From positions 1-64,000 of the forward strand of contig CALQTN020000007.1 in NCBI GenBank assembly GCA_943333505.2: a stretch of DNA of 64,000 nt, given 5' to 3'. The DNA is from Asaia bogorensis (lineage in GTDB: Bacteria > Pseudomonadota > Alphaproteobacteria > Acetobacterales > Acetobacteraceae). A program made the position numbers and the translations under genes. Of the stretch, positions 1-64,000 are shown piece after piece (position 1 is the stretch's first letter; each line of letters opens with the position of its first letter). The notes below the pieces were generated by a model. The model was not told where the DNA came from and did no database searches. It saw only the letters and a program-made list of their open reading frames with translations.

Positions 1-170
1 ATGCGGCTCTCAGGCCGAACGTAGCTGAATAGTCCGTCCCGTCGTTGGTCAAAACCGCGCATCTTCGCTGCCTTGCGTCTGTCAATCTGATGAGAGATCG
101 AATCCCATACGCACGCGTCGGAGCAAGGAGTTTTTCAGCAGCCTGCTAGGCCTCCGGTGTGTGGGCGAAC
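1..170. other. Intergenic left edge, no gene seen
   Basis: This stretch lies downstream of ccoS. I see no reading frame with coding character, no clear terminator hairpin followed by a T run, and no RNA gene. Confidence 0.5.
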
Positions 171-323
171 CTAACGCTTGGGCGGCTGATCGTCGAACAA
201 AATCCGGCTCGCGGCGCCATCCATGTCATCATACTGGCCGGCGCGCAGTGACCACAGGAAGGCCGCGAGCGCACATACCCCGAGAGCCAGGCTCAACAGG
301 ATCAGTCCCAGGATGGATGTCAT
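171..323 (-). CDS. ccoS: CcoS, cbb3 oxidase assembly protein
   Basis: A 50-residue protein, last gene of the cbb3 operon. It starts with one membrane helix (MTSILGLILL, then LALGVCALAAFLWSL), followed by RAGQYDD and a short polar tail ending QPPKR. A helix followed by SLRxGQYDD is the known CcoS pattern. CcoS proteins help insert cofactors into the cbb3 oxidase in the inner membrane. The ATG overlaps the ccoI stop (ATGA at 320-323), so translation is probably coupled. The length fits the family. Confidence 0.9.
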   Translation of the reverse strand: MTSILGLILLSLALGVCALAAFLWSLRAGQYDDMDGAASRILFDDQPPKR

Positions 324-2647
324 TTGCGTACCCGCCATGAATTGCCCAGCACCAGCAAAGACGATGATGACATCGCCGCCGCCGCCAGCCAGGGGGTTAC
401 CAACCCCGCCATCGCCAGCGGTACCATCAGCACATTATAGCCGATTGCCAAAGCAATGTTACCGCGCATGATCGCCTGCGCCCGTCGCGCCACGACGATG
501 GTTTCAGAAACCGCGTCAAGCCCGCTGCCCTGGAACACCACATCTGCAATGGTTTGGCTGAGCTCGGCACCCGACGCGGGGGACATCGATACGCTCGCGG
601 CTGCAAGCGACGGCGCATCGTTCAAGCCGTCACCGACCATCAACACCTGACTGCCGCCGCGACGCATCGCTTCAACGGCCGCGAATTTGTCGACCGGCGT
701 GCATTCGCCCTGCCAGGCCGCGATGCCGCATTGTCCCGCAATCGTCGAGACAGCGGCGCGCCTGTCCCCGGACAGCACGCTCGCGCCAATCCGCATCCGC
801 GCGAGGGTCGCGATGGTTTCCCGCGCGGCCGGGCGCAATGCCTCGGCGAAGCAAAACCGCATCGGCGGGCGGTTGGGGCGCGCGAACCACAGCTCCGGGC
901 CATCGGCGGGCGGCGGATTTTCGACCCCGACAAAGGCGCTACTGCCTAATCTGGTATCGCCCAACGCCATCCCGCGGCCCGGAACCTCACGCACTGCTTC
1001 CGCCGCGACGACCGGGCCAGATGCCACCAGCAAGGCGCGCGCTAACGGATGGCGGCTGCCGGCGGCGAGTTGGGCTGCGGCGGCAAGGTCGGCAGGATTG
1101 CACGCAGGATCGACGACCAGCTCGGGCAACGCTACCGTCAAGGTACCAGTTTTGTCGAAGACAACCGCATCGACATTGGCTAAACGTTCCAATGCAGTGG
1201 CTGATTTTAACAGAATGCCACGCTGGAACAGCCGTTGCGTCGCCAGCACCTGCACCGCCGGCACCGCCAGCGCCAACGCACACGGGCAAGTAATGATCAG
1301 CACCGCGCAGGCAGTGAGTAATGCGTGTTCGATGGTCGCGTGGCCGAAGCCCCACCAGCCCAGAAAGGTCAGCAAGGCGGCCAGATGCACGGTGGGGGCA
1401 TATCGCCGGGCAACCCGGTCGGCGAGTTCGACGAAGCGGCCCCGGCGCGATTCAGCGACTTCAATCAGGCGCACGCATTCGGCGAGCAAGGTGCCGGCGC
1501 CGCTCGCAGTGCACAGAATTGTCAGCGTCGCGCCGAGATTGATAGTACCGGCAAACACCGTCGTTCCAGGTGCTGCGAGCACTGGCAGGCTTTCGCCGGT
1601 AACCAGGCTGGTGTCGAGCGGCGCGCTGCCCAACTCCACCACGCCATCGACACCGATGCGTGATCCCATGGCGACCATGATGCGGGTGCGAGGCGCCACG
1701 CTGGCAGCGGCGCGCTGTTCGGTGGTACCGTCAGGCCTGATCACGGTGACATCGCTGTGGCGCAACGCCAGCAATTGTTCAGCGGTTGCCCGGGCGCGAC
1801 CGCGGGCGCGATGGTCCATCACCCGGCCAATCAGCAAAAAGAACAGCAAGGTGCAGGCCGAGTCGAAATAGGCGTCCCCCGCGCCTTGCAGGGTTTCGAA
1901 CAGACTGAGGCCGGTGACCAGAATAACCCCGACGCTGATCGGCACATCCATGTTGGTGCGGCCGGCACGTAAAGCCGCCCAGGCAGAGCGGAAGAACGGT
2001 CGCCCCGCATAAGCGATCGCCGGCAGTGCGATCAGCGCCGAGACCAGATACAGCGCATCCCGCACCGCAGGCCCCATGCCCTGGCCTTCGCCAATCCAGA
2101 TCGCCACCGACAGCAGCATCACGTTGCCGGCGGCAAAGCCTGCCACCGCCATCGCCCAGATCAATTCGCGTCCCGTTCGATCAGCCGCCGCAGCCAGCCG
2201 GGCCGCATCGAATGGCACCAGCCGATAGCCCAGCTTTTCGACCAGCCCGACCAGCCGGCCGCCATTCGCAACATCGCCGGTCCAGCCGAGTTGCAACCTG
2301 CGGGTGGTCATATTGACCCGGCTATGGGTCACGTTCGGCTCGCGCCCCAGGGCGGTCTCGATCAGCCAAACACAGGCGCCACATTGCAACCCATCGACCG
2401 CGAGGGTCAGGCTGTGATGCCCGGATTTATCGGTGGAAACACAGCGCGCAAGATCCCAACGCTCGGTCGGCTCCGGTCGGTTTGGCGCCAGCGTCGGATC
2501 ACGCACAAGCCTTGCATAGTACTGGCCAAGACCCAGTCCATTGATGGTATCGAACGCTGCCGCGCATCCGCCGCAGCAGAACCGCGCGCCAGCCTGGGTC
2601 TCGCCGCCGCAATGGGCGCAAATCGCCTGGGCGACAGGCGAAGTCAC
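320..2647 (-). CDS. ccoI: CcoI/FixI copper-translocating P-type ATPase
   Basis: A 775-residue P1B-type ATPase expected to export copper to the periplasm for cbb3 maturation. Visible features, in GTG-start numbering: Cys motifs CAHC and CCGGC near residues 10-28, a heavy-metal-binding GLQCGACVW at 86-94, TGES near 350, the intramembrane CPCALALAVP at 454-463, the phosphorylation motif DKTGTLT at 498-504, and a C-terminal GDGLNDAPS hinge. A longer ORF extends to 2716, but the GTG at 2645-2647 overlaps the ccoH stop (GTGA) and places the Cys-rich N-terminus as in FixI. I therefore prefer that start. Confidence 0.9.
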   Translation of the reverse strand: MTSPVAQAICAHCGGETQAGARFCCGGCAAAFDTINGLGLGQYYARLVRDPTLAPNRPEPTERWDLARCVSTDKSGHHSLTLAVDGLQCGACVWLIETALGREPNVTHSRVNMTTRRLQLGWTGDVANGGRLVGLVEKLGYRLVPFDAARLAAAADRTGRELIWAMAVAGFAAGNVMLLSVAIWIGEGQGMGPAVRDALYLVSALIALPAIAYAGRPFFRSAWAALRAGRTNMDVPISVGVILVTGLSLFETLQGAGDAYFDSACTLLFFLLIGRVMDHRARGRARATAEQLLALRHSDVTVIRPDGTTEQRAAASVAPRTRIMVAMGSRIGVDGVVELGSAPLDTSLVTGESLPVLAAPGTTVFAGTINLGATLTILCTASGAGTLLAECVRLIEVAESRRGRFVELADRVARRYAPTVHLAALLTFLGWWGFGHATIEHALLTACAVLIITCPCALALAVPAVQVLATQRLFQRGILLKSATALERLANVDAVVFDKTGTLTVALPELVVDPACNPADLAAAAQLAAGSRHPLARALLVASGPVVAAEAVREVPGRGMALGDTRLGSSAFVGVENPPPADGPELWFARPNRPPMRFCFAEALRPAARETIATLARMRIGASVLSGDRRAAVSTIAGQCGIAAWQGECTPVDKFAAVEAMRRGGSQVLMVGDGLNDAPSLAAASVSMSPASGAELSQTIADVVFQGSGLDAVSETIVVARRAQAIMRGNIALAIGYNVLMVPLAMAGLVTPWLAAAAMSSSSLLVLGNSWRVRK

Positions 2648-3102
2648 GGCACCACGACCCGCCGCGACAGATGAATGCGCTTGCCCGAGACTGCCGCGGT
2701 GAGATCGATTTCCCACTGGCCCGCATCGGGCAGCCTGGTTTCGGCGACATACTCGCCCGGCGCCGCCGCGCGAAACACTAATTCGATGGGGGCGCCGTGT
2801 CCCAACGGACGGCTTGCTTGTCCGACCACCCGCACACCCTCAATCTTCTGTCCGTCACGATCGGCGAGCAGCAGGCGCGGCGTGCCGCTGGCAATAGACA
2901 ATTCGGTTTTCCAGCCCAAAGCTGCTTCGCGGGCGGCGTTTTCCAAAACGGCATCGTAGCGGTTGCTGTCCGCGAATTGGCTATGGGTCACTTTTCCAGG
3001 AAAAGTGTTGATGGCCATCCACACAATACTGCCATCGACCACCGCCACACCGGCCAATCCCAACGCCACCGCGTAGGGGAAGAAAGCCCAGGTCAACCGC
3101 AT
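2644..3102 (-). CDS. ccoH: CcoH/FixH family protein
   Basis: A 152-residue protein with an N-terminal membrane helix (FFPYAVALGLAGVAVVDG) and a periplasmic domain with the FixH-type sequence AINTFPGKVTHSQFADSNRYD. FixH/CcoH binds and stabilises the immature cbb3 complex in the inner membrane. The ATG at 3102 is preceded by AGGAG at about 8 nt. The frame stays open upstream to 3132, but that start would overlap ccoG and has no such site. It sits between ccoG and ccoI and ends in the GTGA overlap with ccoI. Confidence 0.85.
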   Translation of the reverse strand: MRLTWAFFPYAVALGLAGVAVVDGSIVWMAINTFPGKVTHSQFADSNRYDAVLENAAREAALGWKTELSIASGTPRLLLADRDGQKIEGVRVVGQASRPLGHGAPIELVFRAAAPGEYVAETRLPDAGQWEIDLTAAVSGKRIHLSRRVVVP

Positions 3103-3112
3103 TTGGAAACTC

Positions 3113-4561
3113 CTAAGGCTTGCCAGGACCAATGAAATTGGCGCTTCTCTTGATCAGGATATTGTCAGTGGTATCGCGAAGCAGGAAATTGATTTCGGCG
3201 TTCTTGGCCTCCGCACCACCAGGGGCGGCATCAAGAAACACCCGGTAGGCACCGACGCTGTCGGCCGGAACCAGGATGGTGATTGCATCGGCGGGCGCAT
3301 CGGTGGAACCGGCGACCTGCAACTTCGCCCGCATGCCTGCTTCAACCGTCACGGTGAAGCTGACGTCATGGGTATATTTGTTGACCAGCTTCAATGTATA
3401 AGCATTGCGCAACGAACCGTCCTGCAGCCGCACGAATAACGGCGCGCGTTCGTGCTGCACCGACACTTCGAGCAAGGATCGCATAGCAAGCCCCACGCCC
3501 ATCGCGGCCACCGCAATTCCCAACACGGCCAGATAAATCAACGTGCGCGGCCGGATCAGGCGGATCGGCTCAACCGCTTCGCCCTTCGCAAGCTCGGCCT
3601 GCCTGGCAAGCGTATCCCACTTGATCAGCCAGAGCGGCTGGCTGGTGCGGGTCATAATCTCGTTGCAGGCGTCGACACACAAGCCGCAGCCGATACATTC
3701 GAGCTGCACACCGTCGCGGATATCGATGCCAGTCGGGCAGACATGTACGCAGGCATGGCAGTCGATACAATTGCCGAGCGCTGGTGTGGTGGCGACATCG
3801 CGCTTGCCGCGCCCCCGTGGTTCGCCGCGCCAGCCCTGGTATGTTACAATCAGGGTTTGTTCATCGAGCATCGCCGATTGAAAGCGTGGCCATGGGCACA
3901 TATAAGTGCAGACTTGTTCGCGCGCCCATCCTGCCAAAACATAGGTCGTGGCAGTGAACAGGAAAGTGAAGCCGTAGACACCGTTTGACGCCTTTCCGGT
4001 CCAGAAATCGACCGTCACCGTCGGGGCGTCTACGTAGTACATGATCCAGCCACCGCCGGTCCAGAATGCAACGCCCAGCCAGATCGAATGCTTGGCGAGC
4101 TTGCGCCAGACCTTGTCCAATGTTGTCGGCCCGGTGTCGCGCCGCATCCGCGCGTTACGGTCGCCCTCGATCCAGCGTTCGACCAGCATGAACAAATCCG
4201 TCCATACCGTTTGCGGGCAGGCATAACCGCACCAGATGCGGCCGAAAAGGCTGGTGACCAGGAACAGACCTACCGCCGCCAGAATCAAGCCGCCGGTCAG
4301 CAGAACGATGTCCTGTGGCCAGAACGTAATGTCGAAGAAATAAAATCGCTCTGTGCTGATATCCAGCAGCACGGCCTGATCCGGGTGGCCTGGCCCGCGA
4401 TTCCAGCGCAGCCAGGGTAGCGTGTAGTAAACTACCAGGCAAAATATCAGCAGCGCCCATTTTACATTACGTGCAATGCCCCGGACCGCCCGCGGATAGA
4501 CCCGCACCCGATCGGCGTAGAGCGACTCTTCGCCAGCCGGTGGAGCCACGTATTTATTCAC
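3113..4561 (-). CDS. ccoG: CcoG/RdxA/FixG polyferredoxin
   Basis: About 482 residues. An N-terminal membrane part includes CGYACPQTVWTD, several helices follow, and two ferredoxin-type Cys clusters (CIDCHACVHVCPTGIDIRD and CIGCGLCVDACNEI) precede a C-terminal Ig-like FixG domain. CcoG proteins reduce copper during cbb3 oxidase assembly at the membrane. The likely start is the GTG at 4559-4561, one base after the ccoP stop. An ATG at 4591 inside ccoP is the alternative. The gene is in the same operon as its substrate oxidase. Confidence 0.88.
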   Translation of the reverse strand: MNKYVAPPAGEESLYADRVRVYPRAVRGIARNVKWALLIFCLVVYYTLPWLRWNRGPGHPDQAVLLDISTERFYFFDITFWPQDIVLLTGGLILAAVGLFLVTSLFGRIWCGYACPQTVWTDLFMLVERWIEGDRNARMRRDTGPTTLDKVWRKLAKHSIWLGVAFWTGGGWIMYYVDAPTVTVDFWTGKASNGVYGFTFLFTATTYVLAGWAREQVCTYMCPWPRFQSAMLDEQTLIVTYQGWRGEPRGRGKRDVATTPALGNCIDCHACVHVCPTGIDIRDGVQLECIGCGLCVDACNEIMTRTSQPLWLIKWDTLARQAELAKGEAVEPIRLIRPRTLIYLAVLGIAVAAMGVGLAMRSLLEVSVQHERAPLFVRLQDGSLRNAYTLKLVNKYTHDVSFTVTVEAGMRAKLQVAGSTDAPADAITILVPADSVGAYRVFLDAAPGGAEAKNAEINFLLRDTTDNILIKRSANFIGPGKP

Positions 4562-4562
4562 C

Positions 4563-5432
4563 TTATTCGCCACCCCCGAGCGAGTGGACATAAATCGCCA
4601 CGCTCTTGATGGTCGCAGCATCGAGGCGGGTGTTCCAGGCTGGCATCACGCCTTGGCGTGGCGCGCTGATCTGGGCAACGATGGCATCCTTGGTGGTACC
4701 ATAGAGATTGACCGCAGAACGTAAATTCGGTGCCCCGACCTCCCGCTTGCCTTCGCCTTTTTCGCCATGGCAGACAACGCAATTCTCGGCGTAGAGTTTC
4801 GCGCCAGTCGACACGTCGGTACCGGCCTTAATGGCCCCGCGCAGCAGCAGCACATAATCGGCGACAGCGGCAATTTCGACGGGTTTGAGCACGCCATCCA
4901 CGCCGAAGCGTGGCATCTGGCTAACCCTTGCATCAGGGTCCTCGCTCCGAATGCCGTGGGTGATCGACGTCTGGATGTCATCCAGTTTGCCGCCCCAGAT
5001 CCAGCTATTGGATGCAAGCGTCGGGTAGCTCGGTCTGCCACCGCCGCCCGCGCCATGGCAGGCCTGGCAGTTATTGGCGAAGGTGATCTTGCCGGCCGCC
5101 ATGGCGACGGCCATCAGTTTCGGGTCAGCTGCGATCTGCGCCATTGGGGCGGTCTTGATGCGGTCCATGGTGCCACCACGCGAAGCCGCAATGGCAGCTA
5201 CGTCTGCGGTCACTGAAGCCCGCGTCGAGTAGCCGATCAGGCCATGATAATAGCCGAACAACCCTGGCATCGACGGATACACCACCGCAAACCCGACCCC
5301 CCAGATACAGATGGCGATCAAGGTATAGAGCCACCATTTCGGCAGCGGAGTGTTGAGTTCCTTCAGACCGTCCCACACATGGCCTGTGGTATCGCGTCCG
5401 GAGATCACGTCCTTTTCAATCTTGGTCGGCAC
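4563..5432 (-). CDS. ccoP: CcoP, cbb3 oxidase diheme cytochrome c subunit
   Basis: A 289-residue subunit with one or two N-terminal membrane helices (WWLYTLIAICIWGVGFAVVYPS) and two haem c sites, CQACH at 122-126 and CVVCH at 218-222. It passes electrons from periplasmic cytochromes to CcoO and CcoN. The start is GTG, with GAGGAGACC just upstream, 11 nt after the ccoQ stop. The NTPLPKWW stretch and the length are typical of CcoP. Confidence 0.93.
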   Translation of the reverse strand: MPTKIEKDVISGRDTTGHVWDGLKELNTPLPKWWLYTLIAICIWGVGFAVVYPSMPGLFGYYHGLIGYSTRASVTADVAAIAASRGGTMDRIKTAPMAQIAADPKLMAVAMAAGKITFANNCQACHGAGGGGRPSYPTLASNSWIWGGKLDDIQTSITHGIRSEDPDARVSQMPRFGVDGVLKPVEIAAVADYVLLLRGAIKAGTDVSTGAKLYAENCVVCHGEKGEGKREVGAPNLRSAVNLYGTTKDAIVAQISAPRQGVMPAWNTRLDAATIKSVAIYVHSLGGGE

Positions 5433-5443
5433 GAGCGGTCTCC

Positions 5444-5590
5444 TCAGCGATCGTCATTAAGCGGAATAAGGCGGTGGCGTTCGTTGGCTTCTTTGCGGCC
5501 TGGCCAGTATTGGACGGCCACCACCAGCAGAAACACCACGCCCACCAAAACCACCGAATAGGTCAGCAGGAATTGGACGATGGCGGACAT
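5444..5590 (-). CDS. ccoQ: CcoQ-like small cbb3 subunit
   Basis: A 48-residue protein between ccoO and ccoP, with a single membrane helix (QFLLTYSVVLVGVVFLLVV) followed by a basic stretch (WPGRKEANERHR) and an acidic end (NDDR). The length, the one-helix topology and the position define CcoQ, which stabilises the interaction of CcoP with the core. Sequence conservation is low in this family, so the call rests mostly on operon position. Confidence 0.85.
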   Translation of the reverse strand: MSAIVQFLLTYSVVLVGVVFLLVVAVQYWPGRKEANERHRLIPLNDDR

Positions 5591-5599
5591 CGGCGCCTC

Positions 5600-6325
5600 C
5601 TACTGCTGGAGTTTTGCGGGGCTGGTGGCGGAGAAATCGACTAACGTGCCAAGCATTTGCAGATAGGCAACCAGGGCATCGAGTTCGGTTGGCGCACGAT
5701 CATTGCCCGGCACTACCACCGCTTTGGGATAGCGCTTCATCAGTGCTTCGGCGTCCGCCTGCGGATTGGCCTGGGCGCGCAGATCGTCCTTTGCATGGGC
5801 GATCTGATCGGGCGTGTACGGCACGCCCACCATCCGGTTGGTACGAAGATGCTTGTCGATGTGGTCGAAATCCAGCGGTGTCTTCGCCATGAAGCCGTAT
5901 TTCGGCATCAGGCTTTCCGGCACCAGTTCCTGCGGGTTGATCAGATGCGCGTAGTGCCAGTCGCTGGAATACTTGCCACCGACGCGGGCAAGGTCTGGCC
6001 CGATGCGTTTGCTGCCCCACTGGAACGGATGGTCATACATGCTTTCTGCAGCCAAGCTAAAATGGCCGTAACGTTCCACTTCATCCTTCAAGGCGCGCAC
6101 CTGCTGGCTATGGCAGGTGTAGCACCCCTCGCGGATATAGATGCCCCGGCCCATGAGCTCGAGTGGCGTGTAGGGCCGCATCCCGACGACACGTTCGACG
6201 GTGGTTTCAATGGTAAACAGCGGAACAATTTCCACGATACCACCGATGGCGACCGTTAGCAGGGTCAGCACCAGCAACAGGATAGCGTTCTTTTCAATCC
6301 ATTCATGCCAATTTCGACGGACCAT
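5600..6325 (-). CDS. ccoO: CcoO, cbb3 oxidase monohaem cytochrome c subunit
   Basis: A 241-residue subunit with an N-terminal membrane helix and one haem c motif, CYTCHSQ, near residue 68, followed by [13 protein letters not shown] and the conserved [18 protein letters not shown]. It carries electrons from CcoP to CcoN. The ATG at 6325 is 4 nt past the ccoN stop; a longer frame would overlap ccoN by about 40 nt and is not favoured. Length and motifs match the family. Confidence 0.94.
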
Positions 6326-6329
6326 AGCC

Positions 6330-7787
6330 TTACTCCCCCGCCAGGACGGCGCCGGCCGGATAGCTCGGCGCAACGCGGTTTGTGGAAGACGAACGCACCG
6401 TCATCACCAGATTGTAGACCATGATCAAGGCTCCGACGAAGAACATCATGCCGCCCATCCAGCGGATGACGTAATATGGGTGAACCGCGTTGACCGATTC
6501 AGCGAAGGAATATTGCAGGAAGCCAAAGGCGTCGTAGGCGCGCCACATCAGGCCCTGCATGATCCCGGCAACCCACATCGAGCTGATGTAGAGCACGATG
6601 CCGAGGGTCGAGATCCAGTAATGCCAGGCGACCAGGCGGGTGGAATAAAGCCCACTGCGCTTCCACAAGATCGGCACCAGATAGTAGATCGCGCCGAAGC
6701 TGATGAAGGCGTTCCAGCCTAGGGTGCCGGAATGGACATGGCCAACAATCCAGTCGGTGTAATGCGCCAGCGCGTTAACATCGCGGATCGACAGCACCGG
6801 GCCTTCGAAGGTCGACATGCCGTAGAAACCAACCGCAGTAACCGAAAAGCGCAAGGCCGGATCAGTGCGCAGTTTGTCCCAGGCGCCCGACAAGGTCATC
6901 AACCCGTTGATCATGCCGCCCCAGCTTGGCATCCACAGCATCAGCGAGAACACCATGCCGAGGAACTGTGTCCAGTCCGGCAGCGACGTGTAATGCAGAT
7001 GATGCGGGCCGGCCCAGATATACATGAACACCAGCGACCAGAAATGCACCACGCTCAGCCGGTACGAATAGATCGGCCGGTCAGCCTGCTTCGGAATGAA
7101 GTAATACATCATCCCCAGGAAACCGGCCGTCAGGAAGAAGCCGACCGCGTTATGACCATACCACCACTGGATCAGCGCACTCTGCACCCCGGCGTAAACC
7201 GCGTAGCTTTTGGCGGAATACATCGAGATCGGCAGGGCGGCATTGTTGACCAGATGCAGTACCGCAATGGTCAGGATGAAGGCGAGCATGAACCAGTTGG
7301 CGACATAGATATGCGGTTCTTCGCGCTTCAGCAGGGTTCCGACGAAAATAACCGCATAGATCACCCAGATCAGGGTAAGCCACAAATCGAGATGCCATTC
7401 CGGTTCGGCATATTCCTGGCCCTGGCTGAAACCCATCACGTAGCTCAGGGCGGCCATGACGATGAAGAACTGGTAGCCCCAGAACACCAGATCGGCCAAC
7501 GCCTCCCCACCGAACAGCCGGGCGTGACAGGTACGCTGGACAATATATAACGACGTCCCGATCAGGATTGAGCCGCCAAAGGCGAAAATCGCCGCCGAGG
7601 TGTGGACCGGACGCAAGCGGCCAAAATTGACGAACGAAAGCCCGAGATTGGCTTCCGGCCAAGCCAGTTCTGCGGCGATATAGACCCCGACCAGGAAGGC
7701 GACAATCGCCCAGAAAACCCCGGCAACGACAAACTTGCGAACCACGTCTTCATTATAGGTGATCGGCGAGAGCGTTGTTTCAGACAT
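6330..7787 (-). CDS. ccoN: CcoN, cbb3 oxidase catalytic subunit I
   Basis: A 485-residue haem-copper oxidase subunit with about 12 membrane helices. It carries the copper/haem ligand histidines in [15 protein letters not shown] and [15 protein letters not shown], and the low-spin/high-spin haem region [14 protein letters not shown]. It reduces oxygen to water with proton pumping at very low oxygen tension. It heads the ccoNOQP run and starts inside the end of a small upstream ORF (8 nt overlap). An FNR-type box lies about 290 bp upstream. Confidence 0.96.
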
Positions 7788-7989
7788 GATCCCCTCCGTT
7801 GCGACGGGCCGCCTGGCGGTCGAAATATCGCCGGATCAGACCAATATCAAACAGCACCGCGAACGCCGCGAGCGACAGGCCGAAAATGAAAATTCCATTA
7901 TCATAAGCACCGGCAGCCATGGTAAGGCCAACCAGCCCCAGCACGGCGACCAGTGCCCCAACGATAAATCCGCTTATGTCGTCTTCCAT
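7780..7989 (-). CDS. Small two-helix membrane protein, function unknown
   Basis: A 69-residue ORF directly upstream of and overlapping ccoN by 8 nt, so almost certainly co-transcribed and coupled. It has two hydrophobic segments ([18 protein letters not shown] and [19 protein letters not shown]) and a basic C-terminus ([14 protein letters not shown]). I do not recognise a family with certainty. Its position between the FNR box and ccoN suggests a role tied to the oxidase or its expression. Confidence 0.7.
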
Positions 7990-8072
7990 GATCGCTCCGT
8001 GGCCAGTTGTGGATGCCGCCGATCGCAGCGCACCATCTCCTTACAAATTGGTCATCTATGGACCTGCCCGCA

Positions 8073-8086
8073 TTGACACAGATCAA
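8073..8086. promoter_or_regulatory. FNR/FixK box between cco operon and TauE/SafE-like gene
   Basis: The 14 bases TTGACACAGATCAA fit TTGA-N6-TCAA exactly, the site of FNR/FixK/ANR-type regulators that switch on cbb3 genes when oxygen is low. The site centre is about 90 bp from the first minus-strand start codon and about 42 bp from the plus-strand start at 8122. It fits a class II position for a minus-strand transcript starting near 8038 better than for the plus gene, which would then be nearly leaderless. Confidence 0.8.
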
Positions 8087-8121
8087 CCATGCAGCCGTCT
8101 TGGTTGCGGTAAAGGATCCCA

Positions 8122-8838
8122 ATGACCGACTGGATGGGCACACTTGTCGCATTATGCGCGCCGGGCGGGGCGCTTTTACCGTCCGGATTGCTGCTGGCCG
8201 GGCTCGCAGGCGGGGTCATGCACTGCGCGCCGATGTGTGGACCGTTCGTGCTTGGGCAGGTCGGCGCAAAAATGCAGGCGGCGCAGGCCTGTGGGCAATG
8301 CCGTCACCTGGGCATATTGCCCGGCTATCATGTCGGACGCATCGCCACCTATACAGCGTTTGGTGGCGTTGCCGGGCTGGTGGGTGTGGCGCCGGGCCTC
8401 GGCCAACTTGCCGGAGTGGCACTGGCAGCGGCAGCGCTGTTGTTTCTGGGCCAGGGACTTCGTCGGCTGGCGCCATCGATCGGGCGATACCTCCCCAGAC
8501 CTGACCGCGCGAGACCGGACCGCACACCATCGATCGTCACCCGTCTGCTCGGCCGTGTTGGCAGCCTGACCGGTGTGCCGCTCGGCCTGGCGCTCGGTCT
8601 GCTGCCCTGCGGCCTGCTCTATGCCGCGCTGCTCGCCGCGAGCGCCGCAGGTGGCCCCGCCGAAGGCGCGTTTGCGATGCTGCTGTTCGGACTTGGCACC
8701 GTGCCGGCATTGCTGGCAATCGGCATTGCCGGCCAGGCCGCGGCGCGGCGCTGGCAGCACGCGATCGGTCCTGTCGCGCCCTTATTACTGTTGGTCAACG
8801 CGGCAGTGCTCGGGGTGATGGCAGTCCAAATGTTTTGA
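8122..8838 (+). CDS. TauE/SafE (DsbD_2-like) membrane protein
   Basis: A 238-residue polytopic membrane protein. It contains GLAGGVMHCAPMCGPFVLGQ, with the HC-x4-C motif typical of the DsbD_2 / TauE-SafE-like proteins often encoded beside cbb3 clusters, then GYHVGRIATYTAFGG and GLLPCGLLYAAL. Members near cbb3 genes are linked to copper or thiol handling during oxidase maturation, which is inferred here from context. AAGGA precedes the ATG. It is divergent from the cco operon and shares the FNR-box region. Confidence 0.8.
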   Translation: MTDWMGTLVALCAPGGALLPSGLLLAGLAGGVMHCAPMCGPFVLGQVGAKMQAAQACGQCRHLGILPGYHVGRIATYTAFGGVAGLVGVAPGLGQLAGVALAAAALLFLGQGLRRLAPSIGRYLPRPDRARPDRTPSIVTRLLGRVGSLTGVPLGLALGLLPCGLLYAALLAASAAGGPAEGAFAMLLFGLGTVPALLAIGIAGQAAARRWQHAIGPVAPLLLLVNAAVLGVMAVQMF

Positions 8839-8929
8839 TCGGGCCCTCTGGCGTATGGATCACGCATGCCGTAACGTGAGCGCTAACATCGCCTAAGCGG
8901 TGACCCGCTGCCAGTTTGGAGGACACGCC

Positions 8930-10966
8930 ATGACTTCCCGTAGAAAATTTCTTGGTTCGACTGCCGTTTTCGCGGCCGTCGCAATCTCGACTGACGCTTT
9001 GGCACAGGCGGTTGCAGGCAAGGGCCAGTTTGGTGGCTCCGGTCTGGTTGGCAATCTGGCCGGCCCGACCCAGGCGACGGTGATCCCAACAAGCTTTAAG
9101 GAAGCCCCGCAATTGGCCGAACTGGTCAAGGCCGGGAAATTGCCCCCCGTGGCGCAGCGCCTTCCGACTGAACCGATGGTGATCAAGCCTCTCGAAAGTG
9201 TTGGCAAATACGGTGGCACCTGGCGCCGTGCGTTCATCGGGCCGTCGGACGGCGAAAACGGCAACCGGATCATGGCGTCGGACAAATTGCTGTTCTGGGA
9301 CTTCACCGGCAGCAAGATCGTGCCGTCGGTGGCGAAATCCTTCGACATCAGCGCCGATGGTCGCACCACAACGCTTCATCTCCGCAAGGGCATGAAATGG
9401 TCCGATGGCGCAGCATTCACCGCCGATGATTTCGTGTTCTGGTTTGAAGACATTTACGGCAACAAGGACATCGTGCCGGCGCCGATTGCCGACATGTCGG
9501 CTGGTGGCAAGCCGGGCAAAGTGGTCAAGGTTGACGCTAACACGGTCCAGTTCGTCTTTGAGAACCCATACTTCCTGTTCCCATCGATGCTCGCCGGTGA
9601 CACGCTGATCGGTGGCGGCCAGTCGGTGCAGCAATCCGGCGCGCGCAGCTACGGCGCCTATGCCCCGGCGCACTACCTCAAGCAGTTCTTGCCGAAATAT
9701 TCCTCCGAAGCGGAAGTGAGCGCCAAAGCCAAGGCAGCCGGCTTCGATACCTGGGTGCGCCATCTGCACGTCAAGAAGGATTGGCAGCTCAACCCGGAAA
9801 TCCCGACCCTGGGGCCGTGGCGCACCACGCGGCCGATCAACACCCCGACCTGGGTGATGGAGCGCAATCCGTACTATTACGGCGTCGACACTGACGGCAA
9901 TCAGTTGCCCTATATCGACACCATCGTGATGACATTGGCCGAGAACATCGAGGTCGCCAATCTGCGCGCCATGGCAGGCGAATACGACTTGCAGGAACGC
10001 CACATGGATCTGGCCAAGCTGCCGGTGATCCTGGAAAACCGCGAGCGTGGCAAATACGACGTCCATCTCGACCTCGCCTATAACGGGTCTGACACGACGT
10101 TGCACGTGAACATGGATTATCGCGCCGATCCGCTGATCGGAAAACTGCTCGGCACCGCCGATTTCCGCCGTGCACTGTCGATGGGTATTGACCGCGAGCA
10201 GCTTAATGAAACCTTCTGGCTCGGTCTCGCCACCCCCGGGTCGAGCGCGCCGGCAGAGGCGATGCCCGAAAGCCCCGGCGCGGAATGGCGCAATAAATGG
10301 TCCACGCTCGATATTGCCGCCGCCAACAAGATGCTCGACGGCCTCGGCCTGAGCAAAAAGGACAGCGAAGGCTATCGCCTGCGCCCCGATAACGGTAAGC
10401 GGGTGGTGATTGAGCTGCTTGCGATCAAGGCATTCATGGATTGGCCGAAGCACGCTGAAATGATCGCGCAACATTGGCGCAAGATCGGTATCTATGGCGA
10501 CGTCAAGGAAAGCGAGCGCGGCCTTGCCTTCCAGCGCGTGCTCTCAGGCGATCACCATATGCTGGTCTGGACCAATGGTGGGACAGAATTGCTGTATCTC
10601 TATCCGTCCTGGGCGCTTCCAACCGACGTTTCCAACGGGGCCTACGGCGTCGAGTATGCCAAATGGTACGGATCAAACGGCACCCAGGGCACCAAGCCCA
10701 GCGACCCGAACATGATCAAGGCACTTGAGCTGTTCCGTGGTGCGGCTGGCCAGCAAGAAGCCGAGCGTAACAAAACCGCTCAGGAAATCTGGAAGATCAT
10801 GGTGGACCAGCAATTCCACATCGGCGTTTGTGGCCAGTCCCCGGCGCTGATGGGCGTTCGCCTCGCAAGCCGCAAGCTCGCCAACATCCCAGGCCGCGTC
10901 TGTATTGCCCAGCATTGCCGCACCCCCGGCAGCTCGCATCCGGAGAGCTGGTACTATAAAGCATGA
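8930..10966 (+). CDS. ABC transporter substrate-binding protein, peptide/nickel family
   Basis: A 678-residue family-5 solute-binding protein for a Dpp/Opp-type importer. The N-terminus MTSRRKFLGSTAVF has a twin-arginine motif and hydrophobic core ending ALA, so export by Tat is likely. The SBP_bac_5 region follows (KYGGTWRRAF, LRKGMKWSDGAAFTADDFVFWFEDI). The protein is somewhat longer than the usual 500-600 residues, as in the oligopeptide-type subgroup. The ATG has GGAGG 7 nt upstream. It overlaps the first permease gene (ATGA). The substrate cannot be read from sequence. Confidence 0.92.
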   Translation: MTSRRKFLGSTAVFAAVAISTDALAQAVAGKGQFGGSGLVGNLAGPTQATVIPTSFKEAPQLAELVKAGKLPPVAQRLPTEPMVIKPLESVGKYGGTWRRAFIGPSDGENGNRIMASDKLLFWDFTGSKIVPSVAKSFDISADGRTTTLHLRKGMKWSDGAAFTADDFVFWFEDIYGNKDIVPAPIADMSAGGKPGKVVKVDANTVQFVFENPYFLFPSMLAGDTLIGGGQSVQQSGARSYGAYAPAHYLKQFLPKYSSEAEVSAKAKAAGFDTWVRHLHVKKDWQLNPEIPTLGPWRTTRPINTPTWVMERNPYYYGVDTDGNQLPYIDTIVMTLAENIEVANLRAMAGEYDLQERHMDLAKLPVILENRERGKYDVHLDLAYNGSDTTLHVNMDYRADPLIGKLLGTADFRRALSMGIDREQLNETFWLGLATPGSSAPAEAMPESPGAEWRNKWSTLDIAAANKMLDGLGLSKKDSEGYRLRPDNGKRVVIELLAIKAFMDWPKHAEMIAQHWRKIGIYGDVKESERGLAFQRVLSGDHHMLVWTNGGTELLYLYPSWALPTDVSNGAYGVEYAKWYGSNGTQGTKPSDPNMIKALELFRGAAGQQEAERNKTAQEIWKIMVDQQFHIGVCGQSPALMGVRLASRKLANIPGRVCIAQHCRTPGSSHPESWYYKA

Positions 10967-11952
10967 TTGCATTTGTCACCCGCCGCTTGCTGCTCGGGTT
11001 GCTTACAACCTGGTTGATTTCGGTGCTGTCCTTCGCGATCATCCAGTTGCCACCCGGTGACTTCGTCGATGCCTATGTCGCGCAACTTGCCTCCTCCGGC
11101 TCGGTCGTCTCGGCCGAGGAGGCAGCATCGCTGCGCGAACTGTACGGGCTCGGCCAGCCCTTCTACGTGCAGTATGGGAAGTGGATCACCCGCGTCATTA
11201 CGGGGGATTTCGGCGAATCGATGGAATGGCGGCGTCCGGTGATCGAGGTGATCGGTGATCGTATCTGGCTGACGCTGGCGCTCAGCTTCGCCGCCCTGAT
11301 TGTGACCTGGGCACTCGCCTTGCCGATCGGGATCTATTCGGCGGTGCGGCAATATTCACTCGCGGATTATATTTTCACCTTCATCGGCTTCATCGGCATC
11401 GCGGTGCCGAACTTCCTGCTGGCGCTGGTGATCATGTATTTCGCCTTCACTATGCTGGGTGCGAGCGTTGGCGGGTTGTTCTCCGCAGAAATGACCTTGG
11501 CGCCCTGGGGTTGGGAAAAGGCGTGGGATCTGATCAAGCATTTGCCGTTGCCAGCAGTGATCCTGGCGCTGGCCGGCACCGCGCAGCTGGTGCGGATCAT
11601 GCGGGCCAATCTGCTGGACGAATTGCGCAAGCCCTACGTGGTGACGGCGCGCGCCAAGGGCCTGTCTGAAATGCGCACGGTGCTGAAATATCCGGTGCGG
11701 GCGGCGCTTAACCCGTTCGCATCCAACCTCGCCTACCAGTTTCCCCAGCTGATCTCGGGCGGCATCATCATTTCCATCGTGCTGGGCCTGCCGACTGTCG
11801 GGCCACTGCTGGTGAAGTCGCTGGTCGCCAAGGACATGTTCCTCGCCGGCACCATCGTGCTGTTGCTCGGCGTGTTGACCGTCATCGGCACTTTTATTTC
11901 AGATTTGGTGCTGATGTGGGTTGAGCCCCGCCTGCGCCACCAGTTGGATTAG
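10963..11952 (+). CDS. ABC transporter permease, DppB/OppB type
   Basis: A 329-residue inner-membrane permease with the N-terminal MIAFVTRRLLLGLLTTWLISVLSF signature of OppB/DppB proteins, LRELYGLGQPFYVQYGKWI, and about six helices. The coupling loop is VVTARAKGLSEMRTVLKYPVRAALNP (cytoplasmic EAA-type). It pairs with the next gene to form the channel of the importer. It starts in a 4-nt overlap with the binding protein gene, so tight coupling is expected. Confidence 0.93.
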   Translation: MIAFVTRRLLLGLLTTWLISVLSFAIIQLPPGDFVDAYVAQLASSGSVVSAEEAASLRELYGLGQPFYVQYGKWITRVITGDFGESMEWRRPVIEVIGDRIWLTLALSFAALIVTWALALPIGIYSAVRQYSLADYIFTFIGFIGIAVPNFLLALVIMYFAFTMLGASVGGLFSAEMTLAPWGWEKAWDLIKHLPLPAVILALAGTAQLVRIMRANLLDELRKPYVVTARAKGLSEMRTVLKYPVRAALNPFASNLAYQFPQLISGGIIISIVLGLPTVGPLLVKSLVAKDMFLAGTIVLLLGVLTVIGTFISDLVLMWVEPRLRHQLD

Positions 11953-11956
11953 CGCG

Positions 11957-13046
11957 ATGGCCTCCGACGCAGACCGCTACGCCGTCGCCAGCCAGGCGCA
12001 ACTGATCTGGTGGCGCTTCAAACGCCACCGCATGGCGATGATCAGCATGGTTGTGCTCGGCGTGTTCTATGTCCTTGCGCTGGGCGCGGATTTCCTCGCC
12101 ACGTCGGACCCGCAGGCGACCGATTCACGCACCAGCTACATCGCGCCGCAGCCGATCCATCTCTTCGACGCCGACGGCGCGTTCCGCCCCTGGGTCGCCG
12201 GCATCAAGGGCGTACGCGATATCCAGACCTTCAAACTGGTCTACACCGTCGATCCGAGCCGGCGCGTCTACATCGAGTTCTTCGGCCACGGCTACAAATA
12301 TTCCTTCCTCGGCTTCGAAACCGACCGCCATCTGATGACCCTGAAAGACGCCCAGCGCGGCGAGGGCATCTATTTGTTCGGCACCGATCTTTTGGGGCGC
12401 GATTTGTGGTCGCGGCTCGCGGTCGCAACCCGGGTCTCACTCACCATCGGCTTGGTCGGCGTCACCATCAGCCTGTTCCTTGGCGTGCTGCTCGGCGGGT
12501 TGTCTGCGGTTTACGGCGGGGTGATCGACACGATCATCCAGCGTGCAATTGAGGTAATCAGGTCCCTCCCCGCCATCCCATTATGGCTCGGCCTGTCGGC
12601 GGCGTTGCCCAATGACTGGAGCGTGACGCAGGTTTATTTTGCCATCACGATCATCATATCGCTGCTGACCTGGACGGATCTGGCCCGTGTGGTGCGCGGC
12701 AAGTTCCTGGCGTTGCGCGAAGAAGATTTTGTTCTGGCGGCAGAGTTGGCCGGTGCATCCCAGTTACGCATCGTGTTCCATCATCTGCTGCCAAGCTTTA
12801 CCAGCCACATCATCGCCGCTGTCAGCCTGGCCTTGCCGGCGATGATCATCAGCGAGACATCGTTGAGCTTCCTTGGCCTCGGGCTACGGCCACCGGCGAT
12901 ATCATGGGGAATTTTGTTGCAGGATGCCCAGAACATTCAAACCCTGGCGCTGGCGCCGTGGTTGCTGCTGTCAGCCGTGCCGGTGGTGCTGGTGATCCTG
13001 GCATTCAACTTCCTGGGCGATGGATTGCGTGACGCGGCCGATCCCT

Positions 13047-13054
<8 letters not shown>
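11957..13054 (+). CDS. ABC transporter permease, DppC/OppC type
   Basis: A 365-residue second permease. It has the OppC N-terminal helix (HRMAMISMVVLGVFYVLAL), a long periplasmic insert of about 100 residues containing FGTDLLGRDLWSRL, and the EAA-type loop EEDFVLAAELAGASQLRIVFHHLLPS. The insert between helix 1 and the GTDxxGRD motif is longer than in E. coli OppC but known in this subgroup. The ATG is 4 nt after the preceding stop, and the gene overlaps the ATPase gene by 8 nt. Confidence 0.92.
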
Positions 13055-14035
<981 letters not shown>

Positions 14036-14039
<4 letters not shown>

Positions 14040-15040
14040 GCGAAACAATCCTCGAAGTTGTCGGACTGAAGAAGCATTTCCCGATCCGGCGCGGGTTGCT
14101 GCGCAAGGTTGTCGGGCAGGTCAAAGCGGTTGACGGCGTCAGCTTCAGCATCAGGCGTGGCGAGACCCTCGCCTTGGTCGGCGAAAGCGGTTGCGGCAAA
14201 ACCACCGCGGCGCGCTGCATCCTGCGCGCCATGGCGCCGAGTGCGGGTAGCGTGAATTTCACAGTCGATGGCCAGACCTCCGACTTGGCTAAACTTGGGC
14301 GCGGTGCGTTGCAGAAATTGCGGCGCCATATCCAAATGGTGTTCCAGGACCCGTATTCGTCGCTCAATCCACGCATGGTGGTCGGCGAGATTATCGGCGA
14401 GCCGCTGCTAATTGCCGGCATGACCGATCGCGCCGAGCGTCGCGCCAGGGTCGCCGAGTTGATGGAACTGGTGCAACTCCCAGTCGCCTATTTCAACCGT
14501 TATCCGCATGCCTTCAGCGGTGGCCAACGCCAGCGGATCGGCATTGCCCGGGCGCTTGCGTTGAACCCGGCGCTGATCGTGGCTGATGAACCAGTGTCAG
14601 CGCTCGATGTGTCGGTGCAGGCGCAAATTTTGAACCTGATGTTGGACCTGCAGGACCGCCTCGGGCTGACCTATTTGTTCGTCGCTCATGATTTGTCGGT
14701 GGTCAAGCACGTCAGCGACCGGGTGGCGGTGATGTATGTCGGCCGCATCGTCGAACTTGCCGAAACTGAAACGCTCTATAACAAGCCGTTGCACCCCTAC
14801 ACGGAGGCTTTGCTGTCGGCGGCGCCGACGCCAGAGCCGGGCGTGGTCAGCAGCCGGATCGTGCTGGAACGCGAAATCGCCGATCCGGCCAATCCCCCGC
14901 CGGGCTGCGCATTCCATCCACGCTGCCGTTACGCGACCGAGGCATGTAGGACGGTCGAGCCGGCGCTGAGCGAAATCCAGCCGGGACGCTGGGTCAGTTG
15001 CCATCACGCCGCCGAACTGGACCTCGCCGGAATTAGTTGA
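14036..15040 (+). CDS. ABC transporter ATPase, DppF/OppF type
   Basis: A 334-residue second ATPase with Walker A GESGCGKT, signature [17 protein letters not shown], Walker [13 protein letters not shown] and a C-terminal HPY domain ([16 protein letters not shown]). It completes the five-gene importer that begins at 8930. The ATG overlaps the previous stop. Its end overlaps the end of the convergent protease gene by 8 nt, leaving no room for a separate terminator. Confidence 0.93.
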
Positions 15041-15770
15041 GCAGCAGCCGCAGGGTTGCACCGGTCACCGCGACGCCGCCACGTTCATTCGGATTGGCGC
15101 CCGATTGCAGTCCGACGACACGCCAGTCCCCGTTTTCATCCCGCTGCAGGATCGGCCCGCCGCTGGTCCCCTTGGTGCCGGCGCAGGAATGGCGCAGCAT
15201 CAGCGCCCCGACTTGATCGACCACCAGGCCAAGGGCGCGGCAGCCCGGATCGATCTGGAGCCGTTGGGCCCGATCCTGGCTATAACCTGCCAAGGCCAGG
15301 ATTGTTTCGGTGAGTGGCACGACCGTCGCGATCGGCAACCTCTGGCCTGCCGCGACGTCCTCGGTCAGCACCAGCACCGCCGCATCGCTTCCTCGGGTTG
15401 CGTCAGGCGCGCGCGGATCGTAGCCCGGGGCAATGCGATAGGACTGCACCAGCGTGTGATGGGCGAAGCCGCCGCTTTCATAGCGGCTGAGCAAATGGAT
15501 TGACCCGGCCGGGACAAAATGGCCAAGCCGATTGCCATACAGACAATGGGCCGCAGTCAACGCAACCCTCGGCGCGACCATGAAGCCCGTACACACCGAA
15601 ACGCCGGGCACTTGCACGCGCACCACGGCATTCCAGGGCGCCTGACTGGGATCAACCGCGATACGCGGATCGGTCGCCCCCAACCCAGGGAGCGGTTGCG
15701 CTGCCGCCAAGCTTGGCAGCAACGCAACCAGTAGTCCTAGAGCGTGATGACCGATGATAGGCGCGGTCAT
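15033..15770 (-). CDS. Trypsin-like serine protease, secreted
   Basis: About 245 residues. A hydrophobic signal-like segment ([15 protein letters not shown]) is followed by a chymotrypsin-fold protease with His75 in TAAHC, Asp129 in SDAAVLVL and Ser203 in GTSGGPI, so the triad is intact. It probably acts in the periplasm or outside the cell. The upstream start codons (GTG 15773, ATG 15770) and the first roughly ten codons lie inside a dispersed repeat, so the signal peptide's n-region is repeat-derived unless a later non-ATG start is used. It follows the binding protein gene on the same strand. Confidence 0.8.
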
Positions 15771-15841
15771 CACGCTCTAACCCTTTGTTTAGTCGCGTGA
15801 TTCAGACCTTCGGTGATTCCACCTACGGTCATCACGCTTTA
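15738..15841 (-). repeat. Dispersed L+R repeat, copy A
   Basis: A full copy in minus orientation: L module at 15780-15841 and a 42-bp palindrome R at 15738-15779 with perfect 15-base arms (TAGAGCGTGATGACC and its complement). Both outer ends carry TA. The L end supplies the TAA stop of the binding protein gene at 15839, and the R part supplies the start region of the protease gene. The base after the far TA is G, so removing the element would leave a TAG stop. Confidence 0.9.
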
Positions 15842-17050
15842 GCCAGCGCCGTTGATGACTTCGCCGAACAGTTCCCAGGTCTTGCCGGTCCATTTGGACA
15901 GCTGCATCTGCTTGATCGGGTGGTAATCGGTCGGTCCGGTATTGACCACAATCCCTGGCAGCAGGGTCGCGATCGACTGGTTCCGGATATTGGTGGCCTG
16001 GCGCATGATGTTCTCGCGTGAGAAATCCTGGCCACATTGTTGCAAGGTCTGCCACATCGTGTGCACCGACCCGTAGGCCGCAACATAGCCGCCATCGGCG
16101 GTATCGCCGTCGGGGATATACTGCTTCATGAACGCGCGCCATTCGTTCATGCCCTTGTCGTTGGCCCAGGTCGGATCGGTCGGGTCCTTAAGGTAGGACG
16201 AGGTGATGATGCCTACCGCCTTTTCCGGACCAGCCGGATTGATCACCGCACCGACCGAGGCCGATACGTTGGTCAGGAAGTGCAATGGCTTCCAGCCGAT
16301 GTCATAGATCTTGCGGATCATCTGAGCGGCGAATTTCGGCGTCGCCACCGTGATCAGCACGTCGGCGCCGGAATCCTTCAGGGTCACGGCCTGGCTGTCG
16401 ATGGTCGCGTCAGTAACCTCGTACGTCAGTTCCTTGACGACGTATTTGCTGTATTCCTTGCCGAAGCCCACCTTCAGACCAGCCGGATAATCCTTACCAA
16501 AATCGTCGTTCTGGTAAATGATCGCCACCTTGGCGCCCGGCTTATTCTTCATGATGTATTTGGCATAGATCTGCGCTTCGATCTGGTAGCTCGGCTGCCA
16601 GCCGATCAACCAGGGGAAATTCTTGTGATCGCCCCATTTATCCGCACCGGTGGCGACAAACAAAGTCGGGATTTTCTTGGCGTTGACGTATTTCTGGATC
16701 GCCGAGTTGTTCGGGGTGCCAAGCGTGTTGAACAGGCAGGCAACTTCGTCCTGTTCGACCAGACGGCGGACCTGTTCCACCGTGCGCGGCGGCGAATAGC
16801 CGTCATCGAGGCTGAGGAAATTGATCTTGCGGCCGCCGACGCCGCCGTTTTCGTTGATCATCTTGAAAAACGCGGTGTGGCTCTTGCCGATCACGCCGTA
16901 CGCCGATGCCGGGCCGGAATAGGGTATGGTATGACCGATCTTAATCTCGGTCTTGCTGACGCCAACTGTGGTTTGCGCCCAGGACTGACGCATGATCGCC
17001 GGGGTAGCAAGAATGCCAGCGGTTGCGGTCAATAACGTTCGACGTTTCAT
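15839..17050 (-). CDS. Branched-chain amino-acid-type ABC substrate-binding protein (1)
   Basis: A 403-residue LivK/Peripla_BP_6 protein. The signal MKRRTLLTATAGILATPAIM has a twin-arginine-like motif and ends SWAQ. The mature part begins VGVSKTEIKIGHTIPYSGPAS and includes the family stretch NDDFGKDYPAGLKVG. It would feed ligand to the LivHMGF complex encoded upstream on the same strand. It is a tandem paralogue of the next gene (most positions identical by eye). Its TAA stop is the outer end of repeat copy A. The substrate is not predictable. Confidence 0.9.
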   Translation of the reverse strand: MKRRTLLTATAGILATPAIMRQSWAQTTVGVSKTEIKIGHTIPYSGPASAYGVIGKSHTAFFKMINENGGVGGRKINFLSLDDGYSPPRTVEQVRRLVEQDEVACLFNTLGTPNNSAIQKYVNAKKIPTLFVATGADKWGDHKNFPWLIGWQPSYQIEAQIYAKYIMKNKPGAKVAIIYQNDDFGKDYPAGLKVGFGKEYSKYVVKELTYEVTDATIDSQAVTLKDSGADVLITVATPKFAAQMIRKIYDIGWKPLHFLTNVSASVGAVINPAGPEKAVGIITSSYLKDPTDPTWANDKGMNEWRAFMKQYIPDGDTADGGYVAAYGSVHTMWQTLQQCGQDFSRENIMRQATNIRNQSIATLLPGIVVNTGPTDYHPIKQMQLSKWTGKTWELFGEVINGAG

Positions 17051-17155
17051 TTAAATCCTCCAGTTTATGGTATCTCGGATAGTCTAGGTGGCAGGGCTGC
17101 TATGATCAACTGGCAGATCGTTCGGCCGAGGTTGCCCCCGGCCGAATATATCAGA

Positions 17156-18373
17156 CTATCCTGCGCCTTGGATAAGGTCGCCGAACAACTCCCAGGATTT
17201 CCCGGTCCAGCGCGACAACTGCATCTGCCGCATCGGATGGTAATTGGTCGGGCTGGTGTTGACCTTGATCCCCGGCAGCACGACCGGGATGTCGAGGTCC
17301 TTTATGTTCGCCGCCTGACGCATGATGTTTTCACGGGACAGATCATCCCCGCACTGCCGCAGCGTTTGCAGCATCGTCAGACACACGCCGTAGGAGTAGA
17401 CGTAGCTGCCATCAAGCACATCGCCTTCTGGCAGGTGCTGTTTCATGAACGCACGCCATTCGTTCATGCCCTTATCATTGGCCCAGAGGGCGTCAGTCGG
17501 GTCCTTGAGGTAGGACGCGGTGACGATGCCAACGCCTTTGTCGGCGCCCGCCGGGATCATCACCGTGCCGGCCGAGGCCGAAACGTTTGACAGTAAATGT
17601 GTCGGCTTCCAACCGATATCGTAGACTTTGCGGATCATCTGCGCGGCGAATTTCGGCGTCGCGACGGTGATCAGCGTGTCGGCACCACTGTCCCGCAAGC
17701 TTACCACCTGGCTGTCGATGGTGGCGTCAGTTACCTCGTAGGTCAGCGCCTTGACGATGAATTTGTCGTATTGCGCGCCCCAAGCCGCTTTCAGCCCAAG
17801 CGGATAGTCTTTGCCGAAATCGTCATTCTGATAAATCAGCGCGACCTTGGCGTTCGGCTTAGTCTTGCTGAGATAGTTGGCATAAATCTGCGCTTCGATC
17901 TGGTAGCTCGGTGCCCAACCCATCATCCAGGGGAAGTTCTTGTAGTCGCCCCATTTATCGGCACCGGTTGCGACGAACAAGGTCGGCACCTTCTTCTGGT
18001 TGACATATTTCTGGATCGCGGAATTGTTCGGTGTGCCGAGCGGGTTGAACAGGAACGCAACTTCGTCCTGTTCGACCAGACGGCGGACTTGTTCGACTGT
18101 CTTGGGCGGCGAGTAGCCGTCGTCAAGGCTGATGAAATTGATCTTGCGACCGTTCACTCCACCCTGTTCGTTGACCATTTTCCAAAACCCTGTATGGCCC
18201 TTGCCGCCTGAGCCATAGGCTGAGGCGGGGCCGCTATACGGGATGGTGTGACCGATCTTAATCTCAGTCTTGGTCACACCCACCATTGTCTGCGCCTCGG
18301 CGCGACGCAGGAGCATCGGTGTTGCCAGCACCCCGGTAGCGGCAGCGGATAGCAATGCGCGACGTTTCATCAT
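17156..18373 (-). CDS. Branched-chain amino-acid-type ABC substrate-binding protein (2)
   Basis: A 405-residue paralogue of the preceding protein with the same layout: a twin-arginine-like signal (MMKRRALLSAAATGVLATP, ending AEAQ) and a mature part starting VGVTKTEIKIGHTIPYSGPAS. It also shares VRRLVEQDEVAFLFNPLGTPNNSA and NDDFGKDYPLGLKAA. It lies between livM and binding protein 1, with about 100 nt on each side. Two binding proteins for one permease set suggest a split ligand range. Confidence 0.9.
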   Translation of the reverse strand: MMKRRALLSAAATGVLATPMLLRRAEAQTMVGVTKTEIKIGHTIPYSGPASAYGSGGKGHTGFWKMVNEQGGVNGRKINFISLDDGYSPPKTVEQVRRLVEQDEVAFLFNPLGTPNNSAIQKYVNQKKVPTLFVATGADKWGDYKNFPWMMGWAPSYQIEAQIYANYLSKTKPNAKVALIYQNDDFGKDYPLGLKAAWGAQYDKFIVKALTYEVTDATIDSQVVSLRDSGADTLITVATPKFAAQMIRKVYDIGWKPTHLLSNVSASAGTVMIPAGADKGVGIVTASYLKDPTDALWANDKGMNEWRAFMKQHLPEGDVLDGSYVYSYGVCLTMLQTLRQCGDDLSRENIMRQAANIKDLDIPVVLPGIKVNTSPTNYHPMRQMQLSRWTGKSWELFGDLIQGAG

Positions 18374-18480
18374 CGTTTCCCCTTGTTGGTTTCCAAGCCG
18401 GCGGGGCAGCTTCTGTTGGCTACCCTCGCCGTCGACACGTCACCACAAAGGCGCTGTCCAGCGGGAAGTTGAAACGCAGG

Positions 18481-19446
18481 TCAGCCCACTTTGCGGTTCC
18501 ACGGCATATACGGTGCCGCTTTCCGCACCAGGCTGGCACAGCCGCCGGGTGCAAGAAACATCAACGCGATGAGCAGTACGCCATAGACCGCGCCAGGCGC
18601 GGCCTTGGAGATTTCATCTGCGATATTGGGAATGAATTCGACGAAGATCGCGCCGAAGATCGGCCCAACGATCGACGCACCGCCCCCCACCACGAAGCCC
18701 ACGAAGAACGTCAGCGACAGCGGCACGCCGAACGCATCCGGGGCAACGAACTGCACTGCGATCGCACCCAACGAACCGGCAATACCGGTCATCAAGGCGC
18801 TGACCGCAAATGTGCGGGTTTTTAGCATGGCGATGTCGATGCCCATGGCTTCGGCCGCCAAAGGTTGATCTCGGATCGCCATCATGGCGCGCCCGATCCG
18901 GCCCTTGACCAGATTGGCCGACAGCACGAAGCAGGCGATCCCGACCGCGAGGGTAAACAGATAAACCCACTGATCGCCGGTCATTTTGATGCCGAACGGT
19001 GGGTCTGGCTTAAGGATGACAATGCCCTGCACGCCGCCGGTATAGTCCTCGAACAGGCGGTATTTGAGCAATTGCGGCACCGCGACCGCCAAGGCGAAGG
19101 TGGTCAGCGCGAGATACAGCCCGCCCAACCGCAGCGCCGGCAAACCGATCAGAAAGCCGAAGCCCGCGCAGACCGCGGCCGAAATCGGCAGGGTCGCCCA
19201 ATAGGGGATATCGAACTTGTCCATCAGGATCGCGGTCGTATAGGCACCCACGGCATAGAAAGCCCCGTGGCCGAGTGACACCTGGCCATTATAGCCGGTG
19301 ACGAGGTTCAGCCCAAGGATCGCCACCGCGTAGGTGACGACCAGGGTCAACTGGAACAGCTGATAGCCGCTGGCGAAGAAATACGGCACCACCGCCATCA
19401 GGACGCAGCAGATGATGATGCCGGTGCGGGACATTGAATTTTCCAT
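18481..19446 (-). CDS. livM: LivM-type branched-chain amino-acid ABC permease
   Basis: A 321-residue permease with LivM hallmarks: GLNLVTGYNGQVSLGHGAFYAVGAY in the first third, LPALRLGGLYLALTTFA, and the loop GRAMMAIRDQPLAAEAMGID. About 8-10 membrane helices are visible. It forms the inner-membrane channel with LivH, whose gene ends 2 nt upstream. The operon order (livG, livF, livH, livM, then binding proteins) is unusual only in having two binding proteins at its end. Confidence 0.92.
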   Translation of the reverse strand: MENSMSRTGIIICCVLMAVVPYFFASGYQLFQLTLVVTYAVAILGLNLVTGYNGQVSLGHGAFYAVGAYTTAILMDKFDIPYWATLPISAAVCAGFGFLIGLPALRLGGLYLALTTFALAVAVPQLLKYRLFEDYTGGVQGIVILKPDPPFGIKMTGDQWVYLFTLAVGIACFVLSANLVKGRIGRAMMAIRDQPLAAEAMGIDIAMLKTRTFAVSALMTGIAGSLGAIAVQFVAPDAFGVPLSLTFFVGFVVGGGASIVGPIFGAIFVEFIPNIADEISKAAPGAVYGVLLIALMFLAPGGCASLVRKAAPYMPWNRKVG

Positions 19447-19448
19447 GA

Positions 19449-20321
19449 CTACACCCGGCTCGCCAGAACCTTACCGAACAGGCCGGCAGGTTTCAGTGTC
19501 AACACAGCAACGATGATGATCAGTGCGAGGGACAGTTTCAGTTCGGTGCCCACGATGTAGGCGCCACCGAGGTTTTCGATGATCCCGACCAGAAAGCCGC
19601 CCAACACCGCGCCCAGCGGATTGGTGATGCCGCCCAGCAGCGCGCCGGCGAAGGCATACAGCAACACGCCACCCATCATGTTCGGGTCAAGGAACACAAT
19701 CGGCGCAACCATCATTCCGGCGATCGCGCCGATACCCGACGCCAAACCCCAGCCAAGTGCCAACATGGTTGCCACCGGCACACCGACGAGGCGCGACGAC
19801 ACCGGGTTGAACGCTGCCGCCCGCATCGCCAGCCCGAGGCTGGTAAAGCGGAAGAACGCCCAGACAGAGAACAGCACCACCACGGTTATCGCGGTGGACC
19901 CTAGTTCATGGCGCGAGAAGAAGCCGCCGAGCAGCGGGCCACCTTCGCCGAACGGGGTCGGGAAGGGCTTCAGCGTGTAGGTGAAGATCCAGCCTGCGAC
20001 CGAATTGAAAATGAACAACAACCCGATGAACACCCCGACGGATGCCAGGACGGGCGCGTTCATCAGTGGCTCCATCAAGATCTTCTGCACGATCGTGCCG
20101 ACCACCATGGCAAAGACAATGGTGATCAGGAACGCGCCCCAATAGGGCACACCGGCTTCAATCAAGGTAAGCGCGATATAGGTCGAAAACATCGCCATTT
20201 CGCCCTGGGCGAAGTTGACGTGATGGGTCGCGGTGAAAATCATCACCAGGGCAAGCGCGATCGAGGCGTAAATGCCCCCCGATGCGATACCCGAAAAGAC
20301 CTGGTGCAAGACGCCGTCCAT
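19449..20321 (-). CDS. livH: LivH-type branched-chain amino-acid ABC permease
   Basis: A 290-residue permease beginning MDGVLHQVFSGIASGGIYASIALALVMIF. HVNFAQGEMAMFSTYIA, the LivH motif after helix 1, follows, with GLAMRAAAFNPVSSRLVGV as the coupling loop and a glycine-rich GGITNPLGAVLGGFLVGIIENL near the end. It partners LivM in the inner membrane. It begins 14 nt after the livF stop. Confidence 0.92.
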   Translation of the reverse strand: MDGVLHQVFSGIASGGIYASIALALVMIFTATHHVNFAQGEMAMFSTYIALTLIEAGVPYWGAFLITIVFAMVVGTIVQKILMEPLMNAPVLASVGVFIGLLFIFNSVAGWIFTYTLKPFPTPFGEGGPLLGGFFSRHELGSTAITVVVLFSVWAFFRFTSLGLAMRAAAFNPVSSRLVGVPVATMLALGWGLASGIGAIAGMMVAPIVFLDPNMMGGVLLYAFAGALLGGITNPLGAVLGGFLVGIIENLGGAYIVGTELKLSLALIIIVAVLTLKPAGLFGKVLASRV

Positions 20322-20335
20322 GGATCAGGTCCCTT

Positions 20336-21052
20336 TCAGTAGCCAAGATAGGAGCGTCGCAGCCCCTCATCTTTGGCAATTTCGCTCGACGCGCCAGACA
20401 TCACGATCCGACCGGTTTCCAGCAGATAGGCATTCTCGGAGATATCCAGCGCCAGGCTGGCATTCTGCTCGACGACGAGAATGCCGACGCCTTCCTTGTC
20501 TTTGATCTGGCGCATGATGTCGAAAATCTCGCGCACGATCAGCGGGGCGAGGCCAAAGCTCGGCTCATCCAGCAGCAGCAGCTTCGGCTTCAGCAGCAGC
20601 GCACGGGCAATTGCCAGCATCTGCTGTTCACCGCCCGAAAGCAGCCCGGCCTGCTGGCGGAAGCGTTCCTTCAGCTTCGGGAAATAGGCAAACATACGGT
20701 CAAACTCGGCGGTCTGATCGCCCTTGCGAGTGTAGGCGCCGAGCTTCATGTTTTCTTCGACCGTCAGCTCCATAAAGGTGCCGCGACCATCCGGGACATG
20801 CGCGATGCCTGCCGCCGCGATCGCTTCGGTCTTCATCCCCACCAGGGATTTACCGTTGAAATCGATGGTGCCGCCGGTTTTCACCATGCCGCTGATGGCC
20901 CGTAGCGTGGTGGTCTTGCCAGCACCGTTGGCGCCGAGCAAGGCAGTTACACCACCTGCGGCAACCTCAAAGTCGATGCCGTGCACCGCCCAGGTTTCGC
21001 CGTAGCCGGCGCGGAGGCCTTTAACCTCCAGCAGCTTGGTTTCAGGCTGCAT
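20336..21052 (-). CDS. livF: LivF-type ABC ATPase
   Basis: A 238-residue ATPase with Walker A GANGAGKTT, signature LSGGEQQMLAIARALL, Walker B KLLLLDEPSFGLAP and the LivF-typical SENAYLLETGRIVMSG end. The ATG at 21052 lies inside the end of livG (11 nt overlap), giving coupled translation. An upstream in-frame extension overlaps livG further and lacks family similarity. It energises the LivHM channel together with LivG. Confidence 0.92.
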   Translation of the reverse strand: MQPETKLLEVKGLRAGYGETWAVHGIDFEVAAGGVTALLGANGAGKTTTLRAISGMVKTGGTIDFNGKSLVGMKTEAIAAAGIAHVPDGRGTFMELTVEENMKLGAYTRKGDQTAEFDRMFAYFPKLKERFRQQAGLLSGGEQQMLAIARALLLKPKLLLLDEPSFGLAPLIVREIFDIMRQIKDKEGVGILVVEQNASLALDISENAYLLETGRIVMSGASSEIAKDEGLRRSYLGY

Positions 21053-21830
21053 GCGCGGTGTCTCCGAGATAGGCGCGAATAACTTCCGGGTGGCTGCGGA
21101 CTTCATCGGGCGTGCCGTCGGCGATTTTCTGGCCGAACTCCAACGCGACGACTTTGTCCGAGACCCGCATCACCAGGCTCATGTGATGTTCGACCAGCAG
21201 GATGCTGAGGTCGAAATTCTCGCGGATTTTCAGTAGCAGGACAGCGAGTTCATCGACCTCGCCATGGTTCAGTCCGCCAGCTGGTTCATCCAGCATCAGC
21301 ATCTTGGGTTGCCCGATCAGGGCCCGGGCCAGTTCGACCCGCTTTTGCCAGCCAAATGGCAGACCACCGACAACAGTGTCGGCAACAGCGCGCAGTTCCA
21401 GCAGGTCGAGGAGTTTTTCCAGACGTTCACCGTCGGCGGCTTCTTCCGCACGCGGCTTGCCAAGGCGCAGCGCGTTGGAAATGAAGCCGGAGGTCCCGAG
21501 ATGATGGGCGCCGACGAACATATTTTCGCGCACGGTCATGGTGCGGAACAGCGCCACGTTCTGGAAGGTGCGTCCCAGGCCCAAACCCGCCATGCGATGG
21601 CGTGGCTGGCCGGTCAACGATGTGCCGTCGAACACGATGTCACCGCGGGAATGGCGATAGAAGCCGCTGATGCAGTTGAACATCGTGGTCTTGCCCGATC
21701 CGTTCGGCCCGATCAGGCCACAGATCTGGTTGCGGTCCACGTCAAACGAAACGCCGGCCAGGGCGACGATGCCACCGAAGCGCATTTCCACATCGGTGAC
21801 CCGCATCAAATGGGGTGCAGATTGTGCCAT
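21042..21830 (-). CDS. livG: LivG-type ABC ATPase
   Basis: A 262-residue ATPase with Walker A GPNGSGKTT, a signature region reading LPFGWQKRVELARALI (divergent, without LSGGQ), Walker B KMLMLDEPAGGLNHGEV and a C-terminal VIRAYLGD end typical of LivG. The start at 21830 (MAQSAPHLMRV) is preferred over one at 21911, because the extra 27 residues lack family similarity. It is the first gene of the liv-type operon; about 220 nt of promoter-bearing DNA separate it from the gene upstream. Confidence 0.9.
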   Translation of the reverse strand: MAQSAPHLMRVTDVEMRFGGIVALAGVSFDVDRNQICGLIGPNGSGKTTMFNCISGFYRHSRGDIVFDGTSLTGQPRHRMAGLGLGRTFQNVALFRTMTVRENMFVGAHHLGTSGFISNALRLGKPRAEEAADGERLEKLLDLLELRAVADTVVGGLPFGWQKRVELARALIGQPKMLMLDEPAGGLNHGEVDELAVLLLKIRENFDLSILLVEHHMSLVMRVSDKVVALEFGQKIADGTPDEVRSHPEVIRAYLGDTAHAA

Positions 21831-22052
21831 CAGCGTTGACCTGCCGACAGGCGGCGAAGACAGTTCTTCCAACGAGAAACGATCACGACCCCTCCCTGTT
21901 TTATGTCGCACTCCAGGGACGGTCTGGAGACGTATTACATTCTTGTGCCACGCATTGCCGCAGCATCTGCCATGCGACCGTAACGCGGGCAGTGCCGCGC
22001 ATCAAGGCCCTGGGCGCATATTCGACGAAATAGTTCTGCGCCCCGTTGCACG

Positions 22053-22388
22053 TCAGCTTTTGCAGACGATCATTACGCTGACCTGTATGGTCGCATCCTC
22101 GGGCAGCACCCCAACAACCCGCAGCCAGGCGCCAAAATGGCGGACGCGGGCAAAGGTAACTTCGCCAGGGCGGTAGGGCAGCACAAAGCTGGTGCCTTCA
22201 TCGACCCAATGCTTACCGTCCGGGGAGATTTGCACGCGCGCCGGAACCGCGACCTGCCCGTTCGCAGCAAGCGCCGTTACGAAAACGATCGCTTCCATCG
22301 CACCGCCGACCGCCTGGGCCGATGTCGCAAACGGCCCCGTCCAGGTGTCGTCCGCTACGGCAATGATCGTCGATGTTGCACAGGCCAT
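22053..22388 (-). CDS. Hypothetical protein, 111 residues
   Basis: I do not recognise a family. The 111-residue protein starts MACATSTIIAVADDTWTGPF, looks beta-rich (VARVQISPDGKHWVDEGTSF, then TFARVRHFGAWLRVVGVL) and ends with Cys (IVCKS). There is no clear signal peptide. AAGGG lies 8-9 nt before the ATG; an upstream ATG at 22418 overlaps the neighbouring gene. It follows the disrupted PEP-CTERM-like gene by 13 nt on the same strand and may be co-transcribed with it. The stop of this gene is about 220 nt before livG. Confidence 0.65.
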   Translation of the reverse strand: MACATSTIIAVADDTWTGPFATSAQAVGGAMEAIVFVTALAANGQVAVPARVQISPDGKHWVDEGTSFVLPYRPGEVTFARVRHFGAWLRVVGVLPEDATIQVSVMIVCKS

Positions 22389-22401
22389 TGATTTACCCTT
22401 G

Positions 22402-23116
22402 TTAAACGCGTTTGACATTCCGGCGTCGGCCAAGGGCCGCAACGCCTGCGAACGCCATTCCGAACAGACCGACCGCCCCCGGTTCAGCGACATTAACCGG
22501 AGACACGGACAGAAATTGCAGCTGGGACTGGCTAGACCCGAGAATGGTTGCGTCGCCGAACTCCACCCCCGGCGCACCGAGGCCCGTCGCCCCCAGCGCA
22601 TGGCTGACAATCAGGTTGCCATCGATCGACAGGCTCGCCCCGGTCGGGCCGATCACCAGACGATAGTCGTGAAACGCGTCGGTCGTGTCAAAGCCCACGA
22701 TCGCCGACACGCTCGTGACCGGGTCATTCGCGAGAAACACCGAGCCACCACTGATGTTCAGCAACGCAATCCGCCCGTCGTCATCGACCAGCGCAATGTC
22801 GTAACCGCCGCGCGGGAAGCTGCTGAAACTGGAAAACCCGATACGCAACCTGGCGTCGAGCGTCACCGGGGCAGACGCAAAATTCATCCCACCAGGATGC
22901 GCGCTCCAAATACTGATAGCCGGAAAAATCCGTCAGACCCTGATGCAGCACGCCAGCGCTCACGGTCGGCACGGGCACGGCCGCGCCGTCCTCGATAAAA
23001 GTCCAGCCTTGCGCATCCGGCAGGCTGCCAAGGCTGGCGTCATAGCCGAACACGCCGGCCGTCGCCGGACCGGACAGCGCCAGTATCAAACCAAATGCCA
23101 ATTTTTGTAACATCAT
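22402..23116 (-). pseudogene. PEP-CTERM-like secreted protein, frameshifted
   Basis: A close paralogue of the gene at 23169-23885, with signal MMLQKLAFGLILALSGPATAG, then GYDASLGSLPDAQGW, and a C-terminus NVAEPGAVGLFGMAFAGVAALGRRR that fits a degenerate PEP-CTERM anchor. The frame breaks at about 22908-22911: this copy has AAA on the plus strand where the intact paralogue has AA. The N-terminal half (23116 to about 22911) and the C-terminal half (from about 22910) are in different frames but align end to end with the paralogue. It is either a real one-base insertion or a homopolymer sequencing error. Confidence 0.8.
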
Positions 23117-23168
23117 CGACAAAAATCCCTCTAGCCGAGCCGGTGGACCGATGCAGAAAGCACGCGGT

Positions 23169-23885
23169 TTAAGCAGATTTTCGGGCATTCCGCCGGCCGA
23201 CTGCGACCAAACCGCCTAACGCCAAGCCGAATAGTCCCAAGGATACCGGCTCTGCCACACCAACCGTGCCCACCGACAGAAATTGCAGTTCGGACTGGTT
23301 GTTCCCACCCGCAGTCCCGTCACCAAACCACGCCACATGCCCCTCCGCGCTCAAAGTCCCCAACGACTGGCTGACCAGAAGATTTCCGTCAATCGACAGG
23401 GTTAGGCCACCCGGACCGGCAACCAGGTGATAGTCGTGAAAGCCATCTGTGCTATCAAAGTCCACAATCGACGATTTCGTGGTGAACTGATCGTTGACGA
23501 GAAAAACCTCGGAGCTACTGATAAACGCGATCGCATAGCGCCCGATATCGTCGATCAGCCCAAAAGCATAGCCGGCGCGTCCGGCGGGCACATTCAAACT
23601 GGCCGAGACGATGTGCAACCGCACATCGACCGCAATCGGCGCGTCCGCAAAATTCAAGCTGCCCGGATTTCCGGTCCAATACTGATAGCCGGTAAAAGAC
23701 GTCATCCCCTGCTGCAGCAAGCCAGAGCTGATCGTCGGCGTGGGCGACGCGGCACCGCTTTCAACGATTGTCCAACCCTGCGCATCCGGCAGGCTGCCAA
23801 GGCTTGCCTCATAGCTTAGAACACTGGCCATCGTCGGGCTGGCCAGCAAAAATGCCAAACAAAACACAAGTCGCTGAATGTTCAT
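23169..23885 (-). CDS. PEP-CTERM-like secreted protein
   Basis: A 238-residue exported protein. The signal MNIQRLVFCLAFLLASPTMAS is followed by a beta-sandwich-like body (GYQYWTGNPGSLNFADAPI, then DSTDGFHDYHLVAGPGG, which resembles a lectin/glucanase-type fold). The C-terminus VAEPVSLGLFGLALGGLVAVGRRN has the Pro, helix and Arg cluster of PEP-CTERM sorting signals, but with VAEP in place of VPEP. Such proteins are anchored and released by exosortase; none is in this window. GAAGGGG precedes the ATG. Its tandem paralogue follows. Confidence 0.8.
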   Translation of the reverse strand: MNIQRLVFCLAFLLASPTMASVLSYEASLGSLPDAQGWTIVESGAASPTPTISSGLLQQGMTSFTGYQYWTGNPGSLNFADAPIAVDVRLHIVSASLNVPAGRAGYAFGLIDDIGRYAIAFISSSEVFLVNDQFTTKSSIVDFDSTDGFHDYHLVAGPGGLTLSIDGNLLVSQSLGTLSAEGHVAWFGDGTAGGNNQSELQFLSVGTVGVAEPVSLGLFGLALGGLVAVGRRNARKSA

Positions 23886-24022
23886 CGCTGAAACCCCTTC
23901 AGTAGCAATCATACCCCCGTTCGCCCTCTCACACAGCCATCGCCCCAGCGCAATCCCTAACAAACATCCGCCATTCGCCCGCGGCACTTCGCAGATGCAG
24001 CAAAATCCGGCACACTGCATCG

Positions 24023-25201
24023 ATGAAATTCCCCCTCTGGCTGCCTGGCTTTCTCGGTGTGCTGTCGGCCATCGGGCCGATGTCGACCGACATGTATTTG
24101 CCCGCCTTCCCGGCGATCGAGGCCGGTTTGAACGCCGGTCCCGGCTCGGTGCAGATCACCCTCGCCGCCTATTTCCTCGGCCTCGCGGTCGGTCAGATCA
24201 CCCAGGGCACCTTGTCGGATCGCTACGGCCGACGCTGGCCGCTCGCCATCGGCATGTTGATCTACACGCTCGCCACCATCGGATGCGCCCTCACCCCCAG
24301 CCTGCTCGGCCTGTCGATCATGCGCGGCCTGTCGGCATTTGGCGGCTCGGCGAGCGGCGTTATCACCAGGGCGATGGTCCGAGACCTTGCCGAGGGCCAC
24401 GCCGCGGCGAAAATCATGAGCAAGATGATGCTGGTGATGGGCGTCGCCCCGATTATGGCACCGACGGTCGGCAGTCTGGTGTTGGGGGTGTGGGGCTGGC
24501 AGGCGATCTTCTGGGTCTGCGCGGCCTATGGCGGGATCTGTCTGGTCGGCGTGCTGTGGCTGCTTCCGGAAACCCTGCCGGAAGCGCGCCGCATCAAGCT
24601 CGGCTTCACCGCCCAGATCAGCCGCTATGTGCACGTGATGGGCGAACGCGGCTTTATCACCAACACCATGATGGGCGGCATGGCGATGTTTGGCATGTTT
24701 GCCTACCTCGCCGGCTCGCCCTCCGTGTTCATCACCACCTTCGGCCTGCCGCCATCCAGCTACGGTATGCTGTTCGGCGCCTGCGCCAGCGGCTTCATCC
24801 TGGCGTCACAGATCAATCCACGCTTGCTCGGCCGGTTTGGCACCCAGCTGATTTCCCGCGTGTCGATGCGGGTGATGCTGGTGGCAACCCTGGCGATGGC
24901 GATGATTTGTTTCGCCGGCTACGCCACCTGGCCGCTGGTCGCCGTCTGCGTGCTGTTCGCGATGTCGAGCCAGGGCTTCACCATGCCCAACGCCACCGTC
25001 GGCGCCATGGCCCGCCACGCCGCCCACGCCGGCAGTGCATCCGCGCTGATGGGCACCTTGCAGTTCATCCTCGCCGGGGTTTCCGGCCTGCTGGTTGGCT
25101 TGCTGGAAGACGGCACCGCCCGGCCCATGGCGGGGTTGATGTTCCTCGGCGCGCTCGGGGCGAATATCGCCGAGGCTTATCGCCCTCGGCAAAAGCAGTA
25201 A
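24023..25201 (+). CDS. MFS transporter, Bcr/CflA drug-efflux family
   Basis: A 392-residue 12-helix transporter. The start LGVLSAIGPMSTDMYLPAFPAI, containing the family motif with TDMYLPA, and GQITQGTLSDRYGRRWPL (MFS motif A, G-x3-D-R-x-G-R-R) identify the Bcr/CflA drug:H+ antiporter family. It sits in the inner membrane and exports small molecules; the substrate is unknown. It is divergent from the PEP-CTERM-like gene, with 137 nt between starts. No good ribosome site is visible before the ATG. Confidence 0.9.
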   Translation: MKFPLWLPGFLGVLSAIGPMSTDMYLPAFPAIEAGLNAGPGSVQITLAAYFLGLAVGQITQGTLSDRYGRRWPLAIGMLIYTLATIGCALTPSLLGLSIMRGLSAFGGSASGVITRAMVRDLAEGHAAAKIMSKMMLVMGVAPIMAPTVGSLVLGVWGWQAIFWVCAAYGGICLVGVLWLLPETLPEARRIKLGFTAQISRYVHVMGERGFITNTMMGGMAMFGMFAYLAGSPSVFITTFGLPPSSYGMLFGACASGFILASQINPRLLGRFGTQLISRVSMRVMLVATLAMAMICFAGYATWPLVAVCVLFAMSSQGFTMPNATVGAMARHAAHAGSASALMGTLQFILAGVSGLLVGLLEDGTARPMAGLMFLGALGANIAEAYRPRQKQ

Positions 25202-25291
25202 GGCAGCGGCTGGTTGGGTTGAAAACAAAGCAGCAAAAAAATCTTCCGTTCCTTGTTAGCTAACTATTTGAACATGTTACGGAGTTATTAA

Positions 25292-25305
25292 TTACGATAT
25301 CGTAA
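25292..25305. promoter_or_regulatory. Perfect 14-bp palindrome in an AT-rich gap
   Basis: TTACGATATCGTAA is a perfect inverted repeat in a 135-bp AT-rich gap between convergent genes, where the surrounding genes are GC-rich. A half-site-like GTTACGGAG lies about 12 bp to the left. It could be a repressor operator or a chance AT-rich palindrome. As no start codon is near, a regulatory role is only a guess. Confidence 0.25.
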
Positions 25306-25337
25306 CAAATAGGCCAAAAATCGACCGTCTGCCTCAC

Positions 25338-25934
25338 TCATTTTGCGACAATACCCTCACTCTCACCGACAATCCCTGGCAATCCCCCTTGCGCCACGCA
25401 CGGCCCCACCCCTGCCATCGGCACCGTTGCCGCAACCACCACCACCGCCGGCGCAATCGCGGCCGCCGGCACCCCCAGCATCCTGCATAACGGCTGCAAC
25501 ACCCGGCCCGCGCCGGGCAAGCTTGCCAGCACCGCCCGCATCGCCCGATCAGCCAGCAGCGCTTCAAGCTGCCCCAGATAGGCCGCCGCCTCCCAACCCA
25601 ATTCGCGCACCAGCCAGCCGCGCTCGCTCGGCAAACGGACCTGCGCCGCCCGCCCGCCATCGCCGCGCCCCGTCCGCAGCGTCCGGACCCGCAGCGCCCG
25701 AACCCGCACCGCACCAACCCGCGCCGGCCGCACCATCAGCCGTTCAAACCGCCGCACCACCCTGGTGATCCGTGTCCACAGCAGCACCGTCAAACCCACC
25801 AGATGCGGCATCCGCAAAAACCGCCGCGCCACCAGCGCCGCCAGCCCGGCCGAGATCAGCCCAAGCCGACGCGCAAACGCGGCGGCGTCGTCTCCCAGGT
25901 CCGGCGGTGATGAGGATGGCGTTGATGTAGTCAT
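25338..25934 (-). CDS. Arg-rich hypothetical protein with hydrophobic C-terminus
   Basis: A 198-residue protein I cannot assign. It has a short polar N-terminus and a motif ALVARRFLRMPHLVGLTV near residues 33-50. A very Arg-rich middle (VRVRALRVRTLRTGRG) comes next, then an amphipathic middle-to-C part, and an Ala/Val-rich segment (APAVVVVAATVPMAG). The Ala/Arg-rich reading could reflect GC bias, but a second piece of the same motif at 41592-41669 supports a real conserved family. It is convergent with the MFS gene. Confidence 0.6.
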   Translation of the reverse strand: MTTSTPSSSPPDLGDDAAAFARRLGLISAGLAALVARRFLRMPHLVGLTVLLWTRITRVVRRFERLMVRPARVGAVRVRALRVRTLRTGRGDGGRAAQVRLPSERGWLVRELGWEAAAYLGQLEALLADRAMRAVLASLPGAGRVLQPLCRMLGVPAAAIAPAVVVVAATVPMAGVGPCVAQGGLPGIVGESEGIVAK

Positions 25935-26053
25935 GTTTTATTGAATAACATTTTCACATCACCAAGGCAAGCTTTCTTCCATTGCCTGCCCTCGTTGCGG
26001 GCAGCACACCAAGTGGGGGCACCGGTTTCGCTTCCGATGATCCGGCCCCGCTC

Positions 26054-26157
26054 TAGGAGCGTGATGACCGTAGGTGGAATCACCGAAGGTCTGGCCACGC
26101 GACCAAACAAAGAGTTAGAGCGTGATGACCGCGCCTATCAGCGGCCATCACGCTCTA
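26054..26157 (+). repeat. Dispersed L+R repeat, copy B
   Basis: A full copy, L at 26054-26115 and R at 26116-26157. The right TA is part of the TAG stop of the convergent acyl-CoA ligase gene (26155-26157). On that strand the base after the far TA is G, so excision would restore TAG. L has a one-base insertion near its start (TAGGAGCG), compensated in length by a one-base loss (CTGGCCACG). Confidence 0.9.
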
Positions 26158-27696
26158 ACTGACCTGCTTGCTCCGCCCCGCCCAGAATTTCTCGCGCAAA
26201 TTCGTCTTCAGCACTTTCCCCGCCCCCGATAACGGCAACGCCGTTTCGCGGATTTCGACACTGCGCGGGCATTTATAGCCAGCAATCTGGGTCCGGCTAT
26301 GGGCGATCACCTGCTCCGGCGTCAGCGTCCGGCCGGGCTTCGGCACCACCACGGCATGCACGGTTTCGCCCCATTTATCGTCGGGGATGCCGATCACGGC
26401 GACTTCCGATACGCCATCAAGCATCGATATCGCGCTTTCCACTTCGGCGGAGTAGATGTTCTCACCCCCCGAAATGATCATGTCTTTCAGACGGTCAACA
26501 ATATAGACATAGCCATCAGCATCCATCATCCCGCCATCGGCGCTGTGGTACCAGCCGCCCCGCAGCGCCGCCGCCGTCACCTCAGGCAGGTTCCAATAGC
26601 CAAGCATGATGTTGGGGCCGCGGATCTGCACTTCGCCAACGCTGCCGCGCGGCACTTCAGTGTCGTTTTCATCGGCAATCCGCACCTCAACCAGCATGCA
26701 CGGCAGGCCACAGCTTTTGGCCCGGTCCCCGGTAACCGCGATATTGCGATCCATCGCGGTGACCAGCGGCGATGCCTCGCTCATGCCGTAGACATGGAGG
26801 AACTGCACAGTCGGGAAGGCCCGCATGGCCGCCTGCAAAACCGCGTCCGGCATCGGCGACGCGCCGTAGGGGATGATCCGCAGGCTCGAAACATCATAGT
26901 CGCCAACCGTCGGGAAATTCGCCAGTGCATTGATCATGGTCGGCACCAGCAAGGCGTTGGTGACCTTGTTGCGTTGGATTTCGCCGAGCAGATCGGCCGC
27001 ATCGAAGCGCGGGATGAAGACATGGGTGCCGCCGACCATGGTGATGGCAAAGGTCGAGGCACCATCGGCAAGATGGAACATGGGCGCTGCGTGGATATAG
27101 ACGCTGTCATGGCGGTAATCGATTGCCGGCGCCATCATCGCGGCGTTGCTCACCAAATTGTCATGGGTCAGCATCACCCCCTTCGACCGGCCAGTGGTGC
27201 CGCCGGTGTAGAATATCCCGGCAACGTCGTGTCCGCCGGCTGGGCTGTCGGTTTTGAACGGTTCGCCGAGCAGCGCCTCGTATCCCGTCATGCCGTCCGG
27301 GACCGCGCCATCCCCGAGATAAATCACCCGCTTCACCCCGGCCATCTGGGTCAGTTGCGCCGGCAGGGCGGCGAACGCGTCATCGACCATCAGCAGTATC
27401 GCGCCGCTGTCTTCAAGGATGAAATCGATTTCCGGCGGGGCAAGACGGGTGTTGAGCGGCACGATGATCGCACCGGCCGCCGGCACGGCATACAGCACCT
27501 CAAGATAGCGGTCGCTGTTCAACGCCAGGATCGCGGCGCGTTCCCCGGCCCCGAGGCCCAAAGCTGCCAGGCCGCCGGCAATGCGGCTGATGCGGTCCGC
27601 GGTTTCCGCCCAGGTCCGGCGGCGGTCGCGGAAGATGGTGGAGGGGCCGCCCGGATTGATCGTGACAGCGCGCTGCAAGCCTTGCGTGAGGAACAT
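26155..27696 (-). CDS. AMP-dependent acyl-CoA synthetase/ligase
   Basis: A 513-residue ANL-superfamily enzyme that would activate a carboxylic acid to its acyl-CoA with ATP. The P-loop is YTGGTTGRSKGVMLTH. HVYGMSEASPLVT, YHSADGGMMDADGYVYIVDRLKDMIISGGENIY (A5-A8 region, including RLKD) and the final GAGKVLKTNLR with the catalytic Lys are all present. The substrate could be fatty or aromatic. It follows the TRAP permease by 34 nt on the same strand, suggesting that the imported acid is activated by this enzyme. The stop codon lies in repeat copy B. Confidence 0.92.
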   Translation of the reverse strand: MFLTQGLQRAVTINPGGPSTIFRDRRRTWAETADRISRIAGGLAALGLGAGERAAILALNSDRYLEVLYAVPAAGAIIVPLNTRLAPPEIDFILEDSGAILLMVDDAFAALPAQLTQMAGVKRVIYLGDGAVPDGMTGYEALLGEPFKTDSPAGGHDVAGIFYTGGTTGRSKGVMLTHDNLVSNAAMMAPAIDYRHDSVYIHAAPMFHLADGASTFAITMVGGTHVFIPRFDAADLLGEIQRNKVTNALLVPTMINALANFPTVGDYDVSSLRIIPYGASPMPDAVLQAAMRAFPTVQFLHVYGMSEASPLVTAMDRNIAVTGDRAKSCGLPCMLVEVRIADENDTEVPRGSVGEVQIRGPNIMLGYWNLPEVTAAALRGGWYHSADGGMMDADGYVYIVDRLKDMIISGGENIYSAEVESAISMLDGVSEVAVIGIPDDKWGETVHAVVVPKPGRTLTPEQVIAHSRTQIAGYKCPRSVEIRETALPLSGAGKVLKTNLREKFWAGRSKQVS

Positions 27697-27730
27697 TTGA
27701 ACCCTTCCCTGCCTTGTTATTCAGGCGAAA

Positions 27731-29542
27731 TTACAGAAAACCGATACTGAACCACGGCACCGCTGCTACTACGATCAGGCCCGCCAGTACCGCAAGCAGA
27801 TAGGGCCATATGCGCCGCATCGCCGCGTCGGGGGACACCCGCCCGATGGCGCAGGCCGCATAATAACCCACCCCGAAAGGTGGCGCGAACAGCCCGATGC
27901 CCATCGCCAGGATGACCACCATGGCGTAATGAACCTCGTGGATACCCACCAGCCGCGCCGACGGGAACAGCAACGGGCCGAACAGCACGATCGCAGGAAT
28001 GCCTTCCAGCACGCTGCCGAGCACGATGAAGGCAACGATGGAGACCGCCATGAAGCCCGCCGCCCCGCCCGGCATCCCGGTCATCGCCGCGGCCAGCTGG
28101 CGCGAAAACCCGGACTGGGTCAGCGCCCACGCCATACCGGTCGCGGTGCCGATGATCAGCAGGATCGCGCCCGACAGCGCCGCCGTTTCAACCAGCATCG
28201 GGAACAGACGCCGCAGGGGAAACTGGCGGTAAATCACAATGCCAACCACGATGGCATAGACAATGCCGATGGTGGAAACCTCGGTCGCCGTCGCCACCCC
28301 TTCGACCACCGCAGTGCGGATCACGAAAGGCAGGATCAGCGCCGGCAGCGAAACCACCAGCGCTTTGCCGACCACCCCCCATGGCGGCCGCACGATCCCG
28401 GTGAGGTCTTCGTGCCGTCCACGCCAGCGCGCAATGATCGCCAACGCCAGCGCCAGCACCAAGGCCGGCATCAGCCCGCCGGTGAACAGCGCCGCGATCG
28501 ACACCCCGGTGACCGACCCGATGGTGATCAGCACCAAAGACGGCGGGATGGTCTCGCTCATCGCGCCAGACGCGGCCAGCAGGGCAACCAGTTCGCCCTC
28601 ATTGGCGCCGCGCCGCTTCATTTCGGGAAACAGCACCGGGGCGACGGCTGCCATATCGGCGGCCTTCGAGCCCGAAATGCCCGAGACGAGATACATCGCA
28701 CCGAGTAAGACGTAAGACAGCCCGCCGCGCACATGCCCCAGCAACGACGCCAGAAACGCCACCATCGCACGCGCCATCCCGGTCATTTCGATCAACAGCC
28801 CGAGGAACACGAATAACGGCACAGCGAGCAGGATCAGCGAACTCATCCCCTCATCCATCCGTGACACAATCACCGTGAGCGGAGTGCGGGTGAGCGTGGC
28901 GAGATAGGCAAGGGTTGCAAGGCCAAACGCAAAACCGATGGGCACCGATAGCAGCACCGCCGCACCGAGCAGCACCACAAAAAACAGCACCAGGTTCCAG
29001 TTGCCGAAGCCTTTGAGCCATGGCCCGCCAACGTAGAGCAGCGCCGCCAGCCCGCCGACCACAACCAGACCGAACACCGCGTCCCGCCAGGAAATGCGCA
29101 ATAATCTGGCCAGCGCCGTCACCGCCATCAGCGCCGCGCCGACCGGGATTGCCATCGCCCGGAAGGTGTTGTGGATGCCGAGCGCCGGGGTTTCAATGAA
29201 CCATTCATCAGCGGCGTACTCCCACGCCGACGGCAGCACCATCACCAGGAACACCGCAACCGAAGCTGTCGCCAGGGCCTCCGCCCGCGCCCGCGCTGTC
29301 GCGGACATGCCGCCGATAATCGCGGTCAGCCGCATATGTTCCGATCGTTGCAGCGCCACGACACTGCCCAGCATCGCCAGCCACAGGAACAGGATCGAGG
29401 CCAGTTCATCGGTCCAGATCAGCGGGGCGTGAAACACGTAACGTGCTGCCACCCCGCTGAACAACACGACAATTTCCGCCACCACCAGGATCGCGACCGG
29501 CAGTTCGACGATAAGCCGCAAGCCGCGATCCAGGCGGGTCAT
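27731..29542 (-). CDS. TRAP transporter, fused DctQ-DctM permease
   Basis: A 603-residue protein in which a DctQ-like 4-helix part (about residues 1-165, with FSGVAARYVFHAPLIWTDELA) is fused to a full DctM permease. The latter starts near VPIGFAFGLATLAYL and contains SGSKAADMAAVAPVLFPEMKRRG and ASGAMSETIPPS. It imports a small organic acid with sodium or proton gradient across the inner membrane. It starts 2 nt after the DctP stop. The gene order is binding protein, fused permease, ligase. Confidence 0.92.
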   Translation of the reverse strand: MTRLDRGLRLIVELPVAILVVAEIVVLFSGVAARYVFHAPLIWTDELASILFLWLAMLGSVVALQRSEHMRLTAIIGGMSATARARAEALATASVAVFLVMVLPSAWEYAADEWFIETPALGIHNTFRAMAIPVGAALMAVTALARLLRISWRDAVFGLVVVGGLAALLYVGGPWLKGFGNWNLVLFFVVLLGAAVLLSVPIGFAFGLATLAYLATLTRTPLTVIVSRMDEGMSSLILLAVPLFVFLGLLIEMTGMARAMVAFLASLLGHVRGGLSYVLLGAMYLVSGISGSKAADMAAVAPVLFPEMKRRGANEGELVALLAASGAMSETIPPSLVLITIGSVTGVSIAALFTGGLMPALVLALALAIIARWRGRHEDLTGIVRPPWGVVGKALVVSLPALILPFVIRTAVVEGVATATEVSTIGIVYAIVVGIVIYRQFPLRRLFPMLVETAALSGAILLIIGTATGMAWALTQSGFSRQLAAAMTGMPGGAAGFMAVSIVAFIVLGSVLEGIPAIVLFGPLLFPSARLVGIHEVHYAMVVILAMGIGLFAPPFGVGYYAACAIGRVSPDAAMRRIWPYLLAVLAGLIVVAAVPWFSIGFL

Positions 29543-29544
29543 GA

Positions 29545-30552
29545 TCAGGACAGCGAGCCGACTTCACCTTCCAGGATCGCCCATGCCTCATCGCCATATT
29601 TCTTTTTCCACTCGGCATAGAAGCCGGCGGTCTTCAGCGCGTCACGGAAAGCAGGCTTGTCGACCTCAACAAATTCCAGCCCCTTGGCCTTCAGGTCAGC
29701 GGTCACGGACCCGTTGAGCGCGGCGATATCGGCGCGCTCCTTCAAGGCGGCGGCGTTGAATTCGCGGGCGATGATGGCCTGGGCGTCCTTCGGCAATGCA
29801 GCAAAGCCTTTGGCATTGCCGAGCATCCAGAACCCGTCCCACATATGGCTGGTCATCGAGCAGTATTTTTGCACTTCGTAGAGCTTGGCGATCTGGATCA
29901 GGGTGAGCGGATTTTCCTGGCCCTCGGCGATTTTGGTTTGCAGGGCGGAATAGACCTCGGCGAAGTTGATGCTGATCGGCGACGCGCCCAATGCAGTGAA
30001 CATGCTGGTCCATAGTGGCGATACCGGCACGCGGATCTTGAAACCCTTGAGGTCAGCCGGGCCCTTGACCGGGCGGCCGGAGCTGGTGATTTGGCGGAAG
30101 CCGTTATCCCAGATGTTATCGAACGCGATCAGGCCGCGCTTGCCAATTTCGGCGCGCACATGGGCACCGAGCTTGCCGTCCATCGCCTTCCAGACGGTGT
30201 CGTAGTCCTTGAACGCAAAGCCGATGCCGTTGATCGAGGCCGCCGGCACCAGGGTCGACAGGATCAGGCCAGACAGGGTGAAAAAGTCGATCGCGCCGGA
30301 GCGCAATTGCGACAGCATATCGGTGTCGGACCCCAGCTGGTTGTTGGGGAAAAGCTGGATGTCCACCGCGCCATTGGTCGCCGCCTTGATGCGTTCGGCG
30401 GCTTCCTGCTGGCGAATGCTCTGCGGATGGGTGATCGGCGAGTTGTTGGCGAGCTTGAGGGTGAATTCAGCGGCCCGCGCCGGGCGGCTGCCGATGGCGA
30501 TCAGCGGCAGGGCAGCCCCGACGAGCATGGCGCGGCGATTGAGAACGGACAT
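29545..30552 (-). CDS. TRAP transporter substrate-binding protein (DctP)
   Basis: A 335-residue periplasmic binding protein. The signal MSVLNRRAMLVGAALPLIAIGSRPARAA has a twin-Arg pair. The family sequence FTLKLANNSPITHPQ, the Arg-containing LKGFKIRVPVSPLW (carboxylate-binding Arg) and NFAEVYSALQTKIAEGQENPL are all DctP hallmarks. It captures the organic acid for the fused permease and starts the three-gene operon. It is divergent from the DUF1800 gene (about 100 nt). Confidence 0.93.
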   Translation of the reverse strand: MSVLNRRAMLVGAALPLIAIGSRPARAAEFTLKLANNSPITHPQSIRQQEAAERIKAATNGAVDIQLFPNNQLGSDTDMLSQLRSGAIDFFTLSGLILSTLVPAASINGIGFAFKDYDTVWKAMDGKLGAHVRAEIGKRGLIAFDNIWDNGFRQITSSGRPVKGPADLKGFKIRVPVSPLWTSMFTALGASPISINFAEVYSALQTKIAEGQENPLTLIQIAKLYEVQKYCSMTSHMWDGFWMLGNAKGFAALPKDAQAIIAREFNAAALKERADIAALNGSVTADLKAKGLEFVEVDKPAFRDALKTAGFYAEWKKKYGDEAWAILEGEVGSLS

Positions 30553-30653
30553 GTATTGTTCCTTGGACGGGTTTCGAGCGGCAAAATAACGACTGGCCTC
30601 TGCGTGGCAAGGGCATGCTGGCAGTCGGCGGTCTGTCGTCTTATGGTTTGGTC

Positions 30654-32012
30654 ATGGCGCCCTTCCCCATATTGGTTGCCCTTAACCGTTTCGGGCTTGG
30701 CGCGCGGCCCGGTGACACGGGATTGGTCGGGCGTGATCCGCGCGGCTTCGTGCGCCAGCAACTGGCCCACCCCGATGCGGCGCTACTCTCCGCGCCCGGC
30801 CTCGCCAGCGCGGCCGCAAATCTGCGTGCCAACCGGCAGACCGAAATGCAACGGGAACGCCAGCGCGCATCCACCCCAGCCGGGGCCAGGCCGCCACCTA
30901 TTCCGCCGGTCGAGGACCGCATCGTTCGCGCCGAGATTACCGCCCGCTTCACCCGCCTCGTCGCAGCCGAGGGCGGATTGGTGGAACGGCTGATGTTGTT
31001 CTGGTCGAACCATTTCGCCATCTCCTCGGCCAAGGGCAACCATGTTCGGGTGATGGCCGGCGCGTTTGAGCGCGAGGCGATCCGGCCCTTCGTGCTGGGC
31101 CGCTTCGCCGACATGCTGCGCGCGGTGGAAAGCCATCCGGCGATGCTGTTCTACCTCGACAACAACCAGTCGATCGGGCCGCTGTCGCGCAACGGGCTGA
31201 GCAGCCGGCGCGGGCTGAATGAAAATCTCGGGCGGGAAATTCTCGAACTGCACACGATGGGCGTCGATGGCGGGTACACGCAAACCGATGTGACCGCCCT
31301 TGCCCGCGCGCTGACCGGCTGGACGGTGGTATGGCCGGATGAGGACATGGTCCATGGCGGCAATTTCGCTTTTGGGCCGGCGCGCCACGAGCCGGGTGCA
31401 CAGATCGTGCTGGCACAAAGCTACGCGCAGGACGATCAGGGCCAGGCGCTGGCGATGCTCGATGATCTGGCGCGACACCCCGCGACCGCACGCCATATCG
31501 GGCGCAAGCTTGCCGCCCATTTCGTCGCCGATGTGCCGCCGCCGGAGTTGGCGGATCGTCTGGCGCAGGTATTTTTGGAAACCGATGGCGATCTTGGCGC
31601 GGTGATGCACGCGCTGGTGGCGGCACCGATTGTCTGGCAGACCCAATTGACCAAGCTGCGCGCGCCGCAGGAGTTTCTGGTCGCTGCCATGCGGGTCATC
31701 GGCGCGGTGACCGAACCTGGTTCAGTGATCGAAATGCTCAACATTCTCGGCCAGCCGCTATGGCGGCCGCCGGGGCCGAATGGCTGGGGCGATACGGTGG
31801 CCGATTGGGCGGCACCGCAAGCGATGAACGCGCGGCTCGATCTGGCGGCGCAATGGGGGCGACGCAACGATGCGGTCGATCCGGTGGCGCTGGCGAACGC
31901 GGTGTTTGGGCCGGCTTTGTCGCGCGAAAGTCGGGACGCGATTGCGCGGGCCGAAAGCCGGCGCCAGGGGCTGGCGATCTTGTTGATGGCGCCCGAGATG
32001 CACCGCCGATGA
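30654..32012 (+). CDS. DUF1800 family protein
   Basis: A 452-residue protein of the DUF1800 family, recognised by ALNRFGLGARPGD at the start, then LMLFWSNHFAISSAKG and NLGREILELHTMGVDGGYTQTDVTALARALTGWTV. The family's function is uncertain; its members are paired with DUF1501 proteins. The ATG at 30654 is favoured over upstream in-frame codons because the family sequence begins there. The gene ends in ATGA shared with the DUF1501 gene. Confidence 0.9.
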   Translation: MAPFPILVALNRFGLGARPGDTGLVGRDPRGFVRQQLAHPDAALLSAPGLASAAANLRANRQTEMQRERQRASTPAGARPPPIPPVEDRIVRAEITARFTRLVAAEGGLVERLMLFWSNHFAISSAKGNHVRVMAGAFEREAIRPFVLGRFADMLRAVESHPAMLFYLDNNQSIGPLSRNGLSSRRGLNENLGREILELHTMGVDGGYTQTDVTALARALTGWTVVWPDEDMVHGGNFAFGPARHEPGAQIVLAQSYAQDDQGQALAMLDDLARHPATARHIGRKLAAHFVADVPPPELADRLAQVFLETDGDLGAVMHALVAAPIVWQTQLTKLRAPQEFLVAAMRVIGAVTEPGSVIEMLNILGQPLWRPPGPNGWGDTVADWAAPQAMNARLDLAAQWGRRNDAVDPVALANAVFGPALSRESRDAIARAESRRQGLAILLMAPEMHRR

Positions 32013-33214
32013 TCAGGCGGCGCCCCTTGCTTGCCGCGGGTGCCGGGCTGTTCGCCTGGGCCCATCAACCGCGATTGCTCAGCGCGGCGGGTGGGCGTGA
32101 CCCACGCCTGGTGACGATTATCCTGCGCGGCGCGCTGGACGGGCTGTCGGCGGTGGCGCCGTTGGGAGACCCTGATTATGCCGGATTGCGCGAAGGGATC
32201 GCGCTCGCCCGCGACGGCGAAAGACCGGCTTTGATGCTGGATGGATTTTTCGGTCTGCATCCGGCGCTGCCAAACTTCGCCCGGCTTTATGCCGCCGGGG
32301 AAGCGCTGGTGGTGCATGCGGTTGCCAGCCCCTATCGCGAGCGTTCGCATTTTGACGGCCAGGATGTGTTGGAATCTGGCCAGCAGGGCCCTGGTCTAAC
32401 CGCCAGCGGCTGGCTCAACCGCGTGCTCACCGCCTTGCCGGCCGGCCAGCCTGTGCAGCCCGGACTGGGGGTCGGCGCAATGACACCGCTGATCCTGCGC
32501 GGACCGGCGCCGGTGCTCGGCTGGGCGTCGCCAGTGGCCGGACCGGCCGAGGATGATTTGGCTGAGCGGGTGATGGCGCTTTATCGCCATAGCGATCCGG
32601 TATTGGCGCAAGCCCTGCATAACGGCGTGGCCACTGATCGCATGGCACGACGCAACCCGGCCCCTGGTGCCGATGGACGACGGGGCGGCAGTGATACCGC
32701 CGACGGGATGCGGCGCGCGGCGATCGGGGCGGCACGGCTGTTGACCCAGCCCGATGGCCCGCGCCTGGCGGCACTGGCGTTCGATGGCTGGGACACCCAT
32801 GCCAATGAGGGCGGGGCGACCGGGCGGTTGGCGCAGTTGCTCGCTGGGCTGGATGGCGCGCTGGCGGCGTTGCACACCGGATTGGCGGCTGTGTGGCACG
32901 ACGCGGTGATTGTGGTGGCGACCGAATTTGGCCGCACCGCGCGGGTGAACGGCACAACCGGCACCGATCACGGGACGGCAACGGTCGCGCTGCTGGCAGG
33001 CGGCGCGGTGCGTGGCGGGCGGGTGGTGGCGGACTGGCCGGGGCTGCAAACCGGACAATTATTCGAAGCGCGCGATTTGCGCGCGACGACCGATATTCGG
33101 GCGGTGTTCAAGGGGGTGCTGGCGGACCTGCTCGGGGTGTCGCCAGCGGTTCTCGGGACGGCGATTTTCCCCGGTTCCGCTCGGGTCGTCCCAATGTCGG
33201 GGCTGATTGTTTAG
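32009..33214 (+). CDS. DUF1501 family protein, probable Tat export
   Basis: A 401-residue DUF1501 (sulfatase-like fold) protein. The N-terminus MIRRRPLLAAGAGLFAWA looks like a twin-arginine signal (RRRPLL). The body has VTIILRGALDGLSAVAPLGD, SHFDGQDVLESG, FDGWDTHANEGG and TEFGRTARVNGTTGTDHGTAT, the last with the conserved GTDHG. It is translationally coupled to the DUF1800 gene, as is usual for the pair. Confidence 0.9.
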   Translation: MIRRRPLLAAGAGLFAWAHQPRLLSAAGGRDPRLVTIILRGALDGLSAVAPLGDPDYAGLREGIALARDGERPALMLDGFFGLHPALPNFARLYAAGEALVVHAVASPYRERSHFDGQDVLESGQQGPGLTASGWLNRVLTALPAGQPVQPGLGVGAMTPLILRGPAPVLGWASPVAGPAEDDLAERVMALYRHSDPVLAQALHNGVATDRMARRNPAPGADGRRGGSDTADGMRRAAIGAARLLTQPDGPRLAALAFDGWDTHANEGGATGRLAQLLAGLDGALAALHTGLAAVWHDAVIVVATEFGRTARVNGTTGTDHGTATVALLAGGAVRGGRVVADWPGLQTGQLFEARDLRATTDIRAVFKGVLADLLGVSPAVLGTAIFPGSARVVPMSGLIV

Positions 33215-33257
33215 AGTGCTGCGGTCGTATGCAGTCCTGTCGGGCGAGCGCAGAATA

Positions 33258-33271
33258 TTGACTTAGATCAA
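33258..33271. promoter_or_regulatory. FNR/FixK box upstream of Hint-domain gene
   Basis: TTGACTTAGATCAA matches TTGA-N6-TCAA exactly. Its centre is 102 bp before the ATG at 33367. A class II promoter would start RNA near 33306, leaving about 60 nt of leader; only a weak -10 (CACGAT, 33294-33299) is visible. It suggests low-oxygen induction of the next gene. Binding is not shown. Confidence 0.65.
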
Positions 33272-33366
33272 CGCCGCGATCGGCCAGCAGAGGCACGATG
33301 TCGTTGGAGTGCCGGGCGGTGGGTGCGAGGCATCCTTGCTGCCCAACCGGCGCGCCGGAGACCAAA

Positions 33367-35274
33367 ATGGCCACACGTACCTGGACAGGCTTCAACGGCG
33401 ATTGGACTGATACCGCGAACTGGGCGGGCGGCATTGTTCCGGTCAGCGGCGACGTTGTGGTGTCCGGGACCGGCACCGCGCGGATGAACTCCGTTGCCAT
33501 CAGCAACGAAAACATCACCTTTTCCGGATCTGCGTTGCAGCTCACTCTTTCCGACGCGACGCTAGATGCCGCGACGGTGGTCAATCTTGGTGCGGCCCCA
33601 GGTTCGGGCGGCAATTTTACCCTTGCGATTTCTGGCAATTCCAGCAACGCAGGCCGTATTTCCGCGACCACGCCAACGAGCATCTACCTGATCCCCGGCA
33701 CCGGTGGGGTGTTCAACAATTCTGGCACGCTGTCGCTGTCCGCCAACACAACCCTGCAAGCATTAGGCACTATCGCAAACTCTGGCGTGCTGAAGCTCAC
33801 CAACACCAGTGGTGGTGCCGGGCTGACCCTGGGTGTGACCGGCGCGGTCAGCATTGCCAATAGCGGCAGCATCGCCATCGAGGGGACGCTGGGTGCGCAG
33901 CTCAGCGATACCGCGGCCACATTCGGTGCGTTCAGCGGGAACGGCACAGTCTCGGCCGATCATGGCCAGGTGGTGTTTTCGCAAAGCGTGGGTACCGGAG
34001 GGGTGTTCAGTTTCGCCCATTCCGTTGGCGGACAGTTCAGCAGCCTTGGGCTCAACCTCGCCAGCAACAGCTTTGCCAGCACGATCACCGGTTTTGCCGC
34101 AGGCGATGTGATTGATCTGGGCATCGGCGCGGCGGATACGCTTGCCTATACGCCTGATGTTGGCGGGACATCGGGCACGCTGACCATCAGCAATGCCGGC
34201 ACCGCCAAGGCCAGTCTGGCGTTTGCCGGGGCCTACACCAATGCGTCATTCAACCTTGTGCCGAATGCCCCCACAGATTTCTTGCTGACCACGAACGCAC
34301 CGTGTTTTGCGGCGGGCACGGCGCTGATGACCGCGCGCGGCGAGGTGAGGGTGGAAGGTCTTCGCGCCGGCGACATTTTGCCCACCCAGCTGGGCGGTCC
34401 TACCGCCGTGGTAGTGTGGACCGGGTGGCGCGGGTTGAATTGCCGCAATCATCCCCGTCCGCAGGATGTGTTGCCGGTGCGGGTGCATGTGGGCGCGTTT
34501 GGACCGGGCGTCCCTGCCCGGGACGTGGTGCTGTCGCCAGATCACGCGGTGTTTCAGGACGGGCACCTCGTGCCCATTCGTTATCTGCTGAACGGTGCCA
34601 CGATCGTGCAGGAGGCTGCCGGATCGATCACCTACTGGCATGTTGAACTGGACCGTCACAGCGTGGTTTCGGCCGCCGGACTGCCGGTCGAGTCCTATCT
34701 CGACACCGGCAATCGCGGCGCTTTCGCCAATGGCGGATTGCCGGTGCAACTGCATCCCGACTTTGCGCTCCGGGTTTGGGACGCCGAGAGTTGCGCGCCG
34801 CTCTGCACCGCGGGTCCGGTCTTGGCCGAAATTCGGACGCGACTGCTGGCCAGGGCCGCTGAACTCGGCCACATGCTGACCGATGCGACCGAGTTGCGCG
34901 TGCTGGTCGATGGTCGTGCGCTTGCCGTCCAACCGCTTGGCCCAGTGTATCATGTGTCGCTACCGGCGGGGGCACGTCAGGTCATGCTGTGCTCGCGGTC
35001 CGCAGTACCCGCCGAGATTTACCCGGACAACCACGACGGTCGGCGGCTCGGCGTCGCGGTATCCGAGGTGCGGCTTAACGGCGATCGGATCGCCGGCGAC
35101 GATGTCCGGTTTGCGGCCGGCTGGCATCAGGCGGAAAGCGTGTGGCGCTGGACAGATGGCACGGCGGTGCTCGACGTCGCCGGGGGGCGGGAATTATCGT
35201 TCGAAATTGCAATGACTGCAGCTTATTGGGCGGTGGATGATCGGCCCCGCGCGGAACTGCAAGCACGACAGTAA
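33367..35274 (+). CDS. Hint-domain surface protein with beta-rich repeat N-terminus
   Basis: A 635-residue protein. The N-terminal half (from MATRTWTGFNGDWTDTANWAGG) is rich in Gly/Asn/Ser/Thr with ATVVNLGAAPGSGGNFTLAISG-type repeats and reads like a beta-helix (VCBS or autotransporter-type). From about residue 311, CFAAGTALMTARGEVRVEGL with VVLSPDHAVFQDG, HxELDRHSVVSAAGLPVESYLDTGN is the Hint_2 domain. No N-terminal signal is visible, suggesting type I or other export. GGAGAC precedes the ATG; a longer N-terminus to 33298 is possible. FNR box upstream. Confidence 0.85.
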   Translation: MATRTWTGFNGDWTDTANWAGGIVPVSGDVVVSGTGTARMNSVAISNENITFSGSALQLTLSDATLDAATVVNLGAAPGSGGNFTLAISGNSSNAGRISATTPTSIYLIPGTGGVFNNSGTLSLSANTTLQALGTIANSGVLKLTNTSGGAGLTLGVTGAVSIANSGSIAIEGTLGAQLSDTAATFGAFSGNGTVSADHGQVVFSQSVGTGGVFSFAHSVGGQFSSLGLNLASNSFASTITGFAAGDVIDLGIGAADTLAYTPDVGGTSGTLTISNAGTAKASLAFAGAYTNASFNLVPNAPTDFLLTTNAPCFAAGTALMTARGEVRVEGLRAGDILPTQLGGPTAVVVWTGWRGLNCRNHPRPQDVLPVRVHVGAFGPGVPARDVVLSPDHAVFQDGHLVPIRYLLNGATIVQEAAGSITYWHVELDRHSVVSAAGLPVESYLDTGNRGAFANGGLPVQLHPDFALRVWDAESCAPLCTAGPVLAEIRTRLLARAAELGHMLTDATELRVLVDGRALAVQPLGPVYHVSLPAGARQVMLCSRSAVPAEIYPDNHDGRRLGVAVSEVRLNGDRIAGDDVRFAAGWHQAESVWRWTDGTAVLDVAGGRELSFEIAMTAAYWAVDDRPRAELQARQ

Positions 35275-35284
35275 GGCTGCTCGC

Positions 35285-35407
35285 TAGAGCGTGATGACCG
35301 TAGGTGGAATCACCGAAGGTCTGAATCACGCGACCAAACAAAGAGTTAGAGCGTGATGACCGTAGGCGGAATCACACGAAGGTCTGGCCACGCGACCAAA
35401 CAAAGAG
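35285..35407 (+). repeat. Dispersed repeat, copy C: two tandem L modules, no R
   Basis: L module 1 spans 35285-35346; a second L begins at 35347 and breaks off near 35407 in GACGAACC, where remnant IS21 DNA starts. The palindrome R is missing. It starts 10 bp after the stop of the Hint gene. The junction implies that an IS-related rearrangement removed the right half. Confidence 0.85.
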
Positions 35408-35520
35408 GACGAACCGGGGCAGCTGTCCCGCGAGGTCATGGCCTCTGCCCCCGGCTCAGCGACCGCACCCCAGATCGAGCGGATGTTCGTCCCCGGATCG
35501 AGCGGCGCCAGGACGGGCGC

Positions 35521-35673
35521 GTTTTTGGCGAGCATGCGCGCCACTTCGGCCGCGACCAGACGGTGTATGACACCTGGCATTAAGTGCCGGTTCTGGCGCG
35601 CAAAACCGGCGCGCTGCGCAACGGTGCGCCGTTCAAGGACTGGCTGCTGCCGCCCGGGCTGGAGCGCGTGCAG
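35521..35673 (+). pseudogene. Remnant of IS21-type transposase (IstA), C-terminal piece
   Basis: The reading VFGEHARHFGRDQTVYDTWH, then VPVLARKTGALRNGAPFKDW and LLPPGLERVQ, is characteristic of IS21 IstA C-terminal regions. An in-frame TAA at 35581-35583 replaces the usual Tyr (WHY-VPVL), so it is dead. No istB, no IS ends and no upstream istA DDE part are visible. It runs directly into EAL-like sequence. Confidence 0.7.
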
Positions 35674-35916
35674 TTGCTCAAGATCGATGCGTCCTTCGTC
35701 CGCGCCATCGGCAAGGGCTCGGGCGAGGCGGTGATCCCGCGCACCATCATCGGCCTCGCCCACGGCCTGAGCATGCGGGTGGTGGCGGAGGGGGTGGAAC
35801 AGCAGGACCAGGCCGAGTACCTCGCCCGCCTGCTGACATTGGCCGACGCGCTAATCTTCCTGAGCAAGGGCCGGATCAGACTGGACGGTCCGCAGTATCT
35901 CAGGGAAAGTTTGTGA
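35674..35916 (+). pseudogene. EAL-domain gene remnant fused to the IS21 scar
   Basis: From 35674 the frame reads LLKIDASFVRAIGKGSGEAV, then IIGLAHGLSMRVVAEGVEQQDQAEYLARL. This is the C-terminal part of an EAL phosphodiesterase (the LKIDxSFV and VVAEGVE motifs). The EAL, ExN and DD motifs are absent. After residue 82 the tail (ADALIFLSKGRIRLDG) no longer resembles EAL proteins. It overlaps the convergent hypothetical gene by 17 nt. It cannot be an active phosphodiesterase. Confidence 0.7.
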
Positions 35917-36403
35917 ACTTCGCGAAGGTGACCGAACCCTCGCCCTTGTCGAACGCCTCCGCCGATGGATACATCATCGGGTTGCCCGTGTCCAACGTCG
36001 CGTGCCAGTCGAAGACATAGGCGCTGGTTTTGGACATGACGATCAGGGTTGCCGTGTGGACGATAGGGTTGTCGCGCACCACGTAACTCACCTCGGAAAT
36101 CGTCTTCAGCGAATCGCCCGGTTTGGCCTTCTTGATCGCGGCCTTGATGGCGTCCATCGTTGCATCGCGGATGCCGTAGCAGACGAGGTCGTCCTGCTCC
36201 TTCGTCGGTTGGGCCGAATACTTGCCTTGCGACAGCGCGGCATAGGTTCCCACCAACGCATAGCCGTAATTGCGGACGCTGCCCGCCCAGCCCAGGCCAG
36301 ACGGCAGGATGCTGCCGATCGGGGAGTTGATCCGCCGATTGCATTCCGGGTCGGCGGCAACAGCGCCGACGATCGCCAAGGCCAGTCCACGGGATAGCGG
36401 CAT
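35900..36403 (-). CDS. Hypothetical protein, possible exported, 167 residues
   Basis: I do not recognise a family. The N-terminus MPLSRGLALAIVGAVAADPE resembles a signal peptide. The body includes NYGYALVGTYAALSQGKYSAQ, DDLVCYGIRDATMDAIKAAIKK, TISEVSYVVRDNPIVHTATL and YVFDWHATLDTGNPMMY; the HTATL...DWHATL residues could form a catalytic pair, but that is only a guess. It lies between an IS scar and a repeat in a patch that looks acquired. AGGA precedes the ATG. A hairpin with 7-bp arms (36422-36439) lies just upstream. Confidence 0.55.
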   Translation of the reverse strand: MPLSRGLALAIVGAVAADPECNRRINSPIGSILPSGLGWAGSVRNYGYALVGTYAALSQGKYSAQPTKEQDDLVCYGIRDATMDAIKAAIKKAKPGDSLKTISEVSYVVRDNPIVHTATLIVMSKTSAYVFDWHATLDTGNPMMYPSAEAFDKGEGSVTFAKFTNFP

Positions 36404-36557
36404 GATCCTGCATTTTCCTTCCCCCGGCGTAGGCCGGGGACGAACGTTACCATAGACGTTGAACACACGCGCCGGCAAGGCAGGCGCCGCGCATGTTGGC
36501 GTGAGCTACACACCGCCACTTACGGCCAGATGCGACACCGCTAGGCTGCCCCCCGTA

Positions 36558-36599
36558 TCGAGCGTGATGACCGCACCTATCAGCGGTCATCACGCTCTA
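36558..36599. repeat. Dispersed repeat, copy D: solo R palindrome
   Basis: A 42-bp palindrome without L. The right end TA is within the TAG stop codon (36597-36599) of the convergent hydrolase gene. Arms match in 14 of 15 positions; the left outer end reads TC instead of TA. Confidence 0.85.
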
Positions 36600-37343
36600 T
36601 GGCGTGTGCCGCTTGAGAAACCCCACCACCCGCGCCTCCTGCGCTGCGATATGCTCCGGCCCGCGCCAATCGCTCAGCACTTCGACGCCCGGGAGCAGGG
36701 CGGCAAGGTCTGCGCTGGTCGCGGCGGGGTGGGGAATATCGGTGCCCGGCAGAAGAAATGTCGGCACCTTGCAGTCCCGGGCAAAGTCCCGATCGACGCA
36801 AAACACGAAATCCGCACCCCACATGTTGCGACCGAAACTGGCCAGCGCCGCTGCGTCGAGTTCCGGGCGGGCGGCAAGCTGCTCGCGGCTCCAGGAGATG
36901 TGGCTGTCGGGGAAGTAGCCGGTTTCGGTCGGGTGCTGGCCGATCGGGTTTTGCAGCACTGCGGCGGTGACCCGGCTCGGGGCAAACTTGATCGCATTGA
37001 GGCAGAAGCTGCCGCCGATACAGCCACCAAGCACATGAAATTTGTCGAACCCGAGATGATCCAGCAATGCGACATGATCGGCGCTGTAGGTGTCCCAGCT
37101 ATGGTCCGCTTCGATCGCGGTGCGTGACGCACCGGCATTGCGCTGGTCCATTTCGATGGCGGTGAAGCCGGCGGCCGGCAAAGCCTGCGTCCAATCCACC
37201 CAGGGGCGCGGCGGGCCACCCGGCGGGGCAGGCCACATTTCCATCCGTGACCGCAAGCCGCCTGGCGCGAACAGCAGCACCGGATAGCCGGTGCCGTGGG
37301 TCCGGTAGTGAATTTCCCCATCGGGACGGGTCAGAATGGCCAT
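36597..37343 (-). CDS. Alpha/beta hydrolase with Cys nucleophile
   Basis: A 248-residue alpha/beta-fold hydrolase. The nucleophile elbow is LGGCIGGS, with Cys108 in place of the usual Ser. The oxyanion-type stretch LFAPGGLRSRMEMW is near the start. LPGTDIPHPA (acid) and GPEHIAAQ (His) complete a Cys-Asp-His triad by position. Cys-nucleophile hydrolases include dienelactone hydrolases, but this protein is not clearly of that family. The substrate is unknown. The stop codon is the edge of repeat copy D. Confidence 0.8.
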   Translation of the reverse strand: MAILTRPDGEIHYRTHGTGYPVLLFAPGGLRSRMEMWPAPPGGPPRPWVDWTQALPAAGFTAIEMDQRNAGASRTAIEADHSWDTYSADHVALLDHLGFDKFHVLGGCIGGSFCLNAIKFAPSRVTAAVLQNPIGQHPTETGYFPDSHISWSREQLAARPELDAAALASFGRNMWGADFVFCVDRDFARDCKVPTFLLPGTDIPHPAATSADLAALLPGVEVLSDWRGPEHIAAQEARVVGFLKRHTP

Positions 37344-37479
37344 GGCTTGCTCCTGCGTTTGGGCAAATATCGCATTGGTCCATCGCGTGATGTCAATCTT
37401 GGGGGCGGATTGAGGCTATGGACACCGGGGCGGACGGGGCGATAGATGCCGCAGCGCTGGAAATAAAAGATAAAGGCGG

Positions 37480-38274
37480 ATGGGATTGCGAAGCGTCATC
37501 GTGCGGGCAATCGCGCACATGATCGGGCCATCACGCGCTTTCGGCATCGCCGGCGGCGTGCGGCGCAAGCAATTGACGATTGAATTGTCTCGATTTACCA
37601 ACAACAAGGTCCAGGACGGCCCGTTCAAGGGCATGACGCTGCCCGACATCACATCCTGGGGCGACGGCGACCGCGCGCCGAAGCTGCTCGGCACGTACGA
37701 GGCCGATCTGTTCCCCGCGATCGCCACCCTCGTGGCGCGTGCCCCGGCAATAGTGATCAATGTCGGCTGTGCCGAGGGCTATTACGCGGTCGGCCTCGCC
37801 CGATTGCTGCCCAAGGCGCAGGTCGTTGCATTCGACACCAACCCGGCCGCCGGTGCGCTTTGTGCAACCGCTGCTGCCGCCAACGGGGTTGGCGCGCGGG
37901 TGCGGATTGAGGGGCTGTGCACCCTTGCGACGCTGAACGCATTGCTCGCCCCTGACGCGCCGGCGCTGGTGGTGATGGATTGCGAGGGTGGCGAACGCGA
38001 CCTGCTCGACCCCGGCAAGGTTCCCGGCCTCGCCAAGGCCGATATCCTTGTCGAAAGCCATGACTGCTTCATCCCGGGGCTTAAGGAGGGACTGGCCGCG
38101 CGCTTTGCCGCGACCCATGCGGTCGAACTGATCCGCCAGGGCGGCCGCAACCCGCACGCCCTGGCGCTGTTTCCAGGCGTGACCGAGCGCGACCGCTGGC
38201 TGATGGTCGACGAGAACCGGCCGGAACCGATGTATTGGATGGTGTGTCGAGCGCACCGGCTTACTGCGGCATGA
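37480..38274 (+). CDS. SAM-dependent methyltransferase-like protein
   Basis: A 264-residue Rossmann methyltransferase. The SAM-binding motif I is IVINVGCAEGYYAVGLARL, then VVAFDTNPAAG with an acidic motif II residue and LVVMDCEGGERDLLDP (motif IV region). The Asp-Cys-Glu-Gly pattern resembles FkbM-type glycan methyltransferases, which would fit the neighbour GT8 gene, overlapping by 4 nt. The substrate is not predictable. Confidence 0.75.
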   Translation: MGLRSVIVRAIAHMIGPSRAFGIAGGVRRKQLTIELSRFTNNKVQDGPFKGMTLPDITSWGDGDRAPKLLGTYEADLFPAIATLVARAPAIVINVGCAEGYYAVGLARLLPKAQVVAFDTNPAAGALCATAAAANGVGARVRIEGLCTLATLNALLAPDAPALVVMDCEGGERDLLDPGKVPGLAKADILVESHDCFIPGLKEGLAARFAATHAVELIRQGGRNPHALALFPGVTERDRWLMVDENRPEPMYWMVCRAHRLTAA

Positions 38275-39158
38275 ACGATCCCATCCATATTCTGTGTGCC
38301 GCCGACCGCATGTATGGTGCCTGGCTCGGGGTGATGGTGGCATCCATCCTGCGCTTCGATCATGGCGCGCCGGTGGTGGTGCATGTGTTGTCCGATGGCA
38401 TAAAGCCGCGCGACCTCGCCCGGCTGGATGCGATGTGCCGGGCGCATGGCGCGCGTCTGGTGGTGCACGGGCTGGGGTGGTTGCTGGCGACCGAGGCTGC
38501 CACTTTCTTCACCTCGCTCCACATCACCCGCGCCACCTATGCCAGGCTGTTTATCGCCCGGGTGCTCGATCCATCGATCGCGCGGGTGTTGTATCTGGAT
38601 TGCGACATCGTCTGCATGGGCTCGCTGGCACCGCTATGGCAGACCGATCTTGCCGGCGCGGTGTTCGGCGCAACCGTGGACGCGGTTTCGGGCGACACCA
38701 CGGGCCGCCACGCCACCAACGCGCGGATCGGCATGCCGCCCGACCAGCCATATTATAATTCCGGTGTCCTGCTGATCGATCTTGATGCCTGGCGCGCCAA
38801 GCAGGTGGAGGCGCGGCTATGCGCGTTTGTCCGCGCCATGGGCAGCAGGTTGGGCGGGCATGATCAGGACGCGATCAACGCGGTGCTCACTGCCGAAATC
38901 CACCCGATCGATCCGATCTGGAATTTCCAGGCGGTGCCGGAAAACCGCTTCGATGGCAGCCAGCGGCTGATCCACTACTCCGGATCGCGGAAACCCTGGG
39001 ATCTTGACCCGCGCAACGCGCTGGCGGTGCATTATCTGCGGGCAAAGGCGATGTCCCCCTGGCGCCACACGCTCCGCCTGCCCTTCAAGGTCTGCCGCCT
39101 GCCGCTGAGTTTCCGCAAACGTTGGCCGCGACTTTACCGGGTTTTCGCGCGCGACTGA
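38271..39158 (+). CDS. Glycosyltransferase family 8-like
   Basis: A 295-residue GT-A-fold transferase. The start HILCAADRMYGAWLGVMVAS and LYLDCDIVCMGSLAPLWQ (with DCD, the metal-binding DxD-like motif) are typical of GT8, as are YYNSGVLLIDLDAWR and the final LIHYSGSRKPWD (HxxGxxKPW). These transfer sugars from nucleotide donors during LPS or glycan assembly in the cytoplasm. Translation is coupled to the methyltransferase gene (ATGA). Confidence 0.92.
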   Translation: MNDPIHILCAADRMYGAWLGVMVASILRFDHGAPVVVHVLSDGIKPRDLARLDAMCRAHGARLVVHGLGWLLATEAATFFTSLHITRATYARLFIARVLDPSIARVLYLDCDIVCMGSLAPLWQTDLAGAVFGATVDAVSGDTTGRHATNARIGMPPDQPYYNSGVLLIDLDAWRAKQVEARLCAFVRAMGSRLGGHDQDAINAVLTAEIHPIDPIWNFQAVPENRFDGSQRLIHYSGSRKPWDLDPRNALAVHYLRAKAMSPWRHTLRLPFKVCRLPLSFRKRWPRLYRVFARD

Positions 39159-39254
39159 TGATCGCCAATGTGCCATGGTGCAGAACCGACGCGCCGGTTA
39201 CTGTCGGGCGGCCGAACCGGCCGCAAAAAATCACTCGTGGAGGAATAAAAATCA

Positions 39255-40004
39255 ATGAACACTATCAGAGACTTAATCAAGTCAGGTAAAACCGTGGTCG
39301 GAACGGCCGGGGCGCCGAACGTCGATGTGGTGATGCTGGCAGATGCCGGCTACGACTTCCTGCTGTTCGACACCCAGCACTCCCCGTGGGAGCTCAAGCA
39401 GCTGCCGCCGTCGATCCAGTCAATGCGCGGCAAGAAGACAGCCCCGCTGGTCCGCGTGAGCGCCAACCAGCCCGACCAGATCTGCTTCGCGCTCGACGCA
39501 GGCGCCCGTGGCATCGTTGTGCCGATGGTCAACACCCGCGCCGAAGCCGAAGCGGTTGTGCGCTCTTCCCGCTACTTCCCGGCCGGCAACCGCAGCAACG
39601 CCGGTGAGCGTGGTGAGTGGGGCCAGTTCAAGAATTATCGCGAGTACATGGATACCGTGAACAACGATCTGGTGATCGCGCCGATGATCGAGACCAACCA
39701 GGCGCTGGAAAATCTCGATGCCATCGCCTCGGTCCCCGGTGTCGACGTTCTGCTGATCGGCCCGTCCGATCTGTCGATCGAACTGGGCGTGCCGCTCGAC
39801 TACCAGTGCGCCATTTATCAGCGCGCGCTCGACAAAATCGCGGCCGCAGCCGCGAAGCACGGCATCGCGGCGGGAATGTATTTCATCCCGCCCGACATGG
39901 AAGCGAACTTCTTTGTCGATAAGGGCTTCAAGTTCTTCACCATGCCATGGGCCCCCTGGGCGATTTCCGGGATCCAGAGCACCTTGGCGGGCATCAAGCG
40001 CTAG
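39255..40004 (+). CDS. HpcH/HpaI-type aldolase/citrate lyase family protein
   Basis: A 249-residue class II aldolase-like enzyme. The order DFLLFDTQHSPWE, LDAGARGIVVPMVNTRAEAE, APMIETNQALENLDAI (metal-binding Glu) and VDVLLIGPSDLSIELG (metal-binding Asp) matches the HpcH/HpaI fold, which cleaves or forms 2-oxo-4-hydroxy acids. The family's length of about 250 agrees. GGAGGAAT precedes the ATG. The TAG stop is the first three bases of repeat copy E. Confidence 0.9.
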   Translation: MNTIRDLIKSGKTVVGTAGAPNVDVVMLADAGYDFLLFDTQHSPWELKQLPPSIQSMRGKKTAPLVRVSANQPDQICFALDAGARGIVVPMVNTRAEAEAVVRSSRYFPAGNRSNAGERGEWGQFKNYREYMDTVNNDLVIAPMIETNQALENLDAIASVPGVDVLLIGPSDLSIELGVPLDYQCAIYQRALDKIAAAAAKHGIAAGMYFIPPDMEANFFVDKGFKFFTMPWAPWAISGIQSTLAGIKR

Positions 40005-40168
40005 AGCGTGATGACCGTAGGTGGAATCACCGAAGGTCTGAATCACGCGACCAAACAAAGAGTTAGAGCGTGATGACCGTAGGTGGAATCACACGGAGGT
40101 CTGAATCACGCGAACCAACAAAGAGTTAGAGCATGGGGACCGCGCCTATCAGCGGTCATCATGCTCTA
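40002..40168 (+). repeat. Dispersed repeat, copy E: L-L-R
   Basis: Two L modules (40002-40063, 40064-40126) and R (40127-40168). The left TAG (40002-40004) is the stop codon of the aldolase gene. The base after the far TA is A, so removing the element would leave TAA. R shows a compensated change at arm position 7 (GCGTG to GCATG on the left, CACGC to CATGC on the right). Two other left-arm substitutions are not compensated. Confidence 0.9.
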
Positions 40169-40301
40169 ACCGATCGCGCAACGTCACGCCGCGTAAGATC
40201 GGCGCCCATTACCTCTGGCGGCCAGTTATACTGGCTGCCAGAACCGGGCTACGTCTGACGGCTTGGCGTTCAAATGACCTGCAAAGTTTCCGAACCCACA
40301 T

Positions 40302-41036
40302 TCAGTCTTTGTAGGGGATAAATGGCGCCGGACGCAGTCGCGTACGATGATCCTCCGGAGCTTTTCCGAGGCTGCTGGTTCCATTGAAATAATCTTGCTG
40401 CCAGTTCTCGGCATTTTCCGCCGGACACTGCGCCGCCGACGCCAAATTATGCTCATTCCTGCTATCCGCCCAGGCTACATAGGCGGTCAGTAATTCGGGC
40501 GCACTTTCAAATTCGCGAAATTCAGGCTGCACAGCTTCAATAATGCCCCGCTTAACGGGCATAATCATGCAGAACGGCTCATCACGCTCGAACGTCACCG
40601 GGGTGGCTGTGCGGGTGAATTTCCAATTCATTGTGAAGGTGAAAGGCGCCCAATCCGTCTCGACAATCCCAGTCAATGGCTGGATCGCGTCCTTGGTCTG
40701 GTTAAACGGACCCGTCACCATGAGGTCGTAGCCGGGCTCGGTGCGAAACAGGCCCTCGACCTTGATGGTTAAAACACCTGCGCCGAAATGGCTGGAGGCG
40801 ATCAGGTCTGCATCATCGTTAAGCGGGCGCACGACGACCCCGTCTGCATCCGGGCTACCATTCCATTCCGCACGAAAGGGCGCCCGGTTCAGCACCAGCC
40901 ATCCATGGGTATTGGCAATGTTGAGGGGTAGGCAGCGATAGGCGAACCTCTCATCGGTGTCATCCATCCACTGGCGCCTGATCGGTGCCGGGATGATATT
41001 TGGCGCAGGTCCTGACGTGTAGCAGATCAATCGCAT
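40302..41036 (-). CDS. DUF6065-like protein
   Basis: A 244-residue protein beginning MRLICYTSGPAPNIIPA. FAYRCLPLNIANTHGWLVLN, SHFGAGVLTIKVEGLFRTEPGYDLMVTGP, QPLTGIVETDWAPFTFTMNW and FCMIMPVKRGIIEAVQPE identify, from memory of the family, the DUF6065 proteins. No catalytic function is known to me. No signal peptide. An in-frame extension to 41285 has no similarity and crosses a gap, so the ATG at 41036 is used. It lies downstream of the tRNA on the same strand. Confidence 0.8.
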   Translation of the reverse strand: MRLICYTSGPAPNIIPAPIRRQWMDDTDERFAYRCLPLNIANTHGWLVLNRAPFRAEWNGSPDADGVVVRPLNDDADLIASSHFGAGVLTIKVEGLFRTEPGYDLMVTGPFNQTKDAIQPLTGIVETDWAPFTFTMNWKFTRTATPVTFERDEPFCMIMPVKRGIIEAVQPEFREFESAPELLTAYVAWADSRNEHNLASAAQCPAENAENWQQDYFNGTSSLGKAPEDHRTRLRPAPFIPYKD

Positions 41037-41323
41037 GTTGACGGGGATTCTCAATACGAGCCGCCTCGATTGTAAGCTCGGGCTGATCTTAGCCACCGGT
41101 GGGTTAATCCGACAATAGACCGGTTGCGAAATTTGGCCTGCTGCGACACCGAACCCAACCTGCGCGCGGCAGTTCGAACACCGGTAAAATAAGCCGCATC
41201 TGATCGGCGGCGACCGCCATCGTCCCGCGCTCTCGGCAAGTCCCCGCGGCCCCAGGGTTGCCCCGCGTGGGCGGGATCGAAACAACCAAAGGCTCTAAAT
41301 TGCCATAACCCTTTGAAAAGACT

Positions 41324-41399
<76 letters not shown>

Positions 41400-41591
41400 T
41401 ACCGAACCGCGTTCAATAGGTTAGTCCAATCTAGTGTCATCGCCAGGCGCCGTATAGGTTCTTACCCCTATCATCCACCTGCCAACGTATCCATCAAGGT
41501 CTCGGAAGCGGGTTGGTACCCCGCTAGACGCGACATCGAGCATCCCTCAGGCTGCGAACGGATCAATATACAGTTCGGCTGGGTGCGTAAA

Positions 41592-41669
41592 GGGGTGGCG
41601 CTGGTGGCGCGGCGGTTTCTGCGGATGCCGCGTCTGATGGGCTTTACCGGATCGCTGTGCGGGCAGCTC
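41592..41669 (+). pseudogene. Fragment of the Arg-rich orphan gene at 25338-25934
   Basis: The plus frame reads GVALVARRFLRMPRLMGFTG, close to ALVARRFLRMPHLVGLTV in the 25338-25934 protein, and the DNA is also near-identical over about 50 bp. The rest of the gene is missing on both sides. It is a decayed copy or the mark of a recombination event, 17 bp from the end of the DUF6165-like gene. Confidence 0.6.
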
Positions 41670-41685
41670 GGTCGGCATGACGCCC

Positions 41686-42078
41686 TTAGCCGGCAGACCC
41701 ATATTGCTTCCGCTCGGCCAGTTTCGATCCCAGCAAAGCATTCACCGCCTGCTTCACCCGACTGCGTTCCGCATTTTCGTGCATGACCCTGCGCGCCAGC
41801 ACCACGAAATCTGCGCCGAAATCATCCGCCGCCGCGTGGTCACGCAACCCGTCCTCAATCAACCATAACCGGTCATTCACCGCCGCCAGTTCGGCCTGCA
41901 ACTGCGTCAACGCCTGTCCCGCATCGGCAAGCTGCGCCAAAATCGGATCGAGTGCGTCACGCTCCCGGATCACGTCTTCCCGCGCGGCCGCGCTGCGCAA
42001 CCGCCGCAGCTTAATGTCGAGGATGGATGCCCGGTCCAACAATTCGCCCCAGGACAGCGCAACCAGCGGGTCGTTCAT
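41686..42078 (-). CDS. DUF6165-like small protein
   Basis: A 130-residue mostly helical protein beginning MNDPLVALSWGELLDRASILDIKL. Long charged coiled-coil-like stretches (RLRSAAAREDVIRERDALDP) and NAERSRVKQAVNALL follow. The start and length match, from memory, DUF6165, often adjacent to TPR-glycosyltransferases. Its ATG overlaps the stop of the TPR/GT gene (ATGA), so the two are co-translated. Function is unknown. Confidence 0.7.
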   Translation of the reverse strand: MNDPLVALSWGELLDRASILDIKLRRLRSAAAREDVIRERDALDPILAQLADAGQALTQLQAELAAVNDRLWLIEDGLRDHAAADDFGADFVVLARRVMHENAERSRVKQAVNALLGSKLAERKQYGSAG

Positions 42079-43982
42079 TGGTCTGCCCGCAATGAAGCTG
42101 CCATCGCCGCGAACACGGGTTCCCAGCGTTTATCCGGCCCCTGGCGGAACAGGCGCAGGCTTGGGTACCAAGGGCTGGTGTCGCGGTCGCGCAACCAGCG
42201 CCAATCCGCGACGTGGCCGAGCACGAGCCAGCATCGCACGCCAAGCGCGCCCGCCAGATGGGCAATCGCGGTGTCACAGGTTATCACAAGATCGAGGGTC
42301 GCCATCACCGCGGCACTATCCAGAAAGGCATCGGGCCCGGCATCGAAACCCGCGCCGAGGGTCTCCACGGCCATCCCATCCGGCAGGTCGGTGAAATCAG
42401 CTCCTTTCTGCAGACTGATCAGCCGCACATCCGGCAACTGGCTTATTGTCTGGAGTGCGGCAATCGGAAACGATCGCCCCCCAAGCTCGGCCCGTTCTGC
42501 GCCCTGCCAATTGATGCCGATCCGTCGTCCGGCGGGGCCCAATACCGCCTGCCAATGCGCGACGCGCGCCGGATCGGCGGCAAAATATGGAATATCCGCC
42601 GGGATCGTTTCTGGCGTCGTCTGAAACAGATACGGCAAGCTCAGCATGCGAATGATGAAATCGAACCGGGTGGTGGTATGCCCCATGCGGAACATTGTGC
42701 GCCAATCGACATCAATATGCTCGACCGGCACATCCAGCCCCGCCACCAAATGGCGCAAACCCGGCTGGATCGACAAAAGAATGATCGCACCGGCCGCGTG
42801 CAGCAGCTTGAGATAGCGGATGAACTGGATCGTATCACCCAGCCCGATTTCCCAAACCACCAGCACCCGCACGCCGCGCGCCGACGCCAGGCGCGCCGGG
42901 GTCAGATAGCGCGCATCGAGGTGCAGGCGCGGAAACTGCGCGTCGCGATATTCATAGAGCGGCCAGCCGGCGGCAAACGCGCCCAGCGACAACAGGCTGT
43001 AGGATTGATTGACGATTGCGTGGAAATGGTCGGCCTGCAGAGCGACGCAGCGCGCGAAACGCTCCACCGCCTCGGCCGGACGATCATCCGCATGCAGCGC
43101 GATGCCAAGATTGTAATGCGCCTTGATATAGCCTGCATCGAGCGCAATCGCACGCTCATAGTCAACGATCGCGGCGGCAAAATTCCCAACCTGTTGGTGG
43201 GTATTGCCGCGATTGTAGAATGGCTCGGCGAGCGTTGGTTGCAGCGCGATTGCGGCATCGAAGGCGACATTGGCCTCCGCCAACCGTCCCAGGCTTTGCA
43301 GCGTGCTGCCGCGATTATTCAGTGCCTCGGCATAACCCGGCATACGCGCCAAGGCCGCATCGTAGCTCGCCAGCGCCGCATCGAACTGCCCCAGCGCCTT
43401 GAGGCTGTTGCCACGATTATTATGGCTTTGCGCCAAGGTCGGATCGAGGCTGAGCGCGCTATCGAACGCGGCCAACGCCTCCTCCGGTCGGGAGAGCGCC
43501 AGCAGCACGCTGCCACGGTTGGAATGGGCCTGGGCGTGGGTCGGGCGCAGCCGAATGGCGTTGTCGTAGGCCGCCAGTGCCTCGCGATGCCGGCCAAGGC
43601 CTTGCAATGCAATCGCCCGGTTGTAGTGCGGCATGTCGTTGGCCGCCTGAATGGCGATGGCCCGATCATAGGCGGCAATGGCGTCGCGCGCGCGGCCGAG
43701 CGCGGCCAGCATGTTCCCGAGATTGCTGAGCGCGGGGTAATACGCCGGCGCAAGGACGGTTGCCTGGCGCACCAGCCCCACCCCATCGTCCGGCCGCCCA
43801 GTCTGAAAGCAGAGCAGCCCGAGGAAATGCAACGCCTCCACATTGCGCCCATCCCGCGCCAGCGCGCCCCGCAGCAACGCCTCGGCGGCCTTCACATCGC
43901 CGGCCCGCATGGCGGCAATACCACGCGCGACGGCTGGATCGGCGGGGTTGGCGGGTTGCATCGGAGGTTTCAGTCTCGACAT
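42075..43982 (-). CDS. TPR-repeat protein with C-terminal GT9-like domain
   Basis: A 635-residue protein. At least nine TPR-type units run from about residue 15 to 320 (for example AHSNRGSVLLALSRPEEALAAFDSAL and YNRGNTHQQVGNFAAAIVDYERAI). The C-terminal half has LVVWEIGLGDTIQFIRYLKLL, ITCDTAIAHLAGALGVRCWLVL and WYPSLRLFRQ, as in glycosyltransferase-9-like domains of TPR sugar transferases. A surface glycan or flagellin-glycosylation role is inferred only. Start is the first Met of a long open frame (a second Met is 8 codons on). Divergent from the TauD-type gene. Confidence 0.85.
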   Translation of the reverse strand: MSRLKPPMQPANPADPAVARGIAAMRAGDVKAAEALLRGALARDGRNVEALHFLGLLCFQTGRPDDGVGLVRQATVLAPAYYPALSNLGNMLAALGRARDAIAAYDRAIAIQAANDMPHYNRAIALQGLGRHREALAAYDNAIRLRPTHAQAHSNRGSVLLALSRPEEALAAFDSALSLDPTLAQSHNNRGNSLKALGQFDAALASYDAALARMPGYAEALNNRGSTLQSLGRLAEANVAFDAAIALQPTLAEPFYNRGNTHQQVGNFAAAIVDYERAIALDAGYIKAHYNLGIALHADDRPAEAVERFARCVALQADHFHAIVNQSYSLLSLGAFAAGWPLYEYRDAQFPRLHLDARYLTPARLASARGVRVLVVWEIGLGDTIQFIRYLKLLHAAGAIILLSIQPGLRHLVAGLDVPVEHIDVDWRTMFRMGHTTTRFDFIIRMLSLPYLFQTTPETIPADIPYFAADPARVAHWQAVLGPAGRRIGINWQGAERAELGGRSFPIAALQTISQLPDVRLISLQKGADFTDLPDGMAVETLGAGFDAGPDAFLDSAAVMATLDLVITCDTAIAHLAGALGVRCWLVLGHVADWRWLRDRDTSPWYPSLRLFRQGPDKRWEPVFAAMAASLRADQ

Positions 43983-44075
43983 CCCGCTATTCTAGAACAA
44001 TTCACGCCGCCGACCAACGGATTGACATTCGACCGCCCCCGGGAAACCTTCGCGCCATCTGCCCGGGAGGACACC

Positions 44076-45167
44076 ATGGCCACCACACACACGCAAACTG
44101 CCCGCCCGCCGCTCACCGGCCGGGGGGTCTGGACAGGCACCGAGCTGGCCCGCTCCGGCGATTGGATCCGCACGCTCGACGCTGGCCAGATCGGTGAAAT
44201 CGATGCAGCCCTTGGTGCGCTTAAGCGCGCCGGCGCCCCATTGCTGGGTTTCCAGCGCCAGGATTTCCCGCTGCCGCGCAGCGCCGCGCTACTCGCCGAT
44301 ATTTCCGATGAGCTCGAAAACGGTCGCGGCGCGGTGCGTTTGCGGGGGCTGCCGGTGGAACGCTATTCCGAGGACGATCTTCGGCAGATTTTCTGGGGCA
44401 TTGGCCGCCATCTCGGCACCGCGATCTACCAGAACGCGCGCGGCGAAATCATGGGCGAGGTGCGCGACGAAACCAAGCGCACCGATAAAACCTACGATGA
44501 AACCCAGGACGGCAAAGTGGCATCGGCCCGCGCCCGCTCGCGCTCCACAGGTCCGTTGCGCTGGCATACGGATCGCTGCGACGTGATCGCGTTGTTATGC
44601 GTCAGCAACGCCCAGGCCGGCGGGATCTCCAAGCTCGCCTCGATCCCAGCGATCTACAACGAAATCCTGGCCCGCCGCCCCGATCTGCTGGAATTGCTGT
44701 GCCAGGATTACTGGCGGTCGCGCCCGGTCGATGAAGACGGGCTATCGCCCGATAATGTTTTCGCCATGCCGGTCTTCGGTTTCGCTGGCGCCAAGATTAC
44801 CAGCCAGTATTCGCGCACCTATGTCGAACAGGCCCAGGAAGTCGCGCGCGTCCCGAGGCTGAACGCCGCCCAGAACGAGGCGTTGGATATGCTCGCCACC
44901 ATCGCCGAGGAAGTCTGCCTGCTTTCCGCATTCGAAGCCGGTGACATCCAACTGCTCAACAACCATGTCATCTACCACGGGCGCACCGCTTACGAAGACA
45001 ACAGTGCCAGCCGCCAGGAACGGTTGCTGTTCCGGCTATGGCTTTCAGTGCCAAACAGTCGGGCGCTGCCGGCGGGCTTCGACGGTCTCTGGGGCAGCAT
45101 TGCACCCGGCGCCTTACGCGGCGGGGTGGTGCAGCCGGAAACCGGGCTGCGGATTCCCCGAGAATGA
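44076..45167 (+). CDS. TauD/TfdA-family Fe(II)/2-oxoglutarate dioxygenase
   Basis: A 363-residue dioxygenase-like protein. LRWHTDRCDVIALLC near residue 162 has the His-x-Asp metal pair, and NNHVIYHGRTAYEDN near residue 300 the distal His; the Arg in LLFRLWLSVP would bind 2-oxoglutarate. These enzymes hydroxylate small acids or sulfonates in the cytoplasm. GGGAGG lies 9-10 nt before the ATG. A very long frame opens upstream from 42213 but is antisense to the TPR gene and is not real. The FNR-like site begins at the base after the stop. Confidence 0.9.
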   Translation: MATTHTQTARPPLTGRGVWTGTELARSGDWIRTLDAGQIGEIDAALGALKRAGAPLLGFQRQDFPLPRSAALLADISDELENGRGAVRLRGLPVERYSEDDLRQIFWGIGRHLGTAIYQNARGEIMGEVRDETKRTDKTYDETQDGKVASARARSRSTGPLRWHTDRCDVIALLCVSNAQAGGISKLASIPAIYNEILARRPDLLELLCQDYWRSRPVDEDGLSPDNVFAMPVFGFAGAKITSQYSRTYVEQAQEVARVPRLNAAQNEALDMLATIAEEVCLLSAFEAGDIQLLNNHVIYHGRTAYEDNSASRQERLLFRLWLSVPNSRALPAGFDGLWGSIAPGALRGGVVQPETGLRIPRE

Positions 45168-45207
45168 TTGATCCAGGTCAACGCCATATGCGCGCCGGGC
45201 GACTAAT
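45168..45207 (+). promoter_or_regulatory. FNR box with class II-like promoter
   Basis: The 14-mer TTGATCCAGGTCAA (45168-45181) fits TTGA-N6-TCAA. A -10-like ACTAAT lies at 45202-45207, so RNA would start at about 45214-45216, placing the box centre 40-41.5 bp upstream, the usual FNR class II distance. It would drive the candidate small RNA in this gap rather than the dehydrogenase gene, as a terminator lies between. Confidence 0.5.
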
Positions 45208-45213
45208 GAATGT

Positions 45214-45326
45214 CCGACCGCATATGCGATCCCGGTTTTTGAACCGGACTGGCCGAGCATATCACTCCCCCCATTGCTCCGGCCCCACCTTGGCCGACCG
45301 CGGTTCATTCGCGGTCGGCCTTTTTT
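45214..45326 (+). ncRNA. Candidate FNR-controlled small RNA with C-rich loop
   Basis: About 112 nt ending in an intrinsic terminator. Hairpin 1: CCGGTT-TTTG-AACCGG (45232-45247). Hairpin 2: GAGCA (45255-45259) pairs with TGCTC (45275-45279) around a 15-nt loop containing ACTCCCCCCAT, which could pair with GGGGGAG-type ribosome sites. Hairpin 3 is the terminator. C-rich anti-Shine-Dalgarno loops are known in several alphaproteobacterial sRNAs. No conserved small ORF is apparent. Transcription is not shown. Confidence 0.45.
45292..45326 (+). terminator. Rho-independent terminator
   Basis: A perfect 11-bp stem GGCCGACCGCG/CGCGGTCGGCC with the 7-nt loop GTTCATT, followed by six T at 45321-45326. 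This is a strong plus-strand terminator, 63 nt before the ATG of the dehydrogenase gene. It would end transcripts of the TauD-type gene or of the candidate sRNA. Confidence 0.92.
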
Positions 45327-45388
45327 GGGGGTAGGCAAGGCCGCCTGGCTGTCCGACAACACCGGACCCCACTCTGGCGAGGCTCCCA

Positions 45389-46318
45389 ATGTCCAACCCC
45401 ACATCCACAAGCGCGCTTCATGTCGGCATTATCGGCCTCGGGTCGATGGGGATGGGGGCGGCGCTCAACCTGGTCAAGGCCGGGCACCAGGTATGCGGCG
45501 CCGAATTGCGCGATAGCGCGCGGGCGGAATTGATTGCGGCAGGCGGCCAGGCGGTAGCGCGGGCAGCGGATCTGCCGACCGGGATGGATGCGCTGGTGGT
45601 GTTCGTGGTCAACGCTGCCCAGGTTGACGATGTGTTGTTTGGCGAAAATGGCTGCCTCGATCGTCTGGCCCCAGGGGCAGTGGTTTTGTGCTGCACCACG
45701 GTCGCCCCGGAATATGCCCGCAGCCTCGCCACCCGGCTCGAAGCCCGGCAATTGCGCTTGCTGGATGCCCCGGTTTCCGGCGGCATGGGGGCCGCGCGCG
45801 GCGGCACCATGACAGTGATGGCATCCGGCACCATTGCCGCATTCGATGCCGCGCAGCCCGTGCTCGACGCGGTCGCCGGCAAAGTCTGGCGGCTGGGGGA
45901 TGAAGCCGGCATCGGCAGCACCATCAAGATGGTCAACCAGTTGCTCGCCGGCGTCCATATCGCGGTCGCCGCCGAGGCCATGGCACTCGGCATTCGCGCC
46001 GGCGCCGATCCACAAACGCTGTTCGATGTCATCTCGTCATCGGCGGGCAGTTCGTGGATGTGGCAGAACCGGATGCCGCATGTCCTGGCCGGGGACGACA
46101 CCCCGAGTTCGGCGGTGAATATCTTCGTCAAGGATCTCGGGATTGTGCTCGATCAGGCTCGCGCGCTAACTTTTCCGTTGCCGATGGCGTCGTCGGCGCA
46201 TCAACTCTTCCTCGCCGCCGCCGCCGCCGGGCATGGCGGGCGCGACGATGCGTTCGTTATCCGGTTCTGGGAGATGCTGGCCGGCATTGCGTTGCCGACC
46301 GGCAAAACGCCCGACTAG
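45389..46318 (+). CDS. Beta-hydroxyacid dehydrogenase family (NAD-binding)
   Basis: A 309-residue enzyme of the 3-hydroxyisobutyrate dehydrogenase-like family. GIIGLGSMGMGAALNLVKAGH is the Rossmann GxGxxG start. LDAPVSGGMGAARGGTMTVM is the substrate-binding stretch and IGSTIKMVNQLLAGVHIA has the catalytic Lys. The substrate could be threonate or another hydroxyacid. The TAG stop is the first three bases of repeat copy F. It lies 63 nt behind a terminator and so needs its own promoter. Confidence 0.92.
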   Translation: MSNPTSTSALHVGIIGLGSMGMGAALNLVKAGHQVCGAELRDSARAELIAAGGQAVARAADLPTGMDALVVFVVNAAQVDDVLFGENGCLDRLAPGAVVLCCTTVAPEYARSLATRLEARQLRLLDAPVSGGMGAARGGTMTVMASGTIAAFDAAQPVLDAVAGKVWRLGDEAGIGSTIKMVNQLLAGVHIAVAAEAMALGIRAGADPQTLFDVISSSAGSSWMWQNRMPHVLAGDDTPSSAVNIFVKDLGIVLDQARALTFPLPMASSAHQLFLAAAAAGHGGRDDAFVIRFWEMLAGIALPTGKTPD

Positions 46319-46420
46319 AGCGTGATGACCGTAAGTGGAATCACACGAAGGTCTGAATCACGCGACCAAACAAAGAGTTAGAGTGTTATGACCGCGCCTA
46401 TCAGCGGTCATAACACTCTG
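46316..46420 (+). repeat. Dispersed L+R repeat, copy F
   Basis: L 46316-46378 and R 46379-46420. The first three bases TAG are the dehydrogenase stop codon. R has two compensated changes: arm position 6 (C to T on the left, G to A on the right) and position 9 (G to T on the left, C to A on the right). Its right end reads CTCTG rather than CTCTA. It lies 5 bp from the stop of the convergent dioxygenase gene. Confidence 0.9.
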
Positions 46421-46425
46421 AACCG

Positions 46426-47433
46426 TTACTCCGCCGCGGCGCGCAGATTATCGTCCCACCACGGGCACACGCCCGGGGTCAGCGTGTAGTTCCCCGCCAT
46501 CACCTGCACCGGCGCACGTTGGCCCTGTTCAGCCGCGCGACGCTTGATGCTGCCGGCGAGCGCCTGGCGTTCCGGCGTCCAGTCCGCGCGGTCATGGCCC
46601 CAAAGCGACGGGCCGTGGGTGCATTCATGCGATTGCCAGGTCGGCGGGTCGATAACCCTGCCGCCCCAGCCATATTCGATCAGGAACCCGCCCGGCGTGC
46701 GGGCATAAAAGCTGGTCATGAAATCGTTGGTATGCCGGCCCAAGGTGGTGGCGATGCGGTTGGGTTCGGCGAGGGCGAGGTCATAGCCCTGGCCAACATC
46801 GTCGAGGCTATAGAGTTCCATCATCAGGTGATGCAGCACATTCTGCGGCCCCTCGATCAGCGCCAGGCTGTGATGGCGGCCATTCACATGCATGAAGCAG
46901 GCTTTGAGCGGGGTCGTAATCCAGTCGCTCACCCCAAAGCCGAGGACATCGCGATAGAACGGCAGCACGGCATCGAGGCTTTTCACCAGCAGCACCGCGT
47001 GGCCCATGCCCAGCGCGCCGGTGCGGAAACCGGACAGGCAGCGGCCGGGCTGGAACGGCGTGGCGGCAATTTCCGCACCGTAGAAAAGTTCGATCCGGTT
47101 GCCGAGCGGGTCGGCGCAGATGATCAGGCCCCTTACCCGGCGGCGATCGGCAAGGGCTGCATCGCCACGGATCACCCTGGTGCCGGCGGCCTCGATCCGG
47201 GCCGCAACGGCATCGAGGCTCGCTGCGTCGGCGACCTCCCAGCCGAAAAACGCCGGCCCATCTTTCTGATCGGCGGCAACCACCAAACGCTGGCGCCGGT
47301 CATCCATGCGGAACACCAGTTCCTGGCTGGATTTCTCCGCCAGTTGCAGACCGAGAAAGCCGGTGCCGTAGCCGTCCCAATCAGCCAATTGGGTCGCATG
47401 CAGTCCGACGTAACCGAGCGCTTGCACGAGCAT
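46426..47433 (-). CDS. Extradiol ring-cleavage dioxygenase, VOC family (BphC-like)
   Basis: A 335-residue type I extradiol dioxygenase with two domains. The metal triad fits: His145 in GMGHAVLLV, His201/202 in VLHHLMMEL and Glu253 in GFLIEYGW, spaced as in BphC (about 146, 210, 260). It would open catechol-type rings with oxygen and Fe(II). The C-terminal tail after Glu253 is longer than in typical short members. No other catechol-pathway gene is adjacent, but the window has an HpcH aldolase, a hydrolase and a dehydrogenase. A large palindromic repeat lies 28 bp upstream. Confidence 0.9.
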   Translation of the reverse strand: MLVQALGYVGLHATQLADWDGYGTGFLGLQLAEKSSQELVFRMDDRRQRLVVAADQKDGPAFFGWEVADAASLDAVAARIEAAGTRVIRGDAALADRRRVRGLIICADPLGNRIELFYGAEIAATPFQPGRCLSGFRTGALGMGHAVLLVKSLDAVLPFYRDVLGFGVSDWITTPLKACFMHVNGRHHSLALIEGPQNVLHHLMMELYSLDDVGQGYDLALAEPNRIATTLGRHTNDFMTSFYARTPGGFLIEYGWGGRVIDPPTWQSHECTHGPSLWGHDRADWTPERQALAGSIKRRAAEQGQRAPVQVMAGNYTLTPGVCPWWDDNLRAAAE

Positions 47434-47460
47434 GATGAGGATCCTTCGATGGTCGGCAAA

Positions 47461-47571
47461 AATCTAGAGCGTGATCCGTTGAAGTTGAATCAGCAGACAC
47501 GCTCTAGATTCTCGTTTTCACGATCATTTTTATCCGTCCAATCGAAGCCGATTGAACGAATAATGATCTAG
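47461..47571. repeat. Second repeat type: double palindrome, copy H
   Basis: A perfect 13-base inverted repeat (AATCTAGAGCGTG at 47461-47473, complement at 47498-47510), followed by an imperfect palindrome whose arms begin GATCATT and end AATGATC (47522-47568). Both ends carry ATCTAG. TAGAGCGTG is shared with the ends of the L+R family, but the interior differs. It looks like another small mobile element inserted in a decaying gene. Confidence 0.7.
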
Positions 47572-47800
47572 CGCGGTTTGATGGCGGTTTGCCAGCAATT
47601 CAACCGAGCAAGCTGGCGCTACGCCGGGGTGGCACAGCCCCATCGGCAGGATAGCAACGCGGGTCTCGCCATAAAAATCATGGGATCAGAATTCGGGTGC
47701 TCGCTGAAACCCGCAATATCGGTCTTGGCCCGAGCGGCAACTTATCGATGCAGAGCATGCAGGCGCGGGCTTGGTCAGCCACTGCGGCGATACTGTCAGG
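47531..47800 (-). pseudogene. Remnant of a uracil-DNA-glycosylase-family gene
   Basis: Two pieces on the minus strand in different frames: (a) ADQARACMLCIDKLPLGPRP with RVSASTRILIP and a stop (47800-47678) and (b) FYGETRVAILPMGLCHPG, then APACSVELLANRHQTAL (about 47663-47531). These correspond, by memory, to the start and middle of uracil-DNA-glycosylase-family proteins (CxLPLGPRP, then VAIVPMGFC-PG). The stretch between them, including the GQAPG catalytic region, is missing. It overlaps the thpR stop and is bordered by repeat H. Confidence 0.6.
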
Positions 47801-48329
47801 CAAGCGGGTAATCCACTTCAGCCGTGTAGACCGCAGCGTCCTTGCCAAGCAGGGAGCTAAACAAGCTGAAATGATCGAAAACCACCGGCTCGGACCTGAA
47901 GAGATTATGCCCCTGCACAAAGGCGGCAATTCTCGCTGGCACTGCGTTATCGAGCCGCGCCAGCGTCACATGCGGAATAAACCGCCGACGTTCCGGCGGC
48001 AGTCCCGCACGCTGCAACGCAATCTCGATCTTGCCTTGCAGATGATCGAGCGCCGGATTGCGTTCGACGCCCACCCAAAGCTGGGTTTCACGCCCGGCTT
48101 TGGCGAAGGTGCCAACCCCGGTAAAGGTCAGCGTGAAGCCCCGGCCGCGCAGGCTGGCGAGCGCGAGGTCGATCTCCTCGGCCTGATCGGGCGCCACCTC
48201 GCCGATGAAGCGCAGGGTGAGATGGAGGTTCTCGTCAGGCACCCAGCGCGCGCCGGGAATGCCACCATCGAGCCCGCCGAGGTATTCGCGGATCGGCCAT
48301 GGCAAGTCGAGGCCGACGAATAATCTCAT
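47796..48329 (-). CDS. thpR: RNA 2',3'-cyclic phosphodiesterase ThpR
   Basis: A 177-residue 2H phosphoesterase with the two signature motifs HLTLRFIG (NLHLTLRF) and HVTLARLD, and the start MRLFVGLDLP. It opens 2',3'-cyclic phosphates in RNA ends. An in-frame extension to 48467 lacks family similarity and lies within tesA, so the start at 48329 is used. It follows tesA by 13 nt on the same strand. Its tail (AAVYTAEVDYPLA) is complete. Confidence 0.92.
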   Translation of the reverse strand: MRLFVGLDLPWPIREYLGGLDGGIPGARWVPDENLHLTLRFIGEVAPDQAEEIDLALASLRGRGFTLTFTGVGTFAKAGRETQLWVGVERNPALDHLQGKIEIALQRAGLPPERRRFIPHVTLARLDNAVPARIAAFVQGHNLFRSEPVVFDHFSLFSSLLGKDAAVYTAEVDYPLA

Positions 48330-48342
48330 TTGGGCAACCTCA

Positions 48343-48993
48343 TCACGGCACCTGGTCGAGCAACCGAACCACCAGCGGCAATATCCGCGCGACGATGCGG
48401 CGGACCCCTTCCGGGTTCGGGTGGATGCGGTCAGCCTGATTAAGGGTTGGGTCGCCTGCGACATCAACCAGGAAGAACGGATCGAAAATCACCCCCGGGC
48501 GCTGGCCGAGCCGGGCGAAGACATCGCGATAGGCCACCCCATACGCCGCGCCAAAATTGGGCGGCGCCAGCATGCCGGTCAGCAACACCGGGATGCGGCG
48601 CTTGGCCAGCACGTCCAGGATAGCGGCAAGATTAGCCTCGGTGCCTAACGGATCGAGGCCGCGCAACCCGTCATTGGCACCGAGTTCGAGGATGGCAAAA
48701 TCCGCCCCCTCGGCCAGCGCCCACCCGACCCGCGCCCGCCCACCGGCCGAGGTGTCACCTGATACGGCCGCATCGACCATGACAACTTCGCGCCCGACAG
48801 CTTTCAACGCCGCGGCAAGCCTGGCCTGGAAACCGTCGGCCACGGGCAGGCCGTAACCGGCAGTGAGCGAGTCGCCCAGCACCAGCAGGCGCGGTCCGGC
48901 CGCCACTGCCGGCGTACAAAACATGACAAATACACAAGAAAGTGCAATCGCCGCTTTCCGCCAGCGCACCGGCAGGCCATATCCTGCGTCCAT
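48343..48993 (-). CDS. tesA: Arylesterase/thioesterase TesA (GDSL family)
   Basis: An exported SGNH/GDSL esterase of about 216 residues. The signal VRWRKAAIALSCVFVMFCTPAVAAG precedes LLVLGDSLTAGYGLP (block I with Ser), AILELGANDGLRGLDP (block III with GAND), and DRIHPNPEGVRRI (block V with Asp and His). It acts in the periplasm. The ATG at 48991-48993 overlaps the ATG of the divergent ABC gene; a GTG at 48969 directly before the signal is an alternative. E. coli tesA is also divergent from ybbAP. Confidence 0.92.
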   Translation of the reverse strand: MDAGYGLPVRWRKAAIALSCVFVMFCTPAVAAGPRLLVLGDSLTAGYGLPVADGFQARLAAALKAVGREVVMVDAAVSGDTSAGGRARVGWALAEGADFAILELGANDGLRGLDPLGTEANLAAILDVLAKRRIPVLLTGMLAPPNFGAAYGVAYRDVFARLGQRPGVIFDPFFLVDVAGDPTLNQADRIHPNPEGVRRIVARILPLVVRLLDQVP

Positions 48994-49696
48994 GAACGCC
49001 ATCGTCCGACCTTCCGATATTGCCCAATCCGCTTCCCTGGTGCGGGTCACCAATCTGGTCCTGACCGTGCCGGCATCGGCCGGGCCGGTCAATATCCTGC
49101 GCGGCATCGACCTCAGCATCGCGACCGGCGAGGTGGTTGGCCTGGTCGGCCCGTCCGGATCGGGCAAAACCAGCCTGCTGATGCTGCTCGCCGGATTGGA
49201 GCAGGCAACCAGCGGATCAGTGCGGCTCGCAGACCAGGAACTCACGGGCCTCAGCGAAGACGCGCTGGCCCGGATCCGGCTCAGCATGGTCGGCATCGTG
49301 TTCCAATCCTTTCATCTGATCCCGAGCATGACGGCGCTCGAAAACGTCGCCATCCCGCTGGAACTCGCCGGGGACCGGCACGCGATGGAAAAAGCCCGCG
49401 CCAGCCTCGCTCAGGTCGGACTTGGCCATCGCCTCTCACATTTGCCCGGCCAGCTTTCGGGCGGGGAACAACAGCGCGTGGCGCTCGCCCGCGCCTTCGC
49501 GCCCGAGCCCAAATTGCTGCTCGCCGATGAGCCGACCGGCAATCTCGACCGTGCGACGGGCGAAACCGTGATGGCGTTGCTGTTCGATCTGCGGGCGCGG
49601 CTGGGCGCGACCTTGCTGCTCATCACCCATGATCCATCGCTCGCCGCGCGCTGCGACAGGGTGGTGTCGATGCAGGACGGCAGGATCGTCGCGTGA
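48992..49696 (+). CDS. ABC exporter ATPase, YbbA/LolD-like
   Basis: A 234-residue ATPase with Walker A GPSGSGKTSLLMLLAGLE, signature LSGGEQQRVALARAF, Walker B LLLADEPTGNLD and GIVFQSFHLIPSMTALENV, typical of YbbA/LolD-type (MacB-like) exporters. It pairs with the large FtsX-like permease that follows in a GTGA overlap. Context next to tesA matches E. coli ybbA. The start codon overlaps the tesA start (CATG), so no intergenic promoter remains. Confidence 0.92.
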   Translation: MNAIVRPSDIAQSASLVRVTNLVLTVPASAGPVNILRGIDLSIATGEVVGLVGPSGSGKTSLLMLLAGLEQATSGSVRLADQELTGLSEDALARIRLSMVGIVFQSFHLIPSMTALENVAIPLELAGDRHAMEKARASLAQVGLGHRLSHLPGQLSGGEQQRVALARAFAPEPKLLLADEPTGNLDRATGETVMALLFDLRARLGATLLLITHDPSLAARCDRVVSMQDGRIVA

Positions 49697-52200
49697 TCGG
49701 CCTGGTACTACGGATCGCCGGACGCGAAATGCGCTTCGGTGTGGCGGGACTTTGGATCGTACTGGCCTGCCTTGCGCTCGGGGTCACCGCGATCGCTGCG
49801 GTCGGCACATTACGCGCCAGTGTGGCCGCAGGATTGCTGCGCGACGGGACGCGCATCCTTGGCGGCGATCTCTCGATCGAGGGCGGGGCCCAGGAACTGC
49901 CCGACCGGCTGCGTGATTGGTTGCGGGCCCGCCAGATCGCCTTTTCCGACGTCACCACCCTGCGCACCATGCTGGTCGCACCGTCGGGCAGCCGGCTGCT
50001 GGTGGAACTGAAAGCGGTGGACGCCGCATGGCCGTTGATCGGAGCCGCAAGGACCGAGCCACCACAAACACCGGGTAGCGCGGTGTTGGGCCAAGGATTG
50101 CTGGTCGATCCGGCGGTGCTGGAACGGCTCGCCGTGGCACAGGGCGTTGAATTGCGGCTGGGCAACAGTCTGGTCGCGATTGCCGGCCTGGTGCTGGAGG
50201 AACCGGATCGGGTCGCAACACCCACCCTATTTGGCCCGCGCGTGCTGGTGGCACGGACGACGCTGGCCGATGCCGGCCTACTGCAACCTGGGGCGATTGT
50301 CAGCCACCAAATGCGGATCAAGCTTCCACAAGACACCAACCCACGCACGGTTCTGGCGGCTTTGCGTGCTGATTTTGCCAATGACGGCTGGCGTTTCCGT
50401 CAGGCCACCGATGCAGCCCCTGGCGTCGGGCAGTTCATCGACCGGATGGCGCTGTTCATGACGCTGGTCGGCCTGACCTCGCTCCTCGTGGGCGGGATCG
50501 GGGTGGCAAACGGGGTGCGCGCCTGGCTCGCGGCACGCGCGCGGACGATTGCGATCCTGCGCTGCCTGGGTGCCTCGGCCAGGTTGGTTTTTGCAGTGGT
50601 GATGGTCCAGGTGCTGGCATTGGCTGCTGCCGGCGTCCTGATCGGCCTCGTCATGGGCGGGGCATTGCCATGGCTTGCCGGCAGTTACCTGCGCGAAGTC
50701 CTGCCGGTGCCCCCGGTGGACGGTCTCTACCCGTTGGCCCTCGTGCAGGCGGCAGCCTTCGGCATGCTGACCGCCGGATGCTTCGCGTTATGGCCGTTGG
50801 GGCGGGCGATGCGCATTCCCGGCGCCGCGCTGTTCCGCGACCTGTTGATCGCGGATGGCCGCGGCTTCTCCTGGGGGTTGCTCGCCGCCAATTGCGGCCT
50901 CGCCATGCTGCTCGTCGGACTGATCGTCGCAACCGCCGAAGACCCGAAATTCGCGCTGTGGTTTTGCGCCGCAGCCGCCGCAACCCTGGTGCTGTTTCGC
51001 CTGGGCGGCTGGGGCCTGATGGTGTTGGCACGGGGCACCGCCGGGCTGGGCCACCGCGCGTGGCTGCGGCTTGGCCTGTCCAACCTCTATCGCCCCGGTG
51101 CGGCGACCGCCTTGATGCTGGTGTCAGTGGGGCTGGGCTTATCGACCCTTGCCGCCGTCGCCCTGATCCAGGGCAACGTCCATCATCAGGTCGCCGATCA
51201 AATGCCAGCCAACGCGCCGAGCTATTTTTTCATCGACATCCAGAACGACCAGATGGCGCAGTTTCGCGGTATCGTCGAAGGCTTTCCCGGGGTCAGCGAA
51301 TTTCGCGACGTGCCCAGCCTGCGCGCCCGGGTGGTCAGCGTGAACGGCACCCCGGTGGATCAATTCCACACCACCCCAGACACCGCCTGGGCCCTGCGCG
51401 GTGATCGCGGCCTGACCTACTCGGCAGCACGGCCCGAAGGCAGCCGGATTGTCGCAGGCACCTGGTGGGCCCGCGATTATGACGGGCCCCCTTTGGTGAG
51501 CTTCGATGCGGCGATTGCCGCCGGCTGGGGTGTCAGGATTGGCGATACCATCCGGGTCAACGTGCTCGGGCGCAATATCGACCTCAAAATCGCCAATCTG
51601 CGGGATGTTACATGGCGCACGATAGGGATCAATTTCACCCTGATCGCCAGCCCCGGCCTGCTGGCCAGCGCGCCCCACACCCATATTGCGACCTTGAAGG
51701 CCGATCCGGCGATCCAGGCGGATTTGCTGCGCGCGGTGACCGATGCCTTGCCCAATGTCTCCGCGATCCGCGTTGCTGACGTGCTGGGCGTGGTGAGCAC
51801 CATGCTCGACCAAATCGCCGCTGCGCTCGCTGCCACAGGCTCGCTCACCCTGGTGTCGGGCATCCTGGTGCTGGCCGGGGCGGTCGCGGCCGGGCAACGC
51901 CGCCGAATTCGCGATGCGGTCATCCTCAAGACCCTGGGCGCCAGCAGGTCGCAGATCCGTGCTGCCTGGCTGATCGAATTCGGCTTGATCGGCGCGATTG
52001 CCGGTGTGCTGTCAGCCGCGATCGGCACCGCGGCAAGCTGGGGGGTCGTGCATTTCGTGATGGGCACGTCCTGGGTATTTCTGCCCGGAACCCTGGCAAT
52101 GGTTATTTTGGGCTGTATCGCGCTCATGCTGGGCTTCGGATATGCCGGCACCGCCAGCGCCTTACGGGCAAAAGTGGCGCCAATGCTGCGCAATGAGTGA
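49693..52200 (+). CDS. FtsX-like permease, YbbP type
   Basis: An 835-residue exporter permease with the YbbP layout. A short cytoplasmic start and first helix are followed by a large periplasmic region, four central helices (around LIGLVMGGALPWL), a second periplasmic region and final FtsX helices (LTLVSGILVLAGAVAAGQRRRIRDAVILKTLG). The GTG start at 49693 overlaps the stop of the ATPase gene. The complex is thought to export lipid or hydrophobic substrates; this is not settled. Confidence 0.92.
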   Translation: MIGLVLRIAGREMRFGVAGLWIVLACLALGVTAIAAVGTLRASVAAGLLRDGTRILGGDLSIEGGAQELPDRLRDWLRARQIAFSDVTTLRTMLVAPSGSRLLVELKAVDAAWPLIGAARTEPPQTPGSAVLGQGLLVDPAVLERLAVAQGVELRLGNSLVAIAGLVLEEPDRVATPTLFGPRVLVARTTLADAGLLQPGAIVSHQMRIKLPQDTNPRTVLAALRADFANDGWRFRQATDAAPGVGQFIDRMALFMTLVGLTSLLVGGIGVANGVRAWLAARARTIAILRCLGASARLVFAVVMVQVLALAAAGVLIGLVMGGALPWLAGSYLREVLPVPPVDGLYPLALVQAAAFGMLTAGCFALWPLGRAMRIPGAALFRDLLIADGRGFSWGLLAANCGLAMLLVGLIVATAEDPKFALWFCAAAAATLVLFRLGGWGLMVLARGTAGLGHRAWLRLGLSNLYRPGAATALMLVSVGLGLSTLAAVALIQGNVHHQVADQMPANAPSYFFIDIQNDQMAQFRGIVEGFPGVSEFRDVPSLRARVVSVNGTPVDQFHTTPDTAWALRGDRGLTYSAARPEGSRIVAGTWWARDYDGPPLVSFDAAIAAGWGVRIGDTIRVNVLGRNIDLKIANLRDVTWRTIGINFTLIASPGLLASAPHTHIATLKADPAIQADLLRAVTDALPNVSAIRVADVLGVVSTMLDQIAAALAATGSLTLVSGILVLAGAVAAGQRRRIRDAVILKTLGASRSQIRAAWLIEFGLIGAIAGVLSAAIGTAASWGVVHFVMGTSWVFLPGTLAMVILGCIALMLGFGYAGTASALRAKVAPMLRNE

Positions 52201-52305
52201 TTTTTCCCACCCTTCCAAAACATTACACCGAATTCGCTTGAACCTTGGCGCTAAGTGCTCAAAATAGAGCCCAAGGCAAACCAGCCAACCACGGAAGAAA
52301 CTCAC

Positions 52306-53085
52306 ATGGCGATCAGTCCCGACTTTAGGACCTATACCGGTGCCACCCGGGCTGCGGAATCCGCGGCTGCGCTGGATGCCGGGCTGCGCAGCTATATGCT
52401 GCGCGTTTATAACTGGATGGCGTCTGGCCTGGTGCTGACCGGCCTGGTCGCTTACGCGATTGTCGCGGTTCCGGTGCTGTTCAACGCCTTCTACCCCGAG
52501 GTGATGACCCCGCGCGGCTTGCGGCATCAGCCGGGTGCCTTGGCGTATATCGCCATGTTTGCCCCGCTCGCGTTCATGCTGGTGCTGAACTTCGGCGTCA
52601 ATAAGCTGTCACCAACCGCAGTGCAGGGCCTGTTCTGGGCATTCTGCGCGACGATGGGCGCCAGCATGAGCAGCATCTTTCTGGTCTATGTGCAAAGCTC
52701 GATCGTCCAGGTGTTCTTCATCACCGCCGGCACCTTCGCTGCAATGTCGATCTACGGCTACACCACCCGCAGCGACCTGACGCGCATGGGCAGCTTCCTG
52801 ATGATGGGCCTGTTCGGCATTATGATCGCCAGCGTCGTCAACATCTTCCTGGGCAGTGGCGCGTTGCAATTCGCCATCAGCGTGATCGGCGTGCTGATTT
52901 TCACCGGCCTCACCGCCTACGACACACAGCGCATCAAGGCTGACTATGTCGAATACTCCTACGCCTATGGCATTGGCGAAGCAGCAAAGCGCAGCGCCCT
53001 CGACAGCCTGACCTTGCTGCTGAACTTCATCAACCTGTTCATGATGCTTCTGCAGCTGCTCGGCGTGCGTAACAACAACAACTGA
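52306..53085 (+). CDS. Bax inhibitor-1/YccA family membrane protein
   Basis: A 259-residue seven-helix protein. A polar N-terminus (MAISPDFRTYTGATRAAE) precedes RSYMLRVYNWMASGLVLTGLVAYA, FITAGTFAAMSIYGYTTRSDLTRMGSFLMMGL and LTAYDTQRIKADY with the conserved YDTQ, which marks the BI-1 family. These proteins affect calcium or pH leak across membranes and membrane quality control; no enzyme activity is known. GGAAGAA precedes the ATG. Terminated by a strong hairpin at 53109. Confidence 0.93.
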   Translation: MAISPDFRTYTGATRAAESAAALDAGLRSYMLRVYNWMASGLVLTGLVAYAIVAVPVLFNAFYPEVMTPRGLRHQPGALAYIAMFAPLAFMLVLNFGVNKLSPTAVQGLFWAFCATMGASMSSIFLVYVQSSIVQVFFITAGTFAAMSIYGYTTRSDLTRMGSFLMMGLFGIMIASVVNIFLGSGALQFAISVIGVLIFTGLTAYDTQRIKADYVEYSYAYGIGEAAKRSALDSLTLLLNFINLFMMLLQLLGVRNNNN

Positions 53086-53108
53086 TCTGGCACATGCTGG
53101 AAACAGAG

Positions 53109-53138
53109 AAGGCCGCAGCAAAAGCTGCGGCCTTTTTT
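53109..53138 (+). terminator. Rho-independent terminator
   Basis: An 11-bp stem AAGGCCGCAGC/GCTGCGGCCTT with an AAAA loop, then T residues to 53138. It ends the BI-1 transcript. On the other strand the hairpin lies just past the carD stop but is followed by a poorer T run, so it is mainly one-directional. Confidence 0.9.
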
Positions 53139-53155
53139 GTGTCGGCGGCGTGCGG

Positions 53156-54238
53156 TTACAGCGACTTGAGAAACTGGGTCAACTTCACAATCGCGGTCAG
53201 CTTGTCGGTCTGGTCCAGCGCCCCAAGTTCGGCCGCCAGACGATCCAATGCAGCTTCGTAAATCTGCCGTTCCGAGAAGCTCTGGTCGGGCTGCCCGGAA
53301 TTGCGATGCAGATCGCGCACCACTTCGGCAATCGCCAGCGGATCACCAGAATTGATCTTGGCCTCGTATTCCTGCGCCCGGCGCGACCACATGGTGCGTT
53401 TGATCCGCGCCCGCCCCTTGAGGAGCGCCAGCGCTTCATCGAACAGCTTCCGGGTGGCAAGCTTGCGCAAACCTGCGCTGCGCGCCTTGGAAACCGGAAC
53501 CCGCAAGGTCATGCGGTTTTCTTCGAAGGTGATGTGGATCAGCTCGAGGCGATGCCCTGCGATATCCTCAGTGGCAATTTTCTCGACCTTGCCGACGCCA
53601 TGGGTCGGATAGACGACGAAATCGCCCTCTGCGAACGATTCATCCTTGTTCGACGCGCGCGAGATTTGCGGCGGCCGGCCATTATGCTGGATCGGCCCAC
53701 CCATGCGCTGTTCGACAATCTTGGACACCGGCTTGGCTTCCCCCGGGGTCGCCTCGATCGGCGCCGTCGCCGACACCGGCGGCAATGCCGGTTTGGCCGC
53801 AACGGCTGGCTTGGGCGCGGGCTTGGGCGCCGCTTTCGCTTTGCCGCCGCCAGCCTCTTCCTCGGCGCGGTGGGCGCGCGCGGCCTCACGGACCAGATCG
53901 GCCATGGTTGGCGCGGCGCTTGCGGGCGACGCGTCATCTTCTGGCGCTGCAACCTTGGGAGCCGCTTTTGCTGCGCTGGATTTAGCCGTCGCGGCTTTCG
54001 TCGCTGGTTTCACGACAGTAGCGGGTGCCGGGTCAGTGCTCGGCGGGGCATCTTGGGCGGCTGGCGCAGTGATTTCAGTCAAACTATTGACTTCCTTGTT
54101 TTTCTTGGTGGCCGATTGCCCCGCAAGGGCAGTTTCGGCTGACGCGATGGTCGATTTGGCGGCACGCTTGGGTTTGCTGGCCACGGCGATTGTCTCATCC
54201 GCAGCTACCGGCGGTGCAGACACAGCGGAGTCCGTCAT
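53156..54238 (-). CDS. carD: CarD-family regulator with long Ala/Lys-rich N-terminus
   Basis: A 360-residue protein. The CarD domain (RNA polymerase-binding plus DNA-binding part) spans about residues 200-360, starting at FAEGDFVVYPTHGVGKVEKI; MWSRRAQEYEAKI is the DNA-binding core. Residues 1-200 are low-complexity (AKSSAAKAAPKVA, PKPAPKPAVAAKPA) and probably disordered. Usual alphaproteobacterial CarD proteins have about 160-200 residues. It regulates rRNA and other promoters by stabilising the open complex. Downstream of fdxA in a conserved group. Confidence 0.92.
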   Translation of the reverse strand: MTDSAVSAPPVAADETIAVASKPKRAAKSTIASAETALAGQSATKKNKEVNSLTEITAPAAQDAPPSTDPAPATVVKPATKAATAKSSAAKAAPKVAAPEDDASPASAAPTMADLVREAARAHRAEEEAGGGKAKAAPKPAPKPAVAAKPALPPVSATAPIEATPGEAKPVSKIVEQRMGGPIQHNGRPPQISRASNKDESFAEGDFVVYPTHGVGKVEKIATEDIAGHRLELIHITFEENRMTLRVPVSKARSAGLRKLATRKLFDEALALLKGRARIKRTMWSRRAQEYEAKINSGDPLAIAEVVRDLHRNSGQPDQSFSERQIYEAALDRLAAELGALDQTDKLTAIVKLTQFLKSL

Positions 54239-54431
54239 CCTATTCCTCGCGCTTCAGATGTGCCGATCGCGCCCCGATGACCTCGATCCGGTCACCGGCG
54301 CAAGTGGCAGTTCAAACCAATGTCAAGGCCGTACGCGCACCTGTTTCCAAGTCTTTGCGCATGGACACACGGAAGTGTAACACAAATTCTACCCCCCGTC
54401 ATCCCGGCGCAGTTTCCGAAAAGCGGCGGAA

Positions 54432-54770
54432 CTAAGGCGTGCCTGGCTCGGGGGAGAACAGCTTCTCCTTGTCCGGCTTGCCTTTCCAGTCATCGGCGTC
54501 AGCCGGCGCCACGCCCTTGCGGGTGATGTTGGGCCATTGTCCAGGCGCTGAGTAAATCCGATTACGTTCGAGCCAGGACGTCGCGCGATCGTCGCTGTCG
54601 GGCAGGATTGCCTCGGCCGGGCACTCGGGTTCGCACACCCCGCAATCAATGCATTCGTCCGGATTGATCACAAGCATGTTATCGCCGACGTAAAAACAGT
54701 CGACCGGGCAAACTTCAACGCAATCCATGAATTTGCAGCGGATGCAGTTCTCGTTGACCACATAGGTCAT
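54432..54770 (-). CDS. fdxA: Ferredoxin FdxA (7Fe type)
   Basis: A 112-residue ferredoxin with [41 protein letters not shown], then [13 protein letters not shown], the Cys pattern of [3Fe-4S]/[4Fe-4S] ferredoxins. The C-terminal WPNITRKG and acidic tail are typical of alphaproteobacterial FdxA. It carries electrons in the cytoplasm. It lies between the S4 protein and carD in a widely conserved order. Confidence 0.96.
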
Positions 54771-54837
54771 CGGGCGCTCCTAGAGTTGGACCAGAACAGG
54801 ATATAGAGTGGGGGCGGCATATGCCCAGGTTTCGGCG

Positions 54838-55149
54838 CTAGGGCAAGGGTTCTGCCGCATCTCCGCCTTGCATGGGCGCCGCTGGGATCAGCCGATACAA
54901 TAGGCGCGCGGCAGTCGCCGGGCCACGCCGTTCCGACAGCGCCAGCACTTCCAGCACCAACACATCGCCGCGCAGTGGCAGCGTGATAATATCGCCGATC
55001 CGGATCTTGGCATGCGGCTTTTCAGTAGGCTGGCGATTAATCCGGATCCCCCCCTCGGCCGCCAGCCGGGCGCAATCCGCGCGTGCCCGCAGCATCCGGG
55101 CACACCACAGAAACATGTCGAGCCTTTGCCAATCCCCACCTTCGCCCAT
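54838..55149 (-). CDS. RNA-binding S4-domain protein (Hsp15-like)
   Basis: A 103-residue protein. QRLDMFLWCARMLRARADCARLAAEGGIRIN and PHAKIRIGDIITL form an S4 domain like HslR/Hsp15, which binds stalled 50S subunits. The C-terminal tail RRGPATAARLLYRLI also fits. It is placed between the helicase and fdxA. Confidence 0.9.
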   Translation of the reverse strand: MGEGGDWQRLDMFLWCARMLRARADCARLAAEGGIRINRQPTEKPHAKIRIGDIITLPLRGDVLVLEVLALSERRGPATAARLLYRLIPAAPMQGGDAAEPLP

Positions 55150-55223
55150 GACCCGAGTTTAGCCACACGACGCAATGGTTTCCAAGATCTGCTCCGCACG
55201 GCGCGGCCGTAATCGCGTTTGGC

Positions 55224-57758
<2,535 letters not shown>

Positions 57759-57816
57759 GGCGTGATCGTCCAATGCTGCGGCGCGGAATGCAAGCGACAA
57801 CCCTGCGTCGCGCGCA

Positions 57817-57845
57817 TTGAAATTTGTCCACGTGCTGCGCATATC
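57817..57845 (+). promoter_or_regulatory. Possible housekeeping promoter of htpG
   Basis: TTGAAA (57817-57822), 17-bp spacer, CATATC (57840-57845) in the 123-bp gap between the divergent helicase and htpG genes. I do not see a clear heat-shock sigma-32 element (CTTGAA with CCATNT). The leader would be about 30 nt. Weak evidence. Confidence 0.35.
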
Positions 57846-57881
57846 GACCCCACCCCTTTCATATGCCGGAGAGCCCACCGC

Positions 57882-59729
57882 ATGACCGAAGCCGCGACCA
57901 TGGAATCCCACGAATTTGGCGCCGAGGTCGGCCGCCTGCTCGACCTCGTGGTGCATTCGCTGTACTCGGAACGAGAAATCTTCTTGCGCGAACTGGTGGC
58001 CAATGCCGCCGACGCCACCGATCGCCGAAGGTTTGAGGCATTGACCCATGCCGCCCTCGCGCTGCCGCCCGAGGCAAAAGTCCGGATCGTCCCGGAGAAA
58101 GCCGAGCGCCGCCTGCTGATCGCCGATGATGGCATCGGCATGACCCGCGAAGACATGATCGCCAATCTTGGCACGATTGCCCGATCAGGGACCCGCGCAT
58201 TCGGTGCGTCGCTCGCCGAGGCCAAACCCGAAGAACGACCCAATCTGATTGGCCAGTTCGGCGTTGGCTTTTATTCCGCCTTCATGGTTGCCGATCGGGT
58301 GGAAGTGACATCGCGCAAGGCCGGGACCGAGGAAGCCTGGACCTGGGCGTCCGAGGGTCGCGGCAATTACACAATGGCACCGGCCACCAGGGACGAACCT
58401 GGCACCGACATTGTGTTGCATATCAAAACCGATGCCGATGAATACCTCGATCCAGTGCGCCTGGAAGCTGTGGTGCGTAAATGGGCGGACCACATCACCC
58501 TGCCGATTACCATCGCGCGCGACGGGGTGGACCAGCCAGCCAATGAAGGCACCGCTTTGTGGCGTCGCACGAAGTCCGACGTGTCCGAACAGGACGCTGC
58601 CGCCTTCTACCGCCATGTCAGCAACAATTTCGACAGCCCGGCGGTGACGTTGCAGTGGCGCGCCGAAGGCGCTCTCGAATTCTACGCCATGCTGTTCATT
58701 CCGGGCATGAAGCCGTTCGAGCCGATGTCGGATCAGGAACGCGCATCCAGGGTGCGCCTGCACGTCCGCCGGATGTTCATCACCGACCGCGCGGAATTGC
58801 TGCCGCCCTGGTTGCGCTTTGTCCAAGGCGTCGTCGATACCGAGGATTTGCCGCTCAATGTGTCGCGGGAGATGTTGCAGGCAACCCCAGTGCTGGCGCG
58901 TATTCGCCGTGCGGTCACCAACCGGGTCATCACCGAACTCAAGAACCAGGCGAAAGAAGCCGAAACCTACGCCCGCATCTGGGATAATTTCGGCGCGATC
59001 ATCAAGGAAGGCGTCTGGGAAGACGCCGACCATCGCAAGGAATTGGCGCCGCTGCTGCGCTTTAAATCATCCAGCGTTGCAGGGCTGACCACTTTTTCTG
59101 ACTATGTCGAACGGATGAAGGAAAACCAGGAGGCAATCTATTTCCTGACCGGCGATAACGCCGAAACCCTCGCCGGGTCCGCCCAGCTTGAAGGCTTCCG
59201 TGCCCGTGGGATTGAGGTGTTGTTGCTGGAAGACTCGATCGACGCCTTCTGGCCGGAACGGCTGGATAGTTTCGCCGACAAGCCATTGCGGAGCGTGACC
59301 CAAGGCGTGGCCGATCTGGCCGCATTAGCCCCGACCGAAGTGCCTGAGGGCGAAGTTGCAGACACCGAGGCCCTGGTGATCGCGATCAAGGCAGCCCTGG
59401 ACAAGTCGGTCAGCGATGTGCGCACCACCGACCGCCTGGTTGACAGCGCGGTGGTGCTTGCCGCTGGCGGCATGGGGCCCGACCTGCAGATGCAGCGCTT
59501 GCTGCGTCGCGCCGGGCGGGACAATTTCGGAATGCCGCCAATCTTGGAAATCAATCCGCGCCATCGCCTGATTGCGCGGCTGGTAGCACAGGTCGCGGCC
59601 GGAGAAGACATCGCCGATCAGGCATCGGTACTGTTCGACCTGGCACGCTTACAGGATGGCGAACTGCCAACCGATCCGGCCGGGTTTGCCCGCCGCATCG
59701 AGTTGGCGCTGGCCAATCCGGCCACGTAA
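57882..59729 (+). CDS. htpG: HtpG, Hsp90-type chaperone
   Basis: A 615-residue chaperone. The N-terminal ATPase domain has [20 protein letters not shown], then [25 protein letters not shown] and [15 protein letters not shown] (the GHKL ATP-lid region). The middle domain has [44 protein letters not shown]. There is no C-terminal EEVD, as usual for bacteria. Note ANAADATDR where most HtpG have SNASDALDK. GGAGAG precedes the ATG at 57882. Confidence 0.95.
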
Positions 59730-59974
59730 CCTGATAGGCAAGGGCTCCGAAACAACCCGAGGCACAACGTTGCGGAATGATAGGAATTGTTTGATTTCTG
59801 TCATTCTGCTTCGTGGGAATGCTCCGATTTCTATCGTTCCATCGTCCTGAGCAATTAACTCCATGTTAATTTGTAGCAAAATCATTCGAAAAGCTTGCAA
59901 ATCGGTCTTCGGCGATTCATATCTCCTGCGAAGCGTTGCACTTCCCGAGTGCAGCGTATTGGGAATGAATAGTG

Positions 59975-61357
59975 ATGATCGACCAGACCCTGCCGTGTGT
60001 GGCAGCCTCCATGTCAGCCCGGCCGCTTTACGCGGTCCGCGCCAACGACCTGTCAGGTTTGTTCGCAAAGCTCACTGCTGCGCAACGCGGATACCTCACC
60101 GATAGCGGTTTTGCCGGCCGTGCGGGTGAATTGGCGCTGTTGCCTGGCGATACTGGTGTGGTCGGTGCGGTGGCAGGGTTGGGCGCAGATCGCGGTCCCA
60201 ACGCATTTGGATCATTGGCAACCCGCCTGCCTGAGGGCGACTGGACACTGGTCGCTGGCGATTTCGATCCCGCAGCCGCGGCGCTCGGATTTTGCCTTGG
60301 CGCCTATAGCTACCAGGGCTTCAAACAACCGAAGCGTGCCGTCGCCCGTTTGGTGGCGCCGGCCGGCAGCGCGGCGGCTTTGTCGCAGGCGCGGGCGATT
60401 TGGATGGTACGCGACCTGATTAATACGCCCGCGAACTTGCTGGGGCCGGCTGAGCTCGCGGACGCCGCCCTGGCACTCGGCGCAGCAAATGGCGCTGTAT
60501 GCCATCGAATCGAAGGCGCCGCCCTCGACGCCGCCTATCCTACCGTTGCCGCCGTTGGTCGCGGCTCAGACCGCCCACCAGTCGTCGCAGGCTTCACTTG
60601 GCGCGGCAGCAAGGCGGGTGCCGACGCACCGCTGATTTCACTCTGCGGAAAAGGCGTGGTTTTCGACACTGGCGGCTACGATCTTAAGCCGTCTGCCGGT
60701 ATGTTGCGGATGAAAAAGGACATGGGCGGTGCGGCCAACGTGCTCGGCATGGCGCGCATCATGATGGAAGCCGACCTGCCGATCCGCCTTTCAGTCCGGG
60801 TCGGGTGCGTGGAAAACTCGGTCTCCGGTCACGCGATGCGCCCGCTGGACGTTATCCGCACCCGCCGCGGCCTGACCGTGGAAATCGGCAACACCGATGC
60901 CGAAGGTCGGTTGGTCCTCTGTGACCTGCTGGCCGAGGCGTCAGACGAAAATCCCGATCTGTTGATCGACTGCGCAACCCTGACCGGGGCAGCACGGGTT
61001 GCCCTCGGGCCCGAATTGCCTGCCCTGTTCTGCAATGATGATGCCTGGGCCGCGCGTCTGATCGCCGCCGGCACGGATCGACACGACCCGATGTGGCGCC
61101 TACCGCTTTGGGACGGATATGACAGCTGGCTGGACAGCACGATCGCCGATCTCAACAACGTGTCCAGCAAACCCATGGCAGGAGCGGTTACCGCTGCCCT
61201 CTACATGCGCCGCTTCATCGCACCTGGCGTGAAATGGGCGCATTTCGACATGTATGCCTGGAATGATGCCACCCGCCCCGGCAGACCCGAAGGCGGCGAG
61301 GCGCAGATCATCCGTGCCGTCAGTGCGGCCGTCGCCGCGAGTTTGCCAACCGCCTGA
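59975..61357 (+). CDS. Leucyl aminopeptidase family protein (M17)
   Basis: A 460-residue M17 peptidase with a C-terminal two-metal domain. LCGKGVVFDTGGYDLKPSAGMLRMKKDMGGAA has the first Lys and Asp; ENSVSGHAMRPLDVI and the signature NTDAEGRLVLCDLL have the other metal ligands. It removes N-terminal residues and can form hexamers. GGGAA precedes the ATG by 9 nt; a start at 60011 (MSARPLYAV) is also possible. The 245-bp gap before it is AT-richer than the surroundings and holds its promoter, but I could not fix the -10. Confidence 0.9.
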   Translation: MIDQTLPCVAASMSARPLYAVRANDLSGLFAKLTAAQRGYLTDSGFAGRAGELALLPGDTGVVGAVAGLGADRGPNAFGSLATRLPEGDWTLVAGDFDPAAAALGFCLGAYSYQGFKQPKRAVARLVAPAGSAAALSQARAIWMVRDLINTPANLLGPAELADAALALGAANGAVCHRIEGAALDAAYPTVAAVGRGSDRPPVVAGFTWRGSKAGADAPLISLCGKGVVFDTGGYDLKPSAGMLRMKKDMGGAANVLGMARIMMEADLPIRLSVRVGCVENSVSGHAMRPLDVIRTRRGLTVEIGNTDAEGRLVLCDLLAEASDENPDLLIDCATLTGAARVALGPELPALFCNDDAWAARLIAAGTDRHDPMWRLPLWDGYDSWLDSTIADLNNVSSKPMAGAVTAALYMRRFIAPGVKWAHFDMYAWNDATRPGRPEGGEAQIIRAVSAAVAASLPTA

Positions 61358-61428
61358 CCGGGTCGGCCCGGTTGCTCCGGCCGTCACTCCCTACGCTCCG
61401 ATTTTATTCACATCATAGGATTAATCCC

Positions 61429-61956
61429 ATGGCCGCTTCCCCCACTACCGTCACCACCGACCAGTTGGTCAGCGTTCTGCGCGACACCACGGTTTCCCTG
61501 GTCCGTCGCGACGGACCCGATTTATCGGCCCGCCAACTTGGCGTGTTCCTGACCTGCTACCTTACTGATATCGGTCAAACCGTCCGTGGCCTCGCCGCCC
61601 ACCTCCATGTCTCCAAGCCTGCCATCACCCGCGCCCTTGACCGGCTTGGTGAGCTCGATCTCGCCCGCCGCAAAACCGATCCGGCTGATCGCCGCAGCGT
61701 GCTGGTGCAGCGCACCCCGAAAGGCAATACTTTCCTGAAGGATCTGCGCGGCATGTTGGCCGAAGCGGCGACCGATGCGGACAAAGCTGAAGCAGCCCCG
61801 GCGCCAGTCGCCAAGCCGGCCGCGAAGGCCGCGAAACCGGCAAAAGCCGCCAAGGCTGCTCCGGTCAAAGCGGCCGCGAAGCCCGCCAAGGCCGCAGCAA
61901 AGCCCGCCAAGGCCAAAGCCAAAGCCGCCCCGGCAAAGAAGAAGTCCAAGGCCTGA
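61429..61956 (+). CDS. MarR-like DNA-binding protein with H1-like Lys/Ala tail
   Basis: A 175-residue protein. Residues 1-115 are a winged helix of the MarR type (SARQLGVFLTCYLTDIGQTV, then VRGLAAHLHVSKPAITRALDRL and RKTDPADRRSVLVQRTPKG as the wing). Residues 118-175 are a repeated Ala-Lys-Pro tail (AKPAAKAAKPAKAAKAAP-like, ending KKKSKA), as in histone H1-like proteins. That suggests a nucleoid-type DNA-binding role in addition to site-specific binding. AGGA precedes the ATG. The TGA stop lies at the edge of repeat copy G. Confidence 0.85.
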   Translation: MAASPTTVTTDQLVSVLRDTTVSLVRRDGPDLSARQLGVFLTCYLTDIGQTVRGLAAHLHVSKPAITRALDRLGELDLARRKTDPADRRSVLVQRTPKGNTFLKDLRGMLAEAATDADKAEAAPAPVAKPAAKAAKPAKAAKAAPVKAAAKPAKAAAKPAKAKAKAAPAKKKSKA

Positions 61957-62020
61957 ATCACGCGACCAAGCAAAGAATTAGAGAGTGATGACCGCGCCTA
62001 TCGGCGGTCATCACTCTCTA
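61954..62020 (+). repeat. Dispersed repeat, copy G: truncated L plus R
   Basis: The last 25 bp of L (61954-61978), starting with TGA, which is the stop codon of the MarR-like gene. R follows at 61979-62020 with perfectly paired arms, TAGAGAGTGATGACC on the left and its complement on the right. Position 6 is changed from C to A and its partner from G to T. Confidence 0.88.
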
Positions 62021-62071
62021 AAATTCAGCCGCCGTCCCCTTCAGTGGGATCGACGGCGGAATGTCATGCGG

Positions 62072-64000
62072 CTACGCGACCCATCGCTGTGCACTGGCCT
62101 CCAGCAAACGCGGCACCTCACTCGCCGGGCGCGGCGGGCTGAAGAAGTAGCCCTGCACTTCGGTGCACCCGTCGGCGACCAGTCGGTTCAACTGCTCCAC
62201 CGTCTCGACGCCCTCAGCAGTTGTGGAAATTCCAAGCGACCGTCCAAGCCCGGCAATCGCGCGAACAATCGCCGACGAGTCCGCCTCATCCGGCAGGCCA
62301 CGTACAAAGCTCTTGTCGATTTTGAGCTTGTCGAACGGAAAGCTGTTAAGATAGCTCAGCGATGAATAGCCGGTCCCGAAATCGTCGAGCGATATCCGGA
62401 CCCCTAGCGCCCGCAAGCGGTGCAAAGCGGCCAATGTCGGTTCGTTTTCTTGCAGCAACAGGCCTTCAGTGATTTCCAGTTCGAGCCTGGTTGGCGATAA
62501 TCCGCTGTCGCGTAACGCCGCTTCGACCTGCTCAACAATACCGCCAGTCGCGGTCGATTGCATGAACTGGATTGGCGACAGATTAACCGCGACCCCGACA
62601 TTGATCGGCCAACGCATCGCCTCGGCACAGGCAGTTCGCAGCACCCATTCCCCGATCGGGACGATCAACCCAACTTCCTCGGCGAGCGGGATGAACCGAT
62701 CCGGTGGCACCAGCCCGGACACCGGATGTCGCCAACGGATCAGTGCCTCGAACGACTTAACCCGACGCTCCGCCAGCGAGATCAGCGGCTGATAGAAAAG
62801 CTCGAATTCATCGCGCAGCAACGCCTGGCGTAAATCGGCTTCAAAGGTACGGCGGGAATGGGCGGCCTCATCCATTTCCGGCACGAAAATCCGCCACACC
62901 CCACCGCCATCTTGCTTGGCGTGATCGAGCGCGAGGTCAGCGTTGCGCAACAGCCGCTCGTGATCGCACTGAGCGGAGGAGGAAACCGCGATCCCGATCG
63001 ATGCCCTGATCACCACCGCATGGTTGTCGATAACAAAAGGACGGGCCATGATGTCGATCAGGCGGTCGGCCAGGGCAGTCACCGCAGCTGGGTCGTCCAC
63101 TTTGCGTTGAATGATGGCAAACTCGTCGCCGCCCAGGCGCGCGACCAGATCTTTGTCGCGCACAGATTGGCGCAACCTGGCGGCAATCTCGCAGAGCAAG
63201 GCATCGCCGATCGCATAGCCGTTGGTGTCGTTCACGGTCTTAAAACGATCAAGATTGACGCAATGTACCGCAAAATTAGGGTCTGGCGTGGCGCAGACCG
63301 CACACAACGCCTCCTGAAGTGCAGCACGATTGGGCAGATCGGTCAGCACGTCATGGCGGGACATGTGCGCAATCCTTGCGACACTTCGGTTTTGCTCGGT
63401 GACATCCTCGTACGTGCAAACCCAGCCGCCACCCTCCATTGGTACACGCCGCAGCGACAGCATGCGCCCACTGCCCATCATAAGCTGTTCAACCGTCTGT
63501 CGCCGGATCGCAAAACGCGCGCGGGCGTCACGTTCCAAGGTCGAAAGATCGCGGCCGGGCAGATTGCCCGCGGCTCGGCTCAACGCCAGTATTTCGCCAA
63601 ACTTTATGCCCGGCGCCAGCAATTCACCGGGCACACCATGCAGCGTCTGGAATTGCCGATTGCTCACCATCAGGTGAAGTCCGGCATCAAGCATGATGAG
63701 CCCCTGGCCCATATTGTTGAGCGCGGCGTCGAGCATGCGGTTGGCGGCAGTGAGCGATGCGCCGCGTCGGCGCGCTTCGGCGGCAGTGTCGCGGAAAATC
63801 GCAACCGCCCGCGCCATATCCCCGACTTCATCGGCGTCGTCCAATGATGGAACCGACAAGACGTCGTCATCACGCGCCAGATCCAGCATCACCACGGTGA
63901 TGGCGCCCAGGCGGCGCAGCACCCCGATCGTCGCAAATACGCCAATGATCGCAATCGCCAGTGCCAACGCTGTGCCAAGCACAATCCACAGCAGCATCAT
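62072..64000 (-). CDS. GGDEF-EAL c-di-GMP enzyme with HAMP and PAS, reaches window edge
   Basis: At least 642 residues; it may continue past the right edge. A membrane helix (LLWIVLGTALALAIAIIGVFATIG), HAMP (about 28-80), PAS (about 85-200, NNMGQGLIMLD), GGDEF (about 210-375, GGDEF at 290-294, RDKD I-site at 281-284) and EAL (about 385-640, EAL at 418-420, DDFGTGYSSLSYL) are visible. Both the cyclase and phosphodiesterase motifs are intact. The first two Met codons are the last bases of the window, so the true start may lie outside. Confidence 0.93.
   Translation of the reverse strand: MMLLWIVLGTALALAIAIIGVFATIGVLRRLGAITVVMLDLARDDDVLSVPSLDDADEVGDMARAVAIFRDTAAEARRRGASLTAANRMLDAALNNMGQGLIMLDAGLHLMVSNRQFQTLHGVPGELLAPGIKFGEILALSRAAGNLPGRDLSTLERDARARFAIRRQTVEQLMMGSGRMLSLRRVPMEGGGWVCTYEDVTEQNRSVARIAHMSRHDVLTDLPNRAALQEALCAVCATPDPNFAVHCVNLDRFKTVNDTNGYAIGDALLCEIAARLRQSVRDKDLVARLGGDEFAIIQRKVDDPAAVTALADRLIDIMARPFVIDNHAVVIRASIGIAVSSSAQCDHERLLRNADLALDHAKQDGGGVWRIFVPEMDEAAHSRRTFEADLRQALLRDEFELFYQPLISLAERRVKSFEALIRWRHPVSGLVPPDRFIPLAEEVGLIVPIGEWVLRTACAEAMRWPINVGVAVNLSPIQFMQSTATGGIVEQVEAALRDSGLSPTRLELEITEGLLLQENEPTLAALHRLRALGVRISLDDFGTGYSSLSYLNSFPFDKLKIDKSFVRGLPDEADSSAIVRAIAGLGRSLGISTTAEGVETVEQLNRLVADGCTEVQGYFFSPPRPASEVPRLLEASAQRWVA

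Follow-up and report, generated by a model that had tools for sequence, protein, structure and literature searches.

A conserved candidate small RNA with a C-rich loop behind an FNR/FixK-type box in Acetobacteraceae

The window, as we term the whole stretch of 64 kb that was analysed, contains between a TauD-type dioxygenase gene and an L-threonate dehydrogenase-type gene what is probably a stand-alone small RNA (sRNA) gene, predicted to be activated by a regulator of the FNR/FixK type and to lower translation of several mRNAs in low oxygen by an anti-Shine-Dalgarno action. In the best reading of the sequence, the RNA would represent a new family, similar to FnrS in its logic. The initial annotation had proposed an oxygen-responsive sRNA of this kind, with a C-rich anti-Shine-Dalgarno loop, and the conservation of the RNA, its FNR-type box and the presence of FNR/FixK regulators in the genome all favour this proposal. 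The family is conserved, has so far had no name, carries its FNR-type box where an activator would bind, and occurs in uncultured bacteria, several of them from lakes. Coordinates of features at the locus are collected in Table 1.

Table 1. Features of the candidate sRNA locus and of its neighbourhood (positions in the window)
Feature	Position	Strand	Remarks
TauD-type dioxygenase gene, upstream	43920..45167	+	start provisional; absent here in G001 and G003
FNR/FixK-type box TTGATCCAGGTCAA	45168..45181	+	perfect match; centre at about -41.5 from the inferred +1
-10 element ACTAAT	45202..45207	+	GATAGT at the equivalent place in G001 and G003
sRNA gene	45216..45324	+	+1 inferred at ~45216; 3' end inferred within the T-run 45321-45326; fold, conservation, covariance-model homologs
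Hairpin 1, CCGGTT TTTG AACCGG	45232..45247	+	fold; pair-keeping changes in g21
Hairpin 2, 15-nt open loop AUAUCACUCCCCCCA	45251..45284	+	fold, covariation, CCCCC invariant in 10/10 homologs
Intrinsic terminator	45292..45326	+	12-bp stem 45292-45320, then TTTTTT
L-threonate dehydrogenase-type gene, downstream	45389..46318	+	adjoins the RNA in the 4 g1 species with RNA; not in g21

Predicted promoter and fold of the RNA

The FNR/FixK-type box starts right behind the stop codon of the TauD-type gene. Counting 41.5 nt from its centre, the class II position, places the inferred +1 at ~45216, so that the class II spacing claimed initially for the box (45168-45181), the -10 element (45202-45207) and a start at about 45215 is reproduced nearly to the nucleotide. 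The ACTAAT element is only a 4/6 match, and no -35/-10 promoter was detected at the locus in a sigma-70 scan. Activator-dependent promoters usually give no -35/-10 match in such scans, and the result is therefore usual for a promoter of this type. A search of the 4.52-Mb genome for the pattern TTGAYNNNNRTCAA gave 24 matches, compared to 4 for the same pattern read backwards, while the chance expectation of a box in the given 7-nt class II slot is ~4e-5. For these two reasons, the box at the sRNA locus is not considered a chance match.

The folding energy of the 112-nt stretch is -52.4 kcal/mol, against a mean of -31.8 in shuffled sequences (z = -6.5, 0/200). This result bears out the claim of a structured RNA of ~112 nt, but the three hairpins assigned to it are accompanied by a fourth, short one at the 5' end, upstream of hairpin 1. 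The C-rich CUCCCCCC loop, 15 nt long, is open in the fold of hairpin 2 and holds the candidate anti-Shine-Dalgarno seed at ~45259-45274. The terminator, described earlier as textbook, has indeed a 12-bp stem followed by T6.

Conservation and genomic settings

Homologs were assigned to three genera: g1, the genus of the window (G000, which is the window genome, and G001, G002, G003 and G004), g21 (G024, G265, G233, G138 and G191) and g92, in which one species carrying the RNA (G095) was found. In a DNA search, the congeners G001 and G003 are 89-90% identical to the window, the identity beginning at 45213/45214, that is, at the predicted start. Both carry an FNR-type box (ATGATTTAGGTCAA in G001 and ATGATTTAAGTCAA in G003), each one half-site letter off, as well as the -10 element GATAGT at the identical place, and the 98-nt spacing from box to loop is unchanged in the alignment. 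The FNR-type box at the activating position, 41.5 nt from its centre to the inferred +1, is thus kept in the relatives. Since box, -10 element, RNA and spacing are all conserved, the case for this locus is far stronger than could have been known at the time of the initial annotation.

A covariance model built from the window RNA and its copies in G001 and G003 disclosed homologs in 4 of the 5 g1 species (the fourth being G002), in all five g21 species and in one g92 species, with one copy in each. In G004 the RNA is apparently absent according to the covariance-model search; a match to the loop letters in that genome is due to chance, as both stem and terminator are missing. Compensatory changes among the 10 homologs involve 8 pairs and 14 cells, versus 4.2 and 5.4 in shuffles; 14 cells were reached in 0/500 shuffles, and slid controls gave 0-2 pairs. 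For example, hairpin 1 reads CCGGCCC/GGGCCGG and CCGACCC/GGGTCGG in g21, with pairing kept. The CCCCC of the loop is invariant and unpaired in every homolog, while the loop letters flanking it vary between genera, which indicates that targets may differ too.

A scan of 84,980 species genomes with the exact pattern gave 7 places and none beyond the loci already found; the MAGs concerned are classified as Acetobacteraceae, Rhodospirillales or Alphaproteobacteria. A scan of viral contigs gave no match to the RNA. Weak covariance-model matches (R1/R2) beyond the three genera were each read and rejected, most of them being bare terminators or suhB copies.

The surroundings of the RNA differ among these genomes. 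In G024 and G265 the order is hemN (divergent), FNR box, ompW, RNA and hldE, and G233 shows the same arrangement from the FNR box onwards. In G138 and G191, ompW is gone from between, leaving hemN, FNR box, RNA and hldE, and G095 has hemN, box and RNA. In two of the three genera, the RNA therefore adjoins known low-oxygen genes. The names hemN, ompW and hldE were given in G024, and copies in other genomes were assigned from identical opening residues. Both half-sites are perfect in the boxes upstream of the RNA in G002, G191, G138 and G095, and also in those upstream of the RNA-carrying ompW in G024, G265 and G233. Accompanying an FNR box in three gene settings, the RNA is best regarded as a putative FNR-linked trans-acting molecule, and this constancy speaks against the role of a leader for one particular gene.

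In G001 and G003, the left flank holds a remnant of a TPR gene in place of the TauD-type gene. As these two closest relatives retain box, -10 element and RNA, read-through from the TauD-type gene, named initially as the result that would speak against an sRNA, is an unlikely source of the transcript. A transposase-like frame, read as IS110-like, lies in G001 between about 2.5 and 1.6 kb before the RNA loop (L069, reversed) and may explain why the left flank has changed.

Alternative explanations and known RNA families

Four other explanations of the locus were weighed against a stand-alone sRNA. The FNR promoter could drive the L-threonate dehydrogenase gene, with hairpins that control read-through as a cis-acting leader or attenuator. 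This gene begins ~62 nt past the terminator and lies downstream in 4/4 g1 species with the RNA, and a G-run, GGGGGTA, follows directly 3' of the T-run. In g21, however, loop and terminator are kept although the next gene is hldE, and we find a leader unlikely. A relic without regulatory role, derived from the conserved 3' UTR or terminator of a preceding gene under FNR control (ompW in the ancestor), would agree with the position directly behind ompW and its FNR box in G024, G265 and G233, and with the frequency of FNR boxes at ompW genes of the family Acetobacteraceae (18/30 loci read). Such an origin without function is improbable, given that hairpin 2, which is not part of the terminator, survives with the rest of the RNA in genomes that have no ompW next to it (G191, G138, G095), that the g1 RNA occupies an unrelated locus with a box of its own, and that the invariant CCCCC sits in a separate hairpin which a terminator does not need.

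A divergent copy of MmgR/suhB (alpha-r8) is similar in style, having a hairpin, a C-rich anti-Shine-Dalgarno stretch and a similar spacer before the terminator, and covariance model R2 gives weak matches to suhB elsewhere in the family. Nevertheless, RF00519 does not list the locus among its matches in this genome, where two copies exceed the cut-off elsewhere (G000:C32:5228-5300 and C21:28233-28324; L103, L116), and the C-rich stretch is enclosed in a hairpin loop here, while the suhB copies have a different sequence, which makes this relationship very unlikely. Most related species checked likewise have two MmgR/suhB copies. Least probable is a small protein gene of 36 codons from the ATG at 45224: in the three closest species its frame runs for 27 codons or more without a stop, but a Shine-Dalgarno sequence is missing, in-frame changes mostly alter residues, and in G002, G095 and most of g21 the frame is missing while the structure covaries instead. 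The small protein was rejected on these grounds.

Rfam searches at gathering score and at E <= 10 gave only sub-threshold matches, such as Hrs13 (22 bits vs 52), in agreement with the earlier statement that no named family is recognizable. In particular, the FnrS model does not match the locus, whether at gathering score or up to E 10, and neither do alpha-r14/AbcR-type anti-Shine-Dalgarno RNAs, as far as their models are in Rfam 15. A search of the open-access literature found no paper describing the sRNA.

Enterobacteria are well known to have sRNAs under FNR control. In E. coli and Salmonella, FnrS is a short FNR-driven RNA that represses by base pairing at low oxygen, and NarS, linked to FNR, is the 3' end of narK mRNA (PMC8139620). 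By analogy, these two are closest to the window RNA in logic, and no relationship to FnrS is claimed. Judged by sequence, the window RNA shares with FnrS its short length, terminator-defined end and FNR-type promoter, but it belongs to another bacterial class, differs in sequence and has no Rfam match. Similarly to NarS, the RNA behind ompW in g21 is located at the 3' end of a gene under FNR control; unlike NarS, its host mRNA would be that of ompW, and the window RNA has its own promoter. In taxon and stimulus, the closest is PcrZ of Rhodobacter sphaeroides, the alphaproteobacterial FNR-type sRNA named in a review, which is induced at low oxygen and depends on PrrA and FnrL, the FnrL effect being perhaps only indirect (PMC8139620); the likeness is drawn from its description. 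MmgR/suhB (RF00519, alpha-r8; Sis RNAs of Caulobacter) is also an alphaproteobacterial RNA with three hairpins and a C-rich anti-Shine-Dalgarno stretch (PMC7143759, PMC12559287), regulated in the case of MmgR via NtrC/AniA (PMC7143759), but the RF00519 model does not match the window RNA.

Oxygen regulon, predicted pairing partners and possible origin

Three of the 24 genomic TTGAYNNNNRTCAA boxes are situated in the window: at ccoN (8073), before the frame at 33298, and at the sRNA locus. The perfect box at 8073-8086 precedes ccoN (cbb3 oxidase, 7787-6333, minus strand) by 286 bases, with a DsbD_2-domain gene on its other side. The box at 33258-33271, also perfect, lies 26 bases before the ATG of the open frame 33298, whose predicted product is long and repeat-rich and has a Hint-like part. 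Elsewhere in the genome, two boxes precede an MFS gene read as narK, and one is inside a FixJ-like gene, close to a neighbouring FixK-like gene. An FnrL-like protein with the iron-sulphur motif CxxCx7C (SVCSKCEQRSISVC) is encoded (best NCBIfam match FnrL, with 158 bits below the cut-off of 300), as are FixK-like proteins, one of them beside the FixJ-like gene. Boxes at ccoN and at the narK-like gene, together with these proteins, indicate an oxygen regulon of the FNR/FixK type, and FnrL or FixK would be the regulator acting at the sRNA box.

In the proposed mechanism for the stand-alone sRNA, falling oxygen would lead FnrL (or FixK) to bind the box centred at -41.5 and bring RNA polymerase to the weak -10 element; from the box, its position and its conservation we infer this activation step, and with it transcription itself. 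Terminator, fold and covariation suggest that a free RNA of ~110 nt would end at its own terminator, while processing of the ompW mRNA may be its source in G024, G265 and G233. Through its C-rich hairpin loop, the RNA would then base-pair with several mRNAs at their G-rich Shine-Dalgarno regions, reducing their translation, as FnrS does in enterobacteria. Such pairing is proposed on account of the invariant open CCCCC and of known alphaproteobacterial anti-Shine-Dalgarno RNAs (PMC7143759, PMC12559287). The RNA is presumably dependent on Hfq, and a T-run is present. Against this explanation stand the one half-site mismatch in each of the G001 and G003 boxes, the seeming lack of the RNA in G004, the variation of the flanking loop letters between genera, and the outcome of target prediction described next.

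Pairing with start regions was evaluated for 1,612 genes (2.4 Mb, about half the genome), where the real loop beats 58/60 shuffles; inside genes it beats 55/60. The difference between start and coding regions is not special with regard to shuffles, and in these 1,612 genes the loop is not singled out beyond its C-richness. The anti-Shine-Dalgarno action is thus a plausible proposal. The gene at 8930, suggested initially as a partner, does not stand out among those predicted, G-rich sites being generic.

The start region of ccoO (FixO family; 5603-6339, minus strand) contains GGGGGAGT, complementary to the RNA loop over 8 bp. Pairing at this site could possibly make the regulon limit its own activity; as a conserved target site it was dismissed, since it was not found in G001 and G003. 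Likewise, GGGGGAGTG before an ornithine decarboxylase-type gene, which forms 9 bp with the loop and is kept in G001 and G003, was rejected as target evidence because G004, seemingly without the RNA, has this pattern as well.

The leader of an ornithine decarboxylase-type gene contains GGGGGAGTGCGCGCGATG, which together with the preceding 60 bases is identical in G000, G001 and G003 (G000:C34:7196-7213; L100:1501-1518), and the pattern occurs in G004 too. No Rfam family reaches its gathering score in this leader. Its strong conservation suggests a cis-regulatory element.

The series of genomic settings is the most interesting aspect of this RNA: found behind ompW, between hemN and hldE, and alone, it offers a natural series from an mRNA 3' end to a free-standing sRNA gene. 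Tentatively, the RNA may at first have been the 3' end of the ompW mRNA, under FNR control, and have become a stand-alone gene afterwards. Loss of ompW would have left its FNR promoter driving the RNA directly in G191, G138 and G095, and in g1 the RNA would have come to lie elsewhere, under an FNR-type promoter of its own. If true, this would be a path from an mRNA 3' UTR to a free oxygen-response sRNA with intermediate stages still visible. The reverse order, in which the free RNA came first and ompW was inserted later, is possible.

Hairpins with a UUCCCCC loop were observed just 3' of ompW in two further genera (G126 and G008; L161 and L138). They were not counted as relatives of the RNA, C-rich hairpins being too common in GC-rich DNA, and may be either accidental or an earlier version of this seed. 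In addition, the window contains a tRNA-Lys(CTT) gene at 41324-41399 on the minus strand.
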